Shown here piece by piece: positions 1 through 39,145 of a DNA stretch of 39,145 nt (its first letter is position 1; each line of letters opens with the position of its first letter). The notes beneath the pieces were generated by a model that had not been told where the DNA came from, did not search any database, and was given only the letters and a program-made list of their open reading frames with translations. The translations under genes and the position numbers were made by a program. This DNA comes from Nitrospirales bacterium (GTDB taxonomy: Bacteria; Nitrospirota; Nitrospiria; Nitrospirales; UBA8639). Location of the stretch: contig BQIV01000007.1 in NCBI GenBank assembly GCA_021604005.1, forward strand, positions 92,629 to 131,773, given 5' to 3'.

Positions 1-96
1 TTTGTTCAGAAGGGCGTTTCCGGCTTGAAGATGCGTGTGAGAAAGGTTTGGGAAAAAGTCAGTCGAGGTCGCTGGGCTTACAAAAAGAAACAGTGA
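1..96 (+). CDS. Possible 3' end of a gene entering from the left
   Basis: Frame 1 is open from the first base to a TGA at 94-96. It would give a 31-residue, strongly basic C-terminus rich in Lys and Arg and ending in YKKKQ. Basic tails of this kind are common at protein ends, but the stretch is too short to identify. Another frame is also open here, so this is weak support; the upstream sequence would decide. Confidence 0.3.
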   Translation, partial: FVQKGVSGLKMRVRKVWEKVSRGRWAYKKKQ

Positions 97-790
97 AATG
101 CCGATACACGCAATAGATCTGGTGAGACCTGCAACAAGAGGATTGTTATTGACCGTACAGGGTTCTCTCGTGGGGCGAGGAAGGGAGCGGCGAGATAGGA
201 AATCAAAACGTACGACCATTGGGGCAACCTCCCGCTGGTCAAATTCCCTGTATCAATCATTTATATATTACTCCTCTAACGAGGAAAACTGCAAACTCCC
301 TGAGAAGCCATATCTGTCATCTATAAAAAATGTCACGGACACAAAGCCGTTCGATGATGGAACGAGTCCAGTGGGGATTCGAGGTGTTACGGTCTCGATC
401 CACTATCCAAAGATTTGCCTCCCAACCATGAACGAGAATTTCTTGATAGCGATGTGTCGGGAATGCAAAAATAATCGAACGTTTACGTTTTCCTAGCCTA
501 CCGTGCTGGATTTGTTTTCAGCTTTCACATACAGAGTAGATAGTTTGATTCAAAAAGCCAGTTCCCTAGCAAGAGTGGGTAGAGGGATGTCCACATACAG
601 AAGTTGTTCCTTTTTGCGATAAAGCTTGGGAGGGGAGAGTGAGACGATGTGTGCTTCCATCCTTTTTCCTCATCGGAGGAATCTTTACTTTTATACCACA
701 AAGGAGCAGACTGTTTATGAAGGAAAAGAGAGGATTGACCTATGGGGTGACGAATCCTCGAATAGCTCCCCATACTAGCAGGGATGATAC
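97..790. other. Gene-free stretch at left end
   Basis: About 700 bases with no convincing gene. Open frames of up to 132 codons exist on both strands, but they lack Shine-Dalgarno sequences, have no recognisable motif and overlap one another. A hairpin closes the stretch at 791-824. It could hold the remains of a decayed gene or a regulatory leader for the downstream haem protein. Confidence 0.5.
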
Positions 791-824
791 ACGCCCTTCG
801 GGATGCCATACGCCCGAAGGGCGT
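791..824. terminator. 12-bp perfect hairpin upstream of the haem protein
   Basis: ACGCCCTTCGGG at 791-802 is the exact reverse complement of CCCGAAGGGCGT at 813-824, with a 10-base loop. It lies 90 bases upstream of the ATG at 914. The following bases are only moderately T-rich, so it may be a terminator of upstream transcription or a leader structure of the downstream gene. Confidence 0.45.
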
Positions 825-913
825 TCGTGTATTTGGTAAGAGGTGAGCGACTCTCGCGAGGCATACTTTAGGGTAGAGAACTTGTGAGCGGTTCACACGA
901 GGGAGGTGTTGCC

Positions 914-1990
914 ATGATGCATACAGGCTTTTCCAAGAGAATCATGTTTGTGGGAATAATATTGGGAGCTCTTGCGGGACTTTTCGTGGGGGCAACCGAG
1001 TCAAGGGGCCAGGACAGTGTCCCGCCAGAGCAGGTTGCCGCCCACGTTCATGCAGTGATTGAAGCGGATAGGTCTCTGTATACCGAGTTTGTCGTGGAGC
1101 GGTTACAACAGGCAGGCAAAGTTATTGCCTCACGACATTGGAAGAATAGATCTCAGCTTCCCCTTCCAGCTCAAATGCTCATGTTTGCGGGACTTGAAGT
1201 GGAAGGCATGGGGTCGGGTTTGAAGTATCGACTGGCAAGTCTATGGCCCCTTGAGGAAGAAAATGGTCCAGCCAATGACTTCGAAAAAGCAGGCTTGGAG
1301 GTGGTAGCCGATGATCCGAGCGAGGTCTATTCGGGAATGATAAAGAGGGGGAAACAGAAGTATTTTAAAGCGATCTATGCCGATAAGGCTGTTTCTCAAT
1401 CCTGTGTCGAGTGTCATAATGGACACTTACTCAGTCCGAAGCGGGACTATAAGCTTGGCGATGTGATGGGCGGGGTTATCATCTCCTTCCCAGTAGATGA
1501 TGCTATCTCATTGGAGCAGGTTGCTGCCTATGTTCATGCAGTGATTGAAGCGGATAGGACGTTGTACACCAAACTTGTCGTGGAGAGGATGCAACAGGCA
1601 GGAATAGTCCTTGCCACACAAAATTGGAAGAAGTATAGATCTCAGCTTCCCCTTCCAGCTCAGATGCTCCTGCTTGCGGGACTCGAAGTGGAAGGCATGG
1701 GGTCAGGTTTGAAGTATCGACTAGCAAGTCTATGGCCCCTTGAGGAAGAAAATGGCCCAGCCAATGACTTCGAAAAAGCAGGCTTGGAAGTGGTAGCCGA
1801 TGATCCGAGCGAGGTCTATTCGGGAATGATAAAGAGGGGGAAACAGAAGTATTTTAAAGCGATCTATGCCGATAAGGCTGTTTCTCAATCTTGTGTCGAG
1901 TGTCATAACGGACACCTACTCAGTTCGAAGCGGGACTTTAAGCTTGGCGATGTGATGGGCGGGGTCATCATCTCCTTCCCCATAGAATGA
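914..1990 (+). CDS. Exported tandem DUF3365 (Tll0287-like) c-type haem protein
   Basis: This is a 358-residue secreted protein made of two consecutive DUF3365 domains. The family is a PAS-like haem-binding sensor fold, usually present once, either alone or at the N-terminus of signalling proteins. The start is placed at ATG 914 because GGGAGG at 901-906 sits 7 bases upstream; an in-frame upstream codon at 884 lacks this. A hydrophobic signal segment follows (about residues 8-30). Domain 1 covers roughly residues 38-195 and domain 2 residues 200-358. Each contains one CVECH motif (codons from 1403 and 1892) for covalent haem c attachment. The two copies are offset by 489 bases. Their C-terminal halves are identical in protein over about 80 residues, while the N-terminal halves differ. 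It is probably a periplasmic redox or gas sensor, or an electron-transfer protein; no kinase or other output domain is attached, so the role is open. Confidence 0.85.
   Translation: MMHTGFSKRIMFVGIILGALAGLFVGATESRGQDSVPPEQVAAHVHAVIEADRSLYTEFVVERLQQAGKVIASRHWKNRSQLPLPAQMLMFAGLEVEGMGSGLKYRLASLWPLEEENGPANDFEKAGLEVVADDPSEVYSGMIKRGKQKYFKAIYADKAVSQSCVECHNGHLLSPKRDYKLGDVMGGVIISFPVDDAISLEQVAAYVHAVIEADRTLYTKLVVERMQQAGIVLATQNWKKYRSQLPLPAQMLLLAGLEVEGMGSGLKYRLASLWPLEEENGPANDFEKAGLEVVADDPSEVYSGMIKRGKQKYFKAIYADKAVSQSCVECHNGHLLSSKRDFKLGDVMGGVIISFPIE
1195..1985 (+). repeat. Intragenic tandem duplication, 489-bp period
   Basis: Bases around 1195-1430 recur almost unchanged at about 1684-1919. The differences I see (for example tcg/tca, ctg/cta, ggt/ggc, gag/gaa, tcc/tct, aat/aac) are all synonymous third-position changes. 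The preceding parts of each copy (about 1030-1190 and 1515-1680) are more diverged and include a one-codon length difference. This pattern points to duplication followed by gene conversion or strong purifying selection on the haem-binding half. Confidence 0.9.
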
Positions 1991-2156
1991 CAGGAACGCA
2001 GGGTAAGAGTATGACATGCATGTGTTGTCGTCCCGTATATCCTCTTTTTTCTCTAACGTTGTGCAGGGTATGGTACGTTATGTTGACGTGACAGAAACTA
2101 CACGATCTTCTTGTAATGACGTCGAACGTATTCTCCACCATGCCCGGAGTCGTCAG

Positions 2157-2183
2157 CCCGTCCTCGCGAAAGGCGAGGACGGG
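2157..2183 (+). terminator. 11-bp perfect GC-rich hairpin downstream of the haem protein
   Basis: CCCGTCCTCGC at 2157-2167 pairs perfectly with GCGAGGACGGG at 2173-2183 around a 5-base GAAAG loop, and a pyrimidine-rich stretch (tatctctttctc) follows. It is the likely transcript end for the gene at 914-1990, although it lies about 165 bases past the stop codon. Confidence 0.5.
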
Positions 2184-2486
2184 TATCTCTTTCTCGACAT
2201 CGAAAAGACAAACGGGGCGGGAGTCATTGATTTGCTTTCCGGGGGGGCGCTCTCTGAATGTGTAATGTTATCGGTTCACCTCAACTGTTTTCCCGTTCCG
2301 ATGATTTTTGTTCCACTCTATGAAGCAGTATAACTGAAGAGGGCGCTGAGAAAGCGTCCATCCTCTTTTCCTGGTCCCAACACCACTCAAGTGTGCAGCC
2401 CCAGTTATCCCTCCTATTGCATGGGCTTGACTCCCGTAGGAAGTCATAAGCTCGATGTGCCCCTTTACCATTTTGATGACTTCACG

Positions 2487-2532
2487 ATAATATATATATG
2501 TTATTATTTAATAAATAAATATAATTATTTAA
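2487..2532 (+). promoter_or_regulatory. AT-only tract upstream of coiled-coil lipoprotein
   Basis: Apart from three G bases this stretch is A and T, in a sequence that is otherwise near 50 % GC. It ends just before the Shine-Dalgarno of the gene at 2554. It probably contains the promoter (several TATAAT-like hexamers such as TATAAT at 2519-2524) and could also be a site for AT-binding nucleoid proteins. The exact promoter cannot be fixed by eye. Confidence 0.4.
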
Positions 2533-2553
2533 GTGGGAAAGGAGGAATGGTCT

Positions 2554-3330
2554 ATGCGTTCGGAAAACGTGGGCAGGAAGAAAGAACGATCATACGGCTC
2601 TATCAGGCGTCGCTCATTGTCAGGGCTGTGGGCAGTACGTGAATGGAGATGGATCTCGTTCTTCATGCTTCTCCCAATAGTATTGGCTGGATGTGCGACG
2701 TCCAGAGACCTTGACAACCTTCGAGTTGAGATGAATGACCAGCTTTCGACCACCAGCACGAAAATCAGTCAACACCTTCGAGGACTCGATCAAAATGCTA
2801 GTGAGGTTGGAAATCGAATGAATGGCTTAGAAGCCGAGTTTACCAAATTTTCTGCAGAGCAAAGGGCGAAGCTCAACGCTCGCATAGAGGATGTGCGTAG
2901 TTCTCTCGCGAGTCTGGAACAACAAGTCGAAACATTCGGGACCTTGAAAGAAGGCCTCCAAGAAGTCCAAACGGATATTGCCTTGCTGAAACCCTTGGGT
3001 CTGATGCTCGAAAAGGTCGAAGCCCAACTAGAATCAACACATGCTGAAGTGGAAACCTTGATAGATAGAATGGCAGCCAACAAGCGAGAACTGGGTAATT
3101 TTGACAAAACTCTAGGTGGTATCAAGGCAACGCAGCGCGAGATGGGAGGGCAAATAGATCATCTAGTTAAAACGGTTGATTTCATTGAAAAAGGGATGGT
3201 CGAACGGATTCATGCTGAGGTGAGATTGGCCAAAGAGAGCATCAAGCAGCTTGAACAGACTCTTAAGCTACTCGAGCCGATACAGATTCATCAAAAAATT
3301 GAAACAAGCGTTTCGGAACCGACGGGTTAA
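2554..3330 (+). CDS. Coiled-coil outer-membrane-type lipoprotein
   Basis: This is a 258-residue putative lipoprotein. ATG 2554 is chosen over an upstream in-frame GTG at 2533 because GGAGG at 2541-2545 is correctly spaced for it. A long, Arg/Lys-rich N-terminal stretch precedes a hydrophobic segment ending in a lipobox (VLAGC), so the mature protein would begin at that Cys and be lipidated. The remainder is almost entirely predicted helix with heptad-like spacing of Leu, Val and Ile and many charged residues, typical of a long coiled coil. No enzymatic motif is visible. The n-region before the hydrophobic core, about 35 residues, is longer than usual. It could be a periplasmic spacer or envelope-stabilising protein; the specific function is unknown. 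It is a single gene that converges on the minus-strand gene ending at 3514. Confidence 0.75.
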   Translation: MRSENVGRKKERSYGSIRRRSLSGLWAVREWRWISFFMLLPIVLAGCATSRDLDNLRVEMNDQLSTTSTKISQHLRGLDQNASEVGNRMNGLEAEFTKFSAEQRAKLNARIEDVRSSLASLEQQVETFGTLKEGLQEVQTDIALLKPLGLMLEKVEAQLESTHAEVETLIDRMAANKRELGNFDKTLGGIKATQREMGGQIDHLVKTVDFIEKGMVERIHAEVRLAKESIKQLEQTLKLLEPIQIHQKIETSVSEPTG

Positions 3331-3513
3331 CACTCAAAAAGCATACGCTGAAGCTTTTCAAATGCGAGGGGCCGTGTCCAAGCTACCTAAGGCAGTCATG
3401 CCGCCCATTATTCGCGCGGGTTCAGACAAGAGATGATCTTCCCACCGAATCTGACTCCTAGAGGGGCTCCCTTGGGCTAGGTAGTGCGTCGGCGTAAAAT
3501 GCCGTGTTGTGTA

Positions 3514-4497
3514 TCATGGCAGCTCGATTGAGACAAAGACGCCGGCATGATCGGAGACAGTCGGCTGGCTCGGATCGACGAGGGTGTGAAAAGCCACTCG
3601 ACTTTCACGTACGTCATCTGCCTCCTTGACAAAGATATAGTCAATCCGTCTGGCGGGATCACCTACATCCAATGAGGAAACTCCCACGGTGCAGTGTGCG
3701 TCAGCAACGTCAGCATCTTCGCATAGATCCTCTAATGTCCGGTTTTCAGCATAGGCGTCAACAAAATCGGCATCAATAATCCTGTCATAAAACGGTTGTT
3801 GCTCAAAGGGGGTAACTCGAAATCTGTCGATGTTGAAGTCTCCACCGAGGATCACCGGGTTGTCCTGAGGGAAGAACTCTTCTGTCTCCTCAACAAATCT
3901 AAGCAATATATCCAATTGGGCATCCAGTTCATCGGCGGGACAATTGGCACACAGGTGGGTATTGTAGACATTCAGTGTTCCAAATTCGGGAATGAATACC
4001 CGTGTCATCATCACGTTCCTTGGCAGCTTGATGTCTCGCCCCTGAAATTCTAGCTCGGAGGCCCGTGGGAGTCGCTTGACCATCTTGACGTCAATCTCAC
4101 AGCGGCTCAACACGGCATTGGCCACCGCGAGCAGCCCCGGCACTCCAACTTCGAAGGCGGTGTGAAGGTCGTATGTACCACCACGGGCACGCAGTTTACC
4201 CTGGAGATCGAGGGCACTATTAGCCGTCTCCACCAACACCCCTCCGACCACTTCTTGGAGTAAGATGATGTCTACGGGAACCATGGCTGCGAATTTTGCT
4301 ACAGCGTCTAAGCGCTGATCACGGGTTTGAATTTCGGAAAATAGAAGATTGACGGTGAGAACATTGAGGCGTTCGCGATTCGCGACATCATCACACTGAA
4401 CAAGCGGTTCGCTCCCGTCGCCATTCTTGGGTAGTTGCCCAGCACACCCGGACAAGACGGTGATTATGAACATCACTCCAACGATGACGTGTCTCAT
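3514..4497 (-). CDS. Endonuclease/exonuclease/phosphatase-fold lipoprotein
   Basis: This 327-residue protein starts at ATG 4497 behind a strong ribosome site (AAGGAGG, reading into the gene from about 4508). The N-terminus is a lipoprotein signal with lipobox VLSGC. The mature part shows the EEP-superfamily signatures in order: LNVLTVNLLF near the start, DIILLQEV with the metal-binding Glu, GGDFNID with the catalytic Asp/Asn pair, and a C-terminal TVSDHAGV with the Ser-Asp-His motif. Family members include DNase I-like nucleases, sphingomyelinase-like phosphodiesterases and inositol phosphatases. With a lipid anchor it probably acts in the periplasm or at the outer surface on a phosphodiester substrate, but the substrate cannot be read from sequence. 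It lies downstream of the phosphoesterase pseudogene on the same strand but has its own ribosome site. Confidence 0.85.
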   Translation of the reverse strand: MRHVIVGVMFIITVLSGCAGQLPKNGDGSEPLVQCDDVANRERLNVLTVNLLFSEIQTRDQRLDAVAKFAAMVPVDIILLQEVVGGVLVETANSALDLQGKLRARGGTYDLHTAFEVGVPGLLAVANAVLSRCEIDVKMVKRLPRASELEFQGRDIKLPRNVMMTRVFIPEFGTLNVYNTHLCANCPADELDAQLDILLRFVEETEEFFPQDNPVILGGDFNIDRFRVTPFEQQPFYDRIIDADFVDAYAENRTLEDLCEDADVADAHCTVGVSSLDVGDPARRIDYIFVKEADDVRESRVAFHTLVDPSQPTVSDHAGVFVSIELP

Positions 4498-4609
4498 GTG
4501 TAGCCTCCTTCTAGAAACACAGAAAATGTTTAAAAAGTTCTGTGTTCTTTTTTGCGTAGGAACATCTCCTTATCATACCAGTATGTTGATAGGTCTCGCT
4601 TGAGAATAG

Positions 4610-5537
4610 TTACGGTGCGTTCACGAGCGTAAAAGAAAACTCCGCATGTTGCCCCTCGTTGACTTCTACCAGCATAGCGGCAACCGTATGCTCTCCCCCT
4701 GGTACTTGAAGTCTCGTGACATTGGCTGCTCCCTTGTGAAAATGAGGCCAGAAAGGCGGTTGATCAATCACCAGTGTGTGCTTATCTCTCTGGATGAGGA
4801 GCATTGGTTTTGTGAAAGCAAGCGCCGCCTCTCCGATAGCGTGATGAATGACCTTAAACCCTTTTCGTTTTTTGGGATTCTGATAATACCGAAGGTTGGC
4901 ATGGGTGACGAACACGATGGCCCGGCAGGATTTTCTTTTTGCATATTGCACACCGGCTTGAATCCAGGCTTCATTGGCTCTCATCCGCTTTTCATGACTC
5001 TTTCGGGTTTTGGGGTCCTTTTTGAGTTTGGTTTCCGTTCCCACGACATGAAGAGTGAGAAACAAAATATTTCCCAGAACACAGGCTATGTTTTCCACAA
5101 ACGTGTGATATGCGTTGCCGCTGATGGCCTGGTTCAACACTGGTCGTGGAAGTGTTCCCAGGGTGGTTGGGTGATCTTGAGAAAAAAAGAGTTTCCGAAT
5201 CATAGCTAAGGTATTGGCTTGAGCTTTCGGGCTCTGTTTTCCCTTGCCGCAATCCACCCAATCATTGTCTCCAGGGGGTGTACACGACTGGACACTGAAA
5301 TGTATTAAGATTGCCTTTAACCTTTTGAAAGATCTCCCTCTCGCAAGGGGTCTTTCCGGCTTTGAGATCACCGACATGAAAGAGCAGAGAAGGCTTGATC
5401 GCATTAATCCTCTGAATCAGCTTAGGGAACTGCTGCTGGTCTTTGGGGCTATAGGGGACATCTCCCATCACCACAAACGCGAAAGCGCTGTTCTTTGGTT
5501 GGGCGCCACGAGTGGTCATCGTTGGGGGCTTGATCAT
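4610..5537 (-). pseudogene. Calcineurin-like metallophosphoesterase, split by a 1-base frameshift
   Basis: Two overlapping minus-strand frames together make one metallophosphoesterase of about 308 residues. The first (start ATG 5537) carries VVMGDVPYSP and FHVGDLKAG, the metal-ligand Asp motifs, and runs to VVYTP before reading out of frame to a stop at 5262. The second frame resumes with GDNDWVDC, the next conserved block of the family, and continues to 4610. The junction is at a G5 run at 5274-5278 on the plus strand. Removing one of these bases restores VVYTPGDNDWVDC exactly. All else appears intact, so this is either a recent inactivation or a homopolymer base-calling error. No signal peptide or good ribosome site is seen at the proposed start. 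Substrate unknown. Confidence 0.8.
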
Positions 5538-5684
5538 GCGGGCGTATCGTTTCCTATTGAATGATTTCTCACAACCTGTGCTGGTGACATTATAGTGAAA
5601 TCATAGAGCCTCGCGTTCAGGTAACGCCGTTTTCTCGAGAGCTCGGTGTCGCATGTGAAACAGCACGTAGCCGGTAGAGAAGGA

Positions 5685-6653
5685 TTACTTCTTGCTTCGA
5701 GTCTGCGCACGTTTGAATCGGTTCAGTTGCGTGTTAAATGAGCGTTCACTACGATATTCGAAGACATATCGTGTTTCGAAGATAGGGCTGGGATTCAGTT
5801 CGCGGAGATGATCTGGGTTCCAGGTAATGTCCAATTGGTCAACCATTGTGACGGGAATGGGTGTCCCATGTATCCCTAAAGACCGTTCGACATACGATCT
5901 GGAAAAAATCAAGATTTCGTCATCAAACAGTGCCGCGTTAATATCTCCATTCACACCAAGTTTTTTGAAGTCCGACGCTAATCGTTGAAATGTCAGAGAA
6001 GGCTCGAGTTCCTCGCGGAAGGCAAAGAAGGTTGAAATCCCAGTCCGGCGTTGATCATGCAAGACTTGCCGAAACTCTGTCACTTGTGATTCATCTTTAA
6101 TTTGCGCTCGACTCAAAATGAACGCTCTCCTGATTGTTACGCCTCGTTGGATGGCTGCTTGATTCGCCAGCAAATAATTGGGGAACAACGAGCCGTCTCG
6201 TTTCCATACCTGCCATCGTTCCATAATCGAATCGACAGACGATTTGACAGAATGCATCATTTGGCTCGCTTCATTGTGTGCGACGGTTCCTTGGTAGGAG
6301 AGCATTTGTGACTCAAGTTGTCGGATTTCCTGGCCGATGGCTTCGACTTTTTCCGGAAAATATCGCGGACGTTCCGGTACATTCATCATAACGTCTACTG
6401 CGGAAAGGGCCATGGCCCAGTGACTCTTTTCGCCGGATGAGGCCCTATCTTTTTGAGCCACAATCAGGAGCTCAACCGGGTTTTTCTCCAGAAGATTAGC
6501 GATTCGAATGCAAGTGGTTGGATTGGGTGTTTTCTTGCCACGGCGAAACCAATTCGCTTCAGGTTGGCTGACTTTTAATTTTTTCGCCAGCACATAATCG
6601 TTCGTGATTCCAAATGTTTTTTTGATTTGCTCGATGTATTTAGGAATATCCAT
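5685..6653 (-). CDS. HTH (XRE/Cro-like) DNA-binding protein with unidentified C-terminal domain
   Basis: This is a 322-residue protein. The first 65 residues form a helix-turn-helix of the Cro/XRE type: VLAKKLKVSQPEANWFRRG has the turn and recognition-helix pattern, followed by PNPTTCIRIANLLEKNPVELL. The middle (about 90-150) is charged and probably helical. The C-terminal half (about 165-310) is a mixed alpha/beta domain with SLTFQRLASDFKKLGVNGDINAALFDD-like blocks that I cannot assign to a named family; it may be a ligand-sensing domain. ATG 6653 is preferred to an upstream GTG at 6671, though neither has a strong ribosome site. It is transcribed in the same direction as pdhABC and lies 260 bases beyond pdhC, so it could belong to that transcript or regulate it; this is inference only. 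Confidence 0.7.
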   Translation of the reverse strand: MDIPKYIEQIKKTFGITNDYVLAKKLKVSQPEANWFRRGKKTPNPTTCIRIANLLEKNPVELLIVAQKDRASSGEKSHWAMALSAVDVMMNVPERPRYFPEKVEAIGQEIRQLESQMLSYQGTVAHNEASQMMHSVKSSVDSIMERWQVWKRDGSLFPNYLLANQAAIQRGVTIRRAFILSRAQIKDESQVTEFRQVLHDQRRTGISTFFAFREELEPSLTFQRLASDFKKLGVNGDINAALFDDEILIFSRSYVERSLGIHGTPIPVTMVDQLDITWNPDHLRELNPSPIFETRYVFEYRSERSFNTQLNRFKRAQTRSKK

Positions 6654-6914
6654 TCTACACTCTATGTGCACAAAACGACGACGTTCGCATTATGATGGAA
6701 ATATGTTGGAATTTTCATCGGAAATTCCCATGTTCCTCTCTTGAATGAAAACGGAACCCTCTGGGTATGTGGTTTGTTTCGCCGACGAGACGTGACGAAA
6801 GAAGGGGGCTTGAGCATGTGCGAGGCCCGTCACCATACGGCACAGCTCTGCGCGTATCATGGCACTGTTGTGTGGTGTCTGATGTGTATTGCGTGATGTA
6901 GCTGTCATTCTGTT

Positions 6915-8177
6915 TTACGAAAGAAAAAGTTCAAGAGGAGCTTCGAGGGTTTTTTTCAGCGTTTGCAGGAAGAGGGCGGCTTGGGCACCATCGAGCACCC
7001 GATGATCGCACGATAACGTGACCGTCATCCGTTGGTCGATGATGACCGTATCATTTTCTACAACAGGAACGCTTTGGATGGCTCCGACGGCGAGCGAGGC
7101 AGCTTGAGGTGGAATCAGGACAGCGCTGAATTCTTGGATTCCATACATTCCGAGATTGGATATGGAAAATGTCGCTCCCGAATATTCCTCCGGTTTTAAT
7201 CGTTGGTTCTTGGCTAGACGAATCATGCGAAAGCATTCTTGAGAAAGTTCACGCAGTGTTTTGTGCGCACAATCTCGTATCACCGGCGTGATCAATCCTT
7301 CATCTAAGGCGACGGCGACTCCAATATCAATTGTGGGATGATAGCGAATGGCATCACCGGTATATGAAACATTGATGTCCGGGTGTTTTGTCAGCGCCAG
7401 CATCACGGCGTGAATCAAGAGAGTCGTAAGGTTGAGTGACGTTTCTTGAATGAGGTTCATTTGCTCCCTGAGCCGTTCCACTTCGGTCATACTGATGTCT
7501 AGGGTGAGGTAAAAATGTGGTACGGGAGCTTTGCTTTCCGTTGTGATACGTGCGATGGCCTTTCGGGCTTGGCTTAATGGGCGGTCGATCACCTCTTTCC
7601 GTTGCTTCGGTACTCTTTGCGGAAATCGCACGACATCTCGTTCGACGATGCGTCCTCCCGGCCCTGACCCTTCGATGTTGGAAAGATTGATACCCATATC
7701 GTGTGCTTTCTTTTTCGCACGAGGGGAGATTTTCTTTGGCGATGTGCTTGAGGGGGATGGTAGTTCTTCAGGTGGACGTTCGGCTTGTGCGTCTTTCGGT
7801 TCCGAAGTGTTTGCGGTTGCAGGTTCCGCCTTTGACGCTTTCGACTGAGAAGCAGTCGAACGTTCAGTCTTTTCGTCCGAATCCGTAGAGTCCGGATCCT
7901 CTGTTGCTTCTTCCGTTACATAGGGTTCAATGTCGTCATTCAATTCACCGATGAGGGCAATGAGCGTACCGGCTTGAACGGTATCGCCTTCATTCGCCAA
8001 TGCTTTTCGAAAGAATCCCGACCCAAAGGATTCCAGGTCCATGACGGCTTTATCCGTTTCAATTTCGGCGAGTATGTCGCCGGCAGCGACTTCGTCACCT
8101 TCCGTTTTTTTCCACGACACCACGACGCCTTCTTCCATGGTATCTGTGAGTTTCGGCATAACCACCCGGGTAATCAT
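6915..8177 (-). CDS. pdhC: Pyruvate dehydrogenase E2, dihydrolipoamide acetyltransferase
   Basis: This 420-residue protein has the standard E2 order. One N-terminal lipoyl domain (1-80) carries the lipoylated Lys in IETDKA (K43). A Ser/Thr/Glu/Lys-rich linker (about 85-147) follows, then the peripheral-subunit-binding domain (149-184, ISPRAKKKAHDMG to GGRIVERDV) and a catalytic domain (about 197-420) with the active-site motif SCDHRVLDG (H392, D396). It transfers the acetyl group from the lipoyl arm to CoA. It is the third gene of pdhA-pdhB-pdhC, 28 bases after pdhB. The single lipoyl domain resembles the E2 of branched-chain or acetoin dehydrogenase systems as well, so substrate preference rests mainly on the E1 subunits. 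The lipoate is presumably supplied by LipA encoded at 13227. Confidence 0.93.
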   Translation of the reverse strand: MITRVVMPKLTDTMEEGVVVSWKKTEGDEVAAGDILAEIETDKAVMDLESFGSGFFRKALANEGDTVQAGTLIALIGELNDDIEPYVTEEATEDPDSTDSDEKTERSTASQSKASKAEPATANTSEPKDAQAERPPEELPSPSSTSPKKISPRAKKKAHDMGINLSNIEGSGPGGRIVERDVVRFPQRVPKQRKEVIDRPLSQARKAIARITTESKAPVPHFYLTLDISMTEVERLREQMNLIQETSLNLTTLLIHAVMLALTKHPDINVSYTGDAIRYHPTIDIGVAVALDEGLITPVIRDCAHKTLRELSQECFRMIRLAKNQRLKPEEYSGATFSISNLGMYGIQEFSAVLIPPQAASLAVGAIQSVPVVENDTVIIDQRMTVTLSCDHRVLDGAQAALFLQTLKKTLEAPLELFLS

Positions 8178-8205
8178 AGAATGCCTCGTTGTCTCATCGT
8201 TCTAT

Positions 8206-9174
8206 TTATAATACCTGTTTGACGGCCGCAATGATGCGAGCCTTGTCGGGAATAGCTAAGTCTTCGAGTGGACGGGTATAGGGCATGGGCACGTCTTCTC
8301 CGGTGACACGAACGATCGGGCCATCCAAGTCATCATAGACCTTCGAATACACGCTATCGGCAATTTGGGCTCCTAATCCTGCAAATTTCCACCCTTCTTC
8401 GATGATTACGAGCCGTCCGGTTTTTTTGACCGACTCCGCTACTGTGTCGACATCCAAAGGCCTGAGGGTTCTCAAGTCGATGACTTCCGCCTCAATGCCT
8501 TCTTCAGCCAAATCTTCCGCGGCTTCAAGACTCAGCAGGAGCATTTTCGAATACGCGACTAGTGTGACGTCGTGCCCAGGCCGTTTGACATCGGCCTTTC
8601 CAATCGGCACAGTATATTCGTCCTCAGTCATCTCGCCTTTTGTGCCGTACAACAATTGGGCTTCAATAAAGAGAATCGGGTTTTCATCACGGATCGCGCT
8701 TTTTAGCAGTCCTTTTGCGTCATAGGGTGTAGCGGGCGCTATAACTTTGACTCCTGGAACATGGCAAAACCAGGCCTCCAGACTTTGGGAATGTTGTGCG
8801 GCTAATTGATGTGCCGCACTTCCAGGACCGCGAATCACCATGGGAACTGATAATTGTCCTCCTGACATGTATCGAACTTTTGCCGCATTATTCACGATCT
8901 GATCCATCGCGAGAATGCCGAAATTAAACGTCATGAGTTCGACGATCGGACGAAGTCCGGCCATGGCTGCGCCAATCGCTAACCCCGTGAATCCTGCTTC
9001 GGTAATCGGGGTATCTCGTACGCGTTCCGGACCAAATTCCTCGACAAAGCCTTTACTGACCTTGAAGGCACCTTGATAATATCCCACTTCTTCACCAATC
9101 AAGAATACGCGATCGTCACGCTGCATTTCTTCACGCATGGCTTGATTCAACGCTTCTCGATAGGTCATGAGCAT
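8206..9174 (-). CDS. pdhB: Pyruvate dehydrogenase E1 component, beta subunit
   Basis: This 322-residue protein is the usual length for a bacterial E1-beta. Recognisable blocks include YREALNQAMREEM at the N-terminus, VFLIGEEVGYYQGAFKVS, RDTPITEAGFTGLAIGAAM and the transketolase C-terminal blocks DLRTLRPLDVDTV and EDVPMPYTRPLE. It forms the alpha2beta2 thiamine-diphosphate enzyme with the pdhA product and contributes Glu59-type residues that activate the cofactor (known of the family). The gene follows pdhA by 74 bases and precedes pdhC by 28, an operon arrangement. PdhB, AcoB and BkdA2 are closely related, so pyruvate as substrate is likely but not proven by sequence alone. Confidence 0.92.
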   Translation of the reverse strand: MLMTYREALNQAMREEMQRDDRVFLIGEEVGYYQGAFKVSKGFVEEFGPERVRDTPITEAGFTGLAIGAAMAGLRPIVELMTFNFGILAMDQIVNNAAKVRYMSGGQLSVPMVIRGPGSAAHQLAAQHSQSLEAWFCHVPGVKVIAPATPYDAKGLLKSAIRDENPILFIEAQLLYGTKGEMTEDEYTVPIGKADVKRPGHDVTLVAYSKMLLLSLEAAEDLAEEGIEAEVIDLRTLRPLDVDTVAESVKKTGRLVIIEEGWKFAGLGAQIADSVYSKVYDDLDGPIVRVTGEDVPMPYTRPLEDLAIPDKARIIAAVKQVL

Positions 9175-9248
9175 GATTCGTCGATTTCCTTACGTGTGAT
9201 TATTATCCTTCAATGTTACAAACCTGCCGTGTTGTCTGAGGCCGTGTC

Positions 9249-10229
9249 TCATTCTGCAATATACACATCTTCATGTAGCGATGTCGCGGTCGGGAACGGG
9301 CTTTGCTCTGCGAAGGTCAAGCTCTCGCCGACAAGGGTTTCGATCTCATGTTCCACTCGTGTAAACACGTCGTCTGTGACGTTTCCGTCTTTTTGAATAT
9401 GTTCTTTGAGTAAACAGAGCGGATCATTTTTTCTGGCGTCGGACACTTCCTCGCGCGTTCGATACTGTCCGTGGGCCGGATCGGACATGGAATGGCCCAT
9501 GAAGCGGTACGTCAACGCTTCAATGAAGTAGGGTTGTGGGTCCTGGCGAACCTGCCCGATGACACGTTGCATCACTTTTCGTACGGCAAGAACATCCATC
9601 CCGTCAATCTGTTCAGCGTCGATGCCATGTGCCTTCGCCCGTTCGACGACATCCTTGTAGAGGACCATTTCGCGTGAGATGGGTGTGCCCATCCCGTATC
9701 GATTATTTTCACAGATGAAGATCACGGGGAGTTTCCACAGCGCGGCAAGGTTAAACGCTTCGTGTGCATGGCCGCTCGGGATGGCCCCATCGCCGAAAAA
9801 GCAGAGGACGACTCTGTCCTCTTTTTTATATTGCGCAGCAAAAGCAAGCCCGACCGCTAACGGGAGGTGTCCGCCTACAATGGCATAGCCTCCCATAAAA
9901 TTCCGTTCGACGTCGATGAGATGCATCGATCCGCCTTTGCCTTTGCAGAGACCGGTGGCTTTCCCGAATAATTCAGCCATGACCCGTTTGGGGTCAGAGC
10001 CTCGCGCCAGGCAGTGGCCGTGGTCCCGATAGGACGAGATGATGTAATCCTCAGGTTGCGTCGCAGCGATACATCCCACAGCAACAGCCTCTTGCCCAAT
10101 GTAGAGATGTAAAAACCCGGCAATCTTTGCGAGGGCATACATTTCGGCAGACTTTTCCTCGAACCGACGAATCAAGAGCATGTCCCGATACAGAGACATG
10201 AAGTCATTCATGTGTGACGTCTGTCTCAT
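9249..10229 (-). CDS. pdhA: Pyruvate dehydrogenase E1 component, alpha subunit
   Basis: Thiamine-diphosphate-binding E1-alpha of about 326 residues. Motifs are YRDMLLIRRFEEK near the start, GFLHLYIGQEAVAVG, SSYRDHGH, the ThDP/Mg motif GDGAIPSG...ENN in the middle, and a phosphorylation-loop-like YRFMGHSMSDP. The open frame extends upstream to 10415, but the extra 62 residues have no homology-like character. ATG 10229, with AAGG a few bases before it, gives the family's normal length; ATG 10211 is the next candidate. It is the first gene of the pdhABC set. No E3 (lipoamide dehydrogenase) gene is present in the window, so that subunit must be encoded elsewhere. Confidence 0.92.
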   Translation of the reverse strand: MRQTSHMNDFMSLYRDMLLIRRFEEKSAEMYALAKIAGFLHLYIGQEAVAVGCIAATQPEDYIISSYRDHGHCLARGSDPKRVMAELFGKATGLCKGKGGSMHLIDVERNFMGGYAIVGGHLPLAVGLAFAAQYKKEDRVVLCFFGDGAIPSGHAHEAFNLAALWKLPVIFICENNRYGMGTPISREMVLYKDVVERAKAHGIDAEQIDGMDVLAVRKVMQRVIGQVRQDPQPYFIEALTYRFMGHSMSDPAHGQYRTREEVSDARKNDPLCLLKEHIQKDGNVTDDVFTRVEHEIETLVGESLTFAEQSPFPTATSLHEDVYIAE

Positions 10230-10691
10230 TCGTGCCTTCATGGGACATGGAGAGGATGAGATTTCTGGACAATGGCTGAACGCACTTTTCTTGCTGAAAT
10301 GGATGGTTCGTAGAAAATCGTGATGAACGAGAAAATATGAAGACAAGAAGTGAACATCTGCGCCTCCTGCACGAATGTCAGAACTGCATGGGTCTATTGA
10401 ATGGCAAGAATGCAATCATCTTTCTTCCATTCTAAAAAATTGTTCGCTTATCTTAGCAGTTTAGAGGTTCAAATGTTAACTGATAACGTCGAAATCCTAT
10501 CAGTGGGGGTGTGATATTATGACCTATTCGGATAATCTCCCGCAGCGAAAAATGTCCCAATACTGAAGGAATGATAGCGACCGTGTGTTGCTGCCTCTCG
10601 GATGTTACCATTAGATGACGGAGAACTGGCATGATTTCGCGGGTAGGGTGAGTGTGTAGGGCTACAAGATCGTGAATATGCGAGAACGCGT
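10230..10691. other. Divergent intergenic region between pdhA and the ferredoxin-MBL gene
   Basis: About 460 bases that must hold the promoters for pdhA (leftward) and the gene at 10692 (rightward). Open frames here are out of phase with known genes and look incidental. I could not pick a clear -35/-10 pair or palindromic operator by eye. Confidence 0.5.
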
Positions 10692-11555
10692 ATGGCGAAT
10701 GTGAAAAAACGATTGCCAACAAACATCGAAGGCGATTTTTTTGTCGATGAGACGTGTATCAATTGCGATACCTGCCGTCAGCTCGCTTCGGAGACTTTTC
10801 ATGAAGTCGATGATTGTTCTGCCGTGTATCATCAACCTCGTGAGCCATCGGAACGACTGCAAGCGTATCAAGCGCTATTGGCCTGTCCCGTCGGGTCGAT
10901 CGGTACGGTCACAAAACACAAAGGCCTTCATGCGAAGGCTCAAGAGAGTTTTCCCATCGAATTGGCTGAAGGTGTGTTTTATAACGGATTTAATTCGGAA
11001 AAATCTTTTGGTGCGAATAGTTATTTCATCAATCATCTAGAAGGAAACTGGTTGATTGATTCTCCAAGGTATCTCTCGCCCTTAGTCAAAGCCTTTGAGG
11101 AAATGGGAGGTATTCGCTATATCTTTTTGAGTCATGAAGACGATGTGGCCGATGCCGATCGATATGCGAAGAAATTTAATGCGACTCGTATCATTCATAC
11201 AGCCGATCACGAGGCCATGCCTGACGCTGAATGGATTATCACGGGAAAGGACGTTGTTCAAGCCAATGCTGACTTCCAGCTTATTCCTGTTCCAGGTCAT
11301 ACAGACGGAAGTCTAGCGTTACTCTATCATGAAAAATTTCTCTTTACCGGCGATCATTTGTGGTGGGATCGAGAGCAAGAGATGTTGGGTATGCCATCCC
11401 GTTTGGTTTGGAATGCTGAACAGCTTCTTCAGTCAACCCGACGCCTTCTCGATTTTTCCTTTGAATGGGTTCTTCCAGGACATGGAGCCCGGATTCAGTT
11501 GTCGTCAGCGAAAATGCAGGAAGAGGTGAAGCGGTTGATTGATGTGCGGTCCTAG
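10692..11555 (+). CDS. Ferredoxin-metallo-beta-lactamase-fold fusion protein
   Basis: This 287-residue, two-domain cytosolic protein has no signal peptide. Residues 1-75 form a ferredoxin-like module with C22-x2-C25-x2-C28 and C65 followed by Pro (ACPVGSIG), enough ligands for one [4Fe-4S] cluster. Residues about 85-287 form a metallo-beta-lactamase fold with VPGHTDGS, FTGDHLWWD and VLPGHG. The canonical HxHxDH motif is changed to SHEDDVADA, so the metal site is not that of classical MBL hydrolases. The same change is seen in a known group of ferredoxin-MBL fusions of unclear function. The reaction is unknown; a redox-linked hydrolase or oxidoreductase is the general suggestion. It is divergent from pdhABC, and the start ATG 10692 has only a poor ribosome site. 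Confidence 0.85.
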   Translation: MANVKKRLPTNIEGDFFVDETCINCDTCRQLASETFHEVDDCSAVYHQPREPSERLQAYQALLACPVGSIGTVTKHKGLHAKAQESFPIELAEGVFYNGFNSEKSFGANSYFINHLEGNWLIDSPRYLSPLVKAFEEMGGIRYIFLSHEDDVADADRYAKKFNATRIIHTADHEAMPDAEWIITGKDVVQANADFQLIPVPGHTDGSLALLYHEKFLFTGDHLWWDREQEMLGMPSRLVWNAEQLLQSTRRLLDFSFEWVLPGHGARIQLSSAKMQEEVKRLIDVRS

Positions 11556-11668
11556 GGTTAGGTTTTAATTTGAATGTTTTGTCAACAATCAGACCTGATC
11601 AGACGCAGAGTCAATTTGTAAGTTTTTACAATCAGCAGCGTTAATCGGGTTTTATACTGGAGGGGAAA

Positions 11669-11968
11669 ATGGAAATATTGAACGAGATCGTTAATCGCAT
11701 TAAGTCAATGAAAAAATATAGACTTATGGACCTGCCTGATTGGGGTTTGCTTATCTACGGTACCTCTTCTTTTCTTGTTGCGGGGTATTGGGGGCTTGTG
11801 CTGTCAAACATAGTCCCAGATTTTGTGAAGGAAGTTAATAAAATAGGAATTTCACCTACAGCTGTCATGGTTGGATTAATTTTAGGTCTCTTGAGTTTAA
11901 AATTTTGGCTCTTTGGATGTATTGCAACTCGTTGTCATGCCCTCATATATGATCGCTGGTTTAAATAA
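11669..11968 (+). CDS. Small two-helix membrane protein
   Basis: This 99-residue protein begins at ATG 11669 behind GGAGGGG at about 11659. It has a charged, helical N-terminus (residues 1-20), a first hydrophobic segment around residues 27-48 (GLLIYGTSSFLVAGYWGLVL) and a second around 62-87, with a Lys/Arg-bearing C-terminus. It is more AT-rich than its neighbours, which might indicate acquisition from elsewhere. I do not recognise a family. It sits alone between the ferredoxin-MBL gene and the DUF2891 gene. Confidence 0.65.
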   Translation: MEILNEIVNRIKSMKKYRLMDLPDWGLLIYGTSSFLVAGYWGLVLSNIVPDFVKEVNKIGISPTAVMVGLILGLLSLKFWLFGCIATRCHALIYDRWFK

Positions 11969-12221
11969 TGGTTTAACAGAATTAGTTAAGTCTAAATTTC
12001 GAAATTTGGTAAAGAAGTCCAAAAGTGATTCTGAAAATGAAATACGTTCACACTAAATGCTCACTCTGTCGTTTCTGAGTGCGCGCTAGTTTCGTCGATT
12101 ATTATCTGTATCTCGACACTGTGGTATCAATCGATTTGATTCATGCGAAAGGCATAGATGGGGATGGATGATGCAGGCAAATGTGGAGCTTTGTTAAATA
12201 ATATGATGTTGTTGCGAGCGT

Positions 12222-13196
12222 ATGGCTGTAGAACATAAAACCCAGGCACTCTTGGTCATTTGGGAAGAATTCTGTGCCTTGAGACGAAAATACCTTTCCG
12301 CATTGACCGCCGTGGTTGCGCAAGGGATGATGCGGGTAGACACGTCGCATCCAGCCTTTTGTGGGTGTATTGACTGGCATTCGAGTGTGCATGGGGCGTA
12401 TGCGTTGTTGGCGGCATCGAGGTTGACGGGTGAATCGCAGTGGCGTGATGTCGTTGAACCTATTCTCTCTTCCGAACGGTTAGCCGGTGAATTGGCTTGT
12501 CTGCAACGTGGTGAACTGGATCATGAGTTGCCGTATGGCTATGCCTGGTTTCTCAAGCTTGCGCAGGAGCGTGAACGATGGGATGGCCAAACAGACTTGT
12601 TGCCGCTCGCAGCAGAAATGTCATCGAGACTGAAGCGATGGGTGTTTTCATTGTCGTCTGATGAAATTCTTGCTCATGCGCTTCGTCGGGAATATGGCAA
12701 TCTGTCCTGGGCCATGTTGAATCTGTGGGAGTGGAGTCAATGGAAAAAAGATTACGCAGTCTGTGAAGAGCTTGTGACGTTTACCCGAGAGCGGTTGCTG
12801 CCGCTTGATGAGAGTCTTTCGTTATCGCATGACGAGAATGTCGATGAATTCTTTGCTGCGTCACTCCAGAGAACGAGAGCCATTCTTGCAATTTTGCCGG
12901 TAGAAGAATCGCAGGCATGGCTCCGGGTCTTCTGTCCGAAGGCTTTACGGCTCGATCCGATTCTGACGGCGCCCAAACCTCATTCAGCGGGGTTAAATTT
13001 TAGCCGGCCATGGGGTTTCTGGTCACTGTATCGGACAACGGGAGATGTAGGGTATCGGGATATGTACGTGAATCATATCGTCACGCATATGGAGTCACCG
13101 CAATACTGGCGGGATGATTATAAAAAATATAGTCACTGGGTGTCACAATTCGGCATATACGCCATCGCGTTGAGTATAGACGAACCCCACGCTTAA
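12222..13196 (+). CDS. DUF2891 family protein
   Basis: This 324-residue soluble protein matches DUF2891 by its conserved blocks: HPAFCGCIDWHSSVHG near residue 45, ELPYGYAWFLKLAQE near 105, LNFSRPWGFWSLY near 260 and HWVSQFGIYAIALS close to the C-terminus. The fold is probably an alpha/alpha barrel as in glycoside-hydrolase-like proteins, but no biochemical role is established for the family. The gene lies on the opposite strand to lipA and converges on it with a 30-base gap. ATG 12222 lacks a strong ribosome site, yet the family's conserved part begins only about 35 residues later, so the start is reasonable. Confidence 0.82.
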   Translation: MAVEHKTQALLVIWEEFCALRRKYLSALTAVVAQGMMRVDTSHPAFCGCIDWHSSVHGAYALLAASRLTGESQWRDVVEPILSSERLAGELACLQRGELDHELPYGYAWFLKLAQERERWDGQTDLLPLAAEMSSRLKRWVFSLSSDEILAHALRREYGNLSWAMLNLWEWSQWKKDYAVCEELVTFTRERLLPLDESLSLSHDENVDEFFAASLQRTRAILAILPVEESQAWLRVFCPKALRLDPILTAPKPHSAGLNFSRPWGFWSLYRTTGDVGYRDMYVNHIVTHMESPQYWRDDYKKYSHWVSQFGIYAIALSIDEPHA

Positions 13197-13226
13197 ATAT
13201 TTTTATTCGGCGTTGGGACTATTACG

Positions 13227-14129
13227 TTAGGGGACAACAGTGGCCGTCTGTTCTTCTGCGTGATAGGAGCTTCGGACGAGCGGGCCGGATTCGACATGTT
13301 TGAAGCCGAGAGCTTGGGCTTCTTTTTTGAACGCTTCGAATTCATTGGGGTGATAGAAGCGAGCGACGGGCATATGGGCTTTGGTGGGTTGGAGGTATTG
13401 GCCAAGCGTGAGAATATCGCAATCCACGGATCGCAAATCGTGCATGACTTCGCGAATTTCGTCGGTGGTTTCTCCCAAGCCGGCGATCAGTCCCGATTTG
13501 GTGGTGGCACCCAATTGCTTGGCTTGCTTGAGCAGTTGAATCGAACGAGCGTACTTTCCTTGTGGACGGATGGAAGGGAATAAACGAGGAACGGTTTCGA
13601 TGTTGTGGTTCAGAATATCGGGTTTCTCCTCCAAGACGGTTCGCAGGGCTGATTCATTGCCTTGGAAGTCCGGGATCAATACTTCGATGCCGCAGGTTGG
13701 AATGTTCTCATGAATGAGACGAATAGTTTCGGCAAAGAGCGAAGCGCCGCCGTCCTCTAATTCATCACGATTCACGGATGTAATCACCGCATGGCGAAGT
13801 GCCATGGCCTCGACCGCTTCGGCTACGCGTTGTGGTTCATCGAGGTCAAGACTTGTTGGTCTGCCGGTTTCGACAGAGCAATAATGGCAACGTCGAGTGC
13901 AAATATCGCCTAAGATGAGGAATGTCGCCGTGCGGTTGTTCCAACATTCCCACATGTTGGGGCAGCGAGCTTCTTCACAAATCGTGTGTAAGCCTCGTTC
14001 ATCGATGATGTTCCGAATATCTCGATAATCCGGTCCTTGCCGAAGTTTGACTTTAAACCAGTCAGGTAGACGTTGCCGTTCTGTGCGAGAGGAGATCCGG
14101 CTGATTTCATGAGTTGGAACAAATGACAT
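13227..14129 (-). CDS. lipA: Lipoyl synthase
   Basis: Radical-SAM enzyme that inserts two sulfurs into octanoyl groups on lipoyl domains such as that of PdhC. It carries the auxiliary-cluster motif CEEARCPNMWEC (Cx4Cx5C), the radical-SAM motif CTRRCHYC (Cx3Cx2C) and the C-terminal RSSYHAEE with the conserved Ser ligand. ATG 14129 gives 300 residues, normal for LipA; an in-frame TTG at 14159 would add ten residues, and neither has a clear ribosome site. It lies 3 kb from pdhABC on the same strand but is separated by three plus-strand genes, so it is not co-transcribed with pdhABC. Confidence 0.96.
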   Translation of the reverse strand: MSFVPTHEISRISSRTERQRLPDWFKVKLRQGPDYRDIRNIIDERGLHTICEEARCPNMWECWNNRTATFLILGDICTRRCHYCSVETGRPTSLDLDEPQRVAEAVEAMALRHAVITSVNRDELEDGGASLFAETIRLIHENIPTCGIEVLIPDFQGNESALRTVLEEKPDILNHNIETVPRLFPSIRPQGKYARSIQLLKQAKQLGATTKSGLIAGLGETTDEIREVMHDLRSVDCDILTLGQYLQPTKAHMPVARFYHPNEFEAFKKEAQALGFKHVESGPLVRSSYHAEEQTATVVP

Positions 14130-14305
14130 AAACAGTACCAATGAACGTGATGCACTCAAAAAAGTGATGATGGAGAGACCAACCTCTATCCTGCTTACTC
14201 TAATAGCATAAGCCAGATGATTGCTAGTCCCTGAGTTATTATTGCGTAAAACGTTCGCAGAAGCAAAAAACGATGCTTGAACCTTCTTTCGCTAGCATGA
14301 GCCTG

Positions 14306-16366
14306 TCAGGGAACATGGGCGTAGTGCCGCGAAGAGTCCTGGGATTTGTCCTGTGTAAGTATCGACAATGGTGTCGAGGAAGGAGGCCAGGGCGATATCG
14401 TGTCTTTTTGAGTATTCTCAAGTTGCGCCATCAATAATGGTGGCATAGGGCATCCCAAAGAGTCTGCAATGGCTCGAAGGAGTTCAGCTTCCTCGACCGT
14501 GATTCGTTGATCGGCGAGCACACAGGCTGCACAGGCCTTGATGACCCTTCGTTTAAGCTGTGGGGTGGCTTCGTTTAAGGTATGCAAGGTCAAGTCCAAT
14601 GATGCAAAGGTACAGAGACTTGCAGGCGTTAAAACGAGTTTACGGATTCTCAGTGCTCGTCTGCCCGCATGAAAAGCCTGTCGCGTGTTCTGCTCATTTC
14701 CCTTTCCTTGCTGAGCCAATGCGGAGAGTAAATAGCCGCAATGATGCGCAAGGGGACTGATGGCATGATATTTCGTGCTGGGAGATTCAACGATCGAGAA
14801 ATGAGGCGTCAGGTGCCGTAAGAGGACTCGACGCAACACCCAGCCAAACAGGGCTTCGTGATCGTGTTGAGGCATGATGGCCAAGATATTGGCTTGAAAG
14901 GTTGTATATTGCTGAGGAGACAGTTGCGTCAATGTTGGAATGGACAAGTCAATAAGTGATAAACGCATGCCAGGATGAAGCTTGAGCATGTCAGATTCCA
15001 ATGTACAGGTTTCTTGGTACACTTCTTTGTCTGCATAGGTGGCCAACCGATTGTGTTGGACCGCACGTATGTGCGGGTTAGGAGAGAGCAGTAACGTATA
15101 GACGATGGCTCGCGCTCCGAATGGCTCATGGACGGCGTGGTGAATTGTTTCAGGAATGTGAGCTAGGAGATCGTGCATATAATGCACATGTTCAGAATGA
15201 TGTGTGCCGGGGTGTTGAACAAGGGATTCAGGCGTAGGTGTTTCAGATGCTGCGAAAGAATGCTCGTTCCCTGATAGGTGTGTCAGCTCTTGACGTTGAG
15301 TTGATTCGGAAATATGTTCAAATGTTGCATACGTTGGGTCAAGACGCTGAATGCGTTCCGACAGAGGAGGATGCATAGCAAAGAGTGCATCAAATCCTCT
15401 TGCAATCCCTTGTGAAAAAAATACGTGACTGACTTGGGAGGCCTCTCTATGATTCACGACGGACCCGTTCTTCATATTGCCGATTTTTTGTAAGGCACTG
15501 ACAAGAGCTTCGGGATTTCGAGTGAATTGTACTGATGCCGCATCGGCAAGAAATTCCCGTTGCCGAGAAATTGCTGCTTTGATGGAGCTGGCGAGGACAA
15601 CACCGATAGATCCAACAATTCGTAAAACAACCCCGACAACGCAACTAACGACAATACTGAGGCCATGGACGGGAGTAAAGAAATTACTGGTGTACGCGCT
15701 ATGATCAAGTGAGGAGTTCAAGATGGTCCGTCCGAGTACCCCAAGCCCTTGTACGCCATTGAGCAAGCCAATCATTTCGAAATTGAGGCGTATGTCACCA
15801 TGCAGGATATGGCTCATCTCATGCCCGATCACTCCCTGTAATTCTTCGCGTGAAAGTTTGGTCATGGCTCCTCGCGTAATTCCGATCACCGCGTCTTCAG
15901 GGCCATGCCCGGCTGCAAACGCATTGATGCCATGTTCTCGTTCTAAGACATAGATTGGTGGCGGCGCGATGCCGGACGCCAAGGCCATTTCTTCTACGAC
16001 ATTGAAGACTGCTCGTGCGTGATCAGGATGACTGATGAGATCCAGCCGTGTTCCGCCAAGCAATTCGGCAACCCATGTTCCGCCAGCCTGTAGCTCCATG
16101 AATTTTACGGCGCAGCCAAGCGTGATAACGATGAGGCAAAAGAGCGCGACCCATCCCAACAATGTCCAATCCCACACCCACATGAAGTCCCAGGAAAAAG
16201 GGGGCGAGGGCTCTGCCATTCCTGGGGACCACCAGTCATACCAGGCTCTCGTCCCGGCCACTATCCAATAGACTCCAAGAATTGTGCTCAGGACAGCTAT
16301 GCCAAAGAGATATTGCAGCCACCTCGAATTGCGTGCGGCTTGATCTTGATGGTCAAAGAAATCCAC
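14306..16366 (-). CDS. Large M48 family (HtpX-like) membrane metalloprotease
   Basis: This 686-residue protein is far longer than HtpX (about 290). Two hydrophobic segments lie near residues 18-38 and 66-88. The zinc site is HEMSH (H182, E183, H186) with a third ligand in EFLADAAS (E271). A second hydrophobic region at about 235-262 separates them. The C-terminal 330 residues are soluble and end in a TerB-like helical block (ACVLADQRITVEEAELLRAIAD, near 625-650). The start is GTG 16366, preceded by AAAGAG and only 8 bases from the end of lemA, so the two genes are probably translationally linked. LemA-M48 pairs are common. The protease likely handles membrane or envelope proteins under stress; specific targets are unknown. 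Confidence 0.88.
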   Translation of the reverse strand: MDFFDHQDQAARNSRWLQYLFGIAVLSTILGVYWIVAGTRAWYDWWSPGMAEPSPPFSWDFMWVWDWTLLGWVALFCLIVITLGCAVKFMELQAGGTWVAELLGGTRLDLISHPDHARAVFNVVEEMALASGIAPPPIYVLEREHGINAFAAGHGPEDAVIGITRGAMTKLSREELQGVIGHEMSHILHGDIRLNFEMIGLLNGVQGLGVLGRTILNSSLDHSAYTSNFFTPVHGLSIVVSCVVGVVLRIVGSIGVVLASSIKAAISRQREFLADAASVQFTRNPEALVSALQKIGNMKNGSVVNHREASQVSHVFFSQGIARGFDALFAMHPPLSERIQRLDPTYATFEHISESTQRQELTHLSGNEHSFAASETPTPESLVQHPGTHHSEHVHYMHDLLAHIPETIHHAVHEPFGARAIVYTLLLSPNPHIRAVQHNRLATYADKEVYQETCTLESDMLKLHPGMRLSLIDLSIPTLTQLSPQQYTTFQANILAIMPQHDHEALFGWVLRRVLLRHLTPHFSIVESPSTKYHAISPLAHHCGYLLSALAQQGKGNEQNTRQAFHAGRRALRIRKLVLTPASLCTFASLDLTLHTLNEATPQLKRRVIKACAACVLADQRITVEEAELLRAIADSLGCPMPPLLMAQLENTQKDTISPWPPSSTPLSILTQDKSQDSSRHYAHVP

Positions 16367-16374
16367 GGTGCTCT

Positions 16375-16977
16375 TTAGGCAAATACGACGGCGGGTGTTT
16401 CATGTTTATGTTCTTCCTTGATATCTAGTAACAGGGCTCCATGAAAGCCGAATCCATTGGCAATGAGAGTCATCGGGAAGCGTTCCCGCTCCGTGTTATA
16501 GATCATCACGGTGTCATTATAGGCTTGACGGGCAAAGGCCACACGGTTTTCTGTCGAGGTGAGTTCTTCGGTGAGCTGCATCATATTTTCATTGGCTTTC
16601 AGGTCGGGATAATTTTCCATGATGGCGAATAGCTGTCCCATAGCACCGGATAACGCCCCTTCCGCACCAACTAAACCTTGAATGGCCATGACATCCTCTG
16701 GTTGTGCAGTAGCCTGTTTCGTAGCGTGGGAAGCCTGGTTCCTTGCACGAATAACCGCTTCTAACGTTTCGCGCTCATGTTTCATATAGGCTTTGGCGGT
16801 TTCCACAAGATTCGGGATCAAATCGTATCGCCGGGTTAATTGCACATCGATTTGCGCGAAGGCATTCTTAAATCGATTGCGATAGGCAATGAGCTGGTTG
16901 TACGAATTGATCACCCAAAAGACCGTGCTGGCGATTAAGAACAGCATGAGAATCAGAAAGATTGTGGCATAGTCCAT
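16375..16977 (-). CDS. LemA family membrane-anchored protein
   Basis: This 200-residue protein has one N-terminal transmembrane helix (about residues 5-25) followed by the family's long helical domain, with SYNQLIAYRNRFKNAFAQID, QLTRRYDLIPNLVETAKAY and the later blocks LTSTENRVAFARQAYND and NTERERFPM. A very good ribosome site (AAGGAGAAGG) precedes ATG 16977. It is the first gene of a two-gene unit with the M48 protease. In other bacteria LemA proteins are encoded beside membrane proteases or TPM-domain proteins; their molecular function is not settled. Confidence 0.92.
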   Translation of the reverse strand: MDYATIFLILMLFLIASTVFWVINSYNQLIAYRNRFKNAFAQIDVQLTRRYDLIPNLVETAKAYMKHERETLEAVIRARNQASHATKQATAQPEDVMAIQGLVGAEGALSGAMGQLFAIMENYPDLKANENMMQLTEELTSTENRVAFARQAYNDTVMIYNTERERFPMTLIANGFGFHGALLLDIKEEHKHETPAVVFA

Positions 16978-17518
16978 TGGCCTTCTCCTTGAATACTGTC
17001 TGCGCTTTCAGAGTCGCGTTTGCGAGAGCAGTCATTCTCTCTTCTCTATTCGGCTGAACAGACAGGCCCTTTACCCGATCTGGCGGGAATTTCATTCATA
17101 GTAATGGTGATGTTCTACGTTTAAGGACTTTTTTGTACTCAGATATTCGTTAGTAACTGTTGCTATTCAAAAAGATACCAAAGGACCGTGACGAATGATC
17201 GTCCAAGCACGTAACACAAAAGAGCTGGTAAGAATGGAAAAACCTGGGGCAAGATAAAAACGGAAAGCCGACAACAAGCTATTCGGATGCTGAGAGTTCT
17301 CGGGATCTATGAAGCGTGTTCAAAGAATGAAGGGCACCTCTACAAACTAGGGTTTTTGTGTGAGTGCAAAGAAGCCGCGCGAGGAACTTGGGCACCTGTT
17401 ATCGTTCTCGTGGAAAAGAGAATCTATCCTAACAAAGGAAAGATGGCCGTACCGTCTGCCCTCTGGTCCATCGTGCCCAAGGCCACTGCCCTGAGCCTTG
17501 GCTACGATAGAGGGACGG
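16978..17518. other. Intergenic region upstream of lemA
   Basis: About 540 bases between the lemA start and the vapC remnant. It should hold the lemA promoter. The part at about 17350-17518 may be decayed vapC 3' sequence; otherwise I see only incidental open frames (for example 17287-17526 plus) without ribosome sites or motifs. Confidence 0.45.
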
Positions 17519-17629
17519 CTAGATAATCTCGGAAATGCCAACCTGTTCTACTACCTGCAATTTCTTTTCTATAGCTGGTGGGTGGTGCCGTAATACCTCG
17601 ATGCAAAGATTGGTGTCTAACAGATACAC
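17519..17629 (-). pseudogene. vapC: Truncated VapC-type PIN-domain toxin
   Basis: Reading leftward from GTG 17629, overlapping the end of vapB, the translation begins [18 protein letters not shown], the unmistakable PIN-domain N-terminus with its first acidic residue (the Asp of LLDTN). It continues to VGISEII and then meets TAG at 17519-17521, after about 36 codons of an expected 130. A shifted frame just beyond (SIVAKAQ) may correspond to the family's YGVAKS block, which would mean a small indel near 17520. Nothing resembling the later acidic residues follows. The toxin is therefore inactive unless read through. Confidence 0.75.
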
Positions 17630-17865
17630 GAGGGTTTGCGTCGTTCTTGTGGTGGAGAATTATCCCATGATGATAGAGAATCGTCGTCGAATGCGCTGGG
17701 TTGTTCGAAGAAGTTGGACCAAGAAAAGGGCTTCGCCGATAACAGCACATCTTTACCCTGTTTCCGAATGTACACGTGCTTCCCACGAAAGCGACATTCT
17801 TTTGGGAGTCGTACCGCCTGGCTGCGTCCATTTTGAAAAAGTTTCGCCGTAGAGGTGGTTTTCAT
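17617..17865 (-). CDS. vapB: VapB-type antitoxin (AbrB/MazE-like)
   Basis: This 82-residue antitoxin starts at ATG 17865 with GGGAGTG just upstream. The N-terminal swapped-hairpin DNA-binding part is typical: [21 protein letters not shown], then [21 protein letters not shown]. The C-terminal arm ([20 protein letters not shown]) would wrap the toxin. The stop at 17617-17619 overlaps the vapC start by 13 bases, the common antitoxin-first arrangement. Because the toxin is truncated, the antitoxin may be an orphan or may cross-neutralise another VapC. An AT-rich stretch at about 17895-17930 is the probable promoter and operator. Confidence 0.88.
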
Positions 17866-17944
17866 TGTTTCACTCCCTATTTCGAGTGAAAGAATGTTGG
17901 CATATATCAAATGGTATATATCTTTTTAGGGGAACGGTCAATTA

Positions 17945-17980
17945 ACCTCCCCCGCCCTGAGGGGGAAGGGGGCGGGTTTA
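17945..17980 (-). terminator. GC-rich hairpin after mscS
   Basis: CCCGCCC at 17951-17957 can pair with GGGCGGG at 17970-17976. Read leftward it lies about 35 bases after the mscS stop and is followed by GAGGTTAATT. The long purine run between the arms makes the structure ambiguous, so this is a weak terminator call. Confidence 0.35.
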
Positions 17981-18010
17981 GAATATGTTCAGATATCGTG
18001 ACAATATTGA

Positions 18011-18826
18011 CTAGGCTTCCGCTTTGACCATATGAATCGTTCGTTGGGGGAACGGGATCGAGAGGCCCTCGGCATCGAAACGTTGTTTTAAGGCCTTCGT
18101 GGTGTCGAACTTCACTGCCCAGTAGTCGGCTGCTTTGCACCAGACGCGTATGGTTAAGTCCACGGAACTTTCTCCCAGATTGCCAACGACCGCCATCGGA
18201 GCGGGATCTTTAAAAATCCGATCATCGGCCTTAGCTACGGAGTGAACTGTTTCAATGGCTTTATCAATGTCGTCGCCGTAATCCATTCCCAAGACGAAAT
18301 CAACGCGACGTGTATCGTGAAAACTATAGTTTTTGACCACGGCTCCCCAGACTTGGCTGTTCGGGGCGAGAATTTGCACATTGTCGGGGGTGGCCAATTC
18401 CGTCACGAATAGGGTAATCGTTTTTACGGTTCCGGCAATGCCGGCCGCTTCCACATAGTCGCCAACTTTGAAGGGGCGAAAAATCAGCAGCATGACACCT
18501 GCTGCCACATTACTCAATGTGCCTTGCAGCGCCAAGCCAATCGCTAAACTGGCTGCACCTAATACGGCGATTAAGCTGGTGGTCTCTATGCCAAACTGCG
18601 AAAGCACCGCCAAGACGGTAATGATGAGGACGATGTACCGGGCGAACTGTGCGAAAAACGGACGAAGCGTGTCATCCACTTTTCCAGATTTTTGCAGCCA
18701 TCGATCGACGCCTTTTGCAACCCAGGACGCAACCATGCGTCCTACGATGAGGATAAGGATGGCTCCGATGACATTAAGCCCGTACGTGGTCAATAAGCGG
18801 ATACCTTGTGCAACCATGTCTTCCAT
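18011..18826 (-). CDS. mscS: Small-conductance mechanosensitive channel, MscS family
   Basis: This 271-residue protein is close to the 286 of E. coli MscS. Three transmembrane segments lie at roughly 15-38, 60-82 and 86-113. The last is the pore-lining TM3 with the Gly/Ala-rich pattern AIGLALQGTLSNVAAGVMLL, followed by the signature FRPFKVGDYVEAAGIAGTV. A cytoplasmic beta domain and the alpha/beta vestibule region follow to the C-terminus. AAGGAGG sits just before ATG 18826. It releases solutes on osmotic downshock (known of the family). It lies 64 bases after the DUF1499 gene on the same strand and may share its transcript. Confidence 0.93.
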   Translation of the reverse strand: MEDMVAQGIRLLTTYGLNVIGAILILIVGRMVASWVAKGVDRWLQKSGKVDDTLRPFFAQFARYIVLIITVLAVLSQFGIETTSLIAVLGAASLAIGLALQGTLSNVAAGVMLLIFRPFKVGDYVEAAGIAGTVKTITLFVTELATPDNVQILAPNSQVWGAVVKNYSFHDTRRVDFVLGMDYGDDIDKAIETVHSVAKADDRIFKDPAPMAVVGNLGESSVDLTIRVWCKAADYWAVKFDTTKALKQRFDAEGLSIPFPQRTIHMVKAEA

Positions 18827-18890
18827 TAGTGAACCTCCTTGTTAAAAGAGTCGCGAACAAGAACTTCAGGCGATACGTGTTGAGAGGGGG

Positions 18891-19256
18891 TTACGATGAT
18901 TGCAAGAAGTGCGTACGAATGGTTTCTATTCGTTTTCGATTGACTCCTAAATCCCAATATCCGGTTCGAGAGGCTGAACGAACGTGAATGCATTGTAGGG
19001 CATAGTCGAACTGAAACTCCAGGTCGTCGATGAATCCAAAGATACGGGAGGTGACTTCAATATGAAAATAGCCGTCCTTGTCGGTGACGATACGCATTCG
19101 AGGTTGTCTCTCGACTATGGTACGCAACCGGCCCTGGGCTCCGGTGTGGGAACCTGAATAGATGAGCGGCTCGATGTAGTGGTCGGTATCGGGCTCTTGC
19201 GAGGAAACGCAGTTTGGTGAATTGGGGCAAGGAGCCAGCGAGCCAGATATCGGCAT
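18891..19256 (-). CDS. DUF1499 family protein
   Basis: This 121-residue protein has the DUF1499 signature CPNSPNCVSS close to the N-terminus, then TIVERQPRMRIVTDKDGYFHIEVTS-type beta strands, and ends with VRSASRTGYWDLGVNRKRIE. The start is set at ATG 19256 because AAGGA lies 5 bases upstream; an in-frame ATG at 19292 has no ribosome site. The two N-terminal Cys are a family hallmark. Function is unestablished; members are often exported or membrane-associated, but here no clear signal peptide is visible. It follows the DUF3422 gene by 43 bases. Confidence 0.88.
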   Translation of the reverse strand: MPISGSLAPCPNSPNCVSSQEPDTDHYIEPLIYSGSHTGAQGRLRTIVERQPRMRIVTDKDGYFHIEVTSRIFGFIDDLEFQFDYALQCIHVRSASRTGYWDLGVNRKRIETIRTHFLQSS

Positions 19257-19299
19257 AGTTATCCTTGAAGAACGAATTGCTGTGTATGGCATTCGTCGT

Positions 19300-20733
19300 T
19301 TAATGGTCGTTGAACAGGCGCTTATTCAGGATCGTTCTACCAATAAAGACAAGCCCGAATGACATGATGAGTGAAATGGGAACGAAAATGCCGGAAGCCA
19401 ATGTATAGCTGTCCAACATCCCGGCCTCATGGAGTGCTTTAAACACATAACTCCCTAATCCGCTGAGATAATAGGCGATCACAATCACCGATAGTCCTTC
19501 GACGGTATGTTGAAGGATGGCTTGGCTTTTCGTTGTTTTGTCGACGCTGGCGAGCATCTTCAGGTTCTGATCTTGTAAAGCAATATTGTGGTCTTGCAAC
19601 ATTAAATCAACCTTTGTGCGAATGACCGAAATGGTTCCTTCGAAATCTTTCTCCAGGGCATCGATCCGTTTCATGAGTTGTTGATAGCCATCTGACACCC
19701 CAGTAGTTTTGTGGTGAATGTAGTCAGAAATAAGCCGGCACGAAGAAAAGGACTGTTCTTGGAGCACCTGGAGATTGCTTTCAACGATGCGTTCGTAGGG
19801 AACGGATGCCGAGAGTTTGTACCGCATCGATTCTGCCAGCCGGCTGACTTTCATAAAGTCTTGCGTCAATACGGTGAGCCATTTCTGAAGTGTCTTGGAC
19901 GTGACGGTCTCAAGCTGGTTGGTGATGACATTTCGTTGATACAGATGCCGTTGTTCAAACTGATGCACTTGATCGACGGCTGAACTAAAGGCTTGATACG
20001 GAAGTAAGATTAAATGCGTGTAATTTTCAATGGAGACGATAGTGTCGATCAATCCGGCTATCTGAGGCTGAAGAATCTCGCGTGATGCAGCGCAGACGTA
20101 GTATCGCTCACGGCCATATTCATCTGGGGTAAAACTTGCGATGACGGAGATGTCTTCCCCTAACACACGACCCCCATGAAGTTGAGGCCCCGGCATACGT
20201 AACTTGAGTGCTTGCGGCGTCACTTGGGCATTCGGTGTAATGAGTATATCCAGCGCATTAATGGTAATCCCTAGCGGTGAAAAGGGAAAGGCGTAATCTG
20301 GAAACGTGATGGGCCCAAATTCAAGTAGTGCCGAAGGGTTTTCGGGAATATGCCAGATTTGATAGCTGTAATATTCGGTGTGGGCTTCCCAGGTCACCAC
20401 GAGTTTGTCGCCGTTCTCCGCTGTGCGTACACCGTATCCGAACTTTTCATTTACAACGGCGGCCTGTGCAGGCACGTCGAGACATTCGAGTAATTGTTTG
20501 AATTCATGCCGGCTCAATGGACGTTCAATTGGCGGATTGGCCATACGGTGGGCGATATGATGGATATGCGCGGGAACTTCGAGCCATTCTTCGAGATATT
20601 TTTTCGTGGGCTCGTGCATTTGCTGTAGCAATTCTGGCCGTCGTGTTACGAGCTTGTTTCTCACAATCATACTCCGCGATGTATAGCGAATGAATGCTGA
20701 ATCATGTTCAATATCTGGTTCTAGCGTAAACAT
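19300..20733 (-). CDS. DUF3422 family membrane protein
   Basis: This 477-residue protein is recognised as DUF3422 from several blocks: VVTWEAHTEYYSYQIW (about 115-130), VSIENYTHLILLPYQA (about 240), the helical YKLSASVPYERIVESNLQVL region (about 310) and the C-terminal EGLSVIVIAYYLSGLGSYVF followed by a second hydrophobic segment ending in GRTILNKRLF. The last 70 residues form two transmembrane helices; the rest is probably cytoplasmic with coiled-coil content around 340-390. Family function is unknown. It is the first gene of a possible DUF3422-DUF1499-mscS unit. Confidence 0.85.
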   Translation of the reverse strand: MFTLEPDIEHDSAFIRYTSRSMIVRNKLVTRRPELLQQMHEPTKKYLEEWLEVPAHIHHIAHRMANPPIERPLSRHEFKQLLECLDVPAQAAVVNEKFGYGVRTAENGDKLVVTWEAHTEYYSYQIWHIPENPSALLEFGPITFPDYAFPFSPLGITINALDILITPNAQVTPQALKLRMPGPQLHGGRVLGEDISVIASFTPDEYGRERYYVCAASREILQPQIAGLIDTIVSIENYTHLILLPYQAFSSAVDQVHQFEQRHLYQRNVITNQLETVTSKTLQKWLTVLTQDFMKVSRLAESMRYKLSASVPYERIVESNLQVLQEQSFSSCRLISDYIHHKTTGVSDGYQQLMKRIDALEKDFEGTISVIRTKVDLMLQDHNIALQDQNLKMLASVDKTTKSQAILQHTVEGLSVIVIAYYLSGLGSYVFKALHEAGMLDSYTLASGIFVPISLIMSFGLVFIGRTILNKRLFNDH

Positions 20734-20907
20734 AAAGGCTGGTCAAGCCAAGATCAACATGAATCGTCTGGGAAGGGGGGGATGGCAACAGGTTGCGTGC
20801 GGTGTGTGCAAATGTGTATGGCGTATGCATGGGGATACATGTCCGCTCCTGCGTCGTGCACCTTCGGACATGTCGTGACGCAGTGGCCGTCTAAGGCGAA
20901 GAGCCGT

Positions 20908-21894
20908 TCATCCGATTCCTGCCTGGACAAACTGGATAATACGGTTCTCAATCCAAAAATGGTCTTCATGCGGCTGTGAGTGTTGAAGAAATCCGCAATG
21001 TCCTCCGGTTTCCGTTGCGATAAACTGGATGCAGGGGTTGGTGTGTATGCTATCAATGTGGAACGTCCAGTATGGAATAAAAGGGTCATCTTGTGACGTC
21101 ACAATGACCGTGGGTATGCGAATATTGTGTAGCACATGGCGCGCCCCGCATTGCTCGTAATAATCCGCGGCATTACGGTATCCGCCGTTTGGAGCGGTAA
21201 AGACATCATCGAATTGCTTCATGGTGTTGATTGTTGAAAGTTTGGATATATCCCATGTATTAGGGAAGTGTTGTGCTTTTCGTCGCAGCCGGGCTTTGAG
21301 TCGCAGTAAGAAATAGTGGTGATACAGGGCATTTCTGGACTCGAGGAGCGCTTCGACACATGCGGCAGGATGAATGTTCGGGCAGACGCCAACGACGCCA
21401 TGTAATTGAGGGCAGGCATCGCCAATTTCGCCGGCTAATTTTAAGACAAGATTGCCGCCCATTGAAAATCCGGCTAACCACAGGTCCGAAAGTTGGTCAT
21501 GGCGAACGAGCTCGGTGATGACGGCACTAAGATCTTCACTCATTCCTGTATGATAGAGCGTTGGAGTGAGATGTTCCGTTCCCCCGCAATTCCGTTGATT
21601 GAGTCTGACCACATTGATGCCTGTCTGCCAGGCCTTATGTGCGATTCCCATCATGTAATGGGATTCGGTACAGCCTTCCAGACCATGGATGATGAGTAGG
21701 GTTGGGCATTGGGCGGCATGTTGTTGCCAATGGCACTTTGCTGCGATTTGCGAATTGGAATCCACCTGAAATCGTCGCTCCATGATGGGGATGCCTTTGA
21801 GGAGATAAGGTCTGGGAATCCAACGTGGAATGAGTGTCATTCGATGGGGCCCCGCGGCGAGAGGGTGTGGTATAAAGGTTGGGGTCGTCAGCAT
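20908..21894 (-). CDS. YheT-type alpha/beta hydrolase
   Basis: This 328-residue alpha/beta-hydrolase is of the YheT group. Key parts are LLIIHGLEGCTESHYM (oxyanion region, about 67-82), RLNQRNCGGTEH, the nucleophile elbow AGFSMGGNLVLKLAGE with the catalytic Ser, the acid in TSQDDPFIPY and the His in TGGHCGFLQ. Members are predicted esterases, some acting on lipids; the substrate is unknown. ATG 21894 is the longest start; ATG 21840 is an alternative, and neither has a strong ribosome site. It lies 174 bases upstream of the DUF3422 gene on the same strand. Confidence 0.88.
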   Translation of the reverse strand: MLTTPTFIPHPLAAGPHRMTLIPRWIPRPYLLKGIPIMERRFQVDSNSQIAAKCHWQQHAAQCPTLLIIHGLEGCTESHYMMGIAHKAWQTGINVVRLNQRNCGGTEHLTPTLYHTGMSEDLSAVITELVRHDQLSDLWLAGFSMGGNLVLKLAGEIGDACPQLHGVVGVCPNIHPAACVEALLESRNALYHHYFLLRLKARLRRKAQHFPNTWDISKLSTINTMKQFDDVFTAPNGGYRNAADYYEQCGARHVLHNIRIPTVIVTSQDDPFIPYWTFHIDSIHTNPCIQFIATETGGHCGFLQHSQPHEDHFWIENRIIQFVQAGIG

Positions 21895-22331
21895 AGGACC
21901 GTTTCGACGTCAGTAGGTATCAAGAAAGCCATTGGTGATTGAACGCTATTGTCATGGATTGCATGTTCACATTATAGACTAGGAGCAGCAGGTATCGGCT
22001 CAGAGCCGTATGGAGTAATGTTCGCATCCGTCTCCAGCCGTATTGCAAAAGTCATGAGGAATACGGCGACTATCTCACAAATGCGGACTTCTTTTTAATG
22101 GTAAACTCGAAACACGAGATATGGTAGTGTGCGAGAGATAGCCACAATGCCTAATAAATGTGCAGTCTGTCATTGTGACGCCGTTGATGAGCCAAACAGG
22201 AGTCTCATAACGTGTTCATTCACAGTGTTGTCCACAGAATCTGTGGGGGACTATTGCGAGACTAAATAATCGTTAGCTGAACAATACTTGGACGCGATTG
22301 AAATCTATTCTCATCGTTCGTATGGAGTGTT
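21895..22331. other. Intergenic region between hydrolase and cytochrome c
   Basis: About 435 bases that separate divergent genes and so contain both promoters. It holds a possible 40-codon Cys-rich ORF (22147-22269) and a small perfect hairpin CCACAG-AAT-CTGTGG at 22232-22246. Confidence 0.5.
22147..22269 (+). CDS. Possible 40-residue Cys-rich small protein
   Basis: ATG 22147 opens a 40-codon frame beginning MPNKCAVCHCDAVDEP, with five Cys in all (CxxCxC near the start, another near residue 23 and one near 37), a pattern compatible with metal binding. A purine-rich GAGAGA about 9 bases upstream could serve as ribosome site. The frame also runs through a small hairpin at 22232-22246. It is too short to identify and could be chance. 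Confidence 0.25.
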   Translation: MPNKCAVCHCDAVDEPNRSLITCSFTVLSTESVGDYCETK

Positions 22332-22880
22332 ATGTCAAACAAGCAACCTTCGAATTCTCCGTTAGACCGTGAAACCTGGTTAATTATTATCGTCGTGTGT
22401 GGCGGAATTTTTGTGACATTATTGTTTAGCGTCTTTTCCGGTGAGTCAAATCCTGTCATGCAAGGCGCAGGGTCTTCAGGATCGCAAGCCAACGAGCGTG
22501 TTTCGCGAAAGCCTTCCCCCTCGAAACCCAAGATCGCCTCGGCTAATGTTCCTTTAGCAACGGGCGATGAACCGATTCCTAAACTCTTCATTCAATCCGG
22601 ATGTGCTGCCTGTCACATCATTCCTGGAATTTTGGCTGCTAAAGGTCAGGAAGGTCCGCGTTTAGTCCTCGGAACCAATGGCCCCAAACGGTTAGCCGAT
22701 CCGAATTATCAAGGAACGGCAACGACTGTGCATGAGTATATTATGGAGTCTATTCTAGATCCAGGGGCCTATGTGGTTCCAGGCTATCCGGATCGGGTGA
22801 TGCCTCGGTGGTATGGGGAAAAGTTGAGTGCCGGTGCCCTCGACAAGATTACCGCATATCTGGAGAGAGTGGAGGAGTAA
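22332..22880 (+). CDS. Membrane-anchored c-type cytochrome
   Basis: This 182-residue protein has an uncleaved-looking N-terminal hydrophobic helix (residues 15-36) that would anchor it facing the periplasm. A Ser/Pro/Lys linker of about 40 residues follows, then a class I cytochrome c domain with CAACH (residues 90-94) and a likely Met ligand in DRVMPRWYG. GGAG precedes the start closely. Proteins of this form shuttle electrons or are small subunits of respiratory complexes (established for the family). There is no partner oxidase in the window, so its specific role is open. It converges with thiD. Confidence 0.88.
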   Translation: MSNKQPSNSPLDRETWLIIIVVCGGIFVTLLFSVFSGESNPVMQGAGSSGSQANERVSRKPSPSKPKIASANVPLATGDEPIPKLFIQSGCAACHIIPGILAAKGQEGPRLVLGTNGPKRLADPNYQGTATTVHEYIMESILDPGAYVVPGYPDRVMPRWYGEKLSAGALDKITAYLERVEE

Positions 22881-22891
22881 AGAAGGGGAGT

Positions 22892-22911
22892 GCCCGACAT
22901 TCCTGCCGGGC
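22892..22911. terminator. Possible bidirectional terminator between cytochrome c and thiD
   Basis: GCCCG at 22892-22896 pairs with CGGGC at 22907-22911. T-rich bases follow on the plus side (ttcttg) and, read leftward, cccttcttt follows on the other. It lies between two convergent genes, where a shared terminator is expected. The stem is short, so confidence is modest. Confidence 0.4.
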
Positions 22912-22957
22912 TTCTTGCAGGCTTCTGCTTGACGAAAGGGTTCTCATGTACGTGAAC

Positions 22958-23779
22958 TTACTCTGGCAAAAAGTAGAAGTGGTCGGTTGGTCCACGTCCA
23001 TGTCCGATGGTAAGGCCATTACGAATGGCAGCCGTTATATATTGCTTGGACGCTTCGATCGCATTGGGTAAGGGCAGCCCTTTCGCCAGGTTGGCCGCGA
23101 TGGCCGAGGCATAGGTACAGCCTGTACCATGCGTGTGAGGGGTATCGATACATTCTCCTGGATACATTCGAAAAAATCGCCCATCGTAGAGCACATCCAT
23201 CGCCGGCTTGTCGGGCAAGTGTCCACCTTTGATGAGCACGTGCCGGCAACCAAGAGTTTGGATCGTTTTGCATGCCTGCCGCACGTCTGCAAGTGTCTTG
23301 ACGGTCGTCTCTGCCAGCAATTCAGCCTCATAAATATTCGGGGTGATGAGTAGGGCCTTGGGAATGAGATCTGTTTTTAGGACATCTATAGCGTCGGTGT
23401 GAAGGAGCGTGTGCCCACTTTTCGAAACCATAACTGGGTCGATAATGAGATTGGTACTCGCATATTGCGCGAGTTTTTTGCTGACCAAGTGCACGATGTC
23501 CGCGTTCGACAGCATTCCGATTTTCGTTGCTGCAATGTCAAAGTCTGAAAAGACGGCATCCAATTGCGCTTCGATGATCGAAAGTGGAAGATCATAGACT
23601 GACGTGACTTCCTTCGTATTTTGCGCAGTAATAGAGGTAATGACCGACATGCCAAAGACGTTGTGTGCCGACAACGTTTTGAGGTCCGCTTGAATCCCTG
23701 CCCCCCCTCCGGAGTCAGATCCGGCTATGGTGAGGACTTGTTTTTTACGTTTATGCATGTCGAATCCATTCGTGTTCAT
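22958..23779 (-). CDS. thiD: Hydroxymethylpyrimidine/phosphomethylpyrimidine kinase
   Basis: This 273-residue ribokinase-fold enzyme phosphorylates HMP and HMP-P in thiamine biosynthesis. It shows TIAGSDSGGGAGIQADLKT at the N-terminus, SVITSITAQNT, DPVMVSKSG, LLITPNIYEAELL and the catalytic GTGCTYASAIAANLA near the end, all ThiD signatures. An alternative start is ATG 23758, seven codons in; neither has a strong ribosome site. I looked for a TPP riboswitch in the upstream 190 bases and did not find its conserved CUGAGA element. Its product pathway supplies the ThDP needed by PdhAB. Confidence 0.95.
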   Translation of the reverse strand: MNTNGFDMHKRKKQVLTIAGSDSGGGAGIQADLKTLSAHNVFGMSVITSITAQNTKEVTSVYDLPLSIIEAQLDAVFSDFDIAATKIGMLSNADIVHLVSKKLAQYASTNLIIDPVMVSKSGHTLLHTDAIDVLKTDLIPKALLITPNIYEAELLAETTVKTLADVRQACKTIQTLGCRHVLIKGGHLPDKPAMDVLYDGRFFRMYPGECIDTPHTHGTGCTYASAIAANLAKGLPLPNAIEASKQYITAAIRNGLTIGHGRGPTDHFYFLPE

Positions 23780-23971
23780 GTGGTGGATGGTGTGTCGTGT
23801 CCTCTGCGAGGGTGTGTCGCCATGTGTGCATGTTTGCCGCGTGACTCGGTTTTCCTTCGTCGCCGTCCCTGTGAGCGATAGTGGAAAAATGTGGTTCCCT
23901 CATGTACATCGGCTCCGTTTGAGCCCTCGCAAAGAGACGGACACGTTTGCTTGCCAGGTGAAGGCCTGAGA

Positions 23972-24307
23972 TTATTTCACCTCTACTTCGATGGAATCGG
24001 ATGCCGCAAGAACGTCATGGTCATGCGTTGCGACTTTTACCGAAATTTGGTGTTTGCCGGGAGGCACGTCGTGAAACATACCCTGAAAACCTTTTTGATA
24101 TTTGCCGTCGAGGTATGTATGAACATGGTCACCATGGGATCCTTTCGACACTTGATAGTGTAGTTCGAATGAGCTCCTGACAACAGCGCCTTGTTCCGGT
24201 GAGGTAATTTTCACGGTCGAGCCATCGTCTTCGGTGGCAAACACGGGAGTCAGACAGACTGTCACGAGAAAGAAGAGGCTGGCCACGATACAAAAACGTG
24301 TTTTCAT
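23972..24307 (-). CDS. Small secreted Ig-like/DUF4399-like protein
   Basis: This 111-residue protein starts at ATG 24307, with GGAG 7 bases upstream preferred over ATG 24319. It has a signal peptide (about 1-24, cleaved after VFA). The mature part begins TEDDGSTVKITSPEQGAVV, typical of small beta-sandwich proteins, followed by a His/Asp-rich block GDHVHTYLDGKYQKG, MFHDVPPGKHQISVKVATHDHD. The pattern VPPGKHQ... resembles DUF4399-type or Ig-like periplasmic proteins, and the several His could bind a metal, though that is inference. It stands alone. Confidence 0.75.
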   Translation of the reverse strand: MKTRFCIVASLFFLVTVCLTPVFATEDDGSTVKITSPEQGAVVRSSFELHYQVSKGSHGDHVHTYLDGKYQKGFQGMFHDVPPGKHQISVKVATHDHDVLAASDSIEVEVK

Positions 24308-24659
24308 ATGGTACTCCATGATTGTGTGAGTGAATGAACTTGGGGTTTGTGTGATGTGAATCTGGACGCCGTGCGATCCACGATACTCTCTGCTATGAAC
24401 CTAGCGGATATTTTGAGTCCTTGTAAAGATGCATTGCTCTATCTCGCCGAGTTTTTCTGAAGTTGTCAAACAAGATGGATGGGGTGGGAAGAGGAGAAAA
24501 CGCTCACGACGGGCCTTAAGCCCTTCTACCTATGTGGTGGGAACGCACGGAGTCGCGACGAGCAGAGGAAGTCTTGACCTCAAACGATGCCGTTTCTCGG
24601 TTGAACTAACCGTTAGACCTTGAATATCTGTAATCAAGCAATGAAAAATCGAGGCATTG
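24308..24659. other. Intergenic region, nothing recognised
   Basis: About 350 bases between the receiver-domain gene stop and the secreted-protein start. It should hold the promoter for the gene at 24307. A plus-strand open frame at 24429-24623 has no support. No tRNA or clear RNA fold was seen. Confidence 0.45.
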
Positions 24660-25154
24660 TTAGACTTCAATTGTGGTGGCTATCGCTTCCAGGAGCGTAT
24701 CGAAAGAGCAAGGTTTTTCAAAAACTGATGTGACGCCAATCTGTGTGGCGCGTGCCAGCAGCGTGGGGGTGACATTGCCTGTGACCATGATGGCAGGAGT
24801 TGAACGTTCCTCATTGTCATAGTGTGCCTCTAAAAATGCAATGCCTTCCATGACGGGCATTTGGTTATCCGTAATGATCAACGAGTAGGAGTGATGTGCG
24901 AGTGTCTCGAGTGCGATGGCTCCATTCTGGGCTTCTGTGCATTGATACCCTTGCAGTTCGAGGAACTCACGAACGCAGCTTCGGACCATGGCATCGTCAT
25001 CGACAAGAAGAATATGTTTCACCGGTGTGTCGCTCAGACCGTCCTGCTCATGTACTTGGGTCTGTATAGCATACGCAATCCCTTCCCAAGCTGCTAGGGG
25101 GTGATGTCGGCAAAAATTTGGCATGTGAATACACATACTCCCATTCTCTGTCAT
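24660..25154 (-). CDS. Stand-alone response-regulator receiver protein
   Basis: This 164-residue protein has a CheY-like receiver domain from about residue 46 to the end. Acidic pocket residues are in ILLVDDDAM, the phosphorylated Asp is in LIITDNQMP, the Thr in IMVTGN and the Lys in VFEKP, so the phospho-acceptor machinery is complete. There is no output domain. The first 45 residues (MTENGSM...LSDTPV) are not part of the fold and may not be translated; a GTG at the start of VKHILLVDDD is an alternative start, though no ribosome site is clear for either. No histidine kinase is nearby, so it would be an orphan regulator. Confidence 0.87.
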   Translation of the reverse strand: MTENGSMCIHMPNFCRHHPLAAWEGIAYAIQTQVHEQDGLSDTPVKHILLVDDDAMVRSCVREFLELQGYQCTEAQNGAIALETLAHHSYSLIITDNQMPVMEGIAFLEAHYDNEERSTPAIMVTGNVTPTLLARATQIGVTSVFEKPCSFDTLLEAIATTIEV

Positions 25155-26102
25155 GTTCTGAGGGTCATGGTGGCGGAGGGACTAACGAGAAGGTGGCTGA
25201 TGAGAAGACCGAGTCCCCGGTGCGGCGTGGATCCCGGTGTCCTCATTTGAAATGCAGTCCCTCCGCCTATTTCAGGAGTTGATACTGATATACCATTACG
25301 AGATGCATGCTCATGACTTCCGTCTCGTTCATGTTCAATTTAAACGGATCTCTATCGTGAGTCGTAGGTACCTCACGTTCATGAGCTTTTTTAGATTGGC
25401 GTTTGAGGCTGTCGAGCGTATTTTTCAGCAACATCCACATAGCATTGTATTCTTTCTGTCTTCAATTTTGATCTGGGTGCTAGCGTGTGCTGGAAGAATA
25501 TGAATGGTGGCCAGATATACGGTTCTTGATGTAAGGTCTATGGTGCTAACTAGATGAGCAGGGAATTCCTGGTATGGAGAATACGTTTGCGCAGGTCGAA
25601 ACGACCTTGGGAATGTCATAAAATTCCCCTCTTCCTTGAGGCGATAAGCTGTATGCTTTGTTGCAAATCGTATGGAACAGCCTTACACCAAAGGAAACGA
25701 GCAAGTAATATTCCATTTTATGTGCATAAATTATATTTTTAAATAAAACAATATGTTACGTGAATGACGGCATGGAACGTTTGTATTTTTCACAGTTCAT
25801 GTATGAAGGATGCTGCCTACATGTTCAATGGCCTGCAAGGGCGTGTATTTCTCAATTTCCCCTATGGGCATTGGTCTTTAGATGATTGTAGGGTGTGGAG
25901 TACACTAGGCAACAATACAGTCATGAACTGTTAGGTGGGTATCTAAGGATACGTATGAAAAGGTATTTCCTCTGGATGCAATATACGAGAAAAAGTCAGA
26001 GGGGTGATTTGATTCTTGGGAGAAAAAGTGTAGACAATAGCCTGAGCGTTGTTTCAGATCCTGTCATTCCTGATTGAGTCAACGAGTTAAGGAGGAGTTC
26101 GT
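25155..26102. other. Gene-poor 950-base region
   Basis: No gene can be supported in this stretch. Several short plus-strand open frames exist (25237-25503, 25554-25742, 25895-26077), all without ribosome sites or motifs. The first ends in a hydrophobic segment. An AT-rich tract lies at about 25720-25755. The 3' end holds the leader of the VOC gene. It may be the scar of a lost gene or hold an unrecognised RNA. Confidence 0.5.
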
Positions 26103-26513
26103 ATGGCTGTGCAAGTCTTTGGCGTGAATCATGTTGTCATCGAAGTGGATGATGCGCAAAAGGCGGTTGAATTCTATCGCGATGTCTTTCAACTTGAAAT
26201 GCTTAGAGGTGGAGAGGGGGCCGCGTGGTGTAAGTTGGGCGAACATCAATTTTTGGCCATCTTTGAAGTTGAAGAACTCAAGCCTGATCGAATGAAGCAT
26301 TTTGGCATTATGGTTCGAGACGAAGCGCAAATTCATGAAGTTCGTGAAAAAATCACAACGAAGTATGGGTTAGAAGTCCATCCAGATTTTCGTTGTGATT
26401 TTCGCGATCCTTGGGGGAATCGTATCCAGGTGGGTGATCTTCATGACGAGTCGCTGGTCTGGTTACTGCCATATCGAGAAATCCAAGATGTGAAGATTTC
26501 GTTTTCTCCATAA
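26103..26513 (+). CDS. VOC (glyoxalase/extradiol dioxygenase-like) family protein
   Basis: This 136-residue protein of the vicinal-oxygen-chelate superfamily has an excellent ribosome site (AAGGAGGAG) before ATG 26103. The N-terminal repeat GVNHVVIEVDDAQKAVEFYRDVFQL has the typical metal-ligand His, and the C-terminal half contains RDPWGNRIQVGD with the usual DPxGN pattern and an acidic ligand region. The superfamily covers glyoxalase I, fosfomycin resistance and extradiol dioxygenases, and the sequence alone does not choose between them. The intradiol dioxygenase gene starts only 52 bases downstream, suggesting co-transcription and possibly a common aromatic or dicarbonyl substrate. Confidence 0.87.
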   Translation: MAVQVFGVNHVVIEVDDAQKAVEFYRDVFQLEMLRGGEGAAWCKLGEHQFLAIFEVEELKPDRMKHFGIMVRDEAQIHEVREKITTKYGLEVHPDFRCDFRDPWGNRIQVGDLHDESLVWLLPYREIQDVKISFSP

Positions 26514-26565
26514 TTGTGGAAGGTCCTGAGGGGGCGTTCGTTCGTACAGAAGGGGAGTGAGAGGA

Positions 26566-27459
26566 ATGGGTGAACGAAGAAGTCGTGCACTTGTTCGTGT
26601 CGACTCGCTAGATACGCGTGATTCGCGATCGTCCGGTATCATAAATTCCCATATGATGACACGCCGATCATTATTGAAGATGGGGGTTGGAGCTGCTGGT
26701 TGGCTGGCAACCTCGGGTGTTGGATTTGGAGCTCTTTGTCCGTCTGTCACGACGCCCCGGCAGACTCGCGGTCCATATTTTCCGTATGATCTTGTAGTGT
26801 CGCATCCGATTCGAGAAAGTGGGGATGCAGGCATATCGCTCATTGAAGCCAACGATCATGATTTGACGCGCATTAAAGGCAAAAAAGGACGTGCCAAAGG
26901 CCACATTATCTATTTTCAAGGGCAGGTGTTACGGCCACTGGTTCACGTGCAGGAGCAGTCTGTTGAGTGTCAGCCGTTGGCTGGGGCAGAGGTTTTTCTC
27001 TGGCAAGCAAATTTTTCGGGACGCTACAATCATCAACGAGACGAGATGACGCAGGCACACTTCCAACATCCTGTCTCTGGCAGCATGATCGAACGCGTGC
27101 ATGACGAGTTTTTTCAATATTGGGGAAAAGCCTTGACTGATGAGCAGGGACGATTTCAATTTAAAACGATTCTCCCTGGATTCTATCCTGCGGCCGATGG
27201 TTGGTATCGACCTCCCCATCTACATTTTTCCATTCATGCCCCTGGCTATCCGGAATTCGTCACGCAAACCTATTTTAGGGGAGAAGCCATTCCTGATTCT
27301 GATGTCATTCATCAGTTGAATCGCCACGATCATATATTGCAAGACTCCCGGATTGACACGAAACAGCGGGAACAGGTCATTGTGGAATATCAACGAGATC
27401 CTGCTGGCGTGCTGACTGATGGGCTTGTCGGGACGTGTCAATTTTTTCTGCCTTCTTAG
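26566..27459 (+). CDS. Tat-exported intradiol ring-cleavage dioxygenase (protocatechuate 3,4-dioxygenase-like)
   Basis: This 297-residue non-haem Fe(III) dioxygenase has the intradiol ligand set: Tyr in GRYNH (codon 27025), Tyr in PGFYP (27184) and two His in RPPHLHF (27217 and 27223), with the conserved Arg before them. The N-terminal region carries MTRRSLLKMGVGAAGW, a twin-arginine motif with a hydrophobic core, implying folded export to the periplasm. ATG 26566 has AGGGGAG at 26551-26557. The start gives an unusually long n-region (about 30 residues) before the RR; ATG 26653 or 26656 would give a conventional Tat signal. It cleaves catechol-like rings between the hydroxyls (family knowledge). 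Neither ring hydroxylases nor muconate cycloisomerases are present, so the substrate is unknown. Confidence 0.88.
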   Translation: MGERRSRALVRVDSLDTRDSRSSGIINSHMMTRRSLLKMGVGAAGWLATSGVGFGALCPSVTTPRQTRGPYFPYDLVVSHPIRESGDAGISLIEANDHDLTRIKGKKGRAKGHIIYFQGQVLRPLVHVQEQSVECQPLAGAEVFLWQANFSGRYNHQRDEMTQAHFQHPVSGSMIERVHDEFFQYWGKALTDEQGRFQFKTILPGFYPAADGWYRPPHLHFSIHAPGYPEFVTQTYFRGEAIPDSDVIHQLNRHDHILQDSRIDTKQREQVIVEYQRDPAGVLTDGLVGTCQFFLPS

Positions 27460-27772
27460 TTGATTTCTCTCTTTGTTGTCAGATATTTTCCCTCCTTTTC
27501 GCCAGTCTTTCCCTACGTAATGACAAGCTCGTCAGTGATGGCGATCACCGTGCGGTTCTATCGCGGTCTGGGGGAGTACGCTGAAATTCATTTACCGGAT
27601 GCACATTTTCTATTGGTGCCCTATAGGCATTAGCGTCGTCGTATGTAAATATGGGAGTGAAAACATATGAAATGTCAGAAAATTCGTGCGAAGAGCCTTG
27701 ACTTGGAAGTCGTTGCTTCCATAGCCTGCAGGTAGTTGAAACCTTGAGTATTTTAAGGAGGGAAAGGAAGTT
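27460..27772. other. Intergenic region before the Pal-like lipoprotein
   Basis: About 310 bases with no clear terminator after the dioxygenase. It includes a possible 22-codon leader ORF (27667-27735) and, at 27757-27763, the strong AAGGAGG preceding the lipoprotein. The promoter of the lipoprotein gene is not obvious. Confidence 0.45.
27667..27735 (+). CDS. Possible 22-codon leader ORF
   Basis: ATG 27667 follows GGGAGTG with good spacing and runs 22 codons (MKCQKIRAKSLDLEVVASI...) to TAG at 27733. It ends 37 bases before the Pal-like gene. It could be a leader peptide or a tiny protein, or may be chance. Confidence 0.25.
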   Translation: MKCQKIRAKSLDLEVVASIACR

Positions 27773-28549
27773 ATGATGCATGTGAAGCAGTGGGTTTTTA
27801 CCATTCTCAGCCTAGGTTTTATCATTGTGTTGCTGAATGGGTGTAGTGCCAAATCACAAACCCGGGTCATGAGTGAACAAGCAGGCGTGGCTCAACTTCA
27901 AGAGCCAGTTGACCCCTCAGAGAACGGAATCGATACATCACCTGTGAATTCCCTGGTTGAGCCTCCGAGTCAGTCTCATGAAGACGAAGGATTGTCGCAA
28001 TCGATTTTTGCTTCACCTCAGGAAGGCCAGGGCCAATTGTCAGATGCTTTCATGCCGCAAGAGGGCAGTGAGGCAGGACAGGGAAACCTCCCGGGTGGGG
28101 ACGGGCATGACGGATCGCTCGCTGAAGTAGAACTTGATGAAGAACCAATGGAGATTGCAAAGCTGATACCCAGTGAGCCAGAAATTTCTTCTGGCGAGAA
28201 ACAAGAAGAGGTGCTCCACGGGTTACGGGATGTGTTTTTTGACTATGACCGGTTTCGGCTTCGCGCAGATGAGTTTCCTGAATTGACGACCAATGCAGAG
28301 GTGTTGTCGTCGAAATTTGCGGGACGGACAATCGTTCTTCAGGGACATTGCGATGAGCGTGGAACGGAAAGCTACAATATGATTCTTGGTAAACGGCGAG
28401 CACGAGCTGTGAGAGATTATTTGGTTGATCTGGGTGTGCCAGGTGAGAGCTTAACCGTCCTGAGTATGGGGAAAGAAAAACCCTTTTGTACCGAACAAAC
28501 TCCTGAGTGCTGGCAGGAAAATCGCCGAGTACATTTCGTGATACAGTAA
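27773..28549 (+). CDS. OmpA/Pal-like peptidoglycan-associated lipoprotein
   Basis: This 258-residue protein has two adjacent ATGs (27773, 27776) behind AAGGAGG. A lipoprotein signal (residues 6-24) ends with lipobox LLNGC. A long Glu/Gly/Gln/Ser-rich linker (about 30-145) follows, then an OmpA-like domain (about 150-258) with VFFDYDRFRLR, LQGHCDERGTESYN, LGKRRARAVRDYLVDLGV and CWQENRRVHFVI, all Pal signatures. It binds meso-diaminopimelate of peptidoglycan and tethers the outer membrane (family role). The acidic linker is much longer than in Pal of E. coli (173 residues). No tol genes adjoin it, so it may be a paralogue rather than the main Pal. Confidence 0.9.
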   Translation: MMHVKQWVFTILSLGFIIVLLNGCSAKSQTRVMSEQAGVAQLQEPVDPSENGIDTSPVNSLVEPPSQSHEDEGLSQSIFASPQEGQGQLSDAFMPQEGSEAGQGNLPGGDGHDGSLAEVELDEEPMEIAKLIPSEPEISSGEKQEEVLHGLRDVFFDYDRFRLRADEFPELTTNAEVLSSKFAGRTIVLQGHCDERGTESYNMILGKRRARAVRDYLVDLGVPGESLTVLSMGKEKPFCTEQTPECWQENRRVHFVIQ

Positions 28550-28591
28550 TTGTGCTAGCTCATTCATGTACGTCTGTTTTGCAGGAGCCTC

Positions 28592-28627
28592 TTCCATCTT
28601 CCCATCCTGAAAGATGGGGAGATGGAA
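28592..28627 (+). terminator. 15-bp hairpin after the Pal-like gene
   Basis: TTCCATCTTCCCATC at 28592-28606 pairs with GATGGGGAGATGGAA at 28613-28627 with one G-U pair and a 6-base loop. It starts 43 bases after the Pal-like stop codon. The trailing sequence is mixed, so it may stop transcription only partly. Confidence 0.55.
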
Positions 28628-28694
28628 AGACTTCCTCTAAATTCTCCTCTTGCCACTCTCTTATTTGCCATGCAGTAACACTCTGGACGATGGC

Positions 28695-29659
28695 ATGTTC
28701 CACCACGTCGTCCAATTCATCGCTCTGGTTGTGCTTGTCGGGTGTTATCCCGTGCAGGCTGTCGCAGCCCAGTCTTCCGATACGTCTTCACAAAAACAAC
28801 AAGCGTTCGAGACGTCCTTACTCTATGTTTCCGACTATTTTTCCTTTATTGGGAAGGATGCGCACGGGCATGTCGCATTTGCCTTGGACAACAACCGCGG
28901 AAAAGATGATGAAGCCTACCAGGCTGAACATTTTGTCGTGTTGCATAATGAGCAGCAGGGTTGGGTCGACATGCAGGGAAACGGGTCGTATGAGAACCGT
29001 GTCGATGATCTTAGAGGGATTCCCGATTCTTTGGACTTTCAATTTCTCGGTACTCCTGAAACGGGAATGACCATCATAAGCGAATCCAATGCATTATCGT
29101 TGACGATTTCTGCTATCTCACCCGCATACTCGAGAACTCATAAAGGAGGGGAGATGTGGGTGGGGTCGGCTTCGGGCACGCTGCAATGGAAGGAGCGTAC
29201 GTTGACGGGGCGTGTGATTTATGAATATTTGATGATGCCGGATTTTAACCGTCTTACCCGAACGTATTGGGGACTGTGGAAAGAATTTCAGGGGTTCTAC
29301 CTGTCACTTGATGGAGCAGGTGACCTCTATATCCATAGTCAGCACAGTGACATGCTGGCCCCGTTGATTGGGACACTCGATGGGTTTATGGCGCAAGGGG
29401 GAACGTCCGAGCGCTTTCAAATTTTGCAGTTGACTCCACTCAGCTTTCGTCAAGGGTTGGGGTATATCGATGGCCCATGGGGTGGGCCATTCGTTGGGCC
29501 ACGGCACAGGGAAAGGGGAGTGTCCAACTCGAGTTATCGGAGTTTCATCGTGTAGCCAATTGGGTGCTCGGCGGGTTCGCGATGGGTCTTGTTCAAGGAA
29601 CCGCCACCTACGGTGGAAAAACTATTCCGATCTATGGATTAGTCGAACTTCTTATGTAG
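28695..29659 (+). pseudogene. Exported CrtC/AttH (lipocalin-like)-type protein with a frameshift
   Basis: Two frames together encode a protein of about 320 residues. ATG 28695 gives a signal peptide (FHHVVQFIALVVLVGC, possibly a lipobox at LVGC). The mature part reads like the AttH/CrtC-like lipocalin domain group: VSDYFSFIGKDAHGHVAFAL, IPDSLDFQFLGTPETGM, GRVIYEYL and RTYWGLWKEFQGFYLSL. After SFRQGLG the first frame turns into Gly/Pro/Arg noise and ends at 29555. A second frame continues with YRWPMGWAIRWATAQGKGSV and ends VYGLVELLM-like (IYGLVELLM) at 29659, a plausible C-terminus. The switch is at a GGGG run, 29459-29462; one extra G would join them as LGVYRWPMGW. The function of this group is uncertain. 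It is either a sequencing error or recent inactivation. Confidence 0.7.
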
Positions 29660-29737
29660 CCATCCTGTATGCGTTAACAAACGCCCCAGCCTTCACCAGA
29701 GTTGCTTCGACTCGTTGTATGTGTGGACATCAAGCTG

Positions 29738-30046
29738 TTATTCTTCGATGACTTGCTCTAGTTCCGCAGCATGTCCCTCATTCGTGACTTCTGCCTTCAC
29801 TTTTGCGCCAGGCTGAACGTTTCCTGTGATGGTGGTTCGTCCATCAACCTGGATGCGTTGTTCGTCGCCTTCCTGATCCATAATGACATATTCGTTTCCT
29901 TCAATTGTCAGTAATGTCCCTTCAAGCGTATTAGATCCGAGTGAAAAAAGGCTACTGCCAAATGTGTTTGACGCGCTATGGACGAAGGGGACGGATGTCG
30001 AGCCGAGGATACTGCATATTGCCATTACTGCTAATGTTTTTTTCAT
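29738..30046 (-). CDS. Small secreted beta-rich protein
   Basis: This 102-residue protein begins at ATG 30046 with GGAG 7 bases upstream, preferred over the much longer open frame from 30193. It has a signal peptide (MKKTLAVMAICSILGSTSV, cleavage near VHSA). The mature part carries LEGTLLTIEGNEYVIMDQEG, QRIQVDGRTTITGNVQPGAKVKAEV, the alternating strand and turn pattern of small OB/DUF5666-like periplasmic proteins. A Glu-rich tail ends it. No catalytic residues are evident. It converges with the CrtC/AttH-like gene 78 bases away. Confidence 0.72.
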   Translation of the reverse strand: MKKTLAVMAICSILGSTSVPFVHSASNTFGSSLFSLGSNTLEGTLLTIEGNEYVIMDQEGDEQRIQVDGRTTITGNVQPGAKVKAEVTNEGHAAELEQVIEE

Positions 30047-30362
30047 GATCGGTCTCCATGGTTGATCGTCTCGAGAGAATTCTATGAGATAGCAAGAGGG
30101 CAGCAAGGATAATGCCCAGAGAAGGGAACAGAGAGAATCTGTGAGGAAATCAATATGATAGGCTGATAGCATGGCTATACGGCTTCCCTGCACAACGTGA
30201 CGCGTGAATGAAACGCCCTACAGCTTGATGAGGGAGTTGGTCGTGAGACTTAGGGAACTCATGGTCACTATTTGAGAGTCGTACGTTCATCATGGGTGAC
30301 GTCGCGAGGCGTTTGATGACGGTTGCGCTGCACGATTATCGTGAAAAGGTCGATCGGTTCTA
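30047..30362. other. Intergenic region upstream of marR
   Basis: About 316 bases between a minus-strand and a plus-strand gene, holding promoters for both. The only clear element lies at its right end, the promoter at 30363-30391. Nothing else was recognised. Confidence 0.5.
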
Positions 30363-30391
30363 TTGACAGTAGTTTATGTATAGACTATATA
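30363..30391 (+). promoter_or_regulatory. Sigma70-type promoter for marR with palindromic -10 region
   Basis: A perfect -35 TTGACA (30363-30368) is separated by exactly 17 bases from TATATA (30386-30391). Transcription should start at about 30398, only some 6 bases before ATG 30404, so the mRNA would be nearly leaderless. TATAG at about 30380 and CTATA at about 30400 are inverted around the -10 box, a possible self-regulatory MarR operator. Confidence 0.6.
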
Positions 30392-30403
30392 TTTAAAAAC
30401 TAT

Positions 30404-30853
30404 ATGGAGACGTATAACCTTCAAGACGATTCTTATTTGAAAGTACTTCGGCCTCTTGTCGAAGCGTATCAAGCCATTTTTGAAGTCGGCGATCGTCACA
30501 TTCGTTCTATGGGATTGACGCCTGCACAGTTTGATGTGATCGCAGAGTTATGGGGAACGGATGGGCTGACGGCGGTTGAACTTTCGCAGTCTACGCTATT
30601 GGCCAAGGCCAGTTTGACGGGCATTATCGATCGATTAGAGTCCAAAGGGTTGGTTGAGCGGCATGCCGTGCCTCGCGATCGTCGATCGATGAACGTCAAG
30701 CTCACGAAGGCAGGGATTGCCCTGCATCGTAAATGCTTCCCGGCTCAAGCCAAGATGATGCGTCCATATTTTGAACGTGCGCTGAGTCAACATGACGTGA
30801 ACGTGTTACAGAAGTTGTTAGTGCGTCTGCGCGATAGTTGTCGAAAACGATAA
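30404..30853 (+). CDS. MarR family transcriptional regulator
   Basis: This 149-residue winged-HTH protein starts at METYNLQDDSYLK (ATG 30404). An open frame continues upstream to 30323, but that would run through the promoter. It has the MarR layout: N-terminal dimer helix, then LTPAQFDVIAELW, the recognition helix in STLLAKASLTGIIDRLESKGLVER, and the wing RDRRSMNVKLTKAG, followed by a C-terminal dimerisation helix. It usually represses its own and neighbouring genes and releases on binding phenolic compounds or oxidation (family). There is only one Cys pair (CFPAQAK and near the C-terminus), so redox sensing is possible but unproven. It heads the SDR-methyltransferase-DsbA-YceI run. Confidence 0.92.
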   Translation: METYNLQDDSYLKVLRPLVEAYQAIFEVGDRHIRSMGLTPAQFDVIAELWGTDGLTAVELSQSTLLAKASLTGIIDRLESKGLVERHAVPRDRRSMNVKLTKAGIALHRKCFPAQAKMMRPYFERALSQHDVNVLQKLLVRLRDSCRKR

Positions 30854-30932
30854 CAGTGTTCTTACTCCTCAACAGTTTGTGGAGACAAGAAACGCTTCAG
30901 ATGTTTGGTTGATCAATTAAAGGGCATGCGTG

Positions 30933-31532
30933 ATGAAAATTGTGGTGATTGGAGCGAGCGGGACAATCGGTAGTGCCGTGGTGAAAGAACTGGAGGCGCG
31001 TCATGAGATTGTGACGGTAGGTCATCGAAGCGGGGATATAACGGTTGATATTACGTCAGCGGCTTCAATTCAACGCATGTTTCAGGCAATTGGTCGGGTT
31101 GATGCCGTAGTGTCTGCCACGGGCAGTGCGCATTTTGGGCCATTCGAGACCCTAACGGAAAAAGAATTTTTAATTGGTATCAGCAATAAATTAATGGGTC
31201 AAATTAATCTCGTCCTACTTGGTCGAGATTTTGTGAATGATGGTGGATCATTTACGCTTACAAGTGGGGTGTTAAGTCACGATCCCATTTACTGTGGTGC
31301 GGCTGTCACGACGGTCAATGCTGGGCTTGAAGGATTTGTGCTGGGAGCGTCGATTGAAATGCCGAGAGGGATTCGAATCAATGCCGTGAGTCCGGGGGTG
31401 GTTGAAGAATCGATGGAACGAATCGGCTCTTTTTTCCGAGGACATATTCCAGTTCCCGTGTCGACAGTCGCGCTGGCCTATAGTAAGAGTGTTGAAGGCC
31501 GTTTAAACGGACAAGTCTTTCATGCGCAGTAA
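30933..31532 (+). CDS. Short (about 200-residue) SDR-family oxidoreductase
   Basis: This 199-residue Rossmann-fold protein has the nucleotide-binding motif GASGTIGSAVV at the N-terminus and the SDR segment VDAVVSATGSAHFG. Downstream, SGVLSHDPIYCGAAVTTVN corresponds to the catalytic Ser/Tyr region, but the usual Lys four residues after Tyr (YxxxK) is absent. PRGIRINAVSPGVVEE follows as in SDRs. It belongs to a recognised group of short SDRs with this altered active site. Substrate unknown. ATG 30933 is preferred to the overlapping GTG at 30930. It starts 79 bases after marR and 12 bases before the methyltransferase gene. Confidence 0.88.
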   Translation: MKIVVIGASGTIGSAVVKELEARHEIVTVGHRSGDITVDITSAASIQRMFQAIGRVDAVVSATGSAHFGPFETLTEKEFLIGISNKLMGQINLVLLGRDFVNDGGSFTLTSGVLSHDPIYCGAAVTTVNAGLEGFVLGASIEMPRGIRINAVSPGVVEESMERIGSFFRGHIPVPVSTVALAYSKSVEGRLNGQVFHAQ

Positions 31533-31544
31533 GAGGAGAGATTG

Positions 31545-32573
31545 ATGAGTCAACAAACTAATTCAATGACCCCATCTCCGCAGGGTATCATTGAGATGAT
31601 GAATGCGCACCAGCGGAGCGCAATCCTCAAGGCTGGAGTCGACTTGGAGGTGTTTACCGCGATTGAAGAAGGCAATACTACCGTTGAGGCGCTTTCGGCA
31701 CGATGTAATGCCTCAACGCGAGGCCTGCGGATGTTACTTGATGGTCTGACAATTCTCGGGCTGCTGACGAAAGACCATGCGGGGTATCGACTGACCCCTG
31801 ATTCCAAGGCTTTCCTGGTGAAGACATCGCAAGCCTATCTAGGCGGGATGACGGAGTTTATGTTGTCACCGCCGCTCTATGACGGGTTTCGTCATCTCAC
31901 TGAAGCGGTCAGAAAGGGCGGGACGGCTCTCGATGAACAGGGAACCACGGCGGACGCTCATCCGGAATGGGTGAACTTTGCGCGAGCGATGGTTCCCATG
32001 ATGATCGGTCCTGCCACGTGGATTGCCAATTACCTCCAGCAACAAGGGCGAGCAATTAACAAAGTCCTTGATATCGCTGCAGGCCACGGGATGTTCGGTG
32101 TGGAAATTGGAAAAGTGTTTCACGATGCGAAAATCTATGCGCTCGACTGGGAACCTGTGCTCGCAGTTGCAAAGGAAAATGCCAGAGCCGCGTCACTGGA
32201 AGATCGCTATGAGGCCATTGTTGGAAGTGCGTTTGACGTGCAGTATGGTTCGGATTATGATGTGATTCTCCTTGCCAACTTCCTGCATCATTTTGATCAG
32301 GAAACCTGTGTTGCGCTCCTGAAAAACGTTCATGCGGCGCTTCGTCCTGATGGGCGGGTGGTCACGTTAGAGTTTATTCCCAACGATGATCGGATTAGCC
32401 CCGCATCGGCGGACTTTGCATTGATCATGCTTGCGACGACACCAGCTGGCGATGCCTATACCTTCACTGAATTGGAGAACATGTTTCATACATCGGGTTT
32501 TGGTGCAAGCGAGGTGCATGAGGTTCCCAATTCAAAAGAGCATGTGATGATCACGTCAAAGTCAAAACGGTAA
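31545..32573 (+). CDS. SAM-dependent methyltransferase (O-methyltransferase-like)
   Basis: This 342-residue protein starts at ATG 31545 after AAGAGGAGAG. Residues about 15-95 form a winged-helix dimerisation domain typical of plant-type and polyketide O-methyltransferases (STRGLRMLLDGLTILGLL, GYRLTPDSKAFL). The C-terminal domain has the SAM motif I VLDIAAGHGMFGVEIG, ALDWEPVLAVAKENA as the acidic loop, and LLANFLHHFDQETCVALLKN as motif IV. It methylates an unidentified small molecule. It lies 12 bases after the SDR gene and 6 bases before the DsbA-family gene, so these are co-transcribed. Confidence 0.92.
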   Translation: MSQQTNSMTPSPQGIIEMMNAHQRSAILKAGVDLEVFTAIEEGNTTVEALSARCNASTRGLRMLLDGLTILGLLTKDHAGYRLTPDSKAFLVKTSQAYLGGMTEFMLSPPLYDGFRHLTEAVRKGGTALDEQGTTADAHPEWVNFARAMVPMMIGPATWIANYLQQQGRAINKVLDIAAGHGMFGVEIGKVFHDAKIYALDWEPVLAVAKENARAASLEDRYEAIVGSAFDVQYGSDYDVILLANFLHHFDQETCVALLKNVHAALRPDGRVVTLEFIPNDDRISPASADFALIMLATTPAGDAYTFTELENMFHTSGFGASEVHEVPNSKEHVMITSKSKR

Positions 32574-32579
32574 CCGTGT

Positions 32580-33236
32580 ATGACAACTCCCCGTACTCCT
32601 ACACTTGTCTATGTTACAGATCCCATGTGTTCGTGGTGTTGGGGATTCGATCCGGTTATGAAAATGGTGCGACAGCGATACGAACACCGGCTGGTCTTAG
32701 AGGTCCGAGTGGGGGGATTGAGGCCAGGCAATACCGAGCGATTTGACGACCAGCGGAAAAATTATATCCTTAGTCATTGGCGTGCCGTTCATGAACGAAC
32801 AGGCCAACCCTTTAATTTTGCCTGTCACATGGGTTCGGACTTTACCTATGACACGGAACCGGCGGCCCGTGCTATTGTGGTCATGCGGACTCTGCTTCCG
32901 GATCGTGTCTTTCCATATTTGCACAATATTCACGAAGCGTTTTATGTGAAGAATGTTGATGTGACGAAAGAAGCCGTGTTGGCTGAGTTAGCGCAACCAC
33001 ATGGATTGACCAACGAGCAATTTCTTGAGTCCTTTCGAAGTGCAACAGTCAAAAAGGCTGTGTGGAGCGAGTTTGACCAAGTTCGAGCGTGGGGCGTCAA
33101 TGGCTTTCCGACGCTTCTTGCGAAGCAGGACGGAGAGGCGACCATGTTAACGCATGGGTATCAATCAATTGATGTGCTTGCCCCGGTCATCGAAACCTGG
33201 TTGAATGCAACAGCCACTCAAGGATACGTGCACTAA
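32580..33236 (+). CDS. DsbA/FrnE-like thioredoxin-fold protein
   Basis: This 218-residue protein has no signal peptide and is therefore cytosolic. The redox motif CSWC lies near residues 17-20 (DPMCSWCWGFDP), the helical insert is around 55-150 and a cis-Pro site lies in NGFPTLL near 180. The pattern fits the 2-hydroxychromene-2-carboxylate isomerase/FrnE group of the DsbA family. It may be an oxidoreductase or isomerase acting on the methyltransferase or SDR product; this is inference. It begins 6 bases after the methyltransferase stop codon. Confidence 0.9.
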   Translation: MTTPRTPTLVYVTDPMCSWCWGFDPVMKMVRQRYEHRLVLEVRVGGLRPGNTERFDDQRKNYILSHWRAVHERTGQPFNFACHMGSDFTYDTEPAARAIVVMRTLLPDRVFPYLHNIHEAFYVKNVDVTKEAVLAELAQPHGLTNEQFLESFRSATVKKAVWSEFDQVRAWGVNGFPTLLAKQDGEATMLTHGYQSIDVLAPVIETWLNATATQGYVH

Positions 33237-33324
33237 TTCTTCTAGATCGAATCGGAAAATTTGGATGTGTCGGCATGCTAGGATTCTGGCCCTGCCGATC
33301 ATTATTAATCAGGAGGTGAATGAT

Positions 33325-33963
33325 ATGAAGCCGGTAGTAAAAATGAAAACAGTGTTGTTGTTCGCAGCCATGAGCTTGCTCATGAGTGCGACCTGGGCAT
33401 CTGCCGAGGTGACGCGGTGGAAGATTGACCCTGCGCATTCGACGATCGGGTTTCAAGTGAAGCATATGGTCGTGTCCAAAACCAAAGGCAAGTTTCTGCA
33501 CTATACCAGCGTCGTGGAAATGGATGCTGAGGCCAAAAAATTTAAAACCATTGAAGCGGTGATTCAGACCAAGTCGATCTTTACCGACCATGAAAAGCGG
33601 GACGAGCATCTCCGAAGTCCCGATTTCTTCGATGTTGAGAAATATCCCACCATGACGTATAAAATGAAAAGTTATAAGAAGACTGGTGACAACTATACCG
33701 CCATTGGAGATATCACCTTACGCGGTGTCACAAAAGAGCTGACGCTTGTGGGGACGTTTAATGGTGTTGCCAAAGACCCGTGGGGCAACATGCGGGCAGG
33801 ATTTACGGCGGAAGGGACGTTAAACCGTAAAGATTTTGGGATGGAGTTTAGTAAAATGCTGGATAACGGTGGCTTGATGGTTGGTGACGAAGTCCAAATT
33901 TTGCTGGAAATTGAGGTGATTCAAGAGGCCAGTGCGCCAGCCGCCCAATCGACAAAAGGATAG
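33325..33963 (+). CDS. Exported YceI family protein
   Basis: This 212-residue protein starts at ATG 33325 with AGGAGGTGA directly upstream; an open frame from 33205 is disregarded. A signal peptide (about 1-27, cleaved near ASA) is followed by a lipocalin-like YceI barrel: TRWKIDPAHSTIGFQVKHM, GKFLHYT, KRDEHLRSPDFFDVEKYPTM, YTAIGDITLRGVTKELTL and LNRKDFGMEF are standard blocks. The family binds polyisoprenoid lipids or quinone-like molecules in the periplasm. It ends the MarR-led run, 88 bases after the DsbA-family gene. Confidence 0.94.
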   Translation: MKPVVKMKTVLLFAAMSLLMSATWASAEVTRWKIDPAHSTIGFQVKHMVVSKTKGKFLHYTSVVEMDAEAKKFKTIEAVIQTKSIFTDHEKRDEHLRSPDFFDVEKYPTMTYKMKSYKKTGDNYTAIGDITLRGVTKELTLVGTFNGVAKDPWGNMRAGFTAEGTLNRKDFGMEFSKMLDNGGLMVGDEVQILLEIEVIQEASAPAAQSTKG

Positions 33964-34377
33964 GTATTTTGCCAGTTGTAGAGTGTTAGAGCACCAAGGG
34001 TGCATGTGAATGAAGGGGAGAGGAGCTGTAAAGAGTCTCCTACTCCCCGTTTGTTCTGTAACTGAATGTGAGAGCCTTCGAACAATTGCTGGAGTCTTTT
34101 TGTGAATCGTTTCGCTCCCACCAACGGTTGTGAACCTTTCAATAAGATGTTTTACGGGTGAGCATGCGTCAGAGGACGTATCTTGAATCGGTCAACTAGA
34201 TAGATCGTTGTTGTTTGGGGCAAGGTGTTGTCCAGCTTCTGTCTTCCCCTTTTTCTCGAGGGGGTTCTGAAACCATAATCTCGAATCATTTTACTTCAGG
34301 ATATTTAGCCTGTTTAGCCATAGACTCTCCAAGAGAATCTCCATGACAGTTTTCTTGCTGTAGCGACGGAGGCTTGT
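33964..34377. other. Intergenic region before the sigma54 activator
   Basis: About 410 bases. It contains the YceI terminator (34015-34056) and the unusual start of the next gene. No other gene is supported; the in-frame stop TAG at 34321 bounds the activator's reading frame. Confidence 0.5.
34015..34056 (+). terminator. Rho-independent terminator after the YceI gene
   Basis: GGGGAGAGGAG (34015-34025) pairs with CTCCTACTCCCC (34037-34048) with a single bulged base, and GTTTGTTCT follows. It lies 51 bases after the YceI stop codon and should close the MarR-led transcript. Confidence 0.65.
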
Positions 34378-36423
34378 ATTCCATCCCGAGATGTATACGA
34401 CCAACAGTCGAAGACGCTGTTAAAGGTTTCAGAGTCCATTGCGTCCTATCGGGATCTCTCTGGACTGTTGAAGGCCCTCGCGCAGCATATTCCTCAGGTG
34501 GTCCGTGTAGATTTTCTCGCACTGGTGCTCTATAACCCTGAGTGGAACATTGTTCAAGATTACTTGATTCACGCGAATGTATCTGCTGACATTGGAGGTG
34601 GAAAAGAATGGCATGTGGATGATCATCCAGCGGGAACTGTCGTGCAAAGTCAGAAACCGTTTTTTTCCTCCGATATCATGGCTGATCAACGGTACCCCAA
34701 GTCGTTTCCTTTAATGTGGGAGGACGGGGTACGGTCGCTGTGTGCATTTCCGTTGACGACCGCATTGCGGCATCTGGGAGCGTTGGTGTTCGCAAGCCGG
34801 GAAAAAGGAACCTACCGTGAATCGGATAGTGACTTTCTTGCGGAAGCCGCAACCCATATCGCGGTGGCTGTCGACAATGTGCTGCACTTTCAGGAACTCA
34901 CACGCGAACGCGACCATTCGAGACTTCTGCTTGAAGTGAATAATGCCGTCGTGTCTACTCGAAATTTGAAAGAACTGTTTGCTTCGATGAGCGCATCATT
35001 ACGGCGGATCATGCCTCACGTTACCACGAGCCTGTATTTGTATGATTCCGACATCCAGACGTTCCGAAGGCCGGTGTTGGATTTTCCTGAAGGTAAGGGG
35101 TTTATCCAAGCTGGTGCTATCATAGGAATTGATGATTCCCCTCCTGGAAAAGCTTTTCAGAGCCGCAAAGCCTTGACTTGGAATGAGGCGGAGTTAAAGG
35201 CCTATGCTTCGGAAACAGCAAATCAACTAGTGGCTGAAGGGATGAAGTCCGGCGTCAGTGTGCCCCTTGTCGTCCGAGACCAGGTGCTCGGGACATTGAA
35301 CGTGGCCAGTGTCAAAGACAATGATTTCGGACAAAAAGAACAGGAATTACTCACTCAGGTTTCGACACAAGTGGCGATTGGGTTGGACAATGCCATGGCC
35401 TACCAGCACATCACGGAGCTGAAGGAGCAACTCGAGCAAGAAAATGTGTACTTGAAAGATGAAATTCGCAATGAACATGATTTTGACGAGATCATCGGGG
35501 AAAGCGTTGAACTGAAACGCGTGCTCCAACAGGTGGAAATCGTGGCCCCCACGGACTCCACCGTGTTGATTCAGGGAGAAACGGGAACAGGGAAAGAACT
35601 CATCGCGCGAGCGCTCCATCAGCGAAGCGGGAGAAAAGATCGGCCGTTTGTCAAACTCAACTGTGCGGCGATTCCGACAGGCTTATTAGAAAGTGAATTG
35701 TTCGGGCACGAGAGAGGCGCGTTTACAGGAGCGATCGCACAAACAGTCGGACGGTTTGAACTGGCTAACCGTGGCACGATCTTTTTGGATGAAGTGGGAG
35801 AGATACCGTTGGAATTGCAATCCAAATTATTACGGGTCTTGCAAGAACAGGAATTCGAGCGTTTGGGGAGTACGCGCACCATCAAAGTCGATGTGCGGCT
35901 GGTTGCGGCGACGAACCGGGACTTGGGGGCTATGGTCGAAGCCGGACAGTTTCGCCGTGATTTATATTATCGCCTCAATGTGTTTCCCGTCACGATCCCG
36001 GCGCTCCGCGAACGCCCAGGGGACATTCCCATACTCGTTCGTTATTTTACGCAACGAAATGCCTTGCGCATGAAAAAACCCATCGAAACGATTCCGAGTA
36101 AAGTGATGGAATCCCTTACGCGCTACCATTGGCCGGGAAATATCCGTGAACTAGAAAATGTCATTGAACGGGCCGTCATTCTGTCGCAGGGACCCGTGTT
36201 GGCAATTCCATTGACTGAACTCAAAGTTGTTCCGTCAAAGGCGTCATCATCTCGACAGAAGACTGCTACCTTGGAAGGTGTCGAACGTGACCACATCATC
36301 GACGTGCTTCGTGAAACGAAGTGGGTCGTTGGCGGCAAGGCGGGAGCTGCAGCGAGATTGGGAATGAAACGCACAACGCTGATCTCTAAAATGAAAAAGC
36401 TCGACATTTCTCGTCCGATCTAA
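34378..36423 (+). CDS. Sigma54-dependent activator with two GAF domains (NorR/FhlA-like)
   Basis: This protein of about 681 residues is cytosolic. Two GAF domains lie in about 25-180 and 195-355; the second contains [16 protein letters not shown] and [18 protein letters not shown]. An AAA+ domain (about 385-620) has Walker A GETGTGKE, the sigma54-contacting loop GAFTGA, and [13 protein letters not shown]-terminal Fis-type HTH ([19 protein letters not shown]) ends it. The reading frame has no ATG, GTG or TTG before a TTG at 34468, yet residues encoded upstream of that ([19 protein letters not shown]) match the expected N-terminus. The frame is open back to 34324, and CGGAGG at 34367-34372 sits 5 bases before AUU 34378. 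The AUU start is proposed on that basis; TTG 34468 is the standard alternative. It likely activates sigma54 genes in response to a small molecule or gas. Confidence 0.9.
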
Positions 36424-36744
36424 TGTCCTTCTCTTAGCATATGTCGATGTAAAGATACTACGCGTCTCGGCGTACACTATACGCGAAGGCGAATCCGAAG
36501 TGTAAACAGAAGGAGACCCTACTGAGAATCATGGGCTTTGCAAATTCTTTCCGCCGTGCAATATGATCATGTCACGTTAACCATTTCTTATTTTTCTGCA
36601 ACCCATGCGCGTAACAATGATGATAATCGCGAGTGTCCGCTCCCATATAACAGATGTTCGATGATGTGATAATCGTTCATACGAAATGCCTACGTTCCCA
36701 TGGTGGTAGCAGATTGAAAAGGGATATATGAATTGGTGTTATGA
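36424..36744. other. Intergenic region between two regulators
   Basis: About 320 bases between the sigma54 activator and hxlR, whose genes converge. I saw no gene longer than a dozen codons, no clear GG-N10-GC sigma54 promoter and no strong terminator. Confidence 0.45.
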
Positions 36745-37074
36745 TCATTTTTTCCGTGATGCTGTCTGTTCGTAGTATTCTCCCCATTTCTGCATAGCCA
36801 CTAACAGGTGTTCTAATGTGCGTCCTAGGGCTGTCAACGAGTATTCCACGCGAGGTGGAATTTCTTGATAGTCTTTTCGTTTGATCAATCTCCGTTCTTC
36901 CATGTCACGCAATTGTTTGGCGAGCGTACGATGGGTGATGCCGCCTAATTCCCGTTGTAGTTGATTGAATCGCTTGGTGCTCTCAAGCAATTGATGAATG
37001 ATTAAGATTTTCCATCGTCCGGCAATGACATCCAAGGTCACCTCTACAGGGCAAGATACTTTCTTAGCGGGCAT
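36745..37074 (-). CDS. HxlR family transcriptional regulator
   Basis: This 109-residue winged-HTH protein begins with MPAKKVSCPVEVTLDVIAGRW, the family's typical opening with one Cys followed by GRWKILIIHQL. The recognition helix is in ITHRTLAKQLRDMEERRLIKR and the wing in VEYSLTALGRTLEHLL. Members often sense electrophiles or quinones through the N-terminal Cys. A very good AAGGAG precedes ATG 37074. It is divergent from the pirin gene with 141 bases between, and probably controls it. Confidence 0.94.
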   Translation of the reverse strand: MPAKKVSCPVEVTLDVIAGRWKILIIHQLLESTKRFNQLQRELGGITHRTLAKQLRDMEERRLIKRKDYQEIPPRVEYSLTALGRTLEHLLVAMQKWGEYYEQTASRKK

Positions 37075-37100
37075 GGCGGTCTCCTTTTGGTCATGATGGT

Positions 37101-37112
37101 ATCCTTAAGGAT
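37101..37112. promoter_or_regulatory. Perfect 12-bp palindrome between hxlR and pirin
   Basis: ATCCTTAAGGAT at 37101-37112 is a perfect palindrome 26 bases upstream of the hxlR ATG. A second inverted repeat, ATGAT-N6-ATCAT, lies at 37135-37150. Both sit in the shared regulatory region of the divergent genes, so either may be the HxlR operator. The second also overlaps a possible -10 region. Confidence 0.45.
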
Positions 37113-37215
37113 CGTACTTGCATAATGAGCGTGTATGATTTATATATCATTGAGGGATTGAAAAAGAAACGCTTCATATCGTCTCTACACGAGCAGAAGG
37201 GAGAATGCATCGACG

Positions 37216-38073
37216 ATGAAAACCAAAAACCTCCTAAATATCGAACAAAAAACCGGGCAACATTGGGTCGGCAATGGGTTTCCCGTTACGACAATATTTT
37301 CGTACGACGATCTCGGAAAGGAGCTGAGCCCCTTTCTCCTGCTGGACTATGCCGGCCCTATGGCATTCGAACCTTCCAATATTCCGAGGGGAGTCGAACA
37401 ACATCCCCATCGAGGGTTTGAAACGGTCACCATTGTCTATCAAGGAGAGCTTGAACATCGTGATAATGCGGGGAATGCCGGAAAAATCGGCCCGGGTGAT
37501 GTCCAATGGATGACGGCGGCACGCGGGATTCTCCATGAAGAAATGCACGAACGCGATTTTACCCAAAAGGGCGGTACCCTGGAGATGATCCAGCTGTGGG
37601 TCAATCTGCCCGCGAAAGACAAAATGGGTACGCCGCGGTATCAGGAAATTTTAAACAACGAGATTCCAGTCGTGACGCTTGCGGAAAACGGCGGCAAGGT
37701 CCGAGTCATCGCAGGTGATTACCAAGGCACGAGGGGTGCGGCGAAGACTTTCACTCCCATCAATGTTTGGGACATACATTTGAACCAAGGACAGAAAATA
37801 GAATTGTCTTTGCCGAAGGGCTTCACCACCGCACTCTTGGGCATGAAAGGAACGGTCGTGATGAATAGCACGAATACACTCAATCGCAAAGAGCTGGCAC
37901 GGTTCGAACGGGATGGCGACCGTCTTGCGTTGGAAGCTACGAGTGACGCAACGGTTCTTGTCTTGAACGGCGAACCGATTAACGAGCCCATCGTGGGGCA
38001 AGGCCCATTCGTCATGAACACCCAAGAAGAGATTCTTCAGGCCATGACCGATTATAGGGCCGGACGATTCTGA
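37216..38073 (+). CDS. Pirin family protein
   Basis: This 285-residue bicupin has the pirin signature HPHRGFETVTIVYQGELEH near residues 58-76 and GGLQ-like PGDVQWMTAARGILHEEMH with metal-binding His and Glu further on. The C-terminal cupin contains VRVIAGDYQGTRG and GPFVMNTQEEI. Bacterial pirins include quercetin dioxygenases and proteins affecting pyruvate dehydrogenase or redox control; which applies is not shown. ATG 37216 has only a remote GGGAG. It is divergent from hxlR and 50 bases upstream of the YcaC-type gene, a commonly seen trio. Confidence 0.93.
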   Translation: MKTKNLLNIEQKTGQHWVGNGFPVTTIFSYDDLGKELSPFLLLDYAGPMAFEPSNIPRGVEQHPHRGFETVTIVYQGELEHRDNAGNAGKIGPGDVQWMTAARGILHEEMHERDFTQKGGTLEMIQLWVNLPAKDKMGTPRYQEILNNEIPVVTLAENGGKVRVIAGDYQGTRGAAKTFTPINVWDIHLNQGQKIELSLPKGFTTALLGMKGTVVMNSTNTLNRKELARFERDGDRLALEATSDATVLVLNGEPINEPIVGQGPFVMNTQEEILQAMTDYRAGRF

Positions 38074-38123
38074 TATTTTTCGAGTAACCATCATACCAAC
38101 TTTATACAGAAAGGACTCACATC

Positions 38124-38748
38124 ATGGCATCAAACTACCAGTACAATCGCCTTTCCAAAGATGACGCCGCGTTATTGTTGGTGGATCATCAATCTGGCCT
38201 GATCTCCGTCGTTCAGGATTTCGAACCCAGTGAGTTCAAAAACAATGTGTTGGCCGTGGCCGCGTGCGGTCAATATTTCAATCTCCCGACTATCTTGACA
38301 ACCAGTTTTGAAGATGGTCCCAATGGTCCCTTGGTTCCTGAGTTAAAAGAGATGTTTCCAAAAGCGCCCTATATTGCCCGTCCAGGGAATATCAACGCGT
38401 GGGACAACGAGGACTTTGTTAATGCGGTAAAGAAAACAGGCCGCAAGCAACTCATCATCGCCGGGGTCGTGACAGAAGTATGCGTGGCCTTTCGCTCTTT
38501 CGGCGATTGAAGAGGGCTACGAGGTGTTCGTGATCACAGACGCTTCGGGCACCTTCAACGAGGTTACCCGTCACAGTGCGTGGTTACGCATGCAAGCCGC
38601 CGGGGTGCAGATCATGAGCTGGTTTGGTATGGCGTGCGAGCTGCATCGAGATTGGCGAAATGATATCGAGGGATTGGGTGCCTTATTTTCGAACCACCTT
38701 CCCAATTACCGGAACCTCATGACCAGCTATTTTGCGAAGAACGGATAG
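38124..38748 (+). pseudogene. YcaC/isochorismatase-like cysteine hydrolase, split by a frameshift
   Basis: Two plus-strand frames join into a protein of about 207 residues, the normal length for the YcaC group. The first frame has LLLVDHQSGLISVV with the catalytic Asp and IIAGVVTEVCVAF with the catalytic Cys, then breaks off at 38510. The second frame resumes ALSAIEEGYEVFVITDASGTF and ends at LMTSYFAKNG (38748). The expected family sequence at the join is VCVAFPALSA. The sequence gcctttcgctctt lacks two bases (or has one too many) at about 38493. AAAGGA precedes the ATG. It is probably co-transcribed with pirin. Whether it is disabled or a sequencing error is unclear, since the lesion is not in a long homopolymer. 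Confidence 0.85.
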
Positions 38749-39012
38749 AGAGTGGCAAACATGCGGTTCATGTGAAGGGCATCGATCTATCACGGAATGT
38801 GAAAGAAGGCACGGAATATCATTGTTTCTCAAAATGAGGAGGGAATGATCAAGGCATAGAATGCTCGCTCAAAGCTTGGATTGATTACACGGTGTGTAGT
38901 TGGATTGTTGGGCAGCTCCGTCTCTGCGATAGAGTTACTGCAAGAAATCGTATATTTAGCCGGTATGAAACAATAGATAAATTGAGATATCCGTTAACTT
39001 ACTGCTGTGAGT
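38749..39012. other. Short intergenic region before the IS30 fragment
   Basis: About 260 bases between the YcaC-type gene and the transposase end. The IS terminal inverted repeat should lie within the last tens of bases, but its partner is outside the window so it cannot be delimited. Confidence 0.45.
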
Positions 39013-39145
39013 TCAACTGGTCGCTGCAACACAGGCCTGAAATTTCTCTGCTGGTGTTGCGTAGTCTTAATGTTTTTCTCGGCCGTTCGTTTAACTGCCG
39101 CGCGACTTTGTTGAGCTGGGCTTGCGTATACCTGGATAAGTCGGT
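39013..39145 (-). mobile_element. 3' end of an IS30-family transposase, running off the window
   Basis: Read leftward from 39145, the frame gives TDLSRYTQAQLNKVARQLNE then RPRKTL, and after a shift of one base continues DYATPAEKFQACVAATS to a TGA at 39013-39015. The RPRKTL..Y.TPAE pattern is the C-terminal hallmark of IS30 transposases. The extra base lies at about 39068, so this copy is frameshifted. The rest of the element lies beyond the right edge. Confidence 0.82.

Follow-up and report, generated by a model that had tools for sequence, protein, structure and literature searches.

Tll0287-like domains (PF11845, formerly DUF3365; also termed sCache_heme) have only recently been described as haem-carrying Cache domains. 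A CXXCH motif is present in 99% of the sCache_heme members (PMC12889525), and the founder of the family, Tll0287 (PDB entry 5b82), is a stand-alone exported protein in which this motif resides on a short helix of an inserted loop of the Cache fold (PMC12889525). Stand-alone members have been characterized as redox-like, and those fused to signalling modules (cluster 2) bind NO (PMC12889525); the word "tandem" does not occur in the text of that paper. The Geobacter chemoreceptors GSU0935 and GSU0582 (3b42, 3b47) also possess a Cache-like domain with a haem c and N-terminal helices above the haem. In the dimers of these domains, the two N-terminal helices are swapped, with the haems placed between helices from one chain and strands from its partner (PMC8396549).

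The gene that we describe here, from a Nitrospirales bacterium (GCA_021604005.1), encodes two such domains in a single chain instead of the one found in Tll0287, with which it shares a predicted Cache fold and the placement of the CXXCH motif but only about 12-15% identity. While the GSU0935 and GSU0582 domains belong to membrane chemoreceptors and pair as swapped homodimers, the Nitrospirales gene codes for a soluble-type tandem without a signalling domain. The window, i.e., the whole stretch of DNA that was analyzed, comprises 39,145 nt of the forward strand (BQIV01000007.1:92,629-131,773).

Organization of the tandem gene and its surroundings

Translation of the tandem gene (Table 1) can start at ATG 914 or ATG 917, which follow a good ribosome-binding site (AGGGAGGTG); the list of open reading frames also permits a start at GTG 884. 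The hydrophobicity of the N-terminal segment peaks at 2.3 on the Kyte-Doolittle scale over 19 residues starting at residue 10, and a lipobox Cys is absent from this segment. The protein is thus predicted to be secreted or exported.

Table 1. Positions of the tandem gene and its parts within the window.
Feature	Position	Strand	Remarks
Tandem Tll0287-like (sCache_heme) gene	914..1990	+	One ORF, 358 aa
Putative signal peptide or membrane-anchoring segment at the N terminus (MMHTGFSKRIMFVGIILGALAGLFVGATESRGQD) and short lead	914..1027	+	Kyte-Doolittle
Copy 1 (R1), Tll0287-like domain	1028..1513	+	Includes the linker VDDAISL (DDAISL) into copy 2
Copy 2 (R2), Tll0287-like domain	1514..1987	+	
R1 front	1028..1186	+	Helix alpha1, loop, start of alpha2; 13 aa differences from R2, one codon fewer; faster-changing copy
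R2 front	1514..1675	+	Additional Tyr codon 1634-1636 (3-nt indel)
R1 core	1187..1435	+	83 codons; protein same as R2 core, 8 synonymous differences
R2 core	1676..1924	+	Protein identical to 1187-1435
R1 CVECH haem-c motif	1403..1417	+	Residues 164-168
R2 CVECH haem-c motif	1892..1906	+	Residues 327-331
R1 tail	1436..1498	+	Counterpart in R2: 1925-1987; four aa differences

The neighbours, mostly housekeeping genes of an ordinary kind, comprise pyruvate-dehydrogenase-type E1/E2, a lipoyl-synthase-like radical SAM protein, an M48 peptidase and LemA, an MscS channel and, 20 kb off, a small cytochrome-c-like ORF. None of them indicates a specific pathway for the tandem protein, and neither a tRNA nor an Rfam family was found within the window. 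A perfect 12-nt inverted repeat (ACGCCCTTCGGG/CCCGAAGGGCGT) of terminator- or operator-like appearance occupies 791-824, some 90 nt ahead of the start codon. Downstream, a strong terminator-like hairpin (2156-2184; 12 pairs and a T-rich tail) is located inside a 105-aa ORF (2016-2333); because of this position, the ORF may be no gene, and the tandem transcript may end at the hairpin. A phosphoesterase-like gene on the minus strand (4610-5537) seems to be interrupted by a single frameshift around position 5280: the frame 5262-5537 ends with ...CPVVYTPWRQ, and the overlapping frame 4610-5404 continues with ...CTPPGDNDWVDC. It seems to be either a pseudogene or the product of a sequencing error.

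Two predicted haem domains of the Cache fold

Both copies are recognized by the PF11845 profile (R1 with 61.4 bits, R2 with 58.7 bits, at a gathering cut-off of 24.1), and each carries the CXXCH motif of this family in the form CVECH. The four Cys residues of the protein all reside in these two motifs; an axial Cys outside of CXXCH, as in the Cys/His ligation of the Tll0287 type, is absent. Judged by its motifs, the protein would hold two haems c, in agreement with the di-haem protein envisaged from the sequence alone. No HAMP, kinase, MCP or GGDEF/EAL output domain was found by Pfam in ORF 914-1990.

AlphaFold modelled the single domain with a pLDDT of 94.7 and a pTM of 0.89, and the tandem protein with values of 88.7 and 0.86; each copy reached a pLDDT near 95, and disorder was restricted to the first 32 residues. 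The pTM of the tandem model suggests a defined packing of R1 against R2. Each copy has its own helix alpha1 (residues 38-66 and 200-228) and forms a confident, complete Cache domain; the dCache layout, in which two Cache modules have one long N-terminal helix in common, was not seen in this model. In the model of R2, a short inserted helix (125-133) bears the CVECH motif. While a sequence search of the PDB yielded no relative, fold searches retrieved Tll0287 (5b82) as the best match (Foldseek E 1.9e-4; VIA Z 10.9, 147 residues), followed by the haem sensor domains of GSU0935/GSU0582 and then by WalK-type Cache domains. By spacing alone, M51 of the domain, which is located in the second helix and precedes the motif His by 80 residues, may correspond to Met60 of GSU0935/GSU0582 (84 residues). 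In each domain, M51 is the candidate distal ligand of the haem.

Differences between the two copies

R1 and R2 resemble each other in frame over 300 nt at 96% identity and 119 nt at 83% identity, which excludes chance as the source of their likeness. They were reported in the sequence-only reading as being 489 bases apart; this spacing applies to the back, but it is 486 nt in the front, and the difference stems from one clean 3-nt indel (GAA---TAG in R1, GAAGTATAG in R2) that provides R2 with one residue more. The same reading correctly noted the amino acid differences and the extra residue in the N-terminal halves. Its statement that the haem-binding half differs only silently is right for the core; it fails in the tail that follows CVECH, where four replacements (P/S, Y/F, V/I, D/E) are found. 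Likewise, seven of the silent core differences affect third codon positions as claimed, but the remaining one is a first-position change between the Leu codons TTA and CTA.

As determined by Nei-Gojobori counts, the front (53 codons) has a dS of 0.36 and a dN of 0.12 (dN/dS 0.33), while the core has a dS of 0.165 and not a single replacement (dN/dS 0). The contrast proposed between the two halves of the domain is therefore present between front and core, but the tail (21 codons; dS 0.15) departs from it with a dN/dS of 0.59, a value derived from 63 nt only. In all three segments dN/dS stays below 1. Most of the change is contained in the first 40 codons, which have a dS of 0.47 and a nucleotide identity of 82.5%, compared to about 95% beyond them.

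Plain counts against living relatives indicate which of the copies changed. Of the 13 positions at which the fronts differ, eight near relatives share four to seven with R2 and one or two with R1; measured against outside copies, dN amounts to 0.26-0.36 in R1 and 0.17-0.25 in R2. The proposal that the front halves diverge much faster than the core was thus borne out, chiefly by change in copy 1. H21 and E36, which are common among the relatives (present in 101 and 115 rows, respectively, out of 119), are missing in both R1 and R2; since both copies have lost them, relaxation of the front may have started before the duplication. A paralogue that donated either front was considered and rejected, the other domains of the genome having at most 71% protein identity.

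Rate contrast relative to the family

When single-domain relatives were compared in 27 close and independent pairs, the pooled dN/dS was 0.077 for the front, 0.110 for the core and 0.061 for the tail. The core is thus the most variable segment in single-copy members of PF11845, and the pattern of R1 and R2 is the opposite. At the family rates, the fronts of R1 and R2 should differ by 3.3 replacements, compared to the 13.5 that were seen (P 1e-5), and the cores by 3.5, compared to none (P 0.03); the split of replacements between front and core (13,0) differs from that of the pooled family (89.7/233.3) with a Fisher P of 1e-7. These P values serve as guides, since the tests treat changes as independent and the segment borders were drawn from the data, and the front excess depends on a small sample of 13 changes. 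We rejected an explanation of the contrast by a conservation gradient, as the front is conserved in the family as much as the core, or more.

Other duplicates were compared as well. In the only other tandem gene that we found (genome G005; see below) and in three pairs of adjacent genes (L157, L160, L049), the core ranks lowest in conservation, except that core and tail are nearly level in L049. By this comparison, which had been proposed as a check for even divergence, the reversed pattern is real and specific to gene 914-1990. What is unusual about this gene is the fast front, mostly that of copy 1, and the core requires just ordinary constraint, perhaps aided by partial gene conversion.

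The sequence-only reading attributed the contrast to selection that specifically holds the two haem pockets identical while the fronts specialize for different partners. Not one replacement in 83 codons despite eight silent changes, two intact CVECH motifs and fronts that differ at conserved positions speak for such selection. We nevertheless consider it unlikely: the core is the segment that normally changes faster, its deficit of replacements attains just the P value given above, the identical run begins in the middle of a helix and takes in parts remote from CXXCH, and the residues right after this motif differ between the copies. Special selection for two identical pockets is hence neither required nor demonstrated by the sequence comparisons, and partial gene conversion would account for the core equally well.

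Age of the duplication and possible gene conversion

R1 and R2 are mutual nearest relatives (about 90% identity; the next relative has 75%), and their overall dS is 0.22, compared to roughly 0.9-1.2 or higher between them and the closest copy from outside. On the basis of these synonymous distances, the duplication is young. Since few core replacements are expected in young copies under ordinary constraint, the near-identity of the cores can be attributed to these two factors, possibly together with partial gene conversion.

In its full form, gene conversion would imply an older duplication whose age shows in the fronts, with one core having recently overwritten the other and only silent core changes having arisen since then. 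The lower dS of the core relative to the front, and to its first 40 codons in particular, is in keeping with such an event, as are a perfect run of 101 nt and unusual residues, such as L76 and E77, that both cores have in common, where the relatives have I and Y. The border between front and core lies inside helix alpha2, away from any structural border, and suits recombination as well as selection. The best synonymous breakpoint is at codon 32 (9.5 of 22.5 sites changed, compared to 11 of 83), but this contrast is non-significant (breakpoint scan P 0.075; Fisher P 0.12-0.18), and conversion leaves the excess of front replacements at the front's own dS unexplained. We regard it as a serious contender whose chances fall somewhat short of even.

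Rarity of tandem forms

The genome from which the gene originates contains 12 PF11845-type domains according to the Pfam profile. To find further tandem genes, we used a circularly shifted query that spans the domain junction against 48 genomes of the family and 235 of the order. An in-frame junction match was obtained in 2 of the 235 genomes, i.e., the one studied here and G005, and the 127 distinct domain ORFs in the fetched loci included two tandem genes and 122 complete single domains. Within this order, tandem forms are thus as unusual as had been presumed. A scan of genome contigs with the domain alignment returned 80 loci, mostly from Nitrospirota, and none of them was a tandem; the same type of scan with the tandem protein as the query gave no match. 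Plasmid records yielded distant single-domain matches only, none over 80% of the query. The named relatives are chiefly metagenome genomes of Nitrospirales/Nitrospirota.

The tandem gene of G005 (L070:1899-3020), which comes from the same order and family of genomes, is likewise one ORF with two full domains and two CXXCH motifs, but its copies are far more diverged (39% identity) and evenly so (front 42%, core 35%). In a tree, R1 and R2 stand together and the G005 halves are placed elsewhere on long branches; since the latter do not group with R1 and R2, the G005 tandem looks like a separate, older event. An adjacent, frameshifted second DUF3365 copy was observed in another genome (L039/L048; G056:C36), and L157, L160 and L049 represent separate adjoining DUF3365 genes in other Nitrospirales. 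From these adjacent copies, local duplication appears to recur in the DUF3365 family. In the source genome itself, two divergent DUF3365 domains occur in long frames of 571 aa (L005, contig C2) and at least 710 aa (L002, contig C33; 830 aa in the profile search of the genome), which are probably receptors with output domains.

The draft nature of the source assembly (92 contigs; 1.66% contamination) and the lack of the tandem in the four other genomes of the genus raise the question of whether assembly or binning had joined a one-domain gene in two variants from different strains. This is very improbable, since R1 and R2 are joined in frame through a new linker, and R2 precisely lacks the signal peptide. 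Moreover, a chimera of two strains should not yield a rate contrast opposite to that of the family, and an independent in-frame tandem is present in G005. A duplication of a single copy by the assembly, which the sequence-only reading had named as a possible objection, is unlikely, since R1 and R2 differ at 38 sites and by an indel, R2 has no signal peptide and the frame continues through the new linker.

Discussion

Gene 914-1990 is a real, rare and young duplication in a known haem-domain family, and the contrast between its segments is unusual, albeit based on a small sample. We favor, with a probability of roughly 0.6, a lineage-specific internal tandem duplication that resulted in a fused two-haem periplasmic protein, with purifying selection acting on both haem sites and a front that changed fast after the fusion. 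According to this scenario, a stand-alone exported Cache domain with a c-type haem would have been duplicated internally, converting a one-haem into a fused two-haem protein, and ordinary purifying selection would have retained both haem sites. After the fusion, replacements in the front (alpha1, the loop and the start of alpha2) would have accumulated at about four times the family norm, mostly in copy 1. In solved relatives, this segment covers the haem and forms the helix-swapped dimer contact; the likely cause would be that a chain with two domains no longer needs a symmetric homodimer surface, or needs another one. The divergence of the front may accordingly be tied to a freed or rebuilt dimer surface of copy 1.

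Most likely, the protein acts in the periplasm as a two-site redox or electron-transfer haem protein, like the stand-alone members; the absence of a signalling domain speaks against a receptor. As it has no Cys for ligation of the Tll0287 type, its likeness to Tll0287 in redox function would be one of analogy. A bolder version of these events, in which a helix-swapped homodimer domain was fused into a two-haem pseudo-dimer, one N-terminal helix set was rebuilt under positive selection and the cores were homogenized by gene conversion, strikes us as quite doubtful; if true, the gene would offer an evolutionary snapshot of the transition from a homodimer to a built-in heterodimer. Nitrospirales genomes often hold several PF11845 domains, and a young two-haem fusion with one fast front offers a natural way to find out if their N-terminal helices function in dimerization or in haem access.
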